Below, piece after piece: positions 1 to 64,000 of a DNA stretch of 64,000 bases (the first letter of the stretch is position 1; each line of letters opens with the position of its first letter). The notes beneath the pieces were generated by a model, which saw only the letters and a program-made list of their open reading frames with translations, had not been told where the DNA came from and searched no databases. A program made the translations under genes and the position numbers. This stretch comes from Anadara kagoshimensis (taxonomy: Eukaryota; Mollusca; Bivalvia; Arcoida; Arcidae). Location: assembly GCA_021292105.1 (NCBI GenBank), contig CM037874.1, forward strand, positions 28,031,083 to 28,095,082, in the 5' to 3' direction.

Positions 1-498
1 ACTGTTTGAACCATTCTGTTTGTGACAGTGAAATACTCTTTATATTAATAGAAAATCAAATAAAATTGAATAAATCCATAAAAAATCAAATAAATTTGAA
101 AAAAGATTGATATTATTCACTTACTTTTACCTATTCGTAACAGGAAAACTTTATGCACATTGTCAAAAAGTGTCTGTAGAAAGGAAAATGTTGGTGTTAT
201 GGGGATTTTACATGGAGAAAATACCGAAGTTTATACCGGAAGTGGTCCTTGGTGACGTTTTACGTCATATGCGCAACAGAGTCCGTCATTTGCCTGGATT
301 TTCAACATGGTAAATCCCCATAGCGTCAACGTTTTACCCTGTGTAGATATATTCTGGGCTAATCGCGGATGCGCACAAAGATTTCCTGTTACGACTCGGT
401 ACAAATAAGTGAAAAATAACAATCTTTATTCAATTTATTTGATTTTTTATGGATATGAAGAGTATTTCACTGTCACAAACAGAGTGGTTCTTACAGTA
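1..498. mobile_element. Foldback (near-palindromic) inverted-repeat element, copy 1
   Basis: The two ends are inverted repeats: the left end reads CTGTTTGAACC...GTGACAGTGAAA and the right end TTTCACTGTCAC...TTACAG followed by TA. The homology continues inward almost to the centre (CAGGAAAA near 140 against TTTCCTG near 383; a wet-hairpin arm near 190-330), so the whole unit folds on itself. A second copy lies at 43474-43953. The left end coincides with the window edge. No coding capacity is seen; the short reading frames inside are products of the palindrome. It is probably a non-autonomous DNA transposon with a TA target duplication. Confidence 0.75.
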
Positions 499-619
499 GT
501 ATCTATCGACAACTGTTTCGGTCCTTCAGTACAGACCAGAAAGTTTTACACCGAACTAACTAAGGAGTTGAAGTTCAGCTGCCGACTTATCGAGATATGG
601 ATAGCTAGTGGGCGAAATG

Positions 620-621
<2 letters not shown>

Positions 622-670
<49 letters not shown>
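622..670 (+). repeat. (GA)n microsatellite
   Basis: Uninterrupted GA dinucleotide run of about 24 units. It produces an artificial Arg-Glu repeat reading frame that is not a gene. Confidence 0.95.
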
Positions 671-671
<1 letters not shown>

Positions 672-699
672 AGCCGAATAATCGTCGAGATATAGCTAT

Positions 700-935
700 G
701 AACAGTCGAATGATCTGTCGATTTGACACTAATTTATTGGCTTAGTTTTAAACTTTTGACAGGTTTGTACTGTTTATCTTGGCAACTATTCGGCAGCTGC
801 TACCGGTATCTATGTCTCGACGTACAACTTTTGTCAACTAGCTACCCACATCACTAAAGCAGAGTTTCGACACCTTTTAGATTTGTAGTTAACAGGTTAA
901 ACTTTAGGCATGTCTGTACTGTGTTTATCGTGTAC
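700..935. mobile_element. Degenerate ends of the ACCTGTCGAAAGTTTAACAC inverted-repeat family
   Basis: Right-end signatures of this family (TTTTAAACTTTTGACAGG then TGTACTGT) occur near 743-771, and again more diverged near 890-930. Better copies lie at 62161-62374 and 52908-53722. The body is too decayed to bound exactly. Confidence 0.4.
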
Positions 936-2045
936 GGTTTTTTTCACCGGGAAACTTCACACGGAATTGTTTTTGAATGGAAAATATCATTATTCACTTA
1001 ATTGACTGTAATCTGATCTATGTATTTTTAATATACAGGGAAACAACATATGACATTTCAGTTCTTGTGTTGTTTTTTAATGAAACGCTGTTCACTTTTG
1101 TTTGATCGTTTCAGTAATTGACGTATCGCCGGACACGCCCACAATGTTCCGAAAAAGACCCAGCATGATTGAATTAGACGCAAAAAAGAATGAAAACTCG
1201 ATCTGAATTGTGCCGTTTGGTGACGTCACTGACACCAGTACGTTATTAGATGCCGTCACACTGCTTTGGTACCGTGATGGCAGCCAGTGTCGGAACATAA
1301 TACGCATGGCCGGCGAAACGTGAATTATAGTTCTATCAAGAACAGACAATTGCTATCATTTTCCAGTCCACTTAAAATCAAAAGTCGCAACATATTTTAT
1401 ATTTAAGCGATTAAAATAAGGTGAACACTGTTACATATGATCTACCTTTCTTGCTAATTTTTAATTTTGTTTGATCTTTCATTCCGAAATACGTAATTGA
1501 TGCAATCAGTTTAATTGTGTTATTTACATCCTTCGCGGAAGTTCAATTATATTCCGTTCCATGTTAATGGAAAGTGAACACAATAGTTGTATTTTTTATG
1601 GATTTTAGAGGCCACGCCAATGTAACCAAAGGAAACCTTATATGTCATTCAAGATCTGATGGCAGAATATACATAGAATCTATTTCTTGAAACAAATATT
1701 GCGTGAATAGGCGTGATTATATACAAACGCAAACGCGCTAAATTCTTTCCAATGTATGTGATATTAATTTTAGTTTTATTTTTTTTATTATTATTTTATT
1801 TACTTTTTCCCGATATGGGATGATTTCCAGTAAATTGAAACTTACAAATAAATCACTGGTACAGATTTTCCGGAAATGGATTTTTACTCTAGCATGTTTC
1901 CAATGCAATAAGGAATTTACTCCTTTTTTGGAAAGAATATCCTGGCGGATAAAAAAATCAGCGATACGTTAAGACTATAATTACCTGCCACCAAATCGTT
2001 AACGACCTACATCTTGTATATAGTCATCATTTAAAACGGTTGCAT
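936..2045. other. Non-coding, nothing recognised
   Basis: AT-rich sequence on both strands. A short minus-strand frame at 1092-1349 has no recognisable motif and no splice context. I see no repeat shared with the rest of the window. Confidence 0.6.
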
Positions 2046-2225
2046 GTTGACATAAATGCAGATTTTATCCAGTGAGTGATTTGACGATTTTCTGCTCTCC
2101 GTCCCGTCTCATCTTCCCGTCTTCCTGTTCGAGTTAGCATTTTAGCAGCAACCACCGCCTGGTTAAAGATTTATTTAGTGAAATCGACAGTATACTAATA
2201 TAACAAATGGCGACCCCGGTTGCCA
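2046..2225 (+). mobile_element. Possible short LTR end plus primer-binding site
   Basis: A segment of about 155 bp starts with TG near 2050 and ends ...AACA at 2205. It is followed after two bases by TGGCGACCCCG (2208-2218), which resembles the tRNA-Trp-type primer-binding site of LTR retrotransposons. No gag or pol frame follows and no second LTR was found. This rests on a short match and is only a suggestion. Confidence 0.2.
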
Positions 2226-2559
2226 ATGGTCAGATAGATCCTAGAGCAAGGACGTTTATTTTTCAGCTCTCTTGGCGAAGGTTGACAGTTTTTTACGTTT
2301 CTACACGCATCACCTCCATTTACAAATAATGTAAGTGGAAGCATTTTACGTCATACCAGAATTAAACACATCCAATGGAATGGGATGGAGGACGCGAAAG
2401 TGCGAAAAATAAATGTTGGAACAGGAACATTTCTTCTAATTGCATGAGCGCCATGAGATTGAACTAATGTACTAGTTGCAACTACATAAAGTATGATAAA
2501 TGAAACTAGAACTGTCTCTTGAGATCCAAATATACCCCGCCCCCAACATTTAAAGTTTT

Positions 2560-2757
2560 CCTTCCTGCGACCTTGACCTTTTCGATATGATCTTGGTTCA
2601 ATGACACACCTTTGGATCATGAAGATTATTCATGTGAAGTTTCATGAAAGTCGTCAGACAGACAGATATGGTGATTCCAACATGTATATACCCCCCCCCC
2701 AACTTGTTTGCGGGGGTGTCTCAAACTAGTTTTCGGGGGGGGGGGGGTATAATAAGA
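2560..2757 (+). repeat. Mollusc-type dispersed repeat with C-run and G-run ends
   Basis: Contains a CCTTGACCTTTTCG segment, GTTTCATGAAA, a CAGACAGACAG stretch, then a C10 run (about 2691-2701) and a G12 run (about 2736-2748) followed by TATAAT. The C and G runs could pair as a hairpin. A related repeat lies at 27241-27499 with the same GTTTCATGAAAA and terminal G run. Repeats of this shape are common in molluscan genomes (family knowledge). Confidence 0.6.
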
Positions 2758-2804
2758 AATTCCGCCAATGTAGTTTACTGGTACGGTTACACAAGTTCCA
2801 ATAT

Positions 2805-2975
2805 GGATTCACACATAACGGATGTAGCTGGCTAAACGGGAGGTGCTTACACTTCTTTAGATACCGGTGTCTTACTTCCCTGGTGGAAGTTCAAGTGTTT
2901 AACCTGATGTGTCAGTTTTTGCTTTGCTTTGGGATTGTGGTTTTGGACATGGATTGGTATGTTTTTTTAATTGGG
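2805..2975 (+). mobile_element. Penelope-like element 3' tail fragment
   Basis: Shares the 3' tail of the element at 20012-21930: GGATGTAGCTGGCTAAAC, AGGTGCTTAC, CCCTGGTGGAAGTTC and GGACATGGATTGGTATG. Only the untranslated tail is present. Confidence 0.75.
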
Positions 2976-3277
2976 TAGCAATGAGTTACAAGACCGAAAT
3001 CCATTGCTATATTATGTAGTTTAATGCTGTTCTCAAGGTATATTTGTTTAAGACGCCCTTTTATTCTCGATCTGTGTTATTGCTTACTTCTTGTTAAAAT
3101 GTCTTGCTTTAACGACGAAGCCCAAATTTAATCCACCTCATCAAATTGAATAGCGTGTGCTGAATTGATTAATAAGAACGTTATAGTAAGTGTTGTTCTA
3201 TGGCATCAATTCTTACTAGGTGCCATATTACATAGTATACTTTTTTCAAGTGAACATTTTATTTTTTAATATTCAAT

Positions 3278-3425
3278 CATGATTTTACACGTGACAGGTG
3301 TGGCTAGCTCGACAGAATTGCGCTTACCGTTCAGAGCAAACTGCCTCACTGGTTTGAAATTTACTTGTCAGTTTTCAAAGTTTGCATTTGGGAATGATAT
3401 TTGGACATGGATTGGTATATATATG
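3278..3425 (+). mobile_element. Penelope-like element 3' tail fragment
   Basis: Contains CACGTGACAGGTGTGGCTAG near the start and GGACATGGATTGGTAT at the end. The middle is diverged. Confidence 0.65.
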
Positions 3426-3494
3426 AATTTATCGCGGAATGGCTTATGTAACTTATACTTTCTTCTACATATATTTATAATCATTCTTTAAATA

Positions 3495-4073
3495 ATCAAT
3501 CAAACATACTTATCCATGTCCGAATCACAATCCAGAAGCAAAGTAAAAACTTGGGAACTGACAAGTTAGGTTAGACACGTGAACTTTCAACAGGGAAGTG
3601 AGACTGGGTGCTCCGGAAGGGTAAGCACCTCCTGTTTAGCTAGCTACACCCGCCACGTGTTTACTTAAAATTGTGTGAAAGGAACATGGAACTATAGGAC
3701 GTCAAATATATCCATGGCAATCCTGGACACAGAGACATCAAACTTATCAACAATACTGTGATGACGGCCATAGAACTTTTTGAGGTCCTTGATAAGCCTA
3801 GGCTTGCAATATTCATGAGTCAACAGTTTATTCGCAAGCAGCCTACTTCGTTGTACAAAGTCCCCGTGATGGGAACAAGCTCTACCATAGCGTATTAATT
3901 GGGAAACAAATACACCATAAGCAGGAGAAGCAGGTATATTGCTACATAAAAAAGGAAAGTTGACAATAGAAAAATTGAAGTCATTACGTTTGTCATAAAG
4001 TTTCAAATGTAGCCTTTCGTGTGCGCCATAATTCAGGATTAAGTGTAAATATGAAGCAGAACTTGAGGAATCA
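3495..4073 (-). mobile_element. 5'-truncated Penelope-like retroelement with 3' end of the RT gene
   Basis: On the minus strand, 4006-3692 encodes about 104 residues nearly identical to the C-terminal end of the reverse-transcriptase protein at 20012-21726 (LYDKR..DFNFSIVNFPFLCS, RYGRACSHHGDFVQRSRLL, FYGRHHSIVDKFDVSVSRI). This is followed by the 3' tail down to 3495. The copy is cut at its 5' side near 4073. It is flanked by 47-bp direct repeats (3448-3494 and 4074-4120), four differences apart, which I read as the target-site duplication. Confidence 0.9.
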
Positions 4074-4609
4074 GTAACTTATACGTTCACCTACATATCT
4101 TTATAATCATTCTTTAAATATAAGTATAAAATTACCTTGGTAAAACTTTATGAGATTACAAGTATAACTGAAGAAAATGAATAATCATCTCGTGTTATTT
4201 AAGATTTACAAGGACATTTCTTTAACACCGTGACACAGAATGACAAAATAAAGTCACTCGTGCAGTTAAATATACTTCAATATAAAATTTGTAATATATT
4301 ATAATAAATGCAAAATAGAGATATATAAAGTGATAATAAAAAATAAATACGTAAAAAAACAAAACAATTATAAATAAATAAAGATATCGTTTATCTGGGC
4401 TATTTCGGTATTATATTGATCGATTTATTATGAGTGTTGGAAATTTGTTCATGAAAAAAGTATACAGATAAACTTAAAACCTATAAGTTGTAACTTTAGA
4501 TCTTTAACGTGATAAAGTATGTATGTTTTTGATTTGAATCAAATTTTAATTGAATAGGGTCTTGCACACGGTCAAAGTTGTAGTAAAAGATAAAACAATT
4601 ACAGAACAA

Positions 4610-4866
4610 GGTCCCGGTTTCGCAATAATTCCTTAGCTAAGATATTCCTTAACTTAAATTTAGCAAATTTTTGTAATCTCTTTTTAGAACTACTGGTATA
4701 TTTTGGTCAAAACTAAATGTAAATGTTTTAATCTAGAAGTGATCTTAAAAATGACACTTTAAATTTCAAAATAATTTAAAAATTAACAAAATTATAAAGA
4801 TTTGAAATTTTGCAAGATTAAATTTAAGGAAAATCTTAGGTAAGGTAAGATTGTGAAACCTGGTCC
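4610..4866. mobile_element. Inverted-repeat MITE (GGTCCCGG family), copy 1
   Basis: About 257 bp with long inverted ends: left GGTCCCGGTTTCGCAAT then TTCCTTAGCTAAG, right CTTAGGTAAGGTAAG then GTGAAACCTGGTCC. The interior is AT-rich and non-coding. Related copies at 48603-48860 and 50595-50839 define the family. Confidence 0.75.
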
Positions 4867-5005
4867 AGATCCTAAGTCGTTAATGCATTTTACAATTTGT
4901 ATCAATTTATCCCGCCGTAAGTAATTAGCTTCCTAATTAATATTGGCATGTGCTATGCACGTCCTGTACTCAAACACATGACTTATAGTATTTGTATTTA
5001 CTTAC

Positions 5006-5243
5006 CTGTAATAATTACTGTTTTTCCCTCCAATCTTTTCTGACTTCTACAAGGCACATTCCATCTGATGTAACGGCGTAACACGAAAATACCCAAAAGA
5101 ATTAAAGCAATTATAACTGGAACTAAAAAGGCCGGCGAAAAAAGCTCCATTGCATCTTTTAAATCAGTCTTTAAATGTTTCCATACTTGTTTCATTTCAA
5201 TATTTTCTTTCGGAGGATGGATAATTTTCTGTTCCTTTCCCAT
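5006..5243 (-). CDS. First coding exon of a retinol-dehydrogenase-like short-chain dehydrogenase (partial gene)
   Basis: The exon starts at ATG 5243-5241 and runs to a donor (ACAG|GTAAGT) at 5006/5005, giving 79 codons plus one base (phase 1). Residues about 33-57 form one strongly hydrophobic membrane segment (SPAFLVPVIIALILLGIFVL) followed by RRYIRW, then LEGKTVIITG. That last stretch is the first beta strand and the start of the TGxxxGxG cofactor motif of classical short-chain dehydrogenases. An N-terminal anchor followed by GKTVIITG is typical of RDH11/12/13/14-type NADPH-dependent retinal reductases of the endoplasmic reticulum or mitochondria (family knowledge). The glycine motif is interrupted by the intron. 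No later exon (NNAG or YxxxK motifs) was found in 1-5005, so the first intron would exceed 5 kb. Substrate is unknown. Confidence 0.8.
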
Positions 5244-5833
5244 TTTAAAATTAGTGTGCCACTTACTTTATTTAAATTCCATCTGCCAGGCTCTCTAACA
5301 AGTTCTAAAACTAAACCGTCTTCTGATGTTTAATTGTATAACATTGTACTCTGTAGTATCAAAAAGCAGACGATATCGTTGTTTCCTGTTTCATTGAGGC
5401 ACCGTGCGTTCTTTGATGTGTGTAGATTTATATAGGTAAATCAAAACGTATCACAGCGTCTCGCCTTCTTTTAATATCTCTATTATGATTTGATAATACT
5501 TATATGATGCACGCACTGTTTATCACGCTTCAACATTCTACCACTCTAAACCAACCGACCCAAAGAGTAAAACAGCAACCATAAGCCATCAACTTTTGAC
5601 GTAAATGTTGTATTAGTAAATTGTGTATTGTTTTTTTTTATATTTACCACCGAAACAATTACAATGTAACAGTGATGGTTACTACAAGTTACAACATCTA
5701 GTATCTTAGCAATATGTTATATATTGACATTTCAATTAACACATTGTCACATTTTTGAGACAATTATCACGATTGTGAAAGAAAATCAGACTTTTGTCAC
5801 TTTGAATTAGAAGGCGCGGTATAGAATATCATG

Positions 5834-5890
<57 letters not shown>
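5834..5890 (+). repeat. Compound (TC)n(TA)n(TG)n microsatellite
   Basis: TC, TA and TG dinucleotide runs lie back to back, 600 bp upstream of the dehydrogenase start. Confidence 0.95.
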
Positions 5891-6184
5891 CCACATATTT
5901 TGTCTTGTTGTGTTGTTATATCCAATTCTTACATGGCAAATGCTTGCTAATATTTTTTCATTGCTATTTTCTAAATTAAAATTCAGAAATTAAGTATGTT
6001 TGTGTATAAAATCTTGTTGGAGGGTACATAAAGTGTCTCATTTATCTTGAAACACTGTAACATGTACTTGTGAACACTATACTCACGAAACAACAAAACA
6101 AACCATTAAAAACATCGTAGAGATTTTCAGAAATATTACTTTTAAGATGTATTTTGTTTTTAATTGGAAACATACATTTCAAAT

Positions 6185-6350
6185 TACATATTATACCGGT
6201 TTTAATTGTACAGCACTAGACGGCCGTTTCGGAATACAATTCCTCATCAGTAGTGCTTGGACCAAAACTTTTTTTTTAAGATGCTGGAAGAAACCCTAAA
6301 GGATCAAAACATATTTTACCAAAATCAGCTAAGGTAATCCTTTGCATGAG
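6185..6350 (-). mobile_element. Small hammerhead-bearing retroelement (retrozyme-like), copy A
   Basis: About 165 bp on the minus strand. It starts with a CTTAGCTGATTTTGGT segment, includes TTTTGGTCCAAG, contains the hammerhead ribozyme at 6211-6258 and ends near CCGGTATAATATG. Six more diverged copies share this layout (around 9244, 11526, 32126, 35065, 35875 and 44233). No coding capacity. Such small ribozyme-bearing elements, and Penelope-like elements with hammerheads in their terminal repeats, are known from bivalves and other animals. Confidence 0.75.
6211..6258 (-). ncRNA. Hammerhead ribozyme, canonical core
   Basis: Minus strand, in order: AAGCACTA (stem I 5' side), CTGATGAG, GAATTGTATTC (stem II hairpin, extended by G:C to GGAAT-TGT-ATTCC), CGAAAC, GGCCGTC (very short stem III plus the GUC cleavage triplet), and TAGTGCTG (stem I 3' side, perfectly complementary to AGCACTA). 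All conserved hammerhead core bases are present, so cleavage is predicted after GUC between the complements of 6219 and 6218. A minimal stem III is typical of hammerheads in Penelope-like elements and animal retrozymes. Confidence 0.88.
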
Positions 6351-6444
6351 TTTTAATGTGTTACCAATCAATTATAAATATAAACTTAAACTGAAGTTTA
6401 CGTTTTACGATCTGTTAGTAGTAACCTCCTGTCCTAATATAAAA

Positions 6445-6575
6445 TTACCATGGATATATTTGAAATCCCATAGTTGCATATTCCTTTCCATACTCTTTAT
6501 GACACACGTGGCGATTGTAGCTAGTAAAACAGAGGGTGCTTACTATTCCGGAGAACTGGGCCTCACTGCTGTAAG
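6445..6575 (+). mobile_element. Penelope-like element 3' tail fragment
   Basis: Contains TGGATATATTTGAAATCCCA, then TTCCTTTCCATAC, GACACACGTGGCG and GTAGCTAG before the match fades. Confidence 0.65.
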
Positions 6576-6903
6576 TGCAAGTATTTACCTGAATCTGCCA
6601 ACATTCGAAGCCTCGTGATTTGAAAATGGATCGGGATATTTGAATTTAATGAGATCCAATTACAAAATTAGCAAACGGCACTACCTTAATGACTAGCCGG
6701 TTATAACAATCAGAGACCATGATACAGATTAAAACGTCAATTCCAAGGCCTAATTGCACAAGGCATAATGAAACATTAATAAAACAAAAATTAACAAATC
6801 ATTTAATTTAATGATAATTATGGTTTAATAAATGGTTAAGACTAATGTTTTGAAAAACGTGGCCTTGGCCCTTTTGTTCTCCTGCTAATCAAACAATTTT
6901 ATA

Positions 6904-7080
6904 GTATTTGTCACATGTTATTTTCGATTGCAACACGTGAGATAAAATTCCAACACAATGCTCAAGTAAGGACCGACGTTTATATGGAAAGTAATGCTTA
7001 TATTGTAGGATTGGTGATAAAAACAATAAACAATGGTTGCTAACGTTCACTTTATTGTTATGATATAAATCGACGACAAA
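6904..7080 (+). repeat. Direct repeat, left copy
   Basis: Matches 7938-8102 along its length (CACATGTTATTTT, GCAACACGTG, GCTTATATTGTAGGA, ATGGTTGCTAA, TAAATCGACGAC). The two copies bracket about 860 bp of AT-rich sequence. I cannot tell whether they are terminal repeats of a decayed element or a local duplication. Confidence 0.55.
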
Positions 7081-7937
7081 GGGTCAACTTGACCCTAACA
7101 TTTTCTTGTCCTGCTAATCAACCAATTATCCAATCAATACTTAGGTAAGGTGTTATTATTCACCATAAAAAATCTACCAATTTTAATTCGCTGCAATTTG
7201 GCTTTTTTGCCAAATAAAGTTGTCAATAGCATCTTCTATTGAAAAGGGAGATGATTCTGTATAGTGAACTTAAATTTTACACAGAATTTTTCAAAATATT
7301 CAAGTATTCTCTACTACTTTATGAACACAGCCTAGAAAGCAGATGGAAATTTATGTATAGATTTAAGATGAATCATTTAAGACAATTTTGAATGCTATAT
7401 GGATATTGAATGTAAAAAAAAATAAATTATTTTATTAAGAGGCCTTATGGAAAATGATAAAATAAGTGTATCTCATGTTAAAAAGTATAATATTTCTATA
7501 CTTCTACCACATTACCCCGAGTATTCTGTCATTAATTCTTCATTACTAGAAACATTAGATTGGATTGTGACATACTTAAATGAAAATCAACTGAATTAAA
7601 ATGGAGTGATAATTTAACTTTAAATGAGCTGAAAAATGTTAAATGTATATGTGAAAACAATTAAGATTGATTTATTCCAGTGTCTTTGCTTTAGATTTTG
7701 TTCAAATAGCAAAGAAAATGATAATGGGACTAAAACTTCACCTGTGTTGCGAGAGTTATCTCCCATGTGTATAGAAACCCACATAAGAAATAAAAACTCC
7801 TCAAATACTGCTTTCACCTTATCAGATTTTGGTATATTTTTTTACCATTATCATTTTATGTATCTAAAAGATTACTAGAAAGAAAATATATTCTGTTGCA
7901 ATTAGTTTGAGGTCAAACTGTAGATTGACTGGACTAA
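7081..7937. other. AT-rich interval between direct repeats
   Basis: Open frames near 7620-7878 lie on both strands over the same bases and have no recognisable motif. A CTCCTGCTAATCAA-like phrase near 6880 recurs near 7110. I see no gene. Confidence 0.5.
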
Positions 7938-8102
7938 ATATAAAGTAACTGCCACATGTTTTTCCTTTGCAACACGTGCGTTAGATAAAAGATAAACTAA
8001 GGACTGAAGTTGAAATAAAGAGTAAAGCTTATATTGTAGGAGTGACAATAAAATAAATGGTTGCTAATGTTCGCTTCATTGCTATGATCTAAATCGACGA
8101 CA
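7938..8102 (+). repeat. Direct repeat, right copy
   Basis: Partner of 6904-7080, with moderate divergence and small indels. Confidence 0.55.
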
Positions 8103-8256
8103 TAAAAATGAATGTTTTATATGCCACTGCTTAAACTGTACGATTTAATTCCTTTCCATCGTCGGTTAGGAGTAGATCTGAAATAAAAATATAATTACCT
8201 GGCGTTTCCAACAAATTTGTCATGTGCTAATTTAAACTGGTGTTTTCATGTAAATA

Positions 8257-8434
8257 CAGCCAAACATGTCTATAAAGACTATCCAAGGGAACCAGTAAAG
8301 TGAGTGACCTTTATATGCAAGGGACTTTCAATACAGGTTCAAATGATATGAATTAAGAACAATTGAGATACCATTCTACTGGTCTTTTTAAGCAGGTGAC
8401 CTTTATATATGAGTGGCATTTAAAGCAGGTTGGA
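8257..8434. mobile_element. CAGTCAAACCTGTCTATA-family MITE
   Basis: About 178 bp. The left end is CAGCCAAACATGTCTATAAAG and the right end AAAGCAGGTTGGA; the interior holds GACCTTTATAT phrases and ATACAGGTTCAAATGATATG. The same layout occurs at 26346-26524, where ends and TA duplication are clearer. Confidence 0.65.
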
Positions 8435-9230
8435 ATTTGGCGCGAAACGTAATTAAAATAAAATAATATTAGGTAGTTAAACGAAGTTTTGCTTCTATTG
8501 CATGTAATTCAAAGGGTTCAAAATTATGTTTTGTAATGGAAGGTCTAAGACCTTTTGTCTTTATTTTTGGAAGGCCCACAATAATTTGAAAGTCCAGTAT
8601 TAACATTGAAAGGTTCATGTGTAACATTTTTTATATAAAAAAATAGTATTATCATGGTAAAATGGCAGGTCCGAAATACTTCCACAGTTTAAATGTCAAA
8701 AGCCCCAATATGAAATCAATATTCTCTGGTCCTCGCACCACGGGAGTTGGAAGCCCTGAATTCACTTATGTTTCGAAATTTAAAGTAGATAAAGAATTCA
8801 AATGTAACATTAAGCATTGCCTAAAGTTGGAAGTAAAAGATGAAACACTGGTGCGCTTTATGAAACTTTGGGATTTATCCAAAAACAACAAGCACTCGCA
8901 CCAAATATCATATAAACAGAATTGGACTAACTGTATATCAAGTATTAGTAGCGTTCATCAGTGAAATTCAAGAATTTTACTAATAAATAAATTTGACTTA
9001 ATAAGTTTTACTGTTAAACGTGACAATAACAGGATTTCGGGTAAAGTATTTCTGTTAATATAATCTTTATATAGTTTTTTGAAAAAAGAAATCATGCGAT
9101 TTTAGAAAATACATTTTTACATTTTAATGACTCAAAAGACTTGCTTAATAGCTAAGTTGGATTTGGTGTAAACTGCAATTTCGTACTTCTGTTTTTCTCT
9201 TTCAGCTGCTTGAGAAATATTAGATTTTTA
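8435..9230. other. No recognised gene
   Basis: A 100-codon frame at 8662-8964 (begins MAGPKYFHSLN) has no domain I recognise and no splice or repeat support. It may be chance. The rest is AT-rich. Confidence 0.5.
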
Positions 9231-9243
9231 TAATATTTGGTCC

Positions 9244-9292
9244 GAGCACTACTTATTTGGAATTTTACTCCGAAACGGCAGCCTAGTACTAC
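9244..9292 (+). ncRNA. Degenerate hammerhead ribozyme copy
   Basis: The order is kept (GAGCACTA, core, hairpin GAATTTTACTC, CGAAAC, GGCAGCC, TAGTACT), but the core reads CTTATTTG instead of CTGATGAG and the cleavage triplet is GCC. It is predicted inactive. Confidence 0.7.
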
Positions 9293-9374
9293 AAGTTTCA
9301 AACAAGTTTAGTAATGATATACATGTATAGTACTTGCAGGTGTGTTATCCATTCATAAATAATACAATTCAAAA

Positions 9375-9605
9375 ACAAACATACTAATCCATGTCCGAAT
9401 CACGGTCCAGAAGCAACGTATAAAACTTTGGAACTGACAAGTTAGGTTAGACACGTGGACTTCTATCAGGGAAGTTAGGCCGGGTGTTCCGGAAGGGTAA
9501 GCACTTCTTGTTTAGCTAGCTATACCCGCCACGCGTGTTATCAAAATTGTGTGAAAGGAACATGGAACTATGTGACGTCAAAAATATCCAGGGCAATCAA
9601 ATGAC
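9375..9605 (-). mobile_element. Penelope-like element 3' tail fragment
   Basis: Carries ACATACTAATCCATGTCCG, then GACAAGTTAGGTTAGACACG, CCGGAAGGGTAAGC, GTTTAGCTAGC and GGAACATGGAACTATG on the plus strand, the complement of the tail at 21727-21930. Confidence 0.85.
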
Positions 9606-10009
9606 ATTAGATATACTATGATTACTATGGTGGTAATTAAAACAATCTAGGGGTTAGTATTGTTTCTATGTTAAAGCTTCGTTTCCAACACTTTCAACTT
9701 TATTTTTCAGTTATATTGTTTGTAGTTTCGTTCTCACAGATACCCTTCTGCTTTTCTTAAGTAACTTTAAAAATTCCTAATAATCTTTAAATTCATAACA
9801 TCGTGGTCACTTTTATTCTGCATGTTATTATGATATTCCTACTTTTCTCTAGAATTCTAAATACAAGAATATCCAAATTGTTGCGGCCTTTGCAATTTTC
9901 GCAAATTTCATAAATCATTTGACATTGAGGTTACCTGTCTTCAAACTGAAAAAAAGAAATGTGAGCAAATTCACTTTGTGAAATGAATGAATCACAAACA
10001 TATATAATA

Positions 10010-10280
10010 GTTTTATGGCCGTCATCTCAGTATTGTTGATAAGTTTGATGTCTCTGTGTCCAGGATTGTCCTGGATATACTTGAAGTCCCATAGTTCCAC
10101 GTTCCTTTCACACAATTTTGATTACGCACGTGGCGGGTGTAGTTAGCTAAACAGGAGGTGCTCACCCGGCGTCACTTCCCTGATGGAAGTTCACGTGTCT
10201 AACATGACTTGTCAGTTCCAAAATTCTTACTTTGCTCCTGGATTGTTATTTGGACATGGATTAGTAAATTTGTTTTTGAT
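10010..10280 (+). mobile_element. Penelope-like element 3' end (last RT codons plus tail)
   Basis: Begins in the last codons of the reverse transcriptase (TTTTATGGCCGTCATC...GTATTGTTGATAAG) and continues through the full tail to GGACATGGATTAGTAAATTT. Confidence 0.85.
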
Positions 10281-10374
10281 TAATATCAATGTTCAAAGTA
10301 AAAAAGCAAAGAAAACACATTGATATATGAAAATTAAAGTAAAAATATGAAATACTGCCAGGGAAATGAAAATA

Positions 10375-10540
10375 GATGGTCCGAAAAGGTCAGCACCACC
10401 TGTCTACCATATGTTTAAAATCAAGTTCTGTTCCTGGAACGTAGAATTAATATTGTAACACTAATAAGCCTAGGCTCGCAACATACCTGGGACAACTATT
10501 TATATGTAAGGTGTTCCGTAGCGCAAAACATTTATAGGAT
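10375..10540 (-). mobile_element. Eroded Penelope-like 3' fragment
   Basis: GGTCAGCACCACCTGT and AAGCCTAGGCTCGCAACAT match the complement of the tail and of the RT C-terminus. The remainder is badly diverged. Confidence 0.5.
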
Positions 10541-11510
10541 TATTTAAAGATAGGATGTCATTTTATATCTGCATGTAGTGTTTGGTGATTTTGGGATGGT
10601 TTTATCTCTAGATATAACAATGCTTTGCGTAAAGTCTGATTCATAGGAATAAAGAAACAAATCAACATTGTCCCCATGGGAATACTGATTGATTATTGGA
10701 AAATTTTATTTTCAAACGTATGTAATCTATCAAGAAATCTTAATATTTAGGAGAAAGTTTCATTTGTACCCTCTATTAAAAATTTAATTTTGACCAAAAA
10801 GTCTTAAAATGGCCGATTCAAGTCATTTTGAACATTTTTGTGAAAATTATTTTTCAAAATTTTTTATGTTAATTATATCATGCTTTACGGTCTTTATACG
10901 ACCTCACGTGATGAAATACGAGGATATGGAATACATTTTGATAACATACGTCAGATTCAAATTATGACAATCCTGCAAAACTGCAATATAAGTTTATTAG
11001 GTTTTCATGATTTATTAGGAAAAATAACGTCGTTATTGCCGCAGCACAAACCACTCCTAAAATCATAAAAATAAAAGCTAACATTACTGCTTACAAAACA
11101 CAAAAATATATATAAAAATACAAGGACTTGAACTAAAGAAAAGACAAACCAGTGGGAGGCATTATCGTTTTTTGCCTAAATATGATATATCTGTTATGAT
11201 AGTTTATCAGATTGCATATTCATTAATAAAAATTGACTTTAGGAAACTCAATACTTTAAAGTTAAATAAAATATTTTATTATGAATTTCAGTAATACAAT
11301 ATATGGAATTTTAAGATCGCATTTTTTAATCATAAACTAAAAAGGTGAAGGACAAGGTCAGTGCGTTTGAAGGTATCTACTTCATATTTTTACAATTCCT
11401 CAAATAAATAAGCTATGCTTAATTGTTCAAAATATTGCCATAAGTAAATTCTAAAAAAATATTTTTGGTGACGCTATATTTCTCATTTCAACATCATAAA
11501 AAATTGATTT
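10541..11510. other. No recognised gene
   Basis: AT-rich. Frames near 10880-11068 are short and featureless. Confidence 0.5.
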
Positions 11511-11525
11511 CCACAATAGTGACCC

Positions 11526-11575
11526 AAGCACTACTGAGGAGGAAATATTTAAAAAAAACGGCTGTCTAGTGATGC
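11526..11575 (+). ncRNA. Degenerate hammerhead ribozyme copy
   Basis: Stem I strand AAGCACTA is followed by CTGAGGAG (one core change), an A-rich stem II that no longer pairs well, GGCTGTC and TAGTGATGC. The CGAAAC box is lost in an A run. Predicted inactive. Confidence 0.65.
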
Positions 11576-12174
11576 AAAACGATAACAGGTTATGTAATAA
11601 TAATATAGGCAATGGATTTTGAATGTCATATATTAATGAAAAACACTGATGCAAAAGACCCTTACTATAACAAAAATGCCAGAAATAACAATGCTTGTAC
11701 ATTAATCACTTAATATATTTCCCTTTCCAGAATGTGAAAACAGTGAAACAAACCCCTAATTTGCCAGCTTATATTCATATACAAGTGTCAATGCCCGTTT
11801 GCATACAAGAATAGATAAACGACCTTCAGAAATAAAAAAATAATGTCGAGATGAATTATATTGACAGCAGGTAGGTAGATGTAGCTAAATTCTGCATCAG
11901 TCGAAGGTAAATATAATTTTGCAAGCATTAGAAAATACTCAGATTAAATATCAAAGAAAGACAGTACAATATAAAGATAAGAAATAAATTATATAGCTGT
12001 AACGAAGTACATTTCTAAATTTTAGACCTCACGATGATTTATGATAAAGTCAAAGTTAGATTTGTCAGTTCTAAGATCAAAGTTTTAACTAAATCATAAA
12101 AAAATATCAATCCATGCTAAATCAAAATCTCATTCAAATTAAAAACGTTAAAGCTGGCAAATTATATTACACAA

Positions 12175-12530
12175 GTTCCACTAGTCAAGAACGGTCGGGT
12201 GCTCAGCAAGGGTAAACACCTCCTGTTAGCTAGCTACACTCTGTCTCGCTACATGCCTTATCAAAATTGGGAATAAAAGGAAAATGGAACTATAAGATGT
12301 CAATTATATCCAGGATCATTCTGGATACAGATATATTATATATTTATCAAGAATATTGTGATGACGACCGTAAAACCTTTTGAGGGCCTTGGTAAGCCTT
12401 GGTATGCAATATCCTTATGCCATTATTTATTTGAAAGCAGTTTGCTTCGTTGTATAAAGTTCCTATAGTGAAAACAATCTCTACTATGACGTAATAATTC
12501 TGAAACAAATACACCATACATAGGACATGT
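12175..12530 (-). mobile_element. Penelope-like element 3' fragment with RT C-terminus
   Basis: The minus strand near 12530-12420 encodes YGVFVSELLRHSRDCFHYRN and FIQRSKLLSNK, homologous to the RT end at 21500-21590. The tail follows down to about 12175. The frame is broken afterwards, so the copy is old. Confidence 0.8.
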
Positions 12531-13424
12531 CCCTTGTCCTGATATACTTTGCAGTTGAATACAAATAATAGTTACTAAAAACCTAACATTTTTCCTAATG
12601 TAAAGAAAACAGTGCCCCATCTGTGTCTACAATTATCAGAACTATTTGGCAGATGACAACGGAAGCGCGTAAGGTATATCTTGCATCCCGCATCTTAAGA
12701 ATGTTACTGGATGTACATGTGATCCGTTATGTAAATGTTGAGGCTGATAATGCTATAATAATAGCAGTAACGTCTATATTTACCAATAGGAATTCTGATA
12801 CTGCTTAGTATAGAGATATAAATGAAAAGTTCAAAACAAATAGTCTTTGAGGCTTTCTACTTCGAAAGAGTTAGATAAACCGTTTTTTATCATTTATTTG
12901 ATAAAGAATAAGTTAATTATGGGAATCTGGCATTGATAAATAGCTAAAATATATACTATTTTTGTTAGTAATGGTTTGCGTTTTTACGCACTACTGTTAC
13001 TTAAATAAGTGGAATGGATAGAGCCTTCGAAACCACATTTACTACAACCATTATCCGGGTACTATGTTTTGATCGGGCCTTTTTCGCCCATTGTCGTAAT
13101 TTCCTGTCAACTTAAATGATTAAATGACGTTTTGTAATAAAAATAGAAATCGTGCTAAGGTGATAAAAGCATAAAACTTGCCATGAACAATATATTTTGG
13201 TGTTCCTAATAAATTTTGGTATATCTCTTGATAATATGACCCTTTCCACGACAAATTGAAATAACCGTCCGTAACTTAAGATATTGTTGCATTTACAAAT
13301 CCAGTGATATTTTGAATATGGAAATGATATAAATATAAACTAATAATAAAATTTAAGTAAAATAATAGTCTTTAGAATGTTCCTCAAAACTACCAAAATT
13401 GAGGATGAATGATGACCAAATAGA
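12531..13424. other. No recognised gene
   Basis: A 61-codon frame at 12623-12808 is featureless. The rest is AT-rich non-coding sequence. Confidence 0.5.
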
Positions 13425-13540
13425 AAACAAACATACCAATCCATGTTCAAATGAAAAACTAAAACCAAAGATTAGGTTAACCAAGTGAAGCTACGTCATT
13501 GACGTGAGGCTAGGTGCACCGGAAGAGTAAGCAAAAGAAA
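13425..13540 (-). mobile_element. Penelope-like tail fragment
   Basis: ACATACCAATCCATGTTC and CACCGGAAGAGTAAGC identify a short, diverged tail. Confidence 0.6.
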
Positions 13541-13634
13541 AAAGTTTTTTTTTTATAATTTTGATTTTGTATTTGACGTCATAGTTCAAATTTTTTGCTC
13601 AAAAATAGATCAGCAAAATCATATCGAATCAAAT

Positions 13635-13900
13635 AGGGACATTCCTTCTATTTTCAAATCGCAATCTAAAAAGCACAGTAAAAACCTTGAAAACTGTCAA
13701 ATTAAGATAAACTCTTATAAAAAAAGAACAACATACTAATCAATGTCCAAATCACAATTTCAGGGCAAAGTAAACAATTTACAACTGACAAATTAGGCAA
13801 ACGCATGAACTTTCGCCATGGAAATGAGGCTGGGCGCTCAACTCCTGTTTAGGTAGCCGCATCCGTCACGTAATCAAAATTGAAAATGAATTATAGAATT
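13635..13900 (-). mobile_element. Two Penelope-like tail fragments, head to tail
   Basis: A weak piece at 13635-13715 (AGCACAGTAAAAACC, CTGTCAAATTAAG) is followed by a better one at 13730-13900 (ACATACTAATCAATGTCC, CAACTGACAAATTAGG, CTCCTGTTTAGGTAGC). Confidence 0.6.
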
Positions 13901-14842
13901 GTAATTCTGTTAAAGTATTGTGATGAATGATATCTAGTTTTTAATGACAGTAATCAGCAATAAATTAAGTAAAAGACAAGCAAAGATAATTGTAACGACG
14001 AGTCTCTGATGTGATAATTAAAATTAGACTGGCAAATAAAAAGATGGTAACATAAATATTTGATAGGAAACGCTCTAAGTTGTCCAAATTGGATAATATA
14101 AAGAAATCGGTTAATGATAAAAAGAAGGCCATCGTCCCTCATCTAGAAAAACATCAACTTTAATAAATGACCTTGCCACACCTTAAAATTCCTCTTAAGT
14201 AGCAATTACTTATTGGCTAACTTTTATAGGCGATAGTCAGACAGATATAATTTCTCTTACCCCGCCTCAAATTATTCTAAATCAAGGCTATATCGATTCT
14301 TCATCAGATTTTGCTATCTAAAATAACTGCACGATACATAAGTATCTATCTTTGAACAATAGATTATTATTATTTTCTTGACATTTATCTTATTGTATTT
14401 TAGTGCAATAAGTTTGGAACATTTTTTTTTATTCCAAACACTATGCCTTCTGTCACCTTTTGACTGAGAAAAGCACAATAAGGATACAGCAACATTTTTC
14501 TCCCTTAATTTGGTTTTAAATTCAAACTCGCAGTTTTAGTTGAGAAGATTTTTAAAGAATAATAAATAATACACGTTTGTTAAGAAATGAAGTTATTAGA
14601 AAATGCATTAAAAGCTGAACGATTAAATCACAACGACCTACTTTATTACATGTATTTTATTCTAAAAAGCTCCAAAAGAAATATAGAGAAACTATGTTTG
14701 ATACCACTATGAATGAAGTTATGAAGTTACAAGAAAAAAAATACTGTTTATTTAGCCTCTTTCGGAAAAAGCAAGATTGCAAAATAGTTTATACATGTAA
14801 ACACTAGTATGATGGATACAAATCGGTGATTCTTTTACTTAC
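13901..14842. other. No recognised gene
   Basis: AT-rich. The 62-codon minus frame at 13954-14142 has no motif. Confidence 0.5.
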
Positions 14843-15304
14843 ATGAGCCGAGTCGTTACTAAAAATTCCCGTTTTGGCTCCATCCTTGCTTCATATATCA
14901 TTTTATGCCACAAAATGTAACCTGTTTGCAATGATAATTTTTTTACAAAATGGCGGGGTTATTTATGTTACGTAGTCATGACGAAAGTGTTGACTATTTA
15001 TGTAGGTCAGTGCAATTCAAGAACGGATTGATTTTGGCGTAATTGGGATGACCAAAAACTACCTTTCAGTAGTAAATTCAAACTTTTAATTTCAACCTGA
15101 CCCTTAAGCTAACCTTTATTTTACCCCTTGCGAACCTACGTAAATAACAAATTCTTCCGTCATCATTACGTCACACGAAAGACGCCGCCATTTTGTCAAA
15201 AATCTTACCATTGTAAACACACCTAAAATACGTTTTGGTGTATTAAGGGCGTTTTAATACATGAATAGATTGAAATTAGGATAATTAGCAACGACTCGGC
15301 TCAT
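14843..15304. mobile_element. Inverted-repeat element (ATGAGCCGAGTCGTT ends)
   Basis: About 462 bp bounded by ATGAGCCGAGTCGTT and its exact complement AACGACTCGGCTCAT. Further inverted pairing exists inside (TTTACAAAATGGCGG against CCGCCATTTTGTC). Non-coding, and the only copy seen in this window. Confidence 0.75.
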
Positions 15305-15305
15305 G

Positions 15306-15541
15306 ATTTTTAACCGTGCCATTCAAATCTTTGAAATATTTATGTTGTTTCTTTCTCTACAGCAGAGTAAACAGACAGTAATTGATTTTTAACCGTGCCA
15401 TTCAAATCTTTAAAATATTAGCGTTGTTCCTTTCTCTGAAGCAGAGTAAACAGATAGTAATTGATTTTTAACCGTGCCATTCAAATCTTTGAAATGTTTG
15501 TGTTGTTTCTTTCTCTGCAGCAGAGTAATTAGATAGTAGTC
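15306..15541 (+). repeat. 79-bp tandem repeat, three copies
   Basis: Each unit begins GATTTTTAACCGTGCCATTC and ends with CAGCAGAGTAAACAGA-like sequence. The array abuts the end of the preceding inverted-repeat element. Confidence 0.9.
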
Positions 15542-15689
15542 AATATGTACATTTAAAAAAATACAAATTACCGATTCAGTTCAGTGGTCGTTAGGCACAT
15601 AAAGTAGGGAAAAACAGAAAACCCGGTGACAAAACACGATGTTAGAGTTTGTTGTCGTATCTGTACATTATTAAGCTTACTTTTCACTT

Positions 15690-15960
15690 TCAAAGTTGAC
15701 TCTGATATGTTGATGTCTTTGTGACCAGGATTGCGCTGGATATATTTAACGTCCCATAGTTCCATGTTCCTTTCACACAATTTTGATTACACACGTGGCG
15801 GTGTAGCTAAACAAGAATCGCTTACTCTTCTAAGCATCCGGCCTCACTTCCATTGAGGAAGTTTAAGTGTCTAACCTGACTTGTCAGTTCGAAAGTTTTT
15901 ACTCTTCTGGATTTACGCATCTGGATTGTGATTCGAACATAGATTAGTATTTTTGTTTTT
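15690..15960 (+). mobile_element. Penelope-like element 3' end fragment
   Basis: Starts in the last RT codons (GTTGATGTCTTTGTGACCAG) and runs through CCATAGTTCCATGTTCC, GACTTGTCAGTTCG and GATTAGTATTTTTG. Confidence 0.8.
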
Positions 15961-16124
15961 TATTAGTCCAGTATGTTAACACATAAAATATATCCCACAC
16001 AATGTCATACAACTTAGGAGAAAATATAATATAAAGTGAGAATTCCATTTATAATTCGCAGACAAATTCAATTCTATCGTTTCTTAAAGTGTACTAATTC
16101 TAAATGCCCTCTAGTAAATCAAGA

Positions 16125-16225
16125 ACAAATATACTAATCCATGTCCGAACACAATCCCAACTCAAATTAAAAAACTTAACCTTAGTGCGCCTGAAGGATA
16201 AGTACGCCCTGTTTAGCTAGCTATA
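16125..16225 (-). mobile_element. Penelope-like tail fragment
   Basis: AATATACTAATCCATGTCCG and GTTTAGCTAGCTAT with the middle shortened. It faces the plus-strand fragment ending at 15960. Confidence 0.6.
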
Positions 16226-16719
16226 AATAAATGAAATATAGTTTTTCTTTGCAATAAAAAGGCAACCTAAATAATGAGAAACAGCTTGATACTTTACGAT
16301 GAAACATTTCGGTATCTTTGTGATACATAAAAATATTTAGGAAACTGAATCTTAAAAGTGCACACTAAATACCTATCCTAATGAAGCATTATTGGGCAAA
16401 GCTAGACAGATAAATACGTATGTTTCTTTGAGAAAAAAAGGAAATACGCGTAATTTGCACATTCCCTGGGTTCAAATGCAAGGTTACTAGAGAATTATTT
16501 TACAATATCGACATTTCTCAACTTGAATTATTTGCGCATGTTTGTTGCAACATTGGTGGTTTGGACTCAAGAAACATACTCATAAATTGAAAATATTTTC
16601 TGACTATAATAACAGTAGTTTTAACAAATTTTCGTGCAGAAGTATCAAGGAGTGTGCAGGGGCATCTCTTGAGTCTTCCTTACTCACCTTTTAACTTATA
16701 TTAATTATGCAGTGTTCAT

Positions 16720-16815
16720 TGTTGCAATGGCTTCTTTCAAGAACATGTTTTCAGTTGTCTATTTCTTTGTTGCAATGGCTTCTTTCAAGAACATGTTTTC
16801 AGCTGTCTATTTCTT
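16720..16815 (+). repeat. 48-bp tandem duplication
   Basis: Two nearly identical units (TTGTTGCAATGGCTTCTTTC ... GTCTATTTCT) give a short repeated reading frame without other support. Confidence 0.85.
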
Positions 16816-17215
16816 TCTTCTATCTATGTACAAATCACAATTCCAAAGCAAAGTAAAAACCAGGGAAGTGAGCCCGTGTGCTCAGGAAGGATAAGACCTC
16901 CTGTTTAGGTAGCTACACCCGTCAAGTGTGCAATCATAATTGAGAGTGTATTTTAGTTTCAATCATTGTTATTCTGTTTAGAGTAATGTTATAAATAAAA
17001 TCTGCTTTTTAATAACGGTAATCAGCAACAAATTAAGTAAAAGGCAAAGTAAATTATGACAATGAATCTATTCCAATGCAAATCAAAAACAAACAAAAGA
17101 GTCCATGTCAAAATCACAAAATTTTGAACCAGGCATAAAAAGTAAAACACGTGAACGTCTACAAGGGATGTGAGGCAGGGTGCTCTGCGATTGTAAACAC
17201 CTCATTTCATTGTAC
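16816..17215 (-). mobile_element. Two Penelope-like tail fragments
   Basis: Pieces at about 16816-16945 (CAAAGCAAAGTAAAAACC, CTCCTGTTTAGGTAGC) and 17090-17215 (GAGTCCATGTCAAAATCAC, AAAACACGTGAACG). Both are diverged. Confidence 0.6.
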
Positions 17216-17290
17216 TTAGAATGCGGTTGGCTCTAGGGATGTTGAATAGCACTAGAACGGATATTATTCATTATCTACATGATCTGCTAA

Positions 17291-17805
17291 TGGATTCCGC
17301 TTAGTACTAGTCCGTGGGCTAGGTGGACCCACCGTGCAACACCCCAGGATCCTCCGATACCACGTTTTTCTGGTACCTTAGGGTGTCTAGTAATGGAATC
17401 AGGATGTTTCCCAGAAATAAATTGGGATGCTCTTCATGAAAAACTTCAATATTTAAGAGTACCTGAAAGTTCTCAGTAAATTTCTCTATTAGGGGTAGGG
17501 GAACGTTTTTATCGTTGTTTTCAATATTATTATGCAGATACAGATCATATTAGGTATCATTGTAAAGGAAACACAGCTTTTATAAAATACAAAGTTGGTT
17601 GATGTAGCTGCTTCTATGTCGTCACCATGACACAAGTTTTAAGGAAAAACGCTATGAAATCGTGTCAATTTATCCTTTATAAAATTATTTCTGTACAGCA
17701 TAACAAAACACATTAATGAATTGTAGTTATAAATGATCATATATTCTCATCTTCGATAAAAATTACCACTCTATTAGAAAAAAATATATTAAAGATAAGG
17801 TTATT
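17291..17805 (-). repeat. Dispersed repeat R, inverted copy
   Basis: About 515 bp that match, in opposite orientation, the segments 19575-19905 and 19938-20011 plus 21931-22400. Landmarks include GGTGGACCCACCGTGCAAC, TTCTGGTACCTTAGGGTG, GGGGTAGGGGAACG and CGAAGATGAGAATATATGATC (read on the appropriate strand). This copy is uninterrupted and serves as the empty site for the retroelement inserted at 20012. The nature of R is unknown. Confidence 0.7.
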
Positions 17806-17989
17806 GCAATTAAAGATGATTTGTGTTTGTATACAGCTTTGACATACTCCTGTATTCACATGAAATGCTTGGGGATAGTTTTCTCTTTTGAGACCTTAAC
17901 AAATGTACACTTAGTATTTATAAACTATAATGCAGATTGTCATTCATTGTGTAAGATTTTTTTTCCTAAAACCAGCTTGTTTTGTTCAA

Positions 17990-19045
17990 AGCACCTTGTA
18001 CCTCTTCTATTCCATCTTTTAGTCTATGAAGGATGATCTTTGACAGTATTTTCTCAGCTACATTGGGTAGTATGGTGCCTCTCCAGTTCTTACATCTCCA
18101 TTATCTGCCCTCTTGAGTAGTTTAATGAGATAGTCCATCTCCCATTGTGCTGGAATAATTTCTCTTATCCAGATGATGCACAGTAATTTAGATATTTATT
18201 TAGGTCCTATAGCTTTTCCTTTTTCAAGTTGATTTATATTTTTTTATTTCTTTTTTGTTGGCACTCCTTCCTTATTTTATTATCAAAGGTATGTGGTGTT
18301 ATGTCCAATATTTTTTATGAAGGTGGTCTTTTGGTATATAGTTAAAATGTTTAGCCCATCTTTCCTCTGTTGTGATCTTTTTTTTCATTCTTTCCTTACA
18401 CCGGTCTGTCTGTGTTTGCTGGTTTACCTGTGTGTTTCTTTGTTTTGGGTATAGATCTTCTAAGTTTCATTAGCTACTATTTCTTGTGCGGTTACAAGAT
18501 TTTCCATCTTCCATATATTTTTGTTCATCACTTGTTTGTGTTCCTTTATATTTCTTCCTTTGCCTCCTCATAGTCCCTTCATACTAATATTTTGCTAATG
18601 TGGTTCTGTTATTTGTTATTTTCTCTTGTATTTCCTTGTGATATTTTGTCTCGTGTTTTCTCTAACAACCATATTCTCTGTGTCGATATACCGGTATGCC
18701 CTTTTTATGACATCCCAGCTCTCATTATTATCACCTATAGTTGTTAAAGCATAAAACCTGTTCTTCAGACTAATCTTAGTTCTTCTTTCTTTTCCAGTTT
18801 TTTTCAATTTTCTAACATTAAACTCATGTTCTGTTTTTCCAGGATTTGTTTGGCTGCTTTTATTTTTATCTTTGTCATGATAAATTGGTGGTTCGAGATG
18901 ACATCTGCTCCATGCATTGCCCTGACAATGAATAGACTCCTCCTACATTTGTTCTATAGTTATATGGTCAATGTTTTTTCTCTGATACCGATGTTACTTT
19001 ATGGCAATCTTTGTGTCGAAATAATATACCTCATTGTAGTGATAA
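17990..19045 (-). pseudogene. Decayed LINE: end of endonuclease and start of reverse transcriptase
   Basis: Read on the minus strand. Near 19000-18840 is RAMHGADVISNHQFIMTKIK, matching the C-terminal end of an APE-type endonuclease (usual GADVxSDHHL; here SNHQF). Near 18807-18616 is LKNRFYALTTIGDNNESWD, the linker typical of LINE proteins. Near 18370 is ITTEERWAKHF. Near 18160-18000 is QWEMDYLIKLLKRADNGD then, in another frame, NWRGTILPNVAEKILSKIIL, the reverse-transcriptase domain 1-2 block. Frames change several times and stops intervene, so it is dead. The clade (RTE, CR1 or Jockey-like) is not certain. Confidence 0.75.
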
Positions 19046-19456
19046 AGCATAAAGATAATAAATAATATCTTTAGATAATTTCTATGAGTTTGCTCATAAC
19101 TGTTTGAAAAATGATGGAACTGCATCTCTGGGACTGTAGCTGGTCCGAAATCTAGCACAAATTCACCCTGGGTTAGTAGGATATACAGTTGGCAGTAAAG
19201 TAAAAGATTTATTATTGATGTTTTCTATTCGCTACAACTAGTCAACGGCAGAAATCGCATTTTAGGTTTCCACTGCTCTAGCTGCATATAACAATCCTGT
19301 GGCATATGACTACCATTAAAACAATTACTAAATCACCATTGGTAATACTTTGAACTAAAAGTCATTCTCAAACTAAGCTTTTTGTTAGCTATAGGATAAT
19401 GGTTGATGATGTTGGACATTTTTGTAAATTTGTATTGTTATGAATGTATAAAAAAT

Positions 19457-19486
19457 TGATGATGATGATGATGATGATGATGATAT
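19457..19486 (+). repeat. (GAT)n tract, possibly a LINE 3' tail
   Basis: About ten GAT units following GTATTGTTATGAATGTATAA-type sequence. Several invertebrate LINEs end this way, but no upstream coding part was found here. Confidence 0.6.
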
Positions 19487-19574
19487 TTATACAAAGAAAT
19501 ATACTGGGTCACTTTAATCGTGAAAACTATTAATTTTAAAATTCGATCAATTTTAAATAAGAGCATATCTTAAA

Positions 19575-19905
19575 ATTAATATATTTTTCATAACAGAGTG
19601 GCGTCTATTCTTTAATTGAAAATTATGATCATTTATAACAACAATTTATAAAGTAAATGAAAAGCATACAGTGCCTCAATGTGTTTTTTTGGGTGATACA
19701 GAAATAAATGCATATAGTATAATTTCAAATGATTCTATAGCGTTTTTCTTCAAAAATTGAGTTTATGACGTCATGGAAACGTCACAGTAATAGCTACACC
19801 AATCAAGTTTGTACTTTATAAAAGCTAAAGCTGTTCCCTTTACAATGATACCAAATATGATCTATATCTACATAATATCATCGACAACAAAGATAAAAAC
19901 GTTCC
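19575..19905 (+). repeat. Dispersed repeat R, partial direct copy
   Basis: Matches the left and central parts of R (AACAGAGTGGCGTC, TTTATGACGTCATGG, CCCTTTACAATGATACCAAA, AACGTTCCCCTACCCC), then stops. A new R start follows at about 19938. Confidence 0.65.
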
Positions 19906-19937
19906 CCTACCCCGTTTCGATCATATTTTAAAAAATG

Positions 19938-20011
19938 GCTAACTTTAATATATTTTTTCTAACAGAGTGGTGTCTTTTATCGAAGATGAGAATATATGAT
20001 CATTTATATTG
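19938..20011 (+). repeat. Dispersed repeat R, left piece of a copy split by a retroelement
   Basis: AACAGAGTGGTGTC to ATATGATCATTTATA. The matching right piece resumes at 21931 with ACTACAATTCATT; in the uninterrupted copy (17291-17805) these are contiguous. Confidence 0.65.
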
Positions 20012-21726
20012 CTGTTGCTCGTCTTCTCCCTATATTTATGGACCGGCTGGACATGTAATAACTCGTGATCTCAATATAATTGAGAACACCAAATTAAGAT
20101 CTTTACTTTCAAAAGGTCCTAAATATAGAGAAGCTCAACCTTTTACTTGGGGACAGAATTTCCGACTTGTCATGGATTCCGTTGAAGAGTACGCCAGACG
20201 TTGGGCTAAATTAGAAGATGTTGAGCTTGATACCTTATCCGACTGGATAAAGGTTGTGAGATCTTTCGTTAAAACTAGGATTGCCAAACTTAAAGGGTCT
20301 ATGAGTACTAAACCGTCTTCAGTACTCAAGGATCTAGAAATCAAGGCAATTCTTACAGACATACACAACAAATATGTTGTTGTCCCAGCTGATAAGGCTT
20401 CCAACAACATTATTCTCGTTTGTAAGAGATTCTACCTTGAATGTCTTATTAAGGAGCTTGGTTTAGATGGTATATTAAATAACCCTGCATATTCTAGAAC
20501 TAATTTTACCAAAGATGAAGTTCTTTCCAACCATAGGGGAGTTCTCGAGTCTTTCGGTATCAATCTTAAAGAGGAAGATCTTGATCTTCCTTACTTGTAT
20601 TGGATTCCTAAACTCCATAAAAATCCATAAAAGGAAAGATATATAGCAGGCTCATCTAAATGTACTACTAAATTATTATCGGTAACTCTAACACAAATTT
20701 TGACAATCGTCAAAGATGGTCTTCAGTCTTATTCAGAAAAAGTATATTCTACATCTGGAATCAACCAAATGTGGATTCTCAAAAATTCTAAAGAATTACT
20801 TGAACATCTTGCTTCTAATACTTTATCTCATGTAAAAAGTATAAAAACATTTGATTTTTCTACACTATACACCACAATCCCTCATTCTAAATTGAAAGAA
20901 CGTCTTAAAGAAATTATTCACTTGTCTTTCTTCTACAAAAACGGTAAGCCAAGATACAAATATCTGGTGCTGAACAGGGATTCTGGTTATTTTGTCAAGC
21001 ATCATACGGATTCCAAACAAAAATATACTGAAGATACCATCAACAAAATGTTGGAGTTTTTGATAGATAACATATTTGTTGTGTTTGGCAATATAGTTTT
21101 TCAGCAAACAATCGGTATACCAATGGGTACAAACTGTGCACCATTGCTTGCTGGCTGATTTGTTTCTTTATTCTTACGAAGCAGAATTTATGCAGAACCT
21201 TGTTAAATCTGGAGAGAAAACTGTCGCCAAATCATTCAACTCAACATACAGATACATAGATTACGTTCTGTCTCTTAACAATCCTAAATTTGGAGACTAT
21301 GTAAATGTCATCTATCCTAGTGAGCTTGAAATAAAAGACACGACTGATTTCTCAAGTTCTGCTTCATATTTAGACTTATACCTAAATTATGACGCACAAG
21401 AAAGGCTACATTTGAAACTTTATGACAAACGTGATGACTTCAATTTTTCTATTGTCAACTTTCCTTTTTTATGCAGCAATATACCTGCTTCTCCTGCTTA
21501 TGGTGTATTTGTTTCCCAATTAATACGCTATGGTAGAGCTTGTTCCCACTACGGGGACTTTGTACAACGAAGTAGGCTGCTTGCAAATAAATTGTTGACT
21601 CAGGGATATTGCAAGCCTAGGCTTATCAAGGCCCTCAAAAAGTTTTATGGCCGTCATCACAGTATTGTTGATAAGTTTGATGTCTCTGTGTCCAGGATTG
21701 CCTTGGATATATTTGACGTCTCATAG
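20012..21726 (+). pseudogene. Penelope-like reverse transcriptase, three disabling lesions
   Basis: Recognisable blocks in order: GPAGHVITRDLNI, LLSKGPKYREAQPF, VVPADKASNNII, YLYWIPKLHKNP (thumb/finger motif of Penelope-like RTs), ERYIAGSSKCTTK, KTFDFSTLYTTIPH (motif A with catalytic Asp), IGIPMGTNCAPLLA (motif B), then RYIDYVLSLN (motif C) and the C-terminal GRHHSIVDKFDVSVSRI. Lesions: a TAA stop at 20628-20630 directly after the HKNP block; a tandem duplication of GCTG at 21150-21157 that shifts the frame after motif B; and Tyr in place of the second Asp of the YxDD box (21262-21264). The frame from 19935 to 20011 belongs to repeat R and should not be counted as element sequence. Confidence 0.85.
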
Positions 21727-21930
21727 TTCCATGTTCCTTTCACACAATTTTGATTACACACGTGGCGGGTGTAGCTAGCTAAACAGGAGGTGCTTACCCT
21801 TCCGGAGCACCCGGCCTCACTTCCCTGGTGGAAGTTCACGTGTCTAACCTAACTTGTCAGTTCCAAAGTTTTTACTTTGCTTCTGGATTGTGATTCGGAA
21901 ATGGATAAGTATGTTTGTTTTTGATTGATA
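20012..21930 (+). mobile_element. Penelope-like retroelement, longest copy, inactive
   Basis: A reverse-transcriptase reading frame of about 570 codons (20012-21726) is followed by a 200-bp 3' tail (CCATGTTCCTTTCACAC, GGCGGGTGTAGCTAGC, CTTCCGGAGCACCCGG, GGAAGTTCACGTGTCTAACC, GGATAAGTATGTTTG). The tail is the part repeated some 25 times elsewhere in the window. The element is inserted within repeat R and starts abruptly at its 5' side, so it is probably 5'-truncated. No GIY-YIG endonuclease is found downstream of the RT. It is therefore either an endonuclease-lacking form or one with the endonuclease upstream (permuted Naiad/Chlamys-type arrangement) lost by truncation. Confidence 0.85.
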
Positions 21931-22400
21931 ACTACAATTCATTCAGTAAATGGAAACATACTTTGTCTTAATTTGTTTTATTATGCTGTACAGAAATAAT
22001 ATTATAAAGGATAAATTGACACGATTTTATAGCGTTTTTCCTCAAAACTTGTGTTTATGACGTCATGGTGACGACATTAAAGCAGCTATACCAACCAACT
22101 TTGTATTTTATTAAAGCTGAACATGTTCCCTTTACAATGATACCAAATATGATCTGTATCTGCATAATAATATTGAAAACAACGATAAAAACGTTCCCCT
22201 ACCCCTAATAGGGAAATTTACTGAAAACTTTCAGGTACACTTAAATATTGAAGTTTTTCATGAAGAGCATCCCAATTTATTTCTGGGAAATATCCTGATT
22301 CCATTACTAGACACCCTAAGGTACAAGAAAAAAGTGGTATCGGGGAGGGGGGGGGGGTTGGGGTTGCACGGTGGGTCCACCTAGCTCACGGACTATACCT
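21931..22400 (+). repeat. Dispersed repeat R, right piece, with a G-run
   Basis: Continues R after the retroelement: ATTATGCTGTACAGAAATAA, GACGTCATGGTGACGAC, CATGAAGAGCATCCCAATTT, CACGGTGGGTCCACCTAG. A G-run near 22344-22359 is absent from the inverted copy and could form a quadruplex. Confidence 0.65.
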
Positions 22401-23762
22401 TTGTCGTTGATCCTTTGTCCTTGATACATATGTTCTACATCTGCAACAAAAAATTAATGTGTTTGCATGAAAGTAATATAATATAGCCACAAAAAGTTGA
22501 ATGATTTACGTAAATTAAAAAAGTAATGTCTTGATTTTGAAACGTTTCAGAATAATGAGTGGACTTTTTAATTATTTCTTATTTTGCTAGACCAAAATGA
22601 TACCACATGAGTATTTAATTTAAAACAAACGCAAGCGTCTTTAGTCTCTTGCCTAGAGAAAAAGAAATTTTATTTCAGAATCTGCCATCAACTCATGATA
22701 ATACCTCCCCACTTTGTGATTTTAGAAGTAGATTAATTGAACAATGTTATTGACTGATATTATCTAAACGAGTGGATATGAACAAAAAGAAAAAAGAAAA
22801 AAGAAAAAAAAGAAAAGACACTGACCTACTGATTATACAGAGAATTTGATCAGCGTATAATGACTGTTTAGTTTATTAGAACGATAAATGAGAAGCATGG
22901 CAAAAAATTAATGTGACATTTCAAAGTTAACATCAACCATCATTTTGACTCATTTTGAGGTAATTTGTTTTTTCAGATTTTCACATTTAAACATTTCAAC
23001 TTTTTGCAAACTTTTCCCTAGATAGCTCTTGTGTTTTTACCTAGCCTGTCATTTTCAAAGTCTCTATTTTTTCTTGTAATTTGGACACGGATTAGTATGT
23101 TCGTTTTTGATAAATAACTACATATGTATATACTAGTGTAAGTATAATATAAGAAAGTTTTATCAATATTTGTTGTCTTGGTCAAATCAATAGTGAAGAA
23201 TTTAAGTTAATGTTGTGGTTTTCAAAAGAGAATTGAATATCAAATGTTTTAGATAAATATTTGAAAAAATGTTTGGAAAAGCATTTTGAAAAAGTTAAAG
23301 AATATTGGATGTTATCTGTCATCAATCTTTACGAAAGGATATGAAAAATAAAACAAAATACCAATGAAGACATCGACCTTCCAATAATTGATGATGTATA
23401 TGAATCACAAAAACTGGCAAACTCTTATATTTCAAAGATAACATAACTCTCAGGTAATTTCTGAAGACATGGACAGGCAGAGAGTACTGATCTGTGTACT
23501 AATTAGCTATGTTAATCAAATCAGATTGCTTGGAGAAAAACTATATTTTGGCCAAAATGATTCATACAATATTTATTAACAGTTTCGTATGAGGGAAAGT
23601 CAGAAAGTTCATAGAACAGCGTATTCAGCCAAGTGTAACACACATTTTTTTTTTACTTATTTAGACAACACAACATTCCGCCATTTTAAACATATCAAGT
23701 TTATTTGTCACAACATATTCGTGTATTTTTCAAAAGCATTCAAAGTTGATGACCATCAAGCA
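22401..23762. other. AT-rich interval
   Basis: Contains only the last 45 bp of a Penelope-like tail at about 23075-23120 (TTTGGACACGGATTAGTATG) and an A/G-rich stretch near 22790-22820. No gene seen. Confidence 0.6.
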
Positions 23763-24706
23763 ATGATGGGAAATCAAAATGTTGAGTTTAGGGCAGTAAT
23801 AAAGTTCCTCACAATAGAGAGATCAAATGCCAAAGAAATTCACCGGCGAATGGCCGGAGTGTACGGTGACAGTGGTCCTGCCTATTCCACAGTGCCAAAA
23901 TGGTCAGCTGAATTTAAACGTGGGCGCACCTCACTGAAGGATGACCCACGGTCAGGACGGCCAGCTGATGCCATCACAAAGGAAATTGTCACGTCTGTGG
24001 AGACCCTCATCATGAATGATCGTCCAATTAGGATTGATGACATAGCTAGGGAGTGTAACATTTCACATGGAAGGTTATCCACGAGCATCTTGGGATGCCA
24101 AAAGTATCCGCAAGATGGGTCCCCAGAAACCTTAATGTGCAGGATCGCTTCCAAAGACTCCAGTCAAGTCGGAAGCTTCTTGGCATTTATAATGATAACC
24201 GCGAGAGCTTCCATTTACGTTTAGTAACTGGTGATGAAACATTGATTCACCATTGGGACCCAGAAACAAAAAAGAGTCCATGCAATGGAAGCACCCTGGG
24301 TCACCCCTACCAAAAAAATTCAAAACCCAACCATCAGCTGGCAAATTCATGGCCACTGTGTTTTGGGATTCTAAGGGTGTTCTGTAAATCAATTATAAAC
24401 CTGCTGGAATCTATCACTGGGGCATACTATGCTTATCTAATGAAGCATCTGAAAGCTGCTATTAAATTAAAAAGGGGCGAGTTTAGCCGAGGGGTATTGC
24501 TTCTTCACGACAAAGCTCCTGTGCACAAGTCAAGGATTGCACAAGCAGCGATTCGTGAATGCAAGTTCGAACAACTTAATCACCCATCCTACAGTCCCGA
24601 TTTGGCACCCAGTGATTATTTCCTATTTAGAAATTTGAAATCCCATTTACGGGGAATCAAAATTTCTGATGATGATGGACTTAAGGCTGCCACAGAGGCA
24701 TGGTGA
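23763..24706 (+). pseudogene. mariner transposase (DD34D), frameshifted
   Basis: The protein begins MMGNQNVEFRAVIKFLT at 23763. The helix-turn-helix region (AKEIHRRMAGVYGD, KRGRTSLKDDPRSGRP) runs in one frame to about 24070; a small deletion then moves the reading to another frame (EHLGMPKVSARWVPRNL) that continues to 24706. All three catalytic aspartates are present: VTGDET, LLHDKAPVH and YSPDLAPSD, with 34 residues between the last two, the mariner spacing. A stop after ATEAW ends the frame early, though the C-terminal motif continues (KSGLSALG). The wider frame from 23589 is not transposase. Terminal inverted repeats could not be fixed. Confidence 0.88.
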
Positions 24707-25149
24707 AAAAGTGGGCTAAGTGCATTAGGGTAAATGGGGCCTATATTGAAAAACAATAATAAAATGTATGGTTTGTTTCCCCTTGTATGTTTTGTGAGAG
24801 ACTAGTCCTTTTCCCATGAAGAAAAGCTGAGTGATTTACGTCATTGAAAACAGATTTGTTTAAAATAACTCCATAATCTGACACAACGAAACTCCAGGAA
24901 AAAATCTTTGTTGATGTGGTGACTCCAATCGGATAGAGTCATTGCTACGGATCCGAAGTGGTTGTAGAGCAAATTCATACGACATTGTATTATTGCCTTA
25001 TACAGTATATTATATCAAGAATTTTGGCCAAAAAAAAAAAAAAAAAATAAAAAAAATCATTAAATAAAAGATAACCAATAACATACCAGTCTATTTTTAA
25101 AATACAATAAAATAATATAAAGTATTTAAACTTTGACAAGTAGCCATAG

Positions 25150-25425
25150 TTAAACATGTGTCCATGTCCAAATGACAGTACCAAAGCAATGTAAAAACTG
25201 ACACATTATGTAATGATCTTCCATCGGTGAAATGCAATCGGTTGCTCTGGAAGGGTAAGTGCCTCCTGTTTTATAAGTACCTCCTGTTTAATTAGCTACA
25301 TCAGCTACGTTTGTAATCAAACTTGAGAATGGAAGAAACTATTGAACTACGTGACATCAAATATATCCAAATAATTTTGAATACAGAACCGTTATACACA
25401 TCAACAATATTGTGATGACGGTCAT
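25150..25425 (-). mobile_element. Penelope-like 3' fragment
   Basis: Tail motifs on the plus strand include GTCCATGTCCAAATGAC, GGAAGGGTAAGTGCCTCC and CTGTTTAATTAGC. It ends in RT codons (minus strand near 25410: YDRHHNIVDVYNGSV). Confidence 0.75.
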
Positions 25426-25429
25426 AATG

Positions 25430-25690
25430 AAAAACAAACATACTAATCCATGTCCGAACTACAATCCAGTGGAACTGACAAGCTAGGTTAGACAGTTGAC
25501 CTTCCACGAGAGAAGTGATGCCGGGTGCTCCGGATTGGTAAGCACCTCCTATTTATCTAGCTACACCCGCCACGTGTGTAATAAACCTTTTTGAGGACCT
25601 TGATAAACCTAGGCTTGCAACACAACAGAGTAAACGATTTATAAAGTTCCGATGTGGTATCAAGCTCTATCATAGCGTATTGAGACAAAT
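25430..25690 (-). mobile_element. Penelope-like 3' fragment, adjacent second copy
   Basis: ACATACTAATCCATGTCCG, GACAAGCTAGGTTAGAC, TACACCCGCCACGTGTG, then CCTAGGCTTGCAACA from the RT C-terminus. It lies directly behind the previous copy in the same orientation. Confidence 0.8.
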
Positions 25691-25699
25691 ACACTCTTA

Positions 25700-26345
25700 C
25701 CATGTAAGAAACTATAACCACTTTTAAAATTGTCACCACTTCACTGTGGTTTTTGTGTAATTTGCATTTCTTGTGCTTTTGTTATCACATTTATTGAAAC
25801 CTTAGGCTATTATTAAGTATATATTTATTTTACATGTTTTAGTCGCGACTTTCCATTTTTCTTCTTTACATTTCCTTCTCACATATGGCCAAAAAGTCAC
25901 ACGAGAAGCATTATGTGATTTTGTTAGTTTGTTCTTATGCCAGTAATACAGTAATTTATACAGGATATACTGTGTATCATCAGTTTGTTTGGCAACGGGT
26001 GGCTATTTTCTACTTTACATGAACTCGACACACGTATCTTGTATTATGTCTTGAAATATTATCACAAAAATCACTTATATCCACATAAGTATGCTGTTTA
26101 AATTTGTAAACATGTATTTTGTACCAATATTTATTTGAGCTCTTGAAAGCATTTTCTACCGAAATCAATACCGGAAGTTTGAAGTTGATTGACAGTTTGA
26201 CTCCGCCTCGTAACTTGCAACCGTTGTCAAAGAAAAATATAATCTGAAATATAATTCAATTGTAATCATCAATTAATATTTCATTTTCATGTTAAAAAGA
26301 AAACAACGGTTATCAAAAGTATAATTTGTTAACATTTCAGTCGTA
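25700..26345. other. No recognised gene
   Basis: AT-rich. I see no repeat shared with the rest of the window. Confidence 0.5.
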
Positions 26346-26524
26346 CAGTCAAACCTGTCTATAGAGGCCACCCAAGGGAATCAGTAAAAGTTGCCTTTAT
26401 GAGCAGGTGGCCTTTATATACAGGTTCAAGTAATATGAATAAAGAACAATTGAGATACAAACCTACTGGTCTTTATAAGCAGGTGGCCCTTATATAGAGG
26501 TGGCCTTTGAGGTAGGTTGGACTG
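26346..26524. mobile_element. CAGTCAAACCTGTCTATA-family MITE, clean copy
   Basis: 179 bp with ends CAGTCAAACCTGTCTATAGA and GAGGTAGGTTGGACTG, flanked by TA on both sides (26344-26345 and 26525-26526). The interior has GTGGCCTTTATATACAGG and its inverse. This defines the simple form of the family that is expanded at 46349-47269. Confidence 0.8.
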
Positions 26525-26694
26525 TATTAGAGGATAGCGACAGAACAATTGTGGCTTTTTATTTTTTCAGAGAAAAGTTTCAAAGTTTGCGTTTTGTCTT
26601 CATACGCATCAAAGGCCGTAACCCAATCGCATTTCGATGGAAATTGCAATATAATCCCTTCTGTATGCTTCATCGAAGAGAGATACAGTTACTT

Positions 26695-26760
26695 TAATTT
26701 TAGTTTTTACTTTGCTGATTTGTGATTTGAACAAGGATTAGTTTGTTTGCTTTTGATAAT
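26695..26760 (+). mobile_element. Penelope-like tail remnant
   Basis: TTTTTACTTTGCTGATTTGT, then GAACAAGGATTAGTTTG; only the last 65 bp of the tail. Confidence 0.55.
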
Positions 26761-27179
26761 TAATTTTTAAATATAAAAATTGTATCCGACATGTACGTCC
26801 GAAATCTAAAATGGATATTATAAAAACGCAATAACCTACAAAAGCCATTACAGTCTTATTTATGTACCCATTTTGTTGAAATTTTGTTGGATTTATTTTA
26901 AGAAAGATGGAAAGAAGGCGGAAGATTATTTGAAACATGAATAAAACTGTTCTAAAAATAATAATGTGTTAACACCTGTAGTAATGACTTTTTCCAATAA
27001 TGTAGAATGTAGCATTTTTGTAAAATATCATATTGATATTACATCCAGAAAACCTGACTTCATATAAATATAGTTTCTGTGTGTGAATGCAAAGTGTTAT
27101 TGTCATTATTATATATTATATGTTTAAATTTAAAAAAAACTTTTTTTAAAGAACTGTGGCAATTTTAAGTAAAATAAGC

Positions 27180-27605
27180 CACAAACATACCGACCAATTT
27201 TCAAATCACAATCTCAAATGCAATTTAAACTAGAAAAACTGTGAGCCACAAGCTCACAAAAATAGCCCCCGCTCCCCCCACATAAAAAAATCCATCGGTT
27301 CAAATTTGTAAATAGGAGGTGCATATCTACATTATATCACAAAGATTGTGTGAAAGTTTCATGAAAACCAATTGAGGGGTTTAGGAGGAGTTGCGGATAA
27401 GAGATAGGTACCCTAAGGTGTAACGGAAGGACGGACGGACACACGGACGGACACCCCTATCACTATATACACCCGCTTTTTAAGCGGGGGGGGGGTATAA
27501 AAACCTGACAAATTAAGTTAAACAGGTACACTTCCACCAAGGTTATGAGGCAGGTGTTGAGGAATGGTAAGTATCTCCTAGCTACACCCACCTGGTAATT
27601 AAAAG
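27180..27605 (-). mobile_element. Penelope-like tail interrupted by another repeat
   Basis: The two halves of one tail lie at 27180-27240 (CATACCGACCAATTTTC, CAATCTCAAATGC) and 27500-27605 (CTGACAAATTAAGTTAAAC, CTTCCACCAAGG, GGAATGGTAAG). They are separated by the repeat at 27241-27499. Confidence 0.75.
27241..27499 (+). repeat. Mollusc-type dispersed repeat nested in a Penelope tail
   Basis: Begins GTGAGCCACAAGCTCAC, includes GTGTGAAAGTTTCATGAAAA, a GGACGGACGGACAC stretch and CACCCGCTTTTTAAGCGGGG with a G run, then TATAA. Similar AAAAAC bases lie on both sides, possibly a short target duplication. Related to 2560-2757. Confidence 0.75.
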
Positions 27606-29440
27606 ACTTTTAACCTGGTAAAAACAGCGGTACCTTCGTCAACAGGTTTCACGTGGCGATTATCTAAAACGTATGTACCAATTGCGGGGGCTGAACTTAT
27701 TGATTGTTAGATTTATAACTACACAGTACATATGCTCTTAACCCAGAGACGCCAGTGATTGTATAAATATATGTTTTTAAGACGTGTTATTTTTGTTCAG
27801 CACACTTTTCGTTCTTTTCAACAGAATCAAAGCACACATTTTTAATTCTGTATCACTATGTTTAACAATGGCTACCATCGAAATCTGCAGTTCTTATGTT
27901 TAAAATCAAAGTAATGTCATTATAATTACATCTTCAAAACCAAACATTTCAGTTCAAGACCATAAGTTACACAGTCAGGTATGTGTTCAACTTTTCATTG
28001 AACCGTTTAGAAATGGCTTTTATAGATAGTGCTATATCTCCCATTCCTGTGCAAGGACAACTGAATAAAAGGAACTAGTTTGCTTTTCACGACAATAAGA
28101 ATGAGCCACTAGCACTATAATGCGATTTCTAGACAACTCATGTACAAATTGCAAGAAGACGGGGTCCGGGTGGGATTGATGGGGGTCTTAATGATTTTGT
28201 TTCGGTTTCGAATATTAAACATAATTTTGCTGAACACAGATGCACTCAATTTGGCCTAACTTGCCATTGTCAAATTATTATATGCTAATCACTTTATTAA
28301 ATCATGCATTCAGAAGTAGTTCAATGAAATTGATACTTAAAGGTGAAATATTTATTAAAGTACAAAGTATAACATGACGAAAAGAATGAGAGTCATCCAT
28401 TTTAATTTTAATGCGATTACGCTGTTCTATAAATGAAGTACCTGTATACTTTAGGTCATTTGATATATGCAACTTTATGAACTAAGAGTTTAATTTTATA
28501 ATCGATAACCTAGCATTATGTCATTTGTATTTATAAAGTAACAGAGTTTCATTCATTTGATGGGGTAGAATTGTAAACTGGAAAACTGGAAAATATCGAA
28601 GTGGACGTATAGTAGCTGTGGTTGTTATCAGTGTAACCCACTAAAGTTAGATTTAAAATGGGATTTCCATTTGCGGGGATTCCCCCGAATGTCCTTTGTA
28701 AGTAACCAAGGAACACAATAAATACCAGTATTCTGGCCTGCTGGTAAGTACTACAAGTCAACTGAAAGTAATTTTCTTAAATACTGTATATATAGATCGC
28801 TGAAACACCTTCAAACACTTAAATAAGGTTTCTACTGGGCGTATCTCAGTGAATCCGACCCCGTTAAGTTTTTTTGTTTGTTTGTTAATTTTCTTCAATA
28901 ACATTACTTTACATTATTTATTTATTTATTTATTTATTTAGTAGAAGTTGTAGAACATCGATCAATTTTGACCTAGTTGGCTAATAGACTGTGTGCTTTA
29001 AGGAAGTATGTTTATAAGCCATCTAAAGAGGTATGGCGGGTTTTTACATTGCTCCCTGCTTGAACGGATGAATGACGTAATGAGATATTTTTAAACACCT
29101 GGGGATTTCGCATTCTTTGATTAGACCAGGTCTATGAACAACAAGCGGTTCGTTTTTCCTTGAAGAACCGAGGATATTGGACAAACCTTAACATCCATAA
29201 TCTTTATAGAATAAACAGTAAAACTAGAACAATACATTATTAACTAATTACATCACGCTTTACTAAGAATTCACTGGTGATATACGTAGTTTTATTGTAT
29301 AAAATAAACAGCTTGATCTGCTAGTAAATAGTGTGTTTTAAAGAAGAAAATGAATATTTTAGAAACGCATATTTGTAAAAAAAAAAAGGCAAACTTTAAC
29401 AATTACTTTATAAAGATAAAGATTTAAAAAAGAATAAAAA
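27606..29440. other. Long interval without recognised genes
   Basis: AT-rich. A 70-codon minus frame at 28549-28761 has a hydrophobic start but no further support. A (TTTA)n tract lies near 28915-28940. Confidence 0.5.
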
Positions 29441-29444
29441 TGTA

Positions 29445-29518
29445 TCCGGATGGGATTTGAACCCATGTCGTACAGGTCACATAGCGTCCTAGCTACTCTC
29501 TGAGCTAACCATAGCAGT
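29445..29518 (-). mobile_element. tRNA-derived SINE head
   Basis: On the minus strand, GGTTAGCTCAGAGAGTAGC resembles a box A and GGGTTCAAATCCC a box B, spaced as in a tRNA gene. The acceptor arms do not pair, so it is a tRNA-derived promoter rather than a working tRNA. Confidence 0.65.
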
Positions 29519-30189
29519 AATTGTCAGTGGTGTTAAAATATAACATCAGTTTTATGTGCAGTGATTAGATTTAATTTTTCATATTTGAGGACCAATGTTC
29601 TGAAAACTCGTAAAGATTGCGTTTTAAAAATACTGTCAAAAACAATAACGTTAAAGTTGGTCCTCCGAGGAGAACAATTTAAAAATAATTATCAAAGACG
29701 GGAAAACCCCCTCATTTTTTATATTTTAGCATATGAGAGCACACAGATGGACTTGCTAAAAAGAATGCGAGTAAAATATACCGTTGAAGGAGACAAAATC
29801 TGAAAATTCGCTCTTATTTTTTTTTTATTTAAGTACAAGAATATTTAGACTTGTATTTTTCAAAAACCAAAACGATCTATTTAGGACATATTCCTATCAA
29901 ACTCGACATACCTTTTTGTTAATTTTAAATCTGGTTTTAAATGAACTCATAGATAAATGCGAGGCGTCAATTGAAAATGGGGATCAAATCCTGTAAAACC
30001 TTTTCTTCAAAATTTCATTTTATCCTATTGAAACGTCAATTACCATTACCAAAAATTATAATACCCGTGGGTAATCTAAGCATTTAGATAGAAATATAAT
30101 TTTATCTTTGAAAAAAAAAAAACGTTATTTGGGACTTAATCTGGCAACAGAAAAATAATACATAGACACACGATGTCAGTACTTAAGAA
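29519..30189. other. No recognised gene
   Basis: Two AT-rich frames at 29561-29996 have no motifs I recognise. Confidence 0.45.
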
Positions 30190-30555
30190 AATCAAGCCTT
30201 GGCATTAGTTGAGTGAGTTGAGTAATGGCTTTAACGTTTATTTCAAGAATATTTTACTTACATCGAGACGTCGCAAGCTATAGATGAAGGTGCAAAAATT
30301 TTGCCTGTGCGTTGCAATGACTGCATTAAGCAGCAGAGATATTAATCGTGTCATGTCTTCCGTGGCAAGGGACCTCGTTTACTTTAAGTTCCCACCTGAA
30401 AGAACCGCGACTTTCATTTTGTAATGCCGATTGTTTGGCGAAAGAACAGTCACTACTCTTTCTCAAGTCTTTGGTTAGACCCGGTATGGGTTCGAACCCA
30501 CGACCTGCTACTTACGGAATGAGCACTCTACAAACTGAGCTACCGCAGTGATTCC
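30190..30555 (-). mobile_element. tRNA-headed SINE
   Basis: Minus strand: the head at 30552-30487 has GCGGTAGCTCAGTTTGTAGA (box A) and GTGGGTTCGAACCC (box B). The body includes AGTGACTGTTCTTTCGCC and TTCTTGAAATAAACG and extends to about 30190. Related copies: 54003-54215 (plus) and 61035-61430 (minus). Confidence 0.85.
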
Positions 30556-31004
30556 TTGACATTCGGAGACAGCGAGCGGAAAAATAATCTATTTTGACAA
30601 AACGAAGTTAGACACTTCCAGCACAGCACAACTTATTCATGCTGACAAAATGAAGAAGAAACTTTTTGTAAAGGCAAAGACCGCTTCGTTGTACATTGGG
30701 ATTGGGAAGACGGTTTTATTCCAGGAGCACTGATTATTTAAGAACCTGGGACTATTACCATGCGATAAATGATGGGTTTTTAACAGTTTCCCTATACTAG
30801 TATGAGGAAATGTTTACTTTATAAATGACATACCTTACGTCCAACTACATTTAAACCTAAACCTGGAGAAAGTAAAACACCTCCAAAATCAAAATCAATC
30901 AATTAAGTACAAAAATAATTTATAAATTCATACGGAGAGACACACACACACAAAGCTGCAAGTGTTTTGATTCATTCTTTAATTTGATATTGAATATCAA
31001 ACAT

Positions 31005-31330
31005 GGCTAGTGATGCAAAGGCATGTTCTTTTTTATCTAAAAGGTAAACTCTCTAAAAGTGTTTTATTGCAACAGGACAACACGAGAGGACATACTTGCA
31101 AAGTTGCAATGGATGTTGTAGAGCGAAATGGATATGAATTGAAATCACATCACGCCTATTCGCCTGAGCTAGCTCCTAGCGACTTCTCCCTATTCCAGAA
31201 AATAAGTCGCGAAGGCAGTTGAAGAGTTGTTGAATGGAAATGGCCCTGACTTTTTCAATTCAATGGGCTGATGACACTTGAACACCGTTGGTCTAAGTGC
31301 ATCACACTAGAGTGTAATTAATCGAAAAAG
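31005..31330 (+). pseudogene. mariner transposase C-terminal fragment
   Basis: Residues SVLLQQDNTRGHTCKVAMD (second catalytic Asp) and HAYSPELAPSDFSLFQ (third Asp, 34 residues on) mark a DD34D mariner from a different lineage than 23763-24706. After 31222 the match continues in another frame (DFFNSMG, then LEHRWSKCITLE), showing frameshifts. Confidence 0.8.
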
Positions 31331-31644
31331 AAGAGGTGGATTCGATGCAGAAATGAGTTGACTCGACATTTGCACGAGCTTGGACTGGAACACAGTTAGC
31401 GTGCAAATATCGGTATTTATTGCACGCTAACACCTCGGGGTTTATCGTTTAATTTCTATGCGAGGCATATATTGCTATATAATAAACATGTATATTTGAC
31501 CATTCAAATTAAATGCCAAACGGACAGGTCAAACTTGACGGACTTTTCTAGTAGTAGTTATTGTATTTGTAGAATAATTAGAATCCCATTGTTTTAGGTG
31601 AGCGGTAAACCACCCTAGATACCAGTGTATCCACCATCGAAACC

Positions 31645-31902
31645 ATGGGCGTGGACATTACACAGTACAGATCCAGAATTGGTTTATTTCTCCCACATCG
31701 CTGCAAACAAGCTCAGAAAACAACTAAATCTGCCAGCAGAAATGGTGGATGTAAATGTTGTGTTGCCATGGCCACATATAATTTACTACCTTTATTTGTA
31801 ATCGGTATACTTTTACTCATTTCTGGCGTTGAAGTCAATCCCGGACCAGGAAATACACAAACGGTGAATAATAATTATATTTTGAATTGTAATCAACCAT
31901 AA
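31645..31902 (+). CDS. 2A-like peptide reading frame (possible first exon or retroelement ORF start)
   Basis: An 85-codon frame with an excellent start context (ACCATGGG). Residues 1-45 are basic and Cys-containing (MGVDITQYRSRIGLF...). A hydrophobic stretch follows (LLPLFVIGILLLIS), then GVEVNPGPG at 31825-31851. The C-terminal NPG|P is the ribosome-skipping 2A signature (DxExNPGP), but the usual Asp is Gly here. Such N-terminal 2A signals are known at the start of some non-LTR retrotransposon ORFs and of some echinoderm NLR-type immune receptors. A GT at 31889 gives a phase-1 donor that fits the acceptor at 35184 of the gene downstream, though the donor is weak. The frame ends just before a Penelope tail. 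Confidence 0.5.
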   Translation: MGVDITQYRSRIGLFLPHRCKQAQKTTKSASRNGGCKCCVAMATYNLLPLFVIGILLLISGVEVNPGPGNTQTVNNNYILNCNQP

Positions 31903-31944
31903 ATCGTTACCCAATGTATGACGTTTGTGATTATATTAATTATT

Positions 31945-32035
31945 AATTACTTGTCAGTTACAAAGTTTTACTTTGCTTCTGGATTGTGATTCGGACATGG
32001 ATTAGTATGTTTGTTTTTGATAATAATTACAAACT
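31945..32035 (+). mobile_element. Penelope-like tail fragment
   Basis: ACTTGTCAGTTACAAAG, CTTCTGGATTGTGATTCGGA, GATTAGTATGTTTG: the last 90 bp of the tail, little diverged. Confidence 0.8.
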
Positions 32036-32044
32036 TTAATATAT

Positions 32045-32240
32045 ACTGTTTTACATATAACACCAGTTTTAAATTACAGCACTAGACGGTCGTTTCAGAA
32101 TTCTCAATTCCTCATGAGTAGTGCTTGGACCAAACTTATGAAAAAATTGTTTTCAAGATGTTGGAAAGATTACCAAAGAACTAAAATATATTTTACCAAA
32201 TTTAGCTAGGAAATACTTTGCATGATGGAGTGTACCTTAG
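32045..32240 (-). mobile_element. Hammerhead-bearing small retroelement, copy B (core mutated)
   Basis: On the minus strand the hammerhead spans 32126-32078: AAGCACTA, CTCATGAG (one base changed from CTGATGAG), GAATTGAGAATTC, TGAAAC, GACCGTC, TAGTGCTG. Stem I and stem II still pair, but the core change should abolish cleavage. The outer parts match copy A. Confidence 0.75.
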
Positions 32241-33129
32241 TTTTTTATGAATTTCATTTAAACAATAGTATATTTCTGACAATAATACATAATTATGTAT
32301 ATATTAAATATTTAGGTATTAATACAGCAACCATTTTGATGTATAGACGAAGGTCTTGAGTTCAAAGCTGAACGTCACAGATGTGGAAAAAAAACCATTG
32401 GAATAATTTAATTACCTGGAAAACTATGAACGTTTTTGTAAAAACATGTATATTAGAATTTTGAATGTAACGATACAATGATCATTTTATATATAGATAA
32501 AGGTCATGGGTTTAAAGGTCACAGATGCGAAATAATACTGCTGATCACGAAATGGTTAATTATCCGGGAAAGCTTTAAATTTTGACTATATATTACGAAT
32601 TTGACATTGGATCTTTAATATACTATTTCTTAAAATATTTCAGCTTGTCATTATTAATAAGGTGAGCGCATCAGGCCCCATGAGCCTGTTGCCTAAAATC
32701 ATATGGATAAAAATATGTCCATTTTTTTTTTATTTTGTCGTGATAAACTTTAAGAAAATTCCAAAAATGACTTTTCATCATTTACTTTCTATTTTTACTA
32801 AGTTGTAACTGAGAACTGAGCCATGTTTAATTATTTTGTTTGCTGGCCCAAAACCCATCAGGTTCTTTAAATTTTCTGTTTGACATTTTTTGGAATACAA
32901 GTAAAAATATGTCCGAGTTGTTTTGCAGTCCAACAATCATTTTTGTAGCAGGTGTGAAGAAATGAAAAAAGTATAGAATAATACAGGGGAACTAAGTTGC
33001 GAAACATACATGTGCATGTATTTTATGTTAAATGTACATTAATTAACACTGATTTAATGGTTTCAGCTGCAAATCGTAGTATATTTTAACACAATTCTAA
33101 GAAATAATCGTAATCATATCACAATATTG
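32241..33129. other. No recognised gene
   Basis: AT-rich non-coding sequence with partial internal repetition (GTATATAGA-type phrases near 32340 and 32495, each followed by AAAGGTCA or AAGGTC). Confidence 0.45.
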
Positions 33130-33350
33130 GTGATAAGTATGGCGTCTCCAAAGTTACCCTGGATATATTTGACGCCCCATAGTTCTATGTTCGTTCTATC
33201 CTTCATTTCGATTTTACGGCGGATAAAGCTTTCTAAACAAGAGTGGCTTTTCCTTCTGTTATTCACTGCCTCATTTTCCTGGTGGAAATTCAAGTGGTTA
33301 ACTTGATATTCAAGTTTTTAAAGTTTTTATTCTGCTGAAATGTTAGACAC
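33130..33350 (+). mobile_element. Penelope-like 3' end fragment, diverged
   Basis: Last RT codons (GTGATAAGTATGGCGTCTCC, TGGATATATTTGACG), then CCATAGTTCTATGTTC and CTGGTGGAAATTCAAG. A further short tail piece lies near 33520-33590 (ACGTGACGGGTGTAGC). Confidence 0.7.
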
Positions 33351-33833
33351 TGGATCACTAGAACTTAATATGTTCAAAAACTGCATATAACGTGGTACAG
33401 AATTGTTTTAAATATACGAGCACAAAACCTTACTAATTGTCCAAAGGGCCGGCTAGCGATATAGTTAACAGAAAAAAACAATAAAATGTTCCGTTAATTT
33501 TAAACATGCAAATAACAATAAGATAACCACGTGACGGGTGTAGCTTGTGATTGTGATTTTGATATATAGATTGGCATGTTTCCATTGTTCTAATTTTATA
33601 CTTTAATAGGATACAGATACCGAAATAAAAGATTGCAAGATAAATAGAGGTATGTTTCAACGGTTATAACTTTAAATAAAGCAAGCTAAAATATGCGTTG
33701 GTTTTCATGGCAAGTTACACATATCTTCTTTTAAAAAATATCTTTCCAGTTTTTTTAATTTCCCTGTCGGTTTGGTTCATATATTACAATTTAAACTTTG
33801 AGATACTGCTATGTACTAAGACCCTAAGGCTGC

Positions 33834-33902
33834 CAGTCAATTGTCTGGCCTTTAAAGCAGGTGTTCATTATTTAGAGATGCTCTCTTATTCAGGTTTGAC
33901 TG
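33834..33902. mobile_element. Short CAGTC-family MITE remnant
   Basis: Starts CAGTCAATTGTCTGGCC and ends TCAGGTTTGACTG followed by TATA. Internally deleted relative to 26346-26524. Confidence 0.55.
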
Positions 33903-34182
33903 TATATTCTCTCAAAAGAATTGAGTATACAATGTCAATGGTGTTTATACAAATACACATTTCATCATTGTCTGATTAAACGGCGTTTTTATCATGTTGA
34001 CATTTTATCAGTGATAACATACTTAGTAGATAAAATGAGATTACGTACGATTCATTTATAAAAATAATTAAATCTTACGTATCATTAGTTGTGTTATTAA
34101 AGGTAAATTTTATACACACTCACAGTCGCAGTTATCGTGCATTGTTAATGTACAGTAATAAAATGTTATCAGTTAATATAAA

Positions 34183-34183
<1 letters not shown>

Positions 34184-34225
<42 letters not shown>
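34184..34225 (+). repeat. (CA)n microsatellite
   Basis: About 20 CA units. Confidence 0.95.
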
Positions 34226-34228
<3 letters not shown>

Positions 34229-34249
34229 TGAAATAATAAAAAAAACACG

Positions 34250-34510
34250 TATCAAACCATGTCCAAATCACAATCCGTAATCAAGTAAAATTGGCAACTT
34301 AGTTAAACTCATAACTTCCCACAGGAGAAAATGAGGCCGGATGCTCTGAAAGAGTAAGCACCTCATGTTTAGATAGGTACACCCACCACGTGTGTGTAAA
34401 AATTTGAGATAAAAGGAACATACAACTATTGGGTCCCAACTATATCCAGTATCATTTTGGATGCAGAGAAATCATGTTTATCAAAAATATTTTGATGACG
34501 GTCATCACGT
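34250..34510 (-). mobile_element. Penelope-like 3' end fragment
   Basis: ACCATGTCCAAATCACAATC, CTGAAAGAGTAAGCACCTC, ACACCCACCACGTGTG, GGAACATACAACTATTGG, ending in RT codons near 34500. Confidence 0.75.
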
Positions 34511-34979
34511 GGCCAGTATGTATAAAAACTTGTATGGAAAGGATAGAAATACTCTTTTAAATGTGCATATGGATTACTGGATCACTAAACAGATGAAAGG
34601 GATGGATTTGGGATTAGGCTACCAATAGCATTATAAAATCAACACATGTGTTCCAGTGCCTGTCGGAACTTGATAATATTTTGTTGTAATGTGTGTTTTT
34701 TCTAGCTTTGTTTTGATAAGCTATTTTATCATTCACTTGGATTGTTTTGTATGCTTGGTTGTGTTAACTTTTGCCATCTACATGTTTTTTCACTTGCAAA
34801 TTTCTTTCTTCTATTTAATTTTTTTGCTGTGTTTTAATATCCATTGTGAATTATCTAAAAATTGTAAGAAAAATCAAGAGCCCAGAGGGCGATACTTTTG
34901 TATTGCCAAAAATATACTATTATCGAAATGTTATTCTAGTTAAAATATAAAATTTCTCAAAAAGTAACATATACTTCAA

Positions 34980-35135
34980 AGTATTTCCTTAGCTAACTTT
35001 GGTTAAATATATTTTGTATATTTTTTCAGCCCCTTGAAAAGTTTTGGTTTCACAAATTTGGTCAAAGCACTACCGATAAGGAAATGCATTCCGAAACTAG
35101 TGTTCTAAAATGAACACTGGTATAATATTTATTTA
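34980..35135 (+). mobile_element. Hammerhead-bearing small retroelement, copy C (ribozyme damaged)
   Basis: TTCCTTAGCTAACTTTGGTT and GGTTTCACAAATTTGGTC lead to the ribozyme remnant at 35065-35106 (AAGCACTA, CCGATAAG, GAAATGCATTC, CGAAAC, TAGTGTTC; stem III and the cleavage triplet are lost). Ends AACACTGGTATAATATTT. Confidence 0.7.
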
Positions 35136-35183
35136 TAGAGATTTAGATGAAAAGGATAAATGCATTGCATACATATTTTACAG

Positions 35184-38100
35184 GCAAATGGTCCAATAGC
35201 CTGCACCACTTTCCGAGTCAGCATTTGATACGTGATCGACAAACCGTTTCCGATGACTCGACAATGGATAATGAAGATAATATGGAACCTACACCTTCTT
35301 CAAGTAAGTGTAAATTGATTATAAGGAGGTGTTGCAATTAGACAAGGTGTGTTTGTTTCAAAGGATAAAAAACAAACACACCAACCCATGTCCTAACCAA
35401 AATTCCATGCAAATAAAAAACTATCAGATGCCGAATTTAAATTCTTGTGAGTTTTCTTTAGTTTTATACGTTGTAACAAAACATGTAGTCAAACATGACC
35501 TATCTTACTTTAACATGTCCTTTGCCTACATGGAATTTATGATGAAGAGCAGAACCTAATGATGTGACGCCCAATTGTATATGAGAGTTTGTGTTATTGC
35601 AAAATGTATCACTGAATAATCTACAGTGACTGTATAGTAAAGATATAAATATTGTAAAACTGAGTTATTTTATATTATGTTTAGGTAATTATGTTGTTTT
35701 TGTATTATTTAGATTTATTGTTTTTGCAAAATATAAAAATTCGACATTCCCCAAAAACAAATGTATACTCTTTCATGTCAAGCATTTCCTTAACTAAATT
35801 TGGTTGAAATATATTGAGGTATTTTAATTTTTTTTAAACCCTTTGATAAAATGTTGGTTTCACAGTTTTGGTCCAAGCATGAGGATTTGTAATCTGAAAC
35901 GATCGTCTAATGCTGTAAAATAAACACTGGTATATGCTAATTGTATGGCTATTGTGTCCTTAAGGATTGAACATTAAAAACCAAAATGAATACACAATTT
36001 AAATTATTTGTAAATACTATCAACATAATAAATTCTCAATTTTGCATCTTTAACATATTTACAGGTAATAATTCTGAAGGTTGCAGTGTAACATTAAATA
36101 AAAGTTACGATGATCAACATGGGAGTAGTAACCCTACATTAGACACTGGCTCAAATGGTTCTGATAATGGACATGAGGAGTGTAATCCGACATTAAGTGC
36201 TGGCTCTGCCGAGACGGAGGTCGGATTAGAACAGCTGGAGGAAAATGTTCAAAGCAGTTTAAGAGATTTTTTATCTCTACCAGAAGAACAGTCTCTTCAT
36301 CTTGTCCCAAAGTCTTCAGGTAAATGCAAGTCATGTTTAGTATGTCTACTTAAATTGTATAAAGAAGGCTAGAAAATAGCATTAAAGTTTTATTACAATA
36401 TTAGTTATATAGAGTTTGGGTAGGTTACACGTCCCTCTGTTCCTTGAGACGTAGTCCGTATAAATAGCCAAAACCATATATATCGTTTTGTCATCCTTCA
36501 AAGGTAGACTTTTTTGGGTTCGTATATCTTAATATCGTATTCTGTATGACCACCTATTATGTTGCAATACCATAACTAGACTTTTGCGATAAATGAGTTA
36601 CTTCCCTTTTAACGTTAGAGTGTCTTGTGTACCCCAATAGATTCCCAAACAAAGTTTTATGTATCTCTGCAAGTTAACTAATAGCTATATGAGACATGTC
36701 TTTACAATATGGCATGTTAAAGCAAAAATTCATCGACGTTGAAGATCGGAATCCGAAGGATAGAGCTGGTCTCTCATGAAGAGTTCAGAGTTGATATTAG
36801 TTCTGTGATAACATGCAGCTTTACCAGTCGTCATTTACTAACGGGTAAGCTATTATGCGCAGGCATAAGACGTACATGTATAAAGTTCAGACATCTATCC
36901 TATGAACTTTTTATATCTAATTTGTTTTTCGAGAATAGATGACAATTGTGAAGTAGTTCAAATTGATGTAAATCCTTTACAAGGCACATGATATGACTAA
37001 ATGGTTAAAATATTTATATAAGACACAAAGAAACGGTGGTATTTTGTGCATTCCAAAATATAATCTGATCTGACTACTCTATGATATGTTTCGACGGGAA
37101 AAGTGATAAGGGTTCGTCTGATAGTATAAACACATTCTCAGTTCCATTAAATTAAGAATTGAGATGGTTATAAAACAAATGCAAATCGTACTTATGTGAG
37201 ATTATAAGATTATTAGAATCCATTATGAGTATCTGTGTAAGATAGGTACATCTCAACCGAGGGGTAAACATATCAGTCAGAGACTAGACTTTCCGAGTGT
37301 CTGACCATAAATTGTCAACTCCGAGGGTGAGATTTCCCTATCCTACATGGAAACACTCATAACGGATACTTTCTCTTCTATTTAAATGCCAATATTTCGC
37401 TTCAAATACGATATACATAGATATCGGTGCCATATTTGAAAAATCGAAGTTTCTCATTTAACGTTTTACTTTAAAATAATATATGACCATTGAAAGAATG
37501 TACCTGATTATGGTTTATACGAAAGGTATAAACAAATACACCAAACAAATTCATTCAAAAATTTAAGAATAAACATTTGAACGCACTCAAAATTTCTACA
37601 TTTTGAAGCTTTAGGTGTCATTTTCCCGCAAGATCATAATGACATCGTGTAATTGTCTTTTGATTACGACGTCACTAATGGTCACGTGATATGAGATACA
37701 CGTATCTCACATAGCGAAAAACCCTATCTCACATGAACAGATATGAAGAAATAAATTATTATTAAACCTATGATATATTTCAGGTTGCTATGACATTAAC
37801 CGCATATGTTTCAGGTTGCTCTGTAATTAACCGCATATGTTAGTAGGTCATAAAGAAGTAAAGACATTATTCATTCTAATGAATTCAAAATTAAAACGAA
37901 TCTCTCCATAATAAACCGAATTAAAAAACAAAGCTTTGTGCATTTTAGAAACGTTTATCATTTTATCATTTTTTAACGCAAAGGATACAATTTCTTTAAT
38001 GCAATTCGGCAAAGTGCCACGTTGTACCCTATAATATTTATGTAAAATTATTTCCGATGAATATGGAATCCCAGTTTTTCAAATGGAAAAAGCAGTTGAA

Positions 38101-41100
38101 TACAAGTTTAAATCTAAATATTTTCGAAAAAAAGAATTATTTTCTCTTGTTACCGGCAATAAAATAGCAAATTCAAATAACACAGTTGAGACTCTTTTAA
38201 TGTTAAATTTGATGAACAGATTGTAATTCTTGTTTAATTATTTCATATTTGCAGATAATCGTGACAAGGTGGTCATGATACAAAATCGAAGTGAAAACAC
38301 ACTAAATCTTACAATGAATTTCACAGAAACAAAAGGTCCGATACAACTGGGGAAATCAAACCAAGTGTATGATGTAAAACAAGGTTAGTTTGTTGTTTGA
38401 ATTTTTAGGTAATAACATAATTATTTTAAATAATAATAAAAGTATTTTCTTGTCAAACTTCAGATCATACAATTTAAGAAGCATGCCCATATTATTGGTA
38501 TAAATGCAAGCTTAAACTCGACACACTTGATTTAAGCTTGCAGTCATTAGACTTGCTACAGAAATATGTCTAATAAGTCGTATCCTAAAAGTAGTTGTAG
38601 TTTCTGCTTTAGCAAGCATTTTCAGATACTTTTTATTTCAAACTTTATTCTAGGAATGAAGTTTTTTTTTTCCTTTTTGTTATGGAAGTATAAGAGAACA
38701 TTTTGTACACTGAATAATTTGTGTAGCGAATTATATTACGTGTGCAATGTCCAATTCTTTCATACTCCCATAACAAAAAAAAAATTAACTTCATTTCTTA
38801 TGATTCAATTTATAGGTTTTTTTCAACAACAAACCAACAATTTAAATAACAATACCGCCGTAGCAAGTTAAAAATGGCATCGCTATGGCGTAGGAATTTA
38901 AATGCCTTTGTGCGTCATCTATAATAAGATGACGTCACTGAAAGTCAATCGTAACAGAAAAATATGAACAATTAAAATGCTTGAAACAAAGTAGAATTGA
39001 ATTATACAATCTATTATTTGCATAAAATCTTTAATATTTATATTTCAGGTGAAAAAGAAGACGTTCGTAGTGTTACTTGTATTCTACAACATTTAATAGG
39101 TAATATAAGTATTATAAACATACAGCCTTTGGTTCTGGGTGTTATAGTGGATTATCCCATGAGGCAAAAAAAAAAAAAAACTCGAGACGAAGTCGAGGGT
39201 ATTAAATTTTTTATCTGAGTGGGATAATCCACTATAACTATAACACCCAGAACCAAAGGTGACATTTTTTTAATTATATTTCATGTCTTTTCAGGTTCAC
39301 TCTGTCTTTCTCGGTGATTAGTTTTTTATGTCGTCGTCAAAAATACTGACAAACGCCGTCGTTTTTGACAGTTGTTTGTTTACAAATGTCGGCTGTTGTA
39401 CAGTTTCCGGAAATACTAAATGTCGCAATGGAAAAGAACTAAACTTGTTAAATTACGAGCGCATTGCCTTGGTAATTGTAAATGCAATCAAGTTGGTAAA
39501 AACGATTGCAATAAGAAATTAAAGATGCGTATTGGAAGCAATATCCAAATAGTTATTTCTAAACTAGGTAACACAAGAAGGAAATGTTATACTACTTGTA
39601 GTTTAAATGTGCTCTCTTTGAATTGTCGTCTCAACCTCTTTATGAGATATAACGTGATACAAAAATATAACACACGCACACACACACACACTTCTGTTGA
39701 ATTTAAATTACATTTATGTTAATTCAATTTCGTATCTTTTTTTGAAAACAGATCGTACAAAAGAAGAAATAGATCACCAAAAAATATCTTGGGTTGACAG
39801 GACTGGATTTGACGAATTGATTCGTCGTTTACGTGCTTCGAAAATGGTGGTTTTGACAGGTATCTGTGGGGAAGGAAAAACAAGGATAGCAATGCATTTG
39901 ATGAAGCTAACTCTGAAGGGAAGTTTGCCAGGATTTACAAACAGAATACCGATAAAAATCAACGATCCATGTGAATTGACACATGTCGTTCGTTCCGGCA
40001 AAGATATTCTCTTATTCATTGACGACATCTTTGGTTCAACAAATTTAAACGAAACGCTTCTTCGTCAGTGGGAACAAAAACTAAATGACATTGGACGAGA
40101 TGTTTCCAGGGGACAAATAATGTTAATCGTGTCATCTAGAAAGCATATTTTCACAGAAGCCCTAACACTCCTTAAGCATTCTGCATATAGTGCAATAACT
40201 ACAAATCTTTTCTCGGAGCGGAGACATATAGATTTATCAGGTAGATATACGCTTTCATTAAAAGAAAAACGTCTCTTTGTGGAGAAAGCCATCGAACAGC
40301 AGACAGGTTATGATTTAAAAATATGCGGTCACCAGAAGGAGGAAAATATATCCCAGTGCCAAAACACAGAAAACAAAACGGTCTATATTGCGGAGCAAAC
40401 AATTGATAACATAATACATGCTGAGACCTCTTTAGGATTTCCATATCTTTGCAATCTATTCATTTCTTCAAAAGACATCATTTCAAAAGGACTTTCTTTC
40501 TTCACGAAATCTAATTACTATTTAGAAAAAGAGATCAATGCAATGTTCCATTGTGACAAAGTCAAATATTTTACTCTTGTTTATACGTTACTGAATAACG
40601 ACAAAAGCACTCTTTATGTGGATTCAAAGAAGTTAGATCCTTTTAAAATTTCGAAAAGCGACCAAGACACTTTGCAAAAGATAGCACAGGCATGTGGTCT
40701 AACAGGTGCCACCCCTCAATCTATAAAAGACGCAGCTGAATGTCTCAAAGGGGTATTTTTCAAATATAACAGCTCTTCAAATTCTACACATTCCCTCACC
40801 AATCGATTCTTGAAACAGTCAGTTTACATTTTGGTAGAAAATATCCCGATATGCTTCTTCAGCATTGCTCGTTTAAATTTCTTGAACAATTCGTTTCATT
40901 AGAAAAACCAGATTTGACAAGAGACAAACCGGAAATATTTGTATCGTCTGAATATTTTGAAACACTTTCGGGTGTAATGTATGGCTACCTTTTAAAATCA
41001 CTACTCCCAGAATCCCAAATAAATAACCGTATAATGAAGGATGAGAACTTTGTTTTTTACTTTTTTAACTACTTGGATAGAAACCAACTAACGCAAAACC

Positions 41101-42926
41101 TTCTAGAAAAACGATATTCGTGCTATGGAAGGTGCTCATGTAAAAATATAAAACACATTTACCAACACAGTGTAGCCGCATATGCCTCTGGGAACGAACT
41201 GTTTCTGAAGAAGCTTATCGACAGAGGAATATTGGACACATCACAATTACAATCGAATCAGTATCAAATTGCGGAATGTTCAGGAGAAAAATTCAACTAT
41301 TGTGATTGTTACATGCTAAACGCTTTTAAACATGGAAACACAGTTTGTATCAAACTTTTGTTACACTACGGAATCAGCCTTCCAGAACAGAGTTTGTGCC
41401 TTGCAGCATCTGGTAATGGTGAGCTGCTCAAATTTATTTTTCAACAAAAGAAATGGTCACAACGCGAGGTCAATATGGCGTTACATAGGTCATGCGCAAT
41501 GGGAACTATTCAAAATGTTAAGTATTTAGCAGATCAAGAAGTATATCTTGACGGTAATAGCTTCCATTTGGCTGTTGATAGCGGTGATGTAGAAACCGTT
41601 AATTTCGTTCTTCATCAGGCCCGACCATCGGACTTCGATAAAATCTTAGCACTGTATAAAGCTTGCAAAGATAGAAATTTTCAAGTATTGAAATTTCTTG
41701 CAGAAAAAGGTGTTTATTTCGGCTTGAGCTTACTTGAATTAGCTGCAAGATACTCGGGTGGAAAAACCGATATTTTGGATTACATTTATGTTTCAAAGAA
41801 ATGGACATTAAAACAAAAGACGAAAGCACTCAACCACTCTTGTAAATTCGGATCAACAAGTGCCCTAATATATCTTTTAGAAATGGGTTCGGTTTGCGAC
41901 GATGACACATTATGCATCGCAACAAAATCTGGGTACATTTCTATTGTCAAAACAGTTTTCCATAAATATGATTGGCCGATAAAATCGTTGAAGGATTCAA
42001 TCAATGCAGCATGTAAGAAGGGGTATTTAGACATCATACAATACTTTATAAGTAACAATGTATTGTTTAATGATGAAAGCCTAAACTTTGTTGTTCACTC
42101 CGGGAATGAAGACTTACTGCATTATGTGTTAAATAAACAAGAAGAATGGGCACAGGAGCAGATAGACGACGCTATGAGGGAAGCTTGCAAGAGGTGTAGC
42201 CTACCGATGGTAAAATATTTGAATGATTTTGGAGCAAATTGCACAGAGACGATTTTCCCATTTATTTCTTCAAATACAAATCTCTTTAAATTTGTTTTGA
42301 ATAATGGTAATTGGTCTATGGTTCAGCTGGAAAAATCATTAAAGGAAGCATGTCGAAACAGTGATATTGAAATTATAAAATATTTGAACATTGAGAAAGG
42401 TCTCCCTTACAGCGACGAATGCTTAAAGCTCGCAACTGAATCTGGAAATGCGTCAAAACTGAAGTATGTGTATGAAACCGGAAAATGGTCAAATCTCCGT
42501 ATCACGGAGTCATTTGACATTGCATGCAAAAAAGGTCTTATGGACATGATTACATACTTTCATCAAAAAGGGGGTTCATGCAGTTTAGAAGGTCTAAAAG
42601 GAGCAGTTTGTTCAATGGATATATCAGTGGTTCAGTTTTTAATCACAGAATTCGAGTGGACAAACGATGAAAAGACAGAGGCTATGAATACAGCATGTGG
42701 AACAGGTGACCTTGAAATTGTGAGGTATCTACATTCGAAGGATATAAATTATGGAAAAAATGCGCTTTCGTATGCTGTTGTCGCGCGTGAAGACTTTGTA
42801 CAGTACATATATTCAACCGGAACTTGGACAGTTGCGCAAATAAACAAGGCAATAGAAGAAGCAGAGAGAAGGGCAAATAATTCTTCAGTCAATTATTTGA
42901 GGGAGAAATTATTTGCTCGTATTTGA
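35184..42926 (+). CDS. RHIM-like / nSTAND3 NTPase / ankyrin-repeat protein gene (multi-exon, one frameshift)
   Basis: Proposed exons, all joined in phase 1 with AG/GT borders: 35184-35303, 36065-36319, 38255-38383, 39049-39099, and 39752 to the stop at 42924-42926. About 1,240 codons; the N-terminus is not fixed. The first two exons encode Ser/Asn/Glu-rich, disordered sequence (NPTLDTGSNGSDNG and NPTLSAGSAETE repeat each other). Exon three holds the RHIM-like IQLGKSNQV. The large exon has Walker A GICGEGKT (39859-39882), Walker B LLFIDDIFG (40006-40035), a VSSR sensor (near 40140) and HIDLSGRYTLSLKEK, the pattern of nSTAND3 NTPases, followed by ankyrin-like repeats. One T appears to be missing at 40829-40832. 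STAND proteins with a sensor array and an oligomerising N-terminus act as ligand-triggered immune switches; I infer such a role. First exon and start are the weakest parts of the model. Confidence 0.75.
35760..35935 (+). mobile_element. Hammerhead-bearing small retroelement, copy D (deleted core)
   Basis: TTTCCTTAACTAAATTTGG and CAGTTTTGGTCCAAGCA match the family. The ribozyme at 35875-35915 has lost part of stem I and the first core bases but keeps TGAGGATTTGTAATC, TGAAAC, GATCGTC and TAATGCT. It lies in the intron between the first two proposed exons of the RHIM-nSTAND gene. Confidence 0.65.
37220..37375. mobile_element. Palindromic MITE in an intron of the RHIM-nSTAND gene
   Basis: Inverted ends: CCATTATGAGTATCTG...GATAGG...ATCTCAACC against GGTGAGAT...CCTATCCTACAT...CACTCATAACGG. 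A related single arm (AGGATAGGGATATCTCATCC) is seen near 50460. Confidence 0.65.
38255..38383 (+). CDS. Exon encoding the RHIM-like amyloid motif
   Basis: Flanked by TTTGCAG and AAG|GTTAGT; 129 bp, phase 1 at both ends, so it could be skipped without a frame change. The 43 residues include NLTMNFTETKGPIQLGKSNQ followed by VYDV. The stretch IQLGKSNQV (38341-38367) fits the RHIM core [IV]-Q-[IVL]-G-x-x-N-x-[hydrophobic], which in RIPK1, RIPK3, ZBP1 and insect Imd-pathway proteins drives amyloid-type assembly in cell-death and immune signalling. The assignment rests on about nine residues plus the position ahead of a STAND NTPase; it is a motif call, not proof of function. Confidence 0.65.
38655..38795. 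mobile_element. Hairpin MITE in intron
   Basis: AATGAAG then TTTTTGTTATGGAAGTAT pairs with ATACTCCCATAACAAAAA then TTAACTTCATT. Non-coding. Confidence 0.7.
39126..39259. mobile_element. Hairpin MITE in intron, near-perfect arms
   Basis: CCTTTGGTTCTGGGTGTTAT then AGTGGATTATCCCA is repeated in inverse as TGGGATAATCCACT then ATAACACCCAGAACCAAAGG. A loop with an A run and CTCGAGACGAAGTCGAG separates the arms. The arms are almost identical, so this insertion is young. Confidence 0.85.
39752..42926 (+). CDS. Terminal exon: nSTAND3 NTPase and ankyrin-like array
   Basis: Starts after GAAAACAG; the reading frame is open to about 40830, then continues in another frame to TGA at 42924-42926. The NTPase core occupies roughly the first 370 residues. 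Conserved landmarks after the ATPase include LGFPYLCNLFISS and LEKEINAM. From about 41330 the protein is a series of ankyrin-like helix pairs in units of roughly 64-70 residues, each with an 'A...G....(V/I)(K/Q)YL' helix and a recurring W-x(3-5)-(Q/E/K) helix, for example MREACKRCSLPMVKYL, SLKEACRNSDIEIIKYL and AMNTACGTGDLEIVRYL. I count about eight. Such diverged paired ankyrins are typical of large invertebrate and protist receptor families. Confidence 0.85.
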
Positions 42927-43473
42927 ATTGCTCTTTTAACTTTGTCTGCTGCTTCTGTTGTTCTGTTGCATTGCAATTTCGTGAACAAACGTCGTTCTGT
43001 GATTATGGATAAAAGTGATCAAAATTTGTTTGACTTTGTGTTTTATTAATATATTTTATGTTTGATTTTTAATATTTTCGTTTTCTTATGCTGAATCCTT
43101 CTATAATTACATATTATAATTTATATTGAAAATTTGTGTTGATTTCATTATTATATTATATATCATTATACATACATACATTGTTTGCTGTTTCTGTAGT
43201 TTCTATCACAGTATAGTTTGATAAAGATTAACAAACGTTTCTCGATTTTTTGAAAAAGTTTAATCACGAATTGTGTTCCGTACTTGATAATTACTTTTAA
43301 ACAATATCTTGCAAATATTTGGATCTAGAATAGAATGATTATTATTCTTAACAACTGTCATGGAAACAAGCATTATTTCATTTTAATTTCATATTTTAAA
43401 AATGCACTTACGTGCTTATGTTAAGACACAATGTATGGTTATGCCGGGTGAAATAAGAAACTTTTATCTAACT
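42927..43473 (+). other. 3' flank of the RHIM-nSTAND gene
   Basis: AT-rich; no classic AATAAA immediately after the stop. The part from about 43230 is duplicated at 44925-45240. Confidence 0.55.
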
Positions 43474-43953
43474 ACTGTAGGAACCACTGTGTCTGTGACA
43501 GTGAAATACTCTTCATATCCATAGAAAATCAAATAAATTTGAATAATTATTGATATTTTTCACTTACTTGTACCTAGTCGTAACAGGAAATATGTATGCG
43601 CATCCGCGATTGTCATAAAGTATGTCTGTACAAAGGAAAATGTTGGCGGTATGGGGGTTTTACACATGCGAAAATGACGATGTTTACACCGGAAGTGATA
43701 TCCTTGGTGACGTTTTACGTCATATGCGCAACAGAAGCCGCCATTTGCCTGGTTTTTCAAGATGTTAAATCCCCCTAGAGCCAACGTTTTACCCTGTGTA
43801 GATATATTCTGGGCTAATCGCGGATGAGCATACAGATTTCCTGTTACGACTAGGTACAAGTAAGTAAAAAAATATCAATTGTTTTTCAAATTTATTTGAT
43901 TTTCTATTGATCTGAAGAGTTTTTCACTGTCACAGACACAGTGGTTCCTACAG
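43474..43953. mobile_element. Foldback (near-palindromic) inverted-repeat element, copy 2
   Basis: About 480 bp. Ends CTGTAGGAACCACTGTGTCT and its complement AGACACAGTGGTTCCTACAG, with TA on both sides. The internal arms pair as well (AAAATGTTGGCGGTATGGGG near 43640 against CCCCCTAGAGCCAACGTTTT near 43775). Copy 1 is at 1-498. Confidence 0.85.
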
Positions 43954-44159
43954 TACATGATCTATTATTTCCTTTTGGAATACTATGAATGAAAGGTCTT
44001 CGGAGTATTTATTTATTTATTTTATTTTTGGTTATTTTAAGTTTGTGTTATTGAAACTATTGTATCTTTTACTTTTTTCTATAGCTGTAATAATGCTGAT
44101 GCGGCTTTAAACAATAATTCACTCACTCTTCGGAGTAGATAACAAATATAACATAACTT

Positions 44160-44308
44160 AAATGCATTTTGGTCTGTTTATTTTCTCATTTCAACATCTT
44201 AAAATATTTTTGCGTTTCCACAATTTTGAATCGAGCGCTACTGTTGAGATATTTTGCTCTGAAACCTCCACCTAGTGCTACAAATTTAAAAACAGGTATA
44301 CTAATATG
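44160..44308 (+). mobile_element. Hammerhead-bearing small retroelement, copy G (bounded by an empty site)
   Basis: The duplicated segment at 44925-45430 lacks exactly this stretch, so its limits are set independently: about 149 bp between ATATAACATAACTT and AACCTTATGGATATTGG. The ribozyme remnant is at 44233-44280 (GAGCGCTA, CTGTTGAG, ATATTTTGCTC, TGAAAC, CTCCACC, TAGTGCT). The core has one change and the triplet is ACC, so it is predicted inactive. Confidence 0.75.
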
Positions 44309-44494
44309 AACCTTATGGATATTGGTTGTTCTTATAATACTTGCTTAGCAACGGCACACGTGCCACATAAAGTTTTTTTTCAAACAAACAATTTCCTTGT
44401 TATTAATCCTATAGTGCTTTGTCCTCTTTTGTTGTATCTTTCACTAACAGAAATTGTTGGTCTGTGTTGATTGAAATAAGATTACACGCGTATT

Positions 44495-44800
44495 TCGGAT
44501 ATTGCAAGCCTAGATTTATCAGGGACCTAAAAAAATTGTGGCATTTGCCATAGTATTGTTGATAAGTAAAATGCCTCTGTGTCCAGAATTGCCCTGAATA
44601 TATTTAATGTCCTATAGTTCCATGTTCATTTCACTGAATCGTGGCGAATGTAGTTCTAAACAGGATGTGTATACACTTCTGGGGCACACCGCCTCGCTTC
44701 CCTGGTGGAAGATCACATGTTTAACCTAATTTGTCAATTTTAATTTTTTTACTTCGCTTCTGGATTTCGATTTGACCATGGATTAATATTTTTGTTTTAG
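44495..44800 (+). mobile_element. Penelope-like 3' end fragment
   Basis: Begins in RT codons (GATATTGCAAGCCTAG, ATTGTTGATAAG) and continues through CCATGTTCATTTCACTG, CCCTGGTGGAAGATC to ACCATGGATTAATATTTT. Confidence 0.75.
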
Positions 44801-44924
44801 AATGCTGTTTATGCAGTAACATTGTATTACATTCCAAATATAAAAACAAAAACAAACATACTAATCCAAGGGAAAAATTAAGGAAATCCTTCTGGGCATT
44901 TTGATAAAACCGATAAAACCTTTT

Positions 44925-45430
44925 TCGATTTTTGAAAAAAAGAAAAAAGTTTAATCGCTAATCGTGTGCCATGTATATATGCCTCAATAATTGCTGTGTT
45001 TATTATTGTATAGAGACAATTTTATCTTGCAATTGATGGAAAATTTGCATAATAAGACATATTTGAAGTATTTGATCCTAGAATAATGTAATTGTTAGTC
45101 AACAACTGTCATGAAAATGAACATTGTTAACAAAAGGAATTTTATGTTATAAGAACTACAATAACGCGTTTTGTTCAGTTACAATGTATGGTTATGTGGG
45201 TTAAAACAAGGAATCTTTATTATATTTAGTACTAGTTGTATCATTTTACTACCTATAGAGTATGTGTGTACGTGGATTGTTATCAATCTTACTATCAATG
45301 AAATGTCGCCGGAGTACATTGAAAATATAGCATACTTGATAAACCTTATGGATACTGGTTGATGTCATTCTTTCTTCCTTAGCAACCAAAACAGATGCAA
45401 CAATAAATTTTTGTAATAAAAAAACATATG
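44925..45430 (+). repeat. Right copy of a local duplication (insertion-free)
   Basis: Partner of 43230-44470. It carries neither the foldback element nor the hammerhead element, giving a natural pre-insertion allele for both. Confidence 0.6.
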
Positions 45431-45786
45431 CCTACAATTTATCAATTCAAAAATGTGTTCGTACTTGAACTTAATTGGTTTTAAAGAATTGTTGGAGAAG
45501 TGCATATCAACTTCAACGGGCAATCAAAATGTCCGCCGATCTATTACAAAGCAGCAAAACAGCGATATTTGACATGGACACTTTGAGTTACTTTAACACC
45601 TACAGTAGAAAGGGTAATAAAATCACTCCAGGCAATTCGTCACATACAAGTTTACAGGTTGATGAAAAGCTTTTAAGTGTGTATTTTCGTCACATATTTG
45701 TTAATCAAATTTTAAATTTTCTAAAAACAAATAAGAATTGTAAAATAAAAGCATTATATATTTCTTTCTTTCTTTACTTGTTTTTT

Positions 45787-45817
<31 letters not shown>

Positions 45818-45954
45818 GATATCATCTACATGTTGGGGATTCACTTTTTGGAAAAAAAATGTTTTTTTCCAATTTTAAAAGTTGTCCCTTCATAGACCAC
45901 TGTTTGTAAAATACTAGAAAGCGGAAAGTTTGTTTTCATCAAATAATATTATAC

Positions 45955-46115
45955 AAGCGTAACGGATGTAGCTAGCTTACCAGGAGGTGCTTAGCCTTCC
46001 GGAACACCCGGTCTTACTTCCCTGGTGGAACTCCGCGTGTTTAAGTTAATTTTGCAGATTTCAATGTTTTTACTTTGCTTTGGGATTGTGATTTGGACAT
46101 GGTTTGGTATTTTTT
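45955..46115 (+). mobile_element. Rightmost Penelope-like tail fragment
   Basis: GTAACGGATGTAGCTAGCTT, CAGGAGGTGCTTAGCC, CCGGAACACCCGG, TTCCCTGGTGGAAC, GGACATGGTTTGGTATTTT. No copy was seen to the right of this point. Confidence 0.75.
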
Positions 46116-46348
46116 CTTTAGTTTTATAGACCGTCGATTTTAAAATGAAAACGTCTATGTCACATAACATATAAAACAATGAAAAACGATAAGCTTAAAC
46201 AAGTTTTTAAATACAAAATAATGGAAAATAATGCTACATTAATGTGCAACTGCAAAACATGAAAACTAATGCATTGCACGATTGACACACATTCTATTCC
46301 ATATGCTTACGCCACACCAAATAATCCGTATACGATTGTTTACAACTA

Positions 46349-47155
46349 CAGTCCAACCTACCTTAAAGGTCATCTCTATATAAGGTCCACCTGCTTACAA
46401 AGGCCAGTAGATTGTACTGTCCAACCTACCTTAAAGGTCATCTCTGTATAAGGTCCACCTGCTTAGAAAGGCCAGTAGATTGTACTGTCCAACCTGCCTT
46501 AAAGGTCATCTCTGTATAAAGTCCATTGCTTACAAAGGCCAGTAGATTGTACTGTCCAACCTGCCTTAAAGGTCATCTCTGTATAAAGTCCACCTGCTTA
46601 CAAAGGCCAGTAGATTGTACTGTCCAACCTGCCTTAAAGGTCATCTCTGTATAAGGTCCACCTGCTTACAAAGGCCAGTAGATTGTACTGTCCAACCTGC
46701 CTTAAAGGTCATCTCTGTATAAAGTCCACCTGCTTAGAAAGGCCAGTAGATTGTACTGTCCAACCTGCCTTAAAGGTCATCTCTGTATAAAGTCCACCTG
46801 CTTACAAAGGCCAGTAGATTGTACTGTCCAACCTGCCTTAAAGGTCATCTCTGTATAAGGTCCACCTGCTTACAAAGGCCAGTAGATTGTACTGTCCAAC
46901 CTGCCTTAAAGGTCATCTCTGTATAAAGTCCACCTGCTTACAAAGGCCAGTAGATTGTACTGTCCAACCTGCCTTAAAGGTCATCTCTGTATAAAGTCCA
47001 CCTGCTTACAAAGGCCAGTAGATTGTACTGTCCAACCTGCCTTAAAGGTCATCTCTGTATAAGGTCCACCTGCTTATAAAGGCCAGTAGATTGTACTGTC
47101 CAACCTGCCTTAAAGGTCATCTCTGTATAAGGTCCACCTGCTTATAAAGGCCAGT
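46349..47155 (+). repeat. 68-bp tandem array, about 12 units
   Basis: Each unit reads GTCCAACCTGCCTTAAAGGT ... CACCTGCTTACAAAGGCCAG then TAGATTGTACT. Units differ by only one to a few bases (AAGGTCC or AAAGTCC; TTACAAA, TTAGAAA or TTATAAA), implying recent expansion. It lies about 500 bp upstream of the C1q gene start. Confidence 0.95.
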
Positions 47156-47269
47156 AAAATAGTATACCAGTTTTATACCATATTATTTGAACCTTTATAT
47201 AAAGGCCACCTGCCTATAAAGGCCATGTTTTCTTGTTCCCTTGGGTGACCTTTATAGACAGGTTTGACT
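46349..47269. mobile_element. CAGTC-family MITE expanded by an internal tandem array
   Basis: The left end CAGTCCAACCTACCTTAAAGG and right end CCTTTATAGACAGGTTTGACT are the two ends of the small MITE family seen complete at 26346-26524. TA lies on each side. Between the ends is a 68-bp tandem array (46349-47155), then a normal right arm. Confidence 0.8.
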
Positions 47270-47637
47270 TACAACTGTGTTGTTTTAAATCTTGTAGTTT
47301 AAAAAACAAAATAATTGGAAATAATGCTAACTTATTATGCGATTAAAGAACGTGAATTGCCATAATCGATTGTAATTGACACTTGCCCTATTTCTCATAC
47401 ATAATCTTACGCCATACAAAATTACCCGCATACCCTTGTTCACAACTTTTAATCTCAAATTACTTTAGTTTGTGATCTTTGCCAAATGTTTAAATTTGTT
47501 TTTATTGATTTGTCTCAGTAGTATTTAATACTTAACAAACCATGACGACAAAATTATAGCATCATTTGATAAGGTAATTTGATTCGAGATATAAAATGAA
47601 AAAAAAACACAACCTACACTCAAACAAACTGGCAGCA

Positions 47638-50600
47638 ATGTATGAGGAAGCAGTTTTAGTTTTTCTTGTTTGTGTTTTAAATGCCGCTGCGGGATGCAAT
47701 GTTCGGATTGATGTCACAGGAATACCTAGTGGCGAAGGTAATGTTATATTAAATGCAAGGGTTGTCGGTTTTGAACCATTTTTTTTACATCTAAGCTGTT
47801 TAAGTTTCTTGTTTACTTTATAAAATAGTGCGGAAAATGTCTAGAAGGTGCTGATACGGAGGTTGCGAAGGTTAGGGTGTCAGAGGTAAAGTTATAATGA
47901 ATGCATGCTTAATTTAGCATATTTTAAAATAATGCTGAAAGTGAAAATGAATAAATATTTTGTAAATTTCCCCATACAGTTCAACCTGTCGAAAGTTTAA
48001 CACTGAGCCTAGATTTGGCTGCCGAAGAGCCGAGCTGTAGACAGTTGGCCGAATGCGACTGTCAAATGTCACACAGCCTACTTACAGTTGAGTATGCCTG
48101 AAAGTGTTCAAGTTTCCCGCTCGAATATACTGATTTCTCCTGTTTAATTAATATCGATGTCTGCCTTTGTGTACGATAGATAACTGATTGTAATCAACTG
48201 ATATCATCAAATTAAATCAATGCACAGGCTTGGGCCTCAGTTACCAAGTTGTGTCTGAAATGCGCGCTTGCAGACCGGTCACATTGCGATCGTCTCTCAC
48301 CATTTAGGTTTTAAATCCAACGCACGATCCTAGTGTATAATGGGGAAAAGAATTAAAGACTATGCAATTGTTGTAATATGAAAGTTCAAGAAAACGAATA
48401 CCATTTTTATTTGTGTGGCTTGCTTACGTTTATTTTAGAAGAAACTATTTTTCAAATTATTATTGTCATTGGCCAAACTTGTGTAAATTTACTAGTCTTT
48501 TGTCTTAAAAAATGCTGTTTTAATTCAGAAAAAAAATCAAAGTTCTATGCATTTAATAAAATTGAGGTATGAAATGTTATGTTTAATATAGTCATAGAAA
48601 CTGGCCACGGTTTGACACTCATTCCTTAGCTAAGAATTTTCCTTAACTTAAATATAGCAAAATTCAAATCTATAATATTGTTATTTTTTTTAAAATTTCG
48701 GGAATTTAAAGTGTTATTGTTACGGTCACTTCTAGACTAAAACATTTGCATTTTGTTTTGACAAAAATATTAATCGGTAGTTCAAAAAGAGATTACCAAA
48801 CATTTGCTAAATTTAGCTTAAGGAAAATGTTAGCTAAGAAATGATTGTGAAACCGGGGCCTGAACTGTTTGCCAATTTATGTAACTACGTGTATTAGAAT
48901 ATAAAAGATTTAGGAAATTCTTACCATAATCAGGTACTCCACCGTACATTTTATTTATTTATTTTTCATTTAGAATTTTTTATTTGCCCTTATTTTATTT
49001 ACTCTTTATTAGAGTCCTAACCCAAAGTGTCGAGGGGCCGAATGAGTTGCCGAGGTGTTGACAGCTCGCCGAAAGATGAACAACTTTTCGGCCACTATTT
49101 GTTCACAGTTCGGCTGCTTTTCGTTAGCTGTGTTTAACTTTCGACAGAATGTACTGCAGGCATAAATATGAATAAAGATCATGCAAAGAAATACTGAAAA
49201 TGGCCTAGTTTTACTTTAAAAAAATGTTTTTAGTATTTTAGCTGTATATAAACATACTGCAGCTAGACCTTAGATATTTTAGATGTAGCATTCTTAGGAC
49301 AAGTTATAATTAAATTTGCTTAAAAGTCCCAACTGCTGAAAATAAGGACATTCTCTTTAATTTATGTAATTGGATATTGAATCACTGCATGGAATGTATA
49401 CCGGTAAGCGCTTAAGTCCTTGGGCCTCTTTTTTCAATTTTTTAACTTCACATAAACAATTATGTTTTTATTTTTTTAATTGAATATTTTAGTTGTTTAC
49501 TCTAATACTGAATTGGAGAGCCAGATAACTGATCTAAGACAGAGACTGGGCGATGTGAAAACTGCCATGAAATCTAGAGGTATATCCTGGTTTGCATATT
49601 ATATAAAAACGAACTGAATACGAATTGTTTATGCCAATTTACACACACACACACACACATACATGTACACTAATTTATTTTAGAATAATGTTTTACTTAT
49701 TGTTTAGTGTTATTACATGTAATTTATTTATTTATTTGAAATTATTAACTTTCATTGATATCTTAGGTCCTCCATTGCAAAATAAGTTTCGTAATGGAAA
49801 TTGAACAGAAATTTATATAACGTTTACCAATCCATGTTAATGGTCCTTTGTATATACGAATTGGTTATATGTTTTTATCTTTGCAATGTTCCTTGTAACT
49901 TTTCCTATTGCTGCTAAGTGCATGTTAGCCGTTTATCAGCTACATTTAAAAAAGTGTTCCGTATAGTTGTTGATGTCGTTTATAACATATTATTGAAGAT
50001 TTGGTTTTTATGGCATATTTTAAAACGTCACAATTTTAAAACACAGGTATTCCTGCTTACACAGTTGTGAATGTAGTGTGCCGTCTTCGCCCCAGGATAA
50101 GCACCGTCATTTTTTATAATGCCCGAGTTACAGGCAAAGGACATATGGAACTCAAGGTCCGAATTCTAGCCCAGAGCCAGATAGTGCACTATACATAGTA
50201 TAGTAACAAAAATCCAATCTGTGTAAACGTGCAGATCATGATCGATCATAGGAGCGTTTTAAGGGACGTAACTCTTTTGTACCACATGATCTCACTCATT
50301 ACTCAATGGAATTAACTGTCACAAAACTGATATGAAATAATTTGTCTTAGCTGTTTCCGAGTATGACGTCACATAATCAGCTGCGTTGATTGGTTACGAC
50401 AGCACTACGTCGACATATTGTAACGTCCTTGTGCTTACATAATATATTATTAGAATCCTGTAGGATAGGGATATCTCATCCCAGGGGTTGAAGATTTCAC
50501 TCAGAGACGAGATTTACCAAGTAATAATGATGTCATAGTAATGTCTGTATGTTTTGTTAATGACGTCACGATCAAGATAAAATTATTGCAGATAAGACCC

Positions 50601-52766
50601 GGTTTCACAATCATTCCTTAGCTAAGGTTTTCCTTAACTTAAATCTTGCAAAATTTCAAATCTTTATAATTTTGTTAATTTTCCAGATATTCAGGAATTT
50701 GTGGTGTCATTTTTATGATTACTTCCAGATTAAAATATTCGCGTATAGTTTTGACAAAAACATTTATAAGGATTACCAAATTTTGATAAAATTAAGTTAA
50801 TGAAAATCTTAGCTAAGGAATGATTATAACACCGGGACCTGATCAATCAAACTGCATAAAACAAAGAACGATTGAATAATTATAATTTAAAACTTATTTT
50901 ATCTGATCGTTTAATACTATTTAGTATTTAAATAAATTCTATATCTTGGATAGTTAGAACGTTTTCATTTTCATTCTAATTTATAATGAATTAATTTGAC
51001 AGATTGTACCAACGTTGCTTTTACTGCCAGGAAACTGGACAGAGTAACACTGACAGACCCAAACTTAACGGTGAAGTTCGATAGTGTAATACTGAATGCT
51101 GGTAAAGGATACAACAGTTCAACGGGGCTATTCACGGCACCAGTGAATGGTACCTATGTCTTCAGTTGGACCATCACGACCAAACAGTTCCTTGCTACCG
51201 GCTCTGGGCTCTATGTAAATGGCACTTATGAGATAGCAAGGACATGGGCAGATGCAAGAGAAGTTAAACGTATCCAAGATAGCGCTGGATCAAACACTGT
51301 ATCAGTTCAACTTCAGAGGTAAACAAACAGTCTGCACATGCGCATCTAACCGGTAAAACGAATTCCAAAGTCGAAGTACAGCATGTTCAATCAAACAATG
51401 TTTGAATGTAGAAATATCCACGTGGCACAAAATATGTGCGGAGTGGCTTGGCACCAGTTCATCCAGGGTACGATTCGCAGCGTCGTATGTGATAAGAAAT
51501 TGAATCAACTGCTTAAACGAGTCCTCGTAATAATTGGTCAATTGTAGTTTTTGTTGGCATTTTGATTTCAAATCAGCGATTAGTGACAAGACAATCGAAT
51601 CAGTGATTGTTGACGCAACAGTCGAATCAGTGATTAGTAAAAGCGACAATCGAATCAGCGATTGGTGACGCGACAATCGAATCAGCGATTGGTGATGCGA
51701 CAATCGAATCAGTGATTGATGACGCGTGAATCGAATCAGTGATTGATAAAAGCGACAATCGAATCGGTGATTGGTGACGCGACAATCGAATTAGTTATTG
51801 GTGACGCGACAATCAAATCGGTGATTGGTGACGCGACATTGGTGACGCGACAATCGAATCAGTGATTGGTGACGCGACAATCCCATCAGTGATTAGTAAC
51901 GCGACAATCGAATCAGTGATTGGTGACGCGACAATCCCATCAGTGATTAGTAACGCGACAATCGAATCTTCTTTTTCTTTTTCCTTCTGATCTTCTTCTT
52001 CATTTTCTACTCTTCTTCTTCTTAATATTATTATTATTATTATTATTATTCCTCTTCTTCTTCCTGCCATGAACTTGTCCCCTAAATTTCTCGGAGACCA
52101 ATATTAACCATTCATCACAATAAGGTTGATTCCTATTCGATTATTATCAAAATGGCAGTCGTTACCATAGAAACTGAAAAGGGCGGAAATTAAAAGTGCT
52201 CTTAAATCAATGAAATTTCACAGAAATGTTGTATAGGAAGCGTTACTCTTATATAAAGGGTTGAAATTTTCAAAATACCGTCTGTTGGCATGGAAACAGA
52301 AAAAAGGCGGGAAAATTATGTGCTCCAAATTCAATTATTTTTACAGAAAAATAGATAGCAAAATATAGATAGCGTAGAACTTATTTTAAGGCTCAAAATT
52401 TCCAAAATGGCGGTCGTTGTCATAAAAATGGAAAACGTCGGGAACATTCAAAGTACTACAAATTAAATGAAATTTCCAAAAAGGTTTATAGCAAGAATAG
52501 AACTTATTTTAGGGCTGAAAATTTCTAAAATGGCGGTTTAACACTTATTCGTTTGGATGCCTTTTTATAATGATGCATTCCATCATTACATTAATACTCG
52601 TTAAATGTAACGTTATAAAATATCGTAATATCGTTATTAATAAATACTTTACTTATATTACAGAGGTGACAATGTGAGGATAAATCTAAAGCCAGATTTC
52701 GGTCATCTGTTTGTTGAAGGCGATTTGTGGTCAACTTTCTCTGGGTGGAAGATAGGTTGTCCATAG
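47638..52766 (+). CDS. Secreted C1q-domain protein, four exons
   Basis: Exons 47638-47737, 49493-49579, 51003-51318 and 52664-52766; all borders are GT/AG (GAAG|GTAATG, TTTTAG|TT, AGAG|GTATAT, GACAG|ATTG, GAG|GTAAAC, ACAG|AGG), with phases 1, 1, 2. They join to exactly 606 bp, 201 residues plus stop. The N-terminus has a signal peptide (MYEEAVLVFLVCVLNAAAG). Exon 2 encodes a short coiled coil (ELESQITDLRQRLGDVKTAM). Exons 3-4 encode one C1q domain: VAFTARKLDR, VKFDSVILNAGKGYNSSTGL, FTAPVNGTYVFSWT, VSVQLQRGDNVRIN, STFSGWKIG. Bivalves have hundreds of such genes, used as secreted pattern-recognition lectins that trimerise (family knowledge). An upstream in-frame ATG at 47596 would put 14 polar residues before the signal, so 47638 is preferred. 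No collagen repeat is present. Confidence 0.92.
47977..48100. mobile_element. ACCTGTCGAAAGTTTAACAC-family fragment in C1q intron 1
   Basis: The left end AACCTGTCGAAAGTTTAACA then CTGAGCC is followed by GGCTGCCGAAGAGCCG. The right end is not clear. Confidence 0.5.
48603..48860. mobile_element. Inverted-repeat MITE (GGTCCCGG family), copy 2, in C1q intron 1
   Basis: TTCCTTAGCTAAGAATTTTC near the left and GTTAGCTAAGAAATGATTGT then GAAACCGGGGCC at the right. Confidence 0.75.
49020..49158. mobile_element. ACCTGTCGAAAGTTTAACAC-family fragment in C1q intron 1
   Basis: The interior has GGCCGAATGAGTTGCCG and GCTCGCCGAAAGATG; the right end is TGTTTAACTTTCGACAGAAT then GTACTGCAG. Confidence 0.5.
50595..50839. 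mobile_element. Inverted-repeat MITE (GGTCCCGG family), copy 3, in C1q intron 2
   Basis: GACCCGGTTTCACAATCATT and CCTTAGCTAAGG at the left; CTTAGCTAAGGAATGATTAT and ACCGGGACC at the right. Confidence 0.8.
51003..51318 (+). CDS. C1q exon 3 (most of the C1q domain)
   Basis: Acceptor TTTGACAG at 50995-51002, donor GAG|GTAAAC at 51318/51319. Encodes the beta strands from CTNVAFTARKLDRV to NTVSVQLQ. The aromatic and Gly positions of the jelly-roll fold (FDSVILNAGKGY, TGLFTAPVNGTYVFSW) are conserved. Confidence 0.92.
51575..52062 (+). repeat. 27-bp minisatellite and trinucleotide tracts in C1q intron 3
   Basis: The unit is approximately GTGACGCGACAATCGAATCA then GTGATTG, repeated about 14 times to 51967 with variants. 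CTT-rich and (TAT)n tracts follow to 52062. Minus-strand reading frames across it (SPITDSIVA repeats) are by-products of the 27-bp period. Confidence 0.9.
52145..52540 (+). repeat. Degenerate tandem repeat of about 115-140 bp in C1q intron 3
   Basis: The phrase CAAAATGGCGGTCGTTGTCA, with variants, recurs near 52149, 52275, 52411 and 52527. Each is followed by GAAA...GGCGGGAA-like and ATTTCCA/CACAGAAA-like phrases. Confidence 0.7.
52664..52766 (+). CDS. C1q exon 4 (end of domain and stop)
   Basis: Acceptor TTACAG at 52658-52663. Encodes GDNVRINLKPDFGHLFVEGD then LWSTFSGWKIGCP and TAG. The final FSGWKIG is the usual C1q ending (FSGxxL/I). Confidence 0.92.
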
Positions 52767-52834
52767 ACCAAACCACATTAAATATCATTACAATGACTAT
52801 AGTTTAAAGCATATGACAGTGTAAACTATCATGA

Positions 52835-52840
52835 AATAAA
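52835..52840 (+). promoter_or_regulatory. Polyadenylation signal of the C1q gene
   Basis: AATAAA lies 69 bp after the stop codon, the expected position for a short 3' UTR. Confidence 0.65.
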
Positions 52841-52907
52841 AAAGTTTGATTAGAGCAAGTTTTATTTTAGTCGAGTTTGATCATTCATGGCCGTCTCAAC
52901 GAGCAAG

Positions 52908-53540
52908 CTACAGTACGGACCTGTCGAAAGTTTAAAACTAAGTTACAGTACAGACCTGTTGAAAATTTAACACTTAGCTACATTACAGACCTGTTGAAAA
53001 TTTAGCACTAAGCTACATTACAGACCTCGCGAAAGTTTAACACTAAGCTACAGTACAGACCTGTCGCAAGTTTAACACTAAGCTACATTACAGGCCTGTC
53101 GAAAGTTTAACACTAAGCTACAGTACAGACCTGGCGAAAGTTTAACACCAAGCTACATTACAGGCCTGTCGAAAGTTTAACACTAAGCTACATTACAGGC
53201 CTGTCGAAAGTTTAACACTAAGCTACAGTACAGGCCTGTCGAAAGTTTAACACTAAGCTACAGTACAGACCTGGCGAAAGTTTAACACTAAGCTACATTA
53301 CAGACCTGTCGAAAATTTAACACTAAGCTACATTACAGACCTGGCGAAAGTTTAACACCAAGCTACAGTACAGTCCTGTCGAAAATTTAACACCAAGCTA
53401 CAGTACAGTCCTGTCGAAAATTTAACACCAAGCTACAGTACAGTCCTGTCGAAAATTTAACACCAAGCTACAGTACAGTCCTGTCGAAAATTTAACACCA
53501 AGCTACAGTACAGTCCTGTCGAACACCAAGCTCAGGTCTC
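52908..53540 (+). repeat. 35-bp tandem array, about 18 units
   Basis: The unit is AAGCTACAGTACAGACCTGT then CGAAAGTTTAACACT. Variants (CATTACAGG, GTCCTG, AAAATTT) are grouped in blocks, so amplification happened in steps. The unit is the terminal sequence of the MITE at 62161-62374. Confidence 0.95.
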
Positions 53541-53722
53541 AGTGTAAAATCGACAGCTTATCACGGCTACTTGTTACCTATTTGTCGACAGCGGTTATAC
53601 CTGTACATATTTCTCAACATTAGTTTTGGTTACTGGCTATTCATACCTCGGAAACTATGCAACCGGGCTTGGACTCATTTTTGTTAGCTCAGTGTTAAAT
53701 TCTCGACATGTCTGTACTGTAC
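52908..53722. mobile_element. MITE whose left end has become a satellite
   Basis: After the array comes a unique core (53541-53687) and then the inverted right end AGCTCAGTGTTAAATTCTCG, ACATGTCTGTACTGTA (53688-53722). The left end exists about 18 times, the right end once. It starts 68 bp after the polyadenylation signal of the C1q gene. Confidence 0.75.
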
Positions 53723-54002
53723 GTTTTAGTGTAATACTAAGACCCCAGTTGTGTGTTCAAATCCTGATTTGTCCGATTCCATCGATGAATATCACAATTA
53801 TAAAACACCAGTAAAATTCAATGCAATGTGTCAATGTTAAATAAAAAGATTTCATCAATTTCTTCATTTTGATGAAATTCTTATCAAGTTTGATCTTTTC
53901 CACATTTGCAAAACAAAGACATGTACAAAATATATTAATTTTTTATTAGTTGATTCCACTGAGCAAGCTTTGAATCGCCTGGTAAGCCTCTTAGTTCAAA
54001 TT

Positions 54003-54215
54003 AAAACCACTGCGATAGCTAAGTTGGTAGAGTGCTTGCTCCGTAAGTTGGAGGTCGTGGGTTCGAACCCCCATCGGTTCTGACCCAAGACTGACCGTTC
54101 TTTTGCCAAGCACTCGGTATTAATAAATGAAAGTCATGGATCTTTCGGATGGCAAGTTAAAATGAACGAGGTTCCGTGTCACGGTAGACGTGGCAGCATA
54201 CTACTTCTTTTTGCA
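54003..54215 (+). mobile_element. tRNA-headed SINE
   Basis: Box A-like GCGATAGCTAAGTTGGTAGA and box B GTGGGTTCGAACCC, then the shared body (GACCGTTCTTTTGCCAAGCA, GATCTTTCGGATGGCAAG). Same family as 30190-30555. Confidence 0.85.
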
Positions 54216-54384
54216 ACAGGCACTTAGTAATTGTCAGAACCACGAATAAAAGTAACAATTACAATGCAGTTGATAAAAAAACTGGACCTTTGACGAGCTC
54301 TCGTGCAGTGACACAGAAGTGATATGAAATGTTTTAGATAAGTAAACTTTACGTGTACATGTAGTAACTATTTCGAGCGCATGT

Positions 54385-54896
54385 AGATTATTACATGTGC
54401 ACGTATAAGTTACCACGTAATATACAAAATTATAATCCATGTCACTTCTGTGCCACCATAGCAGCAAACATGTCCACGTATTAGTTACCACGTAATATAT
54501 ACAAAATTATAATCCATGTCACTTCTGTGCCACCATAGCAGCGAACATGTGCACGTATTAGTTACCACGTAATATATACAAAATTGAATTCCATGTCACT
54601 TCTGTGCCACCATAGCAGCGAATATGTGCACGTATTATTTTTTTAGTTACCACGTAATATATACAAAATTGAATTCCATGTCACTTCTGTGCCACCATAG
54701 CAGCAAACATGTGCACGTATTAGTTACCACGTAATATATACAAAATTAAATTCCATGTCACTTCTGTGCCACCATAGCAGCGAATATGTGCACGTATTAT
54801 TTTTTTAGTTACCACGTAATATATACAAAATTGAATTCCATGTCACTTCTGTGCCACCATAGCAGCGAACATGTGCACGTATCAGTTACCACGTAA
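54385..54896 (+). repeat. 77-83-bp tandem array, left part
   Basis: The unit runs TTACCACGTAATATATACAA, ATTCCATGTCACTTCTGTGC, CACCATAGCAGCGAACATGT, GCACGTATTAG; some units have an extra TTTTTT. An inverted unit fragment (GACACAGAAGTGATATG) lies at about 54310. Confidence 0.92.
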
Positions 54897-54898
54897 TA

Positions 54899-55874
54899 CT
54901 GTAAACCGTGTTTTTTTAGCGGCAGTTTTATTTTAGCGCAATTGGCGATAAGAGTGTCAGCGCTAAAATAAAACTGCCGCTAAAATTACAACAACAAAAA
55001 AGGTCACTGTACATCGCTGATGTGACTATAAATTGGTTTGGACGCACGTTAAATGGTTATATAGTCAGTGTTAAAATAATAATAGTTCTGAATGACACTA
55101 GTATGGCTTCCATCAATATACCCACATATGATAAGTAATTAGGGATTAATTACCCAGACCCGGTAGACTGACCACCGACAAACGGATAAATGAGGGAACA
55201 CTGGCAGAGCTGTTAATTACTGGCCATTGTATGTGATACGTACAATCTGACAAGTCTCCTTTTCAGGTAATTAATTTTAATTTACCAGTAGTTGGCTTCA
55301 AACATTAAAGTATTAACAATTATATCAACAAATTAAACCCGTTATGCAAAAATTGTTTATTTTTTCTGTGATGTCGGCAACATAATATAAATCCTAATTA
55401 TTGACCTCTATAATGATCTAATCGGCTGTTATCGGGGATACATCGACAGTGTGTCGAAACATTTGCATTTTAAAAAAACAGTTGGTATTTAAATGAATAA
55501 AAACAAAATATAAATATTTATTAAGTAAAATGTCTAATCGACGAGAGGGCCAAATTATGATGAAAGCTTCCTGCAGACATCTGTCTGTCTAGTGACTTCC
55601 TGGGTCAGTTATGGAGGTTTTCTCTCAGTAAAAGTCAAACAAATTAAAACACAATTACATAGTTATTTTTATTATTTTTTTGACCTGGTATCCCCTTCTC
55701 AAATTTTATTTTTTTGGCTAAAAGTTGTGGGTTTTAGACGAGAAAATACGGTAATATGAAGAGGTATTTAACAGTTCAGACTGGAATTGATTACGCTAAA
55801 ATTAAACTGCGCTAATATGTTTACCAGTCAACAATCGCTAAAATAAGTATGCGCCAATATAAAGCGGTTTACAG
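54899..55874. mobile_element. 976-bp inverted-repeat transposon inserted in the 77-bp array
   Basis: Ends CTGTAAACCG and CGGTTTACAG, each next to TA (54897-54898 and 55875-55876). Removing the element and one TA restores an exact array unit. Subterminal GCTAAAAT/ATTTTAGC motifs recur at both ends, and the left arm forms a long hairpin (AGCGGCAGTTTTATTTTAGC against GCTAAAATAAAACTGCCGCT). No transposase is encoded, so it is non-autonomous. Confidence 0.88.
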
Positions 55875-55876
55875 TA

Positions 55877-56085
55877 TATACAAAATTAAATTCCATGTCA
55901 CTTCTGTGCCACCATAGCAGCGAACATGTGCACGCATTAGTTACCACGTAATATATACAAAATTAAATTCCATGTCACTTCTGTGCCACCATATCAGCGA
56001 ACATGTGCACGTATTAGTTACCACGTAATATATACACAATTATATTCCATGTCACTTCTGTGCCACCATATCAGCAAAAATATTT
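55877..56085 (+). repeat. 77-bp tandem array, right part
   Basis: Continues the units of 54385-54896 in register after the transposon. Confidence 0.9.
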
Positions 56086-56227
56086 CTTCGCTATTAAATA
56101 TTTGTAACCGCCTATTAATCTGGTGATACAAAAACAACACAGTTTTAAGAAAGCATGGGATGTACATAAGTTTATAGATGAATAAATGAATAGAATATAA
56201 AAATGCATTAACACAGACAGCCAATAT

Positions 56228-56230
<3 letters not shown>

Positions 56231-56282
<52 letters not shown>
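56231..56282 (+). repeat. (TC)n microsatellite
   Basis: About 26 TC units, followed by GTATGTGTGTGTG. Confidence 0.95.
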
Positions 56283-56287
<5 letters not shown>

Positions 56288-56339
56288 GTGTGTGTGTTAA
56301 CCACTAAGTTTCACAATTATTTTAATTCCATGACTTGAG

Positions 56340-56502
56340 TAAAGGCCACCTCTATATAAGGGTCACCTGTATATAAAGGATAGTATAATTATATCCCAAT
56401 TATTCTTTATCTCTATTATTTGAACTTGTATATAAAAGCCACCTGCCCATAAAGACAATTTTACTGGTTTTCTTGGGTGGCCTTTATAGACAGGTTTGAC
56501 TG
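56340..56502. mobile_element. CAGTC-family MITE with damaged left end
   Basis: The right end CCTTTATAGACAGGTTTGAC then TG matches 26346-26524 and 47269. The left end is lost after AAAGGCCACCTCTATATAAG. Confidence 0.65.
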
Positions 56503-56639
56503 TATATAGAGTAAACCTGATACAATTACAAATAAAGTCCGTATAATTATCGTTTTTATATATATTTCACAAATTTATTTTTGTAATATTTTTAACATAT
56601 ACGTCTTTTTAACAAGACAAACATATACTAGTAATTCAT

Positions 56640-57995
56640 TTATTCTTTCAAATCAGAACATGTTAAGTGTTCGGGGTACATATTTGCTACAGTGATTGAC
56701 CCTCTTCTGTTTCGTAATTTTAATAAATGTTCTTTCACACGTCTAGCCGGAAAATTAACTACTGCAACTTGTTTATACATCAATAAAGGTGGTGTTTTAT
56801 AAAATTTAACTTCAGTATTTTGCTGATTCAATTTAAGTTTTTCATCTTGAGAAATTGGACGTGAACTGAACTTGTCAATGAACAGTTTATAACGTTTTGG
56901 AAATAAAGACCCTTTTCCATATTCACTCGGGTTTATATTCTTTTTATCGGGAACGCCTTCGGATGACACATTTCCCTGGGTACAATTGTTAGCCAATGAT
57001 CTTTGACTAACCGTTGATGTACAAGAATCCCAGAGAGAATCAAGTCCATTACCGGATATTTTCTTACCGTTTTGGATTTTATTTATGTCATGTTCATTTC
57101 CTTTTCCGTTTGTTCGACCGGAAGTTAACTCTACTTTTGACACTTTATTGTGTCGTATATGTATGATATGAAGGTCACTAGGAATGGAAACGGTACAATG
57201 CGAGATCTTCATATCGTCTGATTTCTTATGCATCAAAACGTCAGATTTTTCCTTTGTTTTCAAATTCGAACTGTCTTTTTTACTTAAACCGGAAATCACT
57301 GATCCATTTAACGTCGACGAAGTATTTTCTAAATCGACTGAATTTTTAATATCAGATTCTTTAGTAGAACTAGAGTTATCTCTAAAAGAACCATAACTGC
57401 GTCTGGTTGATTGAACCCCATCCGATTTCCTTCCGAATAGGGACCCATTTTCGTCAACAGACCTGCTTTCACTCGATCCTTTGATAACAAAAGAACCATG
57501 ATGGTTTTTCATTGCCCTGTTTTTCCAGGATTTTGTGGCATTAGACTCCGACAGGGACATTTCATCTTGTTTTGGTCGTGCCCACCTGTTGTAATACTGT
57601 TCTTCCACGGACAGATTTGTCACATCAGAATTTTCCTTCTTGTTCTTCCATGTTAGTTTCTTTCTATCACCAGTAGCACTAATTTTTATGGGTTTACTTG
57701 TTTGCATTCCGATCCGATCCGTTTCGCTTCCTGTTCCACTATATGATTTACTAACATTGTTCTTGTTATCATTTGTTCCATTTTCCTTTCTCCTGATGTC
57801 ACTTCTTTCTTTATTTGATAACATATCTCTTTCCTTTTGTCTAGTTTCCATTTCACTTTCTTTGGAAACAAAACTTTTATTTGCTTTTTCTTTATTTGGA
57901 GGTTGTCTTTTTGCTAAAGGCAGTCTCGATACATATAAATTTTCTTGGGATAATTCTTTTTCATTTTCGATATAGAATAAACAGTATTTTATCAT
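56640..57995 (-). CDS. Unrecognised 451-residue disordered protein, intronless frame
   Basis: ATG at 57995-57993, stop TAA at 56642-56640; an in-frame stop lies just upstream of the ATG. The first two thirds are low-complexity and rich in Ser, Lys, Asn, Asp and Glu (for example KERDMLSNKERSDIRRKENG and DNSSSTKESDIKNSVDLENT) with no domain I can name. The C-terminal about 100 residues look more ordered (YGKGSLFPKRYKLFIDKF; TPPLLMYKQVAVVNFPARRV; KEHLLKLRNRRGSITVANMY). No membrane segment or signal peptide. The length and the codon use, unlike the AT-rich surroundings, argue for a real gene or a large exon. An AATAAA overlaps the stop; another lies near 56572 on this strand. Confidence 0.65.
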   Translation of the reverse strand: MIKYCLFYIENEKELSQENLYVSRLPLAKRQPPNKEKANKSFVSKESEMETRQKERDMLSNKERSDIRRKENGTNDNKNNVSKSYSGTGSETDRIGMQTSKPIKISATGDRKKLTWKNKKENSDVTNLSVEEQYYNRWARPKQDEMSLSESNATKSWKNRAMKNHHGSFVIKGSSESRSVDENGSLFGRKSDGVQSTRRSYGSFRDNSSSTKESDIKNSVDLENTSSTLNGSVISGLSKKDSSNLKTKEKSDVLMHKKSDDMKISHCTVSIPSDLHIIHIRHNKVSKVELTSGRTNGKGNEHDINKIQNGKKISGNGLDSLWDSCTSTVSQRSLANNCTQGNVSSEGVPDKKNINPSEYGKGSLFPKRYKLFIDKFSSRPISQDEKLKLNQQNTEVKFYKTPPLLMYKQVAVVNFPARRVKEHLLKLRNRRGSITVANMYPEHLTCSDLKE

Positions 57996-60900
57996 TTTAT
58001 GACGATTTCAGTTAAATTTAACCACTTCTTCTCTTCCAGAATTTTAAAATACACAAATATATGTAGCATACGATTTCCTGATGTATATATATTTTATCCT
58101 TACAGAGAATGATTCTTAGTTTGTCAGAAATACAAATGAATTCCTATGCAAATCACTAAAATTGCACAATTTTACAAATCTTTGGTAGTTTGGTGCGTTA
58201 TACGACGTTATTAACTATCAACTGTCTTCTAGAATGGTTAAATAAGTCATTGATGATCGAACATTTAAAAATCCAATTGTCCTTCAGTTAATACAGGTAC
58301 AAAACTAGTTCCATTTGTGACAGGACGGTAAAACGAAAACACGTACCTAGCCCATATTTTCATTATACATTAACAAACTTATACAAATTTGCGTAATACA
58401 CAATAGACCAAGACAGTTTTAAAGATGTCACAATTGTTTTTCACGGTTTCCATGAAAGAAGCAATGAAAAATTAAAACGTCTTATTCACACATATCTCCA
58501 CCTACATGCTTATATACAGTCCCTGTGCTATACCGGTTTCCTGTTTGTTTCCCAACTGAATTTTAACATCACGTATACGAATTAAAATATTCCATAGCGG
58601 CGCTTAATGGTCCAAAAAGATATTAAGAATTCATCTTGACATCGTTTGCCTAAAATATTAATAAGTTCCATCCCGAATAATCATCGATTTTCACACATCG
58701 AAACTTGTTACACTATTACACGTTAAGCAGTTTACCCCCACAAACAAACTAAATTACATTTTTCCTCATTATGTTGACTACACGAACTCATTATGCCATG
58801 GTCTTTCACAGTTAGTAAATTTTCATTATATTCATTAATAATTTTGACTTTGTATATTACCAGTTGTGTTAAGTCAGTCATGTCGTTTTAATGATATTGT
58901 GATTAAGCGTATAGGGCTATGCTTATATTTTTATATTTTTTCATTGCGGTTATAAATAATTTACTGGTTTTTAATTACAAGATTATGACGATTAATTCCG
59001 GTAAGCGCTATATGGTTATATATGTAATCATTTTATTTAAGATCGAACTTGAAGGGAAATCAAAAATATTTTTTAAGATGGCGGTTTTTAAGATCGATAT
59101 CAGCTGATATAGGTTTTTAAGTACATTAACATTGAGTGATTTAGACTCAAGTTTTTGTATCTAATATGATTATAGTAAACAACTTAATTATCGCCTTCAT
59201 TTATAACCACTAACGTTTCTAGGCCAGAGAAAATGACAGTGATCTTGAAATATAACGCAGTTGGCTAAATCCTACTGATCGATATCATGTTTAATATCTT
59301 GTTGATAGAAAAGTTATTCAAATGTCATCCACATCTTCATATACCCGGCTTTTAATATTATCCTTTTCAAAATTGAAGTTTCCGCTGGAAAATAAATAAA
59401 GCCACCAATAATGTGACAGGCTATACGACAAAAACGCGTGAATCGAGGAAGAAAAAAATACCCCGACAATCAACAACGTCTCCGAATCGGACATGGGAGG
59501 CCAACTCTCTCTCTCTCTCCATCATATACATAACCAAACTACGAATAGCCAATGACACAAATGCTCCACCTAAAAATCGTGCATGCAAAGTATAATTTCA
59601 TAGAGTTTTAGAGAAAAGTTTCGGACAAAACGTTAGCGGAAAAATGCAATCAGCACTTATGTTTGGTGAACACAATTATACTAGCTATCTTAGCTTTAAC
59701 GAAAATGGCTAAAAGTCTTTAAAATATGTAAAAAGAAAATTCAATGTTCCAACAAAACTAACATTGTGATCTTTATTGTTTAATACACATTTCTTTTTAA
59801 TATTTTATTATTATGATAATAAACTATCACAACGTGATCTCTGTTGTCAATAGTTTCATCTCTGTGGGAGTTAAATGTCTAAATAATCGTTCACGTTTGA
59901 ATAAAAGTGTAATAAATAAATAAATAAATGTTAAAATATGTTTTACAAAATATTTAACTGCTGACTAAACTAATTGACTGTAACGGGTCATTACGATCAA
60001 AAGTTGAATTACGTAACTTCACATTTATTAGTACCATATAATACACATAACGACCTTAGTTCGATTTTTAATTTTTTGTTTGATGATAGGTTTTTATTGC
60101 TAACGTAGAATCAATAAAGATTTTAGTCAAAAGATTAAAAGATAACAAAATTTGTCTACTGAAAACAGAGACATATGTCTTTGCTAAAAACCGAAACTAC
60201 AGTCTTGAAGAACCGTGTATAGCGCGACAAGTTTGACCTTGTCGTTTGACCTTTAATTTGAATATTTAAAAAGACTATCAAATATATAATTGGGGGTGAT
60301 ATATTAAGTTGATAGTGAGACTGTGAACCGGGTGTTTATGGTAATGAAACATGCTGTCTTAATTCCCTCAAATTACACAGTCTATTAGCCTTATCTAATA
60401 TTGAAAATAAAGGTCAGACGGCCAGCTCAAACCTGACGCACTATAAATAAACGAATCGCGAATACATTCAATATATTTCAATGAAAGACCTGTAATGTTT
60501 CTTATTTACGGTTATAGTATTACTGGAAGTTTATTTTACAACAATACAACATTTACCAAACAGCCTGCAAAAAGTACGGGGTCACTTATCGGCAATGAAA
60601 AATAATAATAAAGTTGAAGTCAAATACAGCCTGTGATTACGTCCATGATTTCTGTTTTGCCAGCAGTTTATAGATTGTGATAGCTTTCAGTATATTTAGG
60701 ACCCGTACAAGTAATTATTTTTTATTATTATTTTATCCCATTCAACATGTAGCGATAGGGGCGTCTAGTCACTTGTGAAAGAACTTTTGTGCCTATTTGA
60801 AGAGTTGATAATGACTGACTAGATGAATGTATCCAATCAAACAGAGAATAGTAAAGTTATTGATCGATTTTGTCAAGTTCTGTTGAGATCAATATAAGAA

Positions 60901-61034
60901 TATTTCAGCTTACTTTTAACTACATATATTTCTTTTATAATGCCAAACAGCACAAACCAATGTCTATCATATCAGAAAGAATTTTAATCTATGTATGTAC
61001 GAGTACTTCACGGATTTTGTTGATGTTCACATGA
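57996..61034. other. 3-kb interval without recognised genes
   Basis: AT-rich. The first few hundred bases could hold the promoter of the minus-strand gene at 56640-57995, but no element stands out. Frames at 58919-59107 and 59413-59595 are featureless. Confidence 0.5.
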
Positions 61035-61045
61035 TTATAAGTTGG

Positions 61046-61109
<64 letters not shown>

Positions 61110-61430
61110 GTGTTACATTCAAGTCAAGAATATTTCACTTATATCGAAACATCACCAGCTTTAGGTAATTAAAGTGCAGAATTTTTTACGTTTGTAGTGC
61201 GCCCAGGGCAAGGTGCATGGAGGGGTCTTTCATGTGTAACGCACGCCTGTCGGTTTTTAAGGTCTCTTTCAAACACCCCATGACTTCCATTTCTGAATGG
61301 TGAGTGCTTGAAAAAACAGTCATTGCCTATTTCAAGTTTTGGTTAGACCTCGGCCGGGTTGAAAGCCCACAACCCCCGACATACCGTTGAAAGCGAGCAC
61401 TCTAACAACTAAGCTATCGCAGTGATTACA
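61035..61430 (-). mobile_element. tRNA-headed SINE with (GATT)n tail
   Basis: Minus strand: the head at about 61428-61345 (GCGATAGCTTAGTTGTTAGA; box B decayed), the body as in 30190-30555, and a terminal tract of about 16 GATT units at 61043-61108 on the plus strand. Confidence 0.8.
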
Positions 61431-62160
61431 TGCATAGGAATAGGAATGTTTTGTGGGGCTTCATAGGGAAAGTCAATCTTGGCTATTTTTCTACATTTGA
61501 TTCCAAGTCCATGCTTTAAAATATGCATCAAAGACTTAGCTTGGATTGTTATCAGGGGCAAGTCATATCGTCGTATGTTAATGACAGTAGCAGCCGGCAT
61601 CTTCAGTACATCAAAGGAATGGGATAACCGATACTGTTATTAAATCACAAAAAAAGGAAGAAGAAGAAGAAAAACAAAACAACAAAACTTTGAAATCTGG
61701 CTTATCATAAAAACATACCCACATATCATATGAAAACAAAGTAAACACTTTGAGACCGGGTAGTGTAAGCTGGTAATACGACTAACGGAAGGGATAAACA
61801 TAAGGGTTATACTCAAACAGAAGATTTACATATCCAAATAAGATTTTAAAATATGGAATATCACCAAAAAACTACTTTAAAATATAAAATAAAATGGAAT
61901 TAATTAAAAAGCGAATGACAGTCCATAAATTGAAAAGCGAATTGATTTAGTACTAGTAGTCTATTTCATATTGAAACTTGTATGACAATTACGATATGTA
62001 TTTTAATTTTATTTTCATGTTAATTTTTATTTCGGTTTATGACATAGATTAAATATGAATTTAAAGTAAGGGCAAAATATAATAACTTTAATAGAAATAA
62101 AGTAATATAAAAAAGTTCAAGTAGGATTGAGAACATATTGTTCTGTAAGTTGTCAAAATA
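61431..62160. other. No recognised gene
   Basis: AT-rich. The 63-codon minus frame at 61409-61600 overlaps the SINE head and has no support. Confidence 0.5.
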
Positions 62161-62374
62161 CAGTACAGACCTGTCGAAAGTTTAACACTTAAAAAGCGAA
62201 AAAGTACCAAAGCTGAGTTCGTCTCGGTCCTTGGTAAGCTATATCTTTTCGGCAACTGCTGTCTATCTTCCGGTAGCCTTTCGACCACGTGGTACCCATA
62301 TCTTGACCATTCGACGGCAGAACTTCGCATTTCGTTAGGTCAGTGTTAAACTTTCGACAGGTATGTACACTACT
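62161..62374. mobile_element. ACCTGTCGAAAGTTTAACAC-family MITE, complete unexpanded copy
   Basis: 214 bp: left end CAGTACAGACCTGTCGAAAG then TTTAACACT, right end CAGTGTTAAACTTTCGACAG then GTATGTACACTACTG. The interior has no coding capacity. It shows what the array element at 52908-53722 looked like before expansion. Confidence 0.8.
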
Positions 62375-62671
62375 GTTCATATTGATTCGATGACAAATTA
62401 AAAACGGAGTAATACACAAAAGAAAGTATTAAGTTTGGGAGATTAAAAGATTGAGATTTAGCTCTATCGATGGTACTTTAATAACTGAACATAAATATTA
62501 AATAAAAATTCATACATACTTGTGAAAATGGACTTTGGTGTAACGTAAACGGGGGAAAGAAGAAATATTAATAATATTTCAAATAGGCAAGTACATGTGA
62601 ATTAATTTTACTCTATATTCACGGTTTTCATGAAAATACATGTGTAAATATATGTAACAGTGTGTGTGTGT

Positions 62672-62826
<155 letters not shown>

Positions 62827-62857
62827 GAACACCGTTTTCTTCGTTTACAAAATTGTG

Positions 62858-63545
62858 TCATGATTCCGTTTATGAATTCTGTGCGTTTTGTCGGTTCGTA
62901 CCTTTCGCCTTGCCATGATTCCGTATTTATGACTTATACAATTTAACATGATTCTGTATTTATTCGATACTTTTTTCTTGACTTATACAATTTAACATGA
63001 TTCCGTATTTATTCGACACTTTTTTCTTGATTTATACAATTTACAATGATTCCGTATTTTTTCGAAACTTTTTTCTTGACTTATACAATTTAACATGTTT
63101 CCGTATTTATTCGATACTTTTTTCTTGATTTATACAATTTACCATGATTCCGTATTTATTCGACACTTTTTTCTTGATATATACAAATTATTATGATTAC
63201 GTATTTATTCGACACTTTTTTTCTTGATTTATCCAATTTACCATGATTCCGTATTTATTCGACACTTTTTTCTTGATTTATACAATTTACCATGATTCCG
63301 TATTTATTCTACACTCTTCTTTATTTATACAATTTACCATGATTCCGTATTTATTCTACACTCTTCTTTATTTATACAATTTACCATGATTCCGTATTTA
63401 TTCGACACTACGTTTCTCGGTTCGTACCTTTCACCTAGCCATGATTCCGTATGTATTCGACACTTTTTTCTTGATTTATACAATTTACCATGATTCCGTA
63501 TTCATCCGACACCCTTTTTCGTGATTTATACAATTTACCATGATC
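62858..63545 (+). repeat. 49-bp tandem array, about 12-13 units
   Basis: The unit is ATTTATTCGACACTTTTTTC, TTGATTTATACAATTTACCA, TGATTCCGT. A longer variant with GGTTCGTACCTTTC occurs near 62895 and again near 63420, suggesting a higher-order unit. Confidence 0.93.
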
Positions 63546-63648
63546 CCATATTTGTTCGGCGTGTTTTTGTTTTTGTTTTTTTTTACTTATTATCGTTACC
63601 GTATAACTTATATATTATGTTATGGGTTTTTTTTTGTCTTTTTCTCCT

Positions 63649-63729
63649 TTGTCATGTGCTACTTTGAATTTTACTGCTACTTTGAATTTTACATAAAAAA
63701 CCAATACAATTCAAAAGTAGCACATGACA
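63649..63729. repeat. Short inverted repeat
   Basis: TGTCATGTGCTACTTTGAAT pairs with ATTCAAAAGTAGCACATGACA. The left arm's CTACTTTGAATTTTAC is itself duplicated. Confidence 0.75.
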
Positions 63730-64000
63730 CCTTTTAACATACTGAACTTTATTAAAAAAAATTTGGAACTGGGTAGCTGTCCACTGTTTAACCCATTGAC
63801 CATGTTACGGAAACACTGCAAGGTGTGTTTAGTGGTTAATAAGATCGAGTATTAATCCTTTAGTCTTATACGTAACGGGTACAATGTAATCACTGATCCG
63901 ACATAGATCCGATCAATCTGTGACAAAACTTCGACAATGAACTTAAGCTCATTACTTTTAATAATGCATTTATTTTTTTCAATAAAACTTAAAATGGTTT
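63730..64000. other. No recognised feature to window end
   Basis: AT-rich sequence; nothing seen. Confidence 0.5.

Follow-up and report, generated by a model that had tools for sequence, protein, structure and literature searches.

A RHIM-like segment upstream of an nSTAND3 ATPase and an ankyrin array in a predicted receptor gene of the bivalve Anadara kagoshimensis

We describe a gene that probably encodes a shellfish immune receptor, in which a switch driven by ATP and a sensor made of ankyrin repeats are combined with a segment near the start of the protein that resembles the RHIM, an amyloid-forming motif of cell death. The gene lies in a stretch of 64,000 nucleotides of Anadara kagoshimensis DNA (assembly GCA_021292105.1, contig CM037874.1, positions 28,031,083 to 28,095,082 of the forward strand), hereafter the window. 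Judged from sequence, the architecture is real as a gene model: an N-terminal tail with a RHIM-like core is followed by nSTAND3 and then by ankyrins, and the exons would presumably be spliced as modelled. The material consists of open in-phase exons, recognizable domains, the motif itself, related motifs in paralogues, one conserved pair of paralogues and a single RHIM exon elsewhere in the genome. The explanation that best accommodates the whole, a STAND receptor signalling by RHIM-like amyloid, is plausible, and we hold it to be evenly balanced.

The gene model

Table 1. Features of the gene in the window (position 1 is the first nucleotide of the window)
Feature	Position	Strand	Basis or remark
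Coding exon, acidic Ser-rich N-terminal tail	35184..35303	+	Phase 1/1; open frame, splice sites
Coding exon, Ser/Asn/Glu-rich tail	36065..36319	+	Phase 1/1; coding log-odds 18.2 bits
Exon with RHIM-like segment	38255..38383	+	Phase 1/1; open frame, splice-site quality
RHIM-like segment LNLTMNFTETKGPIQLGKSNQVYDV	38302..38376	+	Tetrad IQLG 38341-38352, Asn 38359-38361
51-nt linker exon	39049..39099	+	Phase 1/1
Large exon: nSTAND3 ATPase, ankyrin array, stop	39752..42926	+	Frame broken near 40.78 kb
nSTAND3 domain	39793..40269	+	PF20720 78.1 bits, E 7.4e-22
Divergent ankyrin array (putative sensor)	41150..42923, start approximate	+	Ank_2 114.1 bits, 8 stretches

The exon that carries the motif is bordered by AG and GT, its frame is open, and its product is GPIQLGKSNQVYDV; the frame that joins the linker exon and position 39752 reads ...LNLTMNFTETKGPIQLGKSNQVYDVKQ, and every junction of the model is in phase 1. 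These properties agree with the original prediction, which placed this exon in phase upstream of the nSTAND3 domain and the ankyrins. No other open phase-1/1 candidate between 36320 and 39751 has both sites as good, and when the flanking introns were shuffled 300 times with an order-2 Markov model, no candidate of at least 100 nt with sites of that quality arose; by the same criteria, the whole window holds four such candidates on the forward strand and one on the reverse. A 51-nt phase-1/1 candidate occupies the same place in the exon order as the linker exon at another nSTAND3 locus of the genome (C5:67.32 Mb). The first exon that can be placed begins at 35184, and an in-frame ATG within it, at 35264, is a possible start. 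A second copy of the gene matches the window at 119 of the 120 bases of this first exon and at all 129 bases of the motif exon.

The nSTAND3 profile search proposed with the original prediction bore it out, giving PF20720 78.1 bits against a curated cut-off of 27.2 bits. Within this domain we take GICGEGKT (about 39859-39882) to be the Walker A motif and LLFIDDIFG (about 40009-40035) to be the Walker B motif. The ankyrin array likewise exceeds its cut-off (Ank_2, 27.3 bits). A Pfam search of the N-terminal tail found no domain, which leaves the short motif as the obvious candidate for signalling. An open reading frame at 31645, 3.3 kb before the first exon, carries a 2A-like sequence and recalls the sea-urchin NLRs whose N terminus bears a 2A-like signal. 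It was set aside as a first exon because it lacks constraint and a good in-phase donor downstream of the 2A sequence: of the six substitutions that separate its two copies, five lie in codons with a changed residue, and no in-phase donor beyond the 2A sequence scores above 3. This reading frame is probably a piece of a retroelement.

The motif and its relatives

The core tetrad of the RHIM is defined as (V/I)-Q-(V/I/L/C)-G in an excerpt of PMC9444067, and IQLG fits this definition; the Asn at +3 also suits a RHIM. In 205 residues of the same composition, a core of this kind would appear by chance with P = 0.010, and one with Asn at +3 with P = 0.0008. A six-frame count over the entire window gave one core with Asn against an expectation of 0.29; it lies at 38341 and is the only one of eight tetrads to be followed by Asn at +3. 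The Pfam RHIM profile (PF12721), which gave 25.1 bits for a human RIPK1 peptide, was silent on 38255-38383 up to E 10, so that the RHIM profile search suggested earlier came out negative. A three-sequence RHIM profile scored the window motif at 1.4 bits, and the profile-profile score of the motif with its surroundings (14-20 residues) against RIPK1 and RIPK3 was equalled by 21 of 400 column permutations (in repeats, by 11 of 250, 10 of 200 and 12 of 200). By itself the exon appears weakly RHIM-like, with a profile comparison that is borderline at about P 0.05. The original prediction had read IQLGKSNQV as a RHIM core on a STAND receptor; the tetrad, the Asn and the architecture as a gene model stand, but the identity of the core as a RHIM does not follow from this gene alone.

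Support for a RHIM-like reading comes instead from the relatives of the gene. Twenty-five other nSTAND3 loci were compared in this genome, some of them near-duplicates, with about 5-7.5 kb of upstream sequence read for each. Five have an upstream candidate exon of equal phase whose core is hydrophobic-x-hydrophobic-Gly, and at 19 no motif was found within that distance. The cores are VAIGRSN (C5:67.32), CIIGDN (C1:39.45 and C1:39.47), VAIGDK (C12:0.08) and VSIGSYN, within NCSNVSIGSYN (C15:24.88, whose candidate exon has weak splice scores of 0.5 and 4.1). An ILIGD upstream of nSTAND3 at C19:28.16 was judged to be a chance occurrence. The IQLG tetrad is the same in the near-identical second copy, and the Gly and the flanking hydrophobic places are kept in the five paralogues, in which the Gln is replaced by A, S or I; it is unconserved outside the window gene. 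Of the positions whose conservation the original prediction had singled out, the Gly is kept and the best-aligned relatives also have the Asn, but the Gln is lost.

A profile built from the window, C5 and C15 exons, which were picked after the fact, matched the RIPK1/RIPK3 RHIMs with a probability of 75 and P 2.5e-5 over 14 ungapped columns. None of 400 column permutations was as good, likewise without the window sequence, and none of 200 in a rerun with the letters checked against the loci. Pfam RHIM had no match to the C5 or C15 exons. The three-sequence RHIM profile, applied to 170 and then 182 candidate exons, ranks the paralogue motif exons high among the 182 and is by itself not significant: for the best, C15 at 4.9 bits, 0.3 are expected in shuffles, and for the others 3 to 7. 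Exons at C13:9.34 and C13:29.71 have a beta-rich look, yet score low against the RHIM. In the two C1 loci, the motif exon is 93.4% identical over 166 bp, as compared with 75.0% over 2053 bp for the ATPase exon (40 of 42 versus 291 of 387 residues in the peptides), and no further alignment was found at E 1e-10 in about 9.5 kb; the high identity of the motif exon could be due to gene conversion. The comparison of this pair with RIPK1/RIPK3 was equalled by 14 of 400 permutations. As a group, the paralogue exons look RHIM-like, and the window segment would belong to a variable motif, hydrophobic-x-hydrophobic-Gly and often x-x-Asn, that several nSTAND3 genes of the genome carry on a phase-1 exon upstream.

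Alternative explanations

It may be that the exon is coding but that its resemblance to a RHIM core (IQLG...N) arose by chance in a disordered tail, the receptor signalling in some other way, for example through an unrelated adaptor. The expectation of 0.29 such cores in the window, the borderline profile scores, the silence of Pfam RHIM and the 19 loci without a motif in the stretch read all speak for this reading, which we take seriously while thinking it on the whole doubtful; against it, the hydrophobic-Gly pattern recurs in same-phase candidate exons at five other loci, one pair of which is strongly conserved, and the tail contains no other domain by Pfam. The motif exon is conserved between the two C1 loci and the paralogues lack the Gln of the RHIM; both observations would also suit an interaction module of another kind, a short, conserved and beta-rich peptide that docks to one partner without being amyloid. 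The ungapped match of the profile to the RIPK1/RIPK3 RHIMs, unequalled in 400 permutations although its sequences were chosen post hoc, argues otherwise, and we consider such a module unlikely.

The original prediction was right about the exon, its phase and the domains but missed a one-base frame shift near 40.78 kb in the large exon. The second copy is broken too, at a different place, which might suggest that the window copy is a decaying duplicate whose architecture is not in use. This is very improbable, since dN/dS between the two copies is 0.26 in the N-terminal exons, 0.27 over all coding sequence before the break and 0.18 after it (each from few differences), and since a 97%-identical protein, P0001, is intact at the window's break and open across both places. 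Moreover, both breaks are one-base length differences, which is what assembly errors or alleles would give. P0001 was the only relative outside the genome that protein searches returned; the RHIM-containing pieces had no match at E 10, a search of viral contigs with P0001 gave no relatives, and the PDB had no match to the RHIM-like exon at E 10. An AlphaFold model of P0001 was set aside (mean pLDDT 38).

Known systems and a possible mechanism

A STAND receptor signalling by RHIM-like amyloid would work as follows. Binding of a ligand by the C-terminal ankyrin sensor would release the nSTAND3 ATPase, which would then oligomerize on ATP and cluster the RHIM-like segments of the N-terminal tails, themselves probably disordered. 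The clustered segments may form a cross-beta assembly that templates or recruits a RHIM-bearing partner, and engagement of this partner may lead to NF-kB activation or cell death. A possible partner is encoded by the single exon of the genome above the Pfam RHIM cut-off (TTINIQNSKNVQVGNNNVMVINQ, genome-wide E 0.023), which lies at C14:32.600 Mb, on a different contig from the window. More tentatively, and with somewhat less than even confidence, we propose a family of nSTAND3 receptors in which a portable phase-1 exon bears RHIM-like amyloid motifs that have diversified; their IQLGKSN, VxIGxxN and CIIGDN variants would engage a RHIM adaptor such as RIPK1 or separate partners.

With the RHIMs of RIPK1 and RIPK3 the segment shares the tetrad (V/I)-Q-(V/I/L/C)-G, the Asn at +3 from the Gly and an alternating hydrophobic stretch before the tetrad. 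It differs in having Pro rather than Gly before the tetrad, Asp rather than a hydrophobic residue at +4 from the Asn, and a STAND ATPase rather than a kinase attached; moreover, the Gln is lost in its paralogues and Pfam detection is not reached. The layout of amyloid-signalling NLRs (motif, STAND-type NTPase, C-terminal repeats) is present as a gene model, with a motif that is RHIM-like only. Fungal PP-motif NLRs such as PNT1 of Podospora and bacterial BASS3 NLRs likewise place a short RHIM-related motif before a STAND-type NTPase with C-terminal repeats, but PNT1 has NB-ARC and TPR in place of nSTAND3 and ankyrins. Both RHIM and PP have been studied as GFP fusions in Podospora (PMC7885112). 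Unlike in PNT1 and BASS3, the motif here lies about 125 residues downstream of the ATG that may be the start, and a six-frame tetrad scan of the window recognized no neighbouring effector gene with the motif. According to an excerpt of PMC12931631, the anti-phage STAND protein Avs5 has nSTAND3 (PF20720) as its NTPase domain. This AVAST type 5 protein resembles the gene in its central nSTAND3 and C-terminal repeats, whereas its N-terminal effector is Sir2-like and the tail here offers a short motif only, with no Pfam enzyme domain.

A RHIM on an animal STAND receptor was not described among the matches listed in an open-access literature search, which does not prove novelty. In the zebra mussel, the C-terminal part of RIPK1 depends on its RHIM to activate NF-kB in human cells (excerpt of PMC12119088), and this protein is a ready test partner for the receptor tail. 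If confirmed by experiment, the gene would be an animal counterpart of the fungal amyloid-signalling receptors, and if an invertebrate STAND receptor does bear a RHIM-like tail, then a common origin would be testable by simple peptide seeding assays.

A RHIM-like exon in the nSTAND3/ankyrin gene

The original prediction placed an exon with a RHIM core in phase upstream of an nSTAND3 ATPase and ankyrin repeats, and as a gene model both the exon and this overall architecture are well supported. Phase-1 junctions are found throughout, and the predicted protein, which runs from an acidic Ser-rich tail through the RHIM-like segment and a short linker to nSTAND3 and ankyrins, has profile scores of 78.1 bits for nSTAND3 and 114.1 bits for the ankyrins. 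By a simple splice-site score, no other open phase-1/1 candidate in the stretch 36320-39751 has two sites as good as those of exon 3. Shuffling the flanking introns yielded no candidate of at least 100 nt with equally good sites in 300 trials, and the whole window holds four candidates of such quality on the forward strand and one on the reverse strand. Codon usage favours the frame of the exon, at 5.7 bits versus -15.4 and -6.9 for the alternative frames. This support is weak because 28% of random open stretches taken from the 20-31 kb region reach such a score.

Exons of the window gene and candidate motif exons upstream of other nSTAND3 loci (contig:Mb)
Feature	Position	Strand	Junctions	Segment
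Window exon 1	35184-35303	+	phase 1	
Window exon 2	36065-36319	+	phase 1	
Window exon 3, RHIM-like	38255-38383	+	phase 1	
Window exon 4	39049-39099	+	phase 1	
Window exon 5	39752-42926	+	phase 1 upstream	
Upstream candidate exon	C5:67.32		phase 1/1	SVISIDSINNCNEVAIGRSNTRIYKR
Upstream candidate exon, weak splice scores	C15:24.88		phase 1/1	ISIRSISNCSNVSIGSYNENYFLKR
Upstream candidate exon (L036/L016, L038/L021)	C1:39.45 + C1:39.47		phase 1/1	NTYVKGASGCIIGDNI(K/T)ITHN
Upstream candidate exon	C12:0.08		phase 1/1	IHIHGPVTIVKDSSHVAIGDK

The reading of IQLGKSN as a RHIM core holds for its key residues: the IQLG tetrad agrees with the published RHIM definition as excerpted from PMC9444067, and the Asn that follows occupies its RHIM place. 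Tetrad and Asn together have a chance probability of ~0.0008 in 205 residues of this composition, and are expected 0.29 times in six frames of the whole window. Profile scores leave the reading borderline. Of the two profiles proposed as a check, nSTAND3 matches and the Pfam RHIM profile does not match the window motif; when a profile is built from human RIPK1, human RIPK3 and a second RIPK1, its alignment is confined to IQLGKSN, at 1.4 bits. In profile-profile comparison, the motif alone reaches a probability of 2.3 and is matched by 21/400 column permutations, by 11/250 when the target includes the genome's own RHIM, and, with letters checked against the locus, by 10/200 for the RIPK1/RIPK3 target and 12/200 for the target that includes the genome's own RHIM. 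Taken alone, the motif would be a RHIM of borderline quality.

A second copy and the surroundings of the gene

The last exon carries a one-base frame break near 40.78 kb. Protein P0001 (1027 aa), whose alignment covers 83% of the query at 97% identity, has an open frame across this place, as does a second copy, inverted and ~1 Mb away at C18:27.04-27.09 Mb, which has its own one-base length difference further on. This copy covers most of window positions 8523-61435 in blocks 80-98% identical (most long ones 92-98%). Either a segmental duplication or an unmerged haplotype could account for it. Comparison of the two copies gives dN/dS values of 0.26 for the N-terminal exons, 0.27 for all coding sequence before the break (those exons included) and 0.18 after it; the values rest on few differences and fit a protein under selection. 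In the RHIM-like exon, 129/129 bases agree; since the adjacent introns diverge by 1-3%, this alone is not strong evidence.

Mobile-element stretches are present in one copy alone. What we take to be reverse-transcriptase ORFs and a broken mariner-like transposase (19932-21726 and 23580-24706) are mostly unmatched in the second copy. A tandem array with a 68-bp unit lies at 46256-47292, and an ORF at 50990-51322 presumably resembles a C1q domain, a domain common in bivalves. A further ORF (31645-31902), probably the 5′ piece of a retroelement, has a 2A-like (StopGo) sequence, ISGVEVNPGPG, downstream of a hydrophobic stretch, and five of its six substitutions relative to the second copy fall in codons with a changed residue. 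Sea-urchin NLRs, though, bear 2A signals, according to the excerpted text of PMC4981915.

Motif exons upstream of other nSTAND3 genes

Across the genome (1.115 Gb, 36 contigs; the window is C18:28031083-28095082), PF20720, the Pfam nSTAND3 profile, gave at least 22 matches, all strong (22 scored out of 312 first-look candidates), and P0001 gave 40, the best besides the two copies being 26% identical. About 5-7.5 kb were read upstream of 25 nSTAND3 loci (15 from PF20720 matches and 10 from P0001 matches), some of them near-duplicates of one another. At 5/25 loci a phase-1/1 candidate exon carries a related core (see table). At 19 others no motif was found in the stretch read, from which farther exons or exons with poorer splice sites would escape; a sixth pattern match, ILIGD at C19:28.16, was taken for chance. 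The C5:67.32 locus and the window gene also have in common a 51-nt phase-1/1 candidate exon after the motif exon (ESTDIHSDFHEKEAII and EKEDVRSVTCILQHLI, respectively).

A first pattern, composed after the motifs had been seen, matched 8/199 phase-1 candidates (four exons), 0/146 in phase 0 and 2/106 in phase 2 (the C5 site). A second, [VIC].[IVL]G[KRDN], matched 6/90 distinct phase-1 donors versus 1.5 in shuffles (P 0.004), four of the six being already known when it was written. It misses C15, which was spotted by eye, and matches one distinct candidate among 72 in phase 0 (VAIGD of C12:0.08 again) and 0/42 in phase 2. L034 (C13:9.34) and L043 (C13:29.71) each have a candidate exon of 147 nt in phase 1 whose beta-rich stretches (e.g., NVQTITNITNITTSTRNI, NLQLTNVGQFKYETGNIHIHN), possibly other motifs, score low against RHIM. 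In other nSTAND3 genes, L040 (C9) and L044 and L045 (C12), upstream exons encode helical stretches that presumably resemble a DZIP3-type HEPN region.

Shared signalling motif or chance resemblance

The main rival to amyloid signalling is that the window motif is a chance resemblance within a disordered tail. A profile of the window, C5 and C15 exons aligns with the RIPK1/RIPK3 profile over 14 ungapped columns (probability 75, P 2.5e-5), and 0/400 permutations are as good, with or without the window sequence, although such P values are too small because the exons were picked for looking right from about 90 phase-1 candidates. With the genome's own RHIM in the target, permutations as good per 250 number 0 for C15 and C12, 1 for the C1 pair and 2 for C5, against 11 for the window; once the letters had been verified at each locus, C15, C12, C5, C5 plus C15, and the window, C5 and C15 together each gave 0/200 for both targets. 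Counting against a RHIM reading, C5, C12 and C1 singly have low profile-profile probabilities (5 to 16), and 14/400 permutations equal the C1 pair against RIPK1/RIPK3. Pfam RHIM does not match the C5 or C15 exon. In an unselected ranking of 182 candidates by RHIM profile, C15 comes first, where shuffles expect 0.3, and C1, the window and C5 stand at ranks where shuffles expect 3 to 7. The C1 loci, 23 kb apart, align in two blocks only (E 1e-10, about 9.5 kb). Their motif exon (GASGCIIGDNI) is 93.4% identical over 166 bp (40/42 residues in the shared stretch) versus 75.0% over 2053 bp for the ATPase exon (291/387 residues), and has therefore been kept better than the ATPase. A signalling element common to both genes would behave in this way; alternatively, the motif exon may have undergone recent gene conversion. 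On these comparisons, the window motif is RHIM-like in that it belongs to a variable group carried on phase-1 exons upstream of nSTAND3.

A possible partner is encoded elsewhere in the genome. PF12721, the Pfam RHIM profile, has four matches at E 10, one of which exceeds the cut-off (L057, C14:32598900-32600900; TTINIQNSKNVQVGNNNVMVINQ / NVQVGNNNVMVI). This exon at 32.600 Mb (25.2 bits, E 0.023; 24.2 bits in a second scoring) is a candidate partner of the receptor motif. In zebra mussel, the C-terminal part of RIPK1 needs the RHIM to activate NF-kB fully (PMC12119088, in excerpt). The excerpted accounts also describe an N-terminal PP motif in the Podospora NLR PNT1, RHIM-related and partly cross-seeding with human RIP1/RIP3 (PMC7885112), and bacterial Avs5, whose NTPase is nSTAND3 and which has a Sir2-like effector at its N-terminus and repeats at its C-terminus (PMC12931631). 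In contrast to fungi and prokaryotes, no such motifs have been found in mammalian signalling proteins of comparable architecture, according to the excerpted text of a 2021 review (PMC7889193). The single explanation that we favour for the motif in the window gene is amyloid signalling, with about an even chance of being correct.
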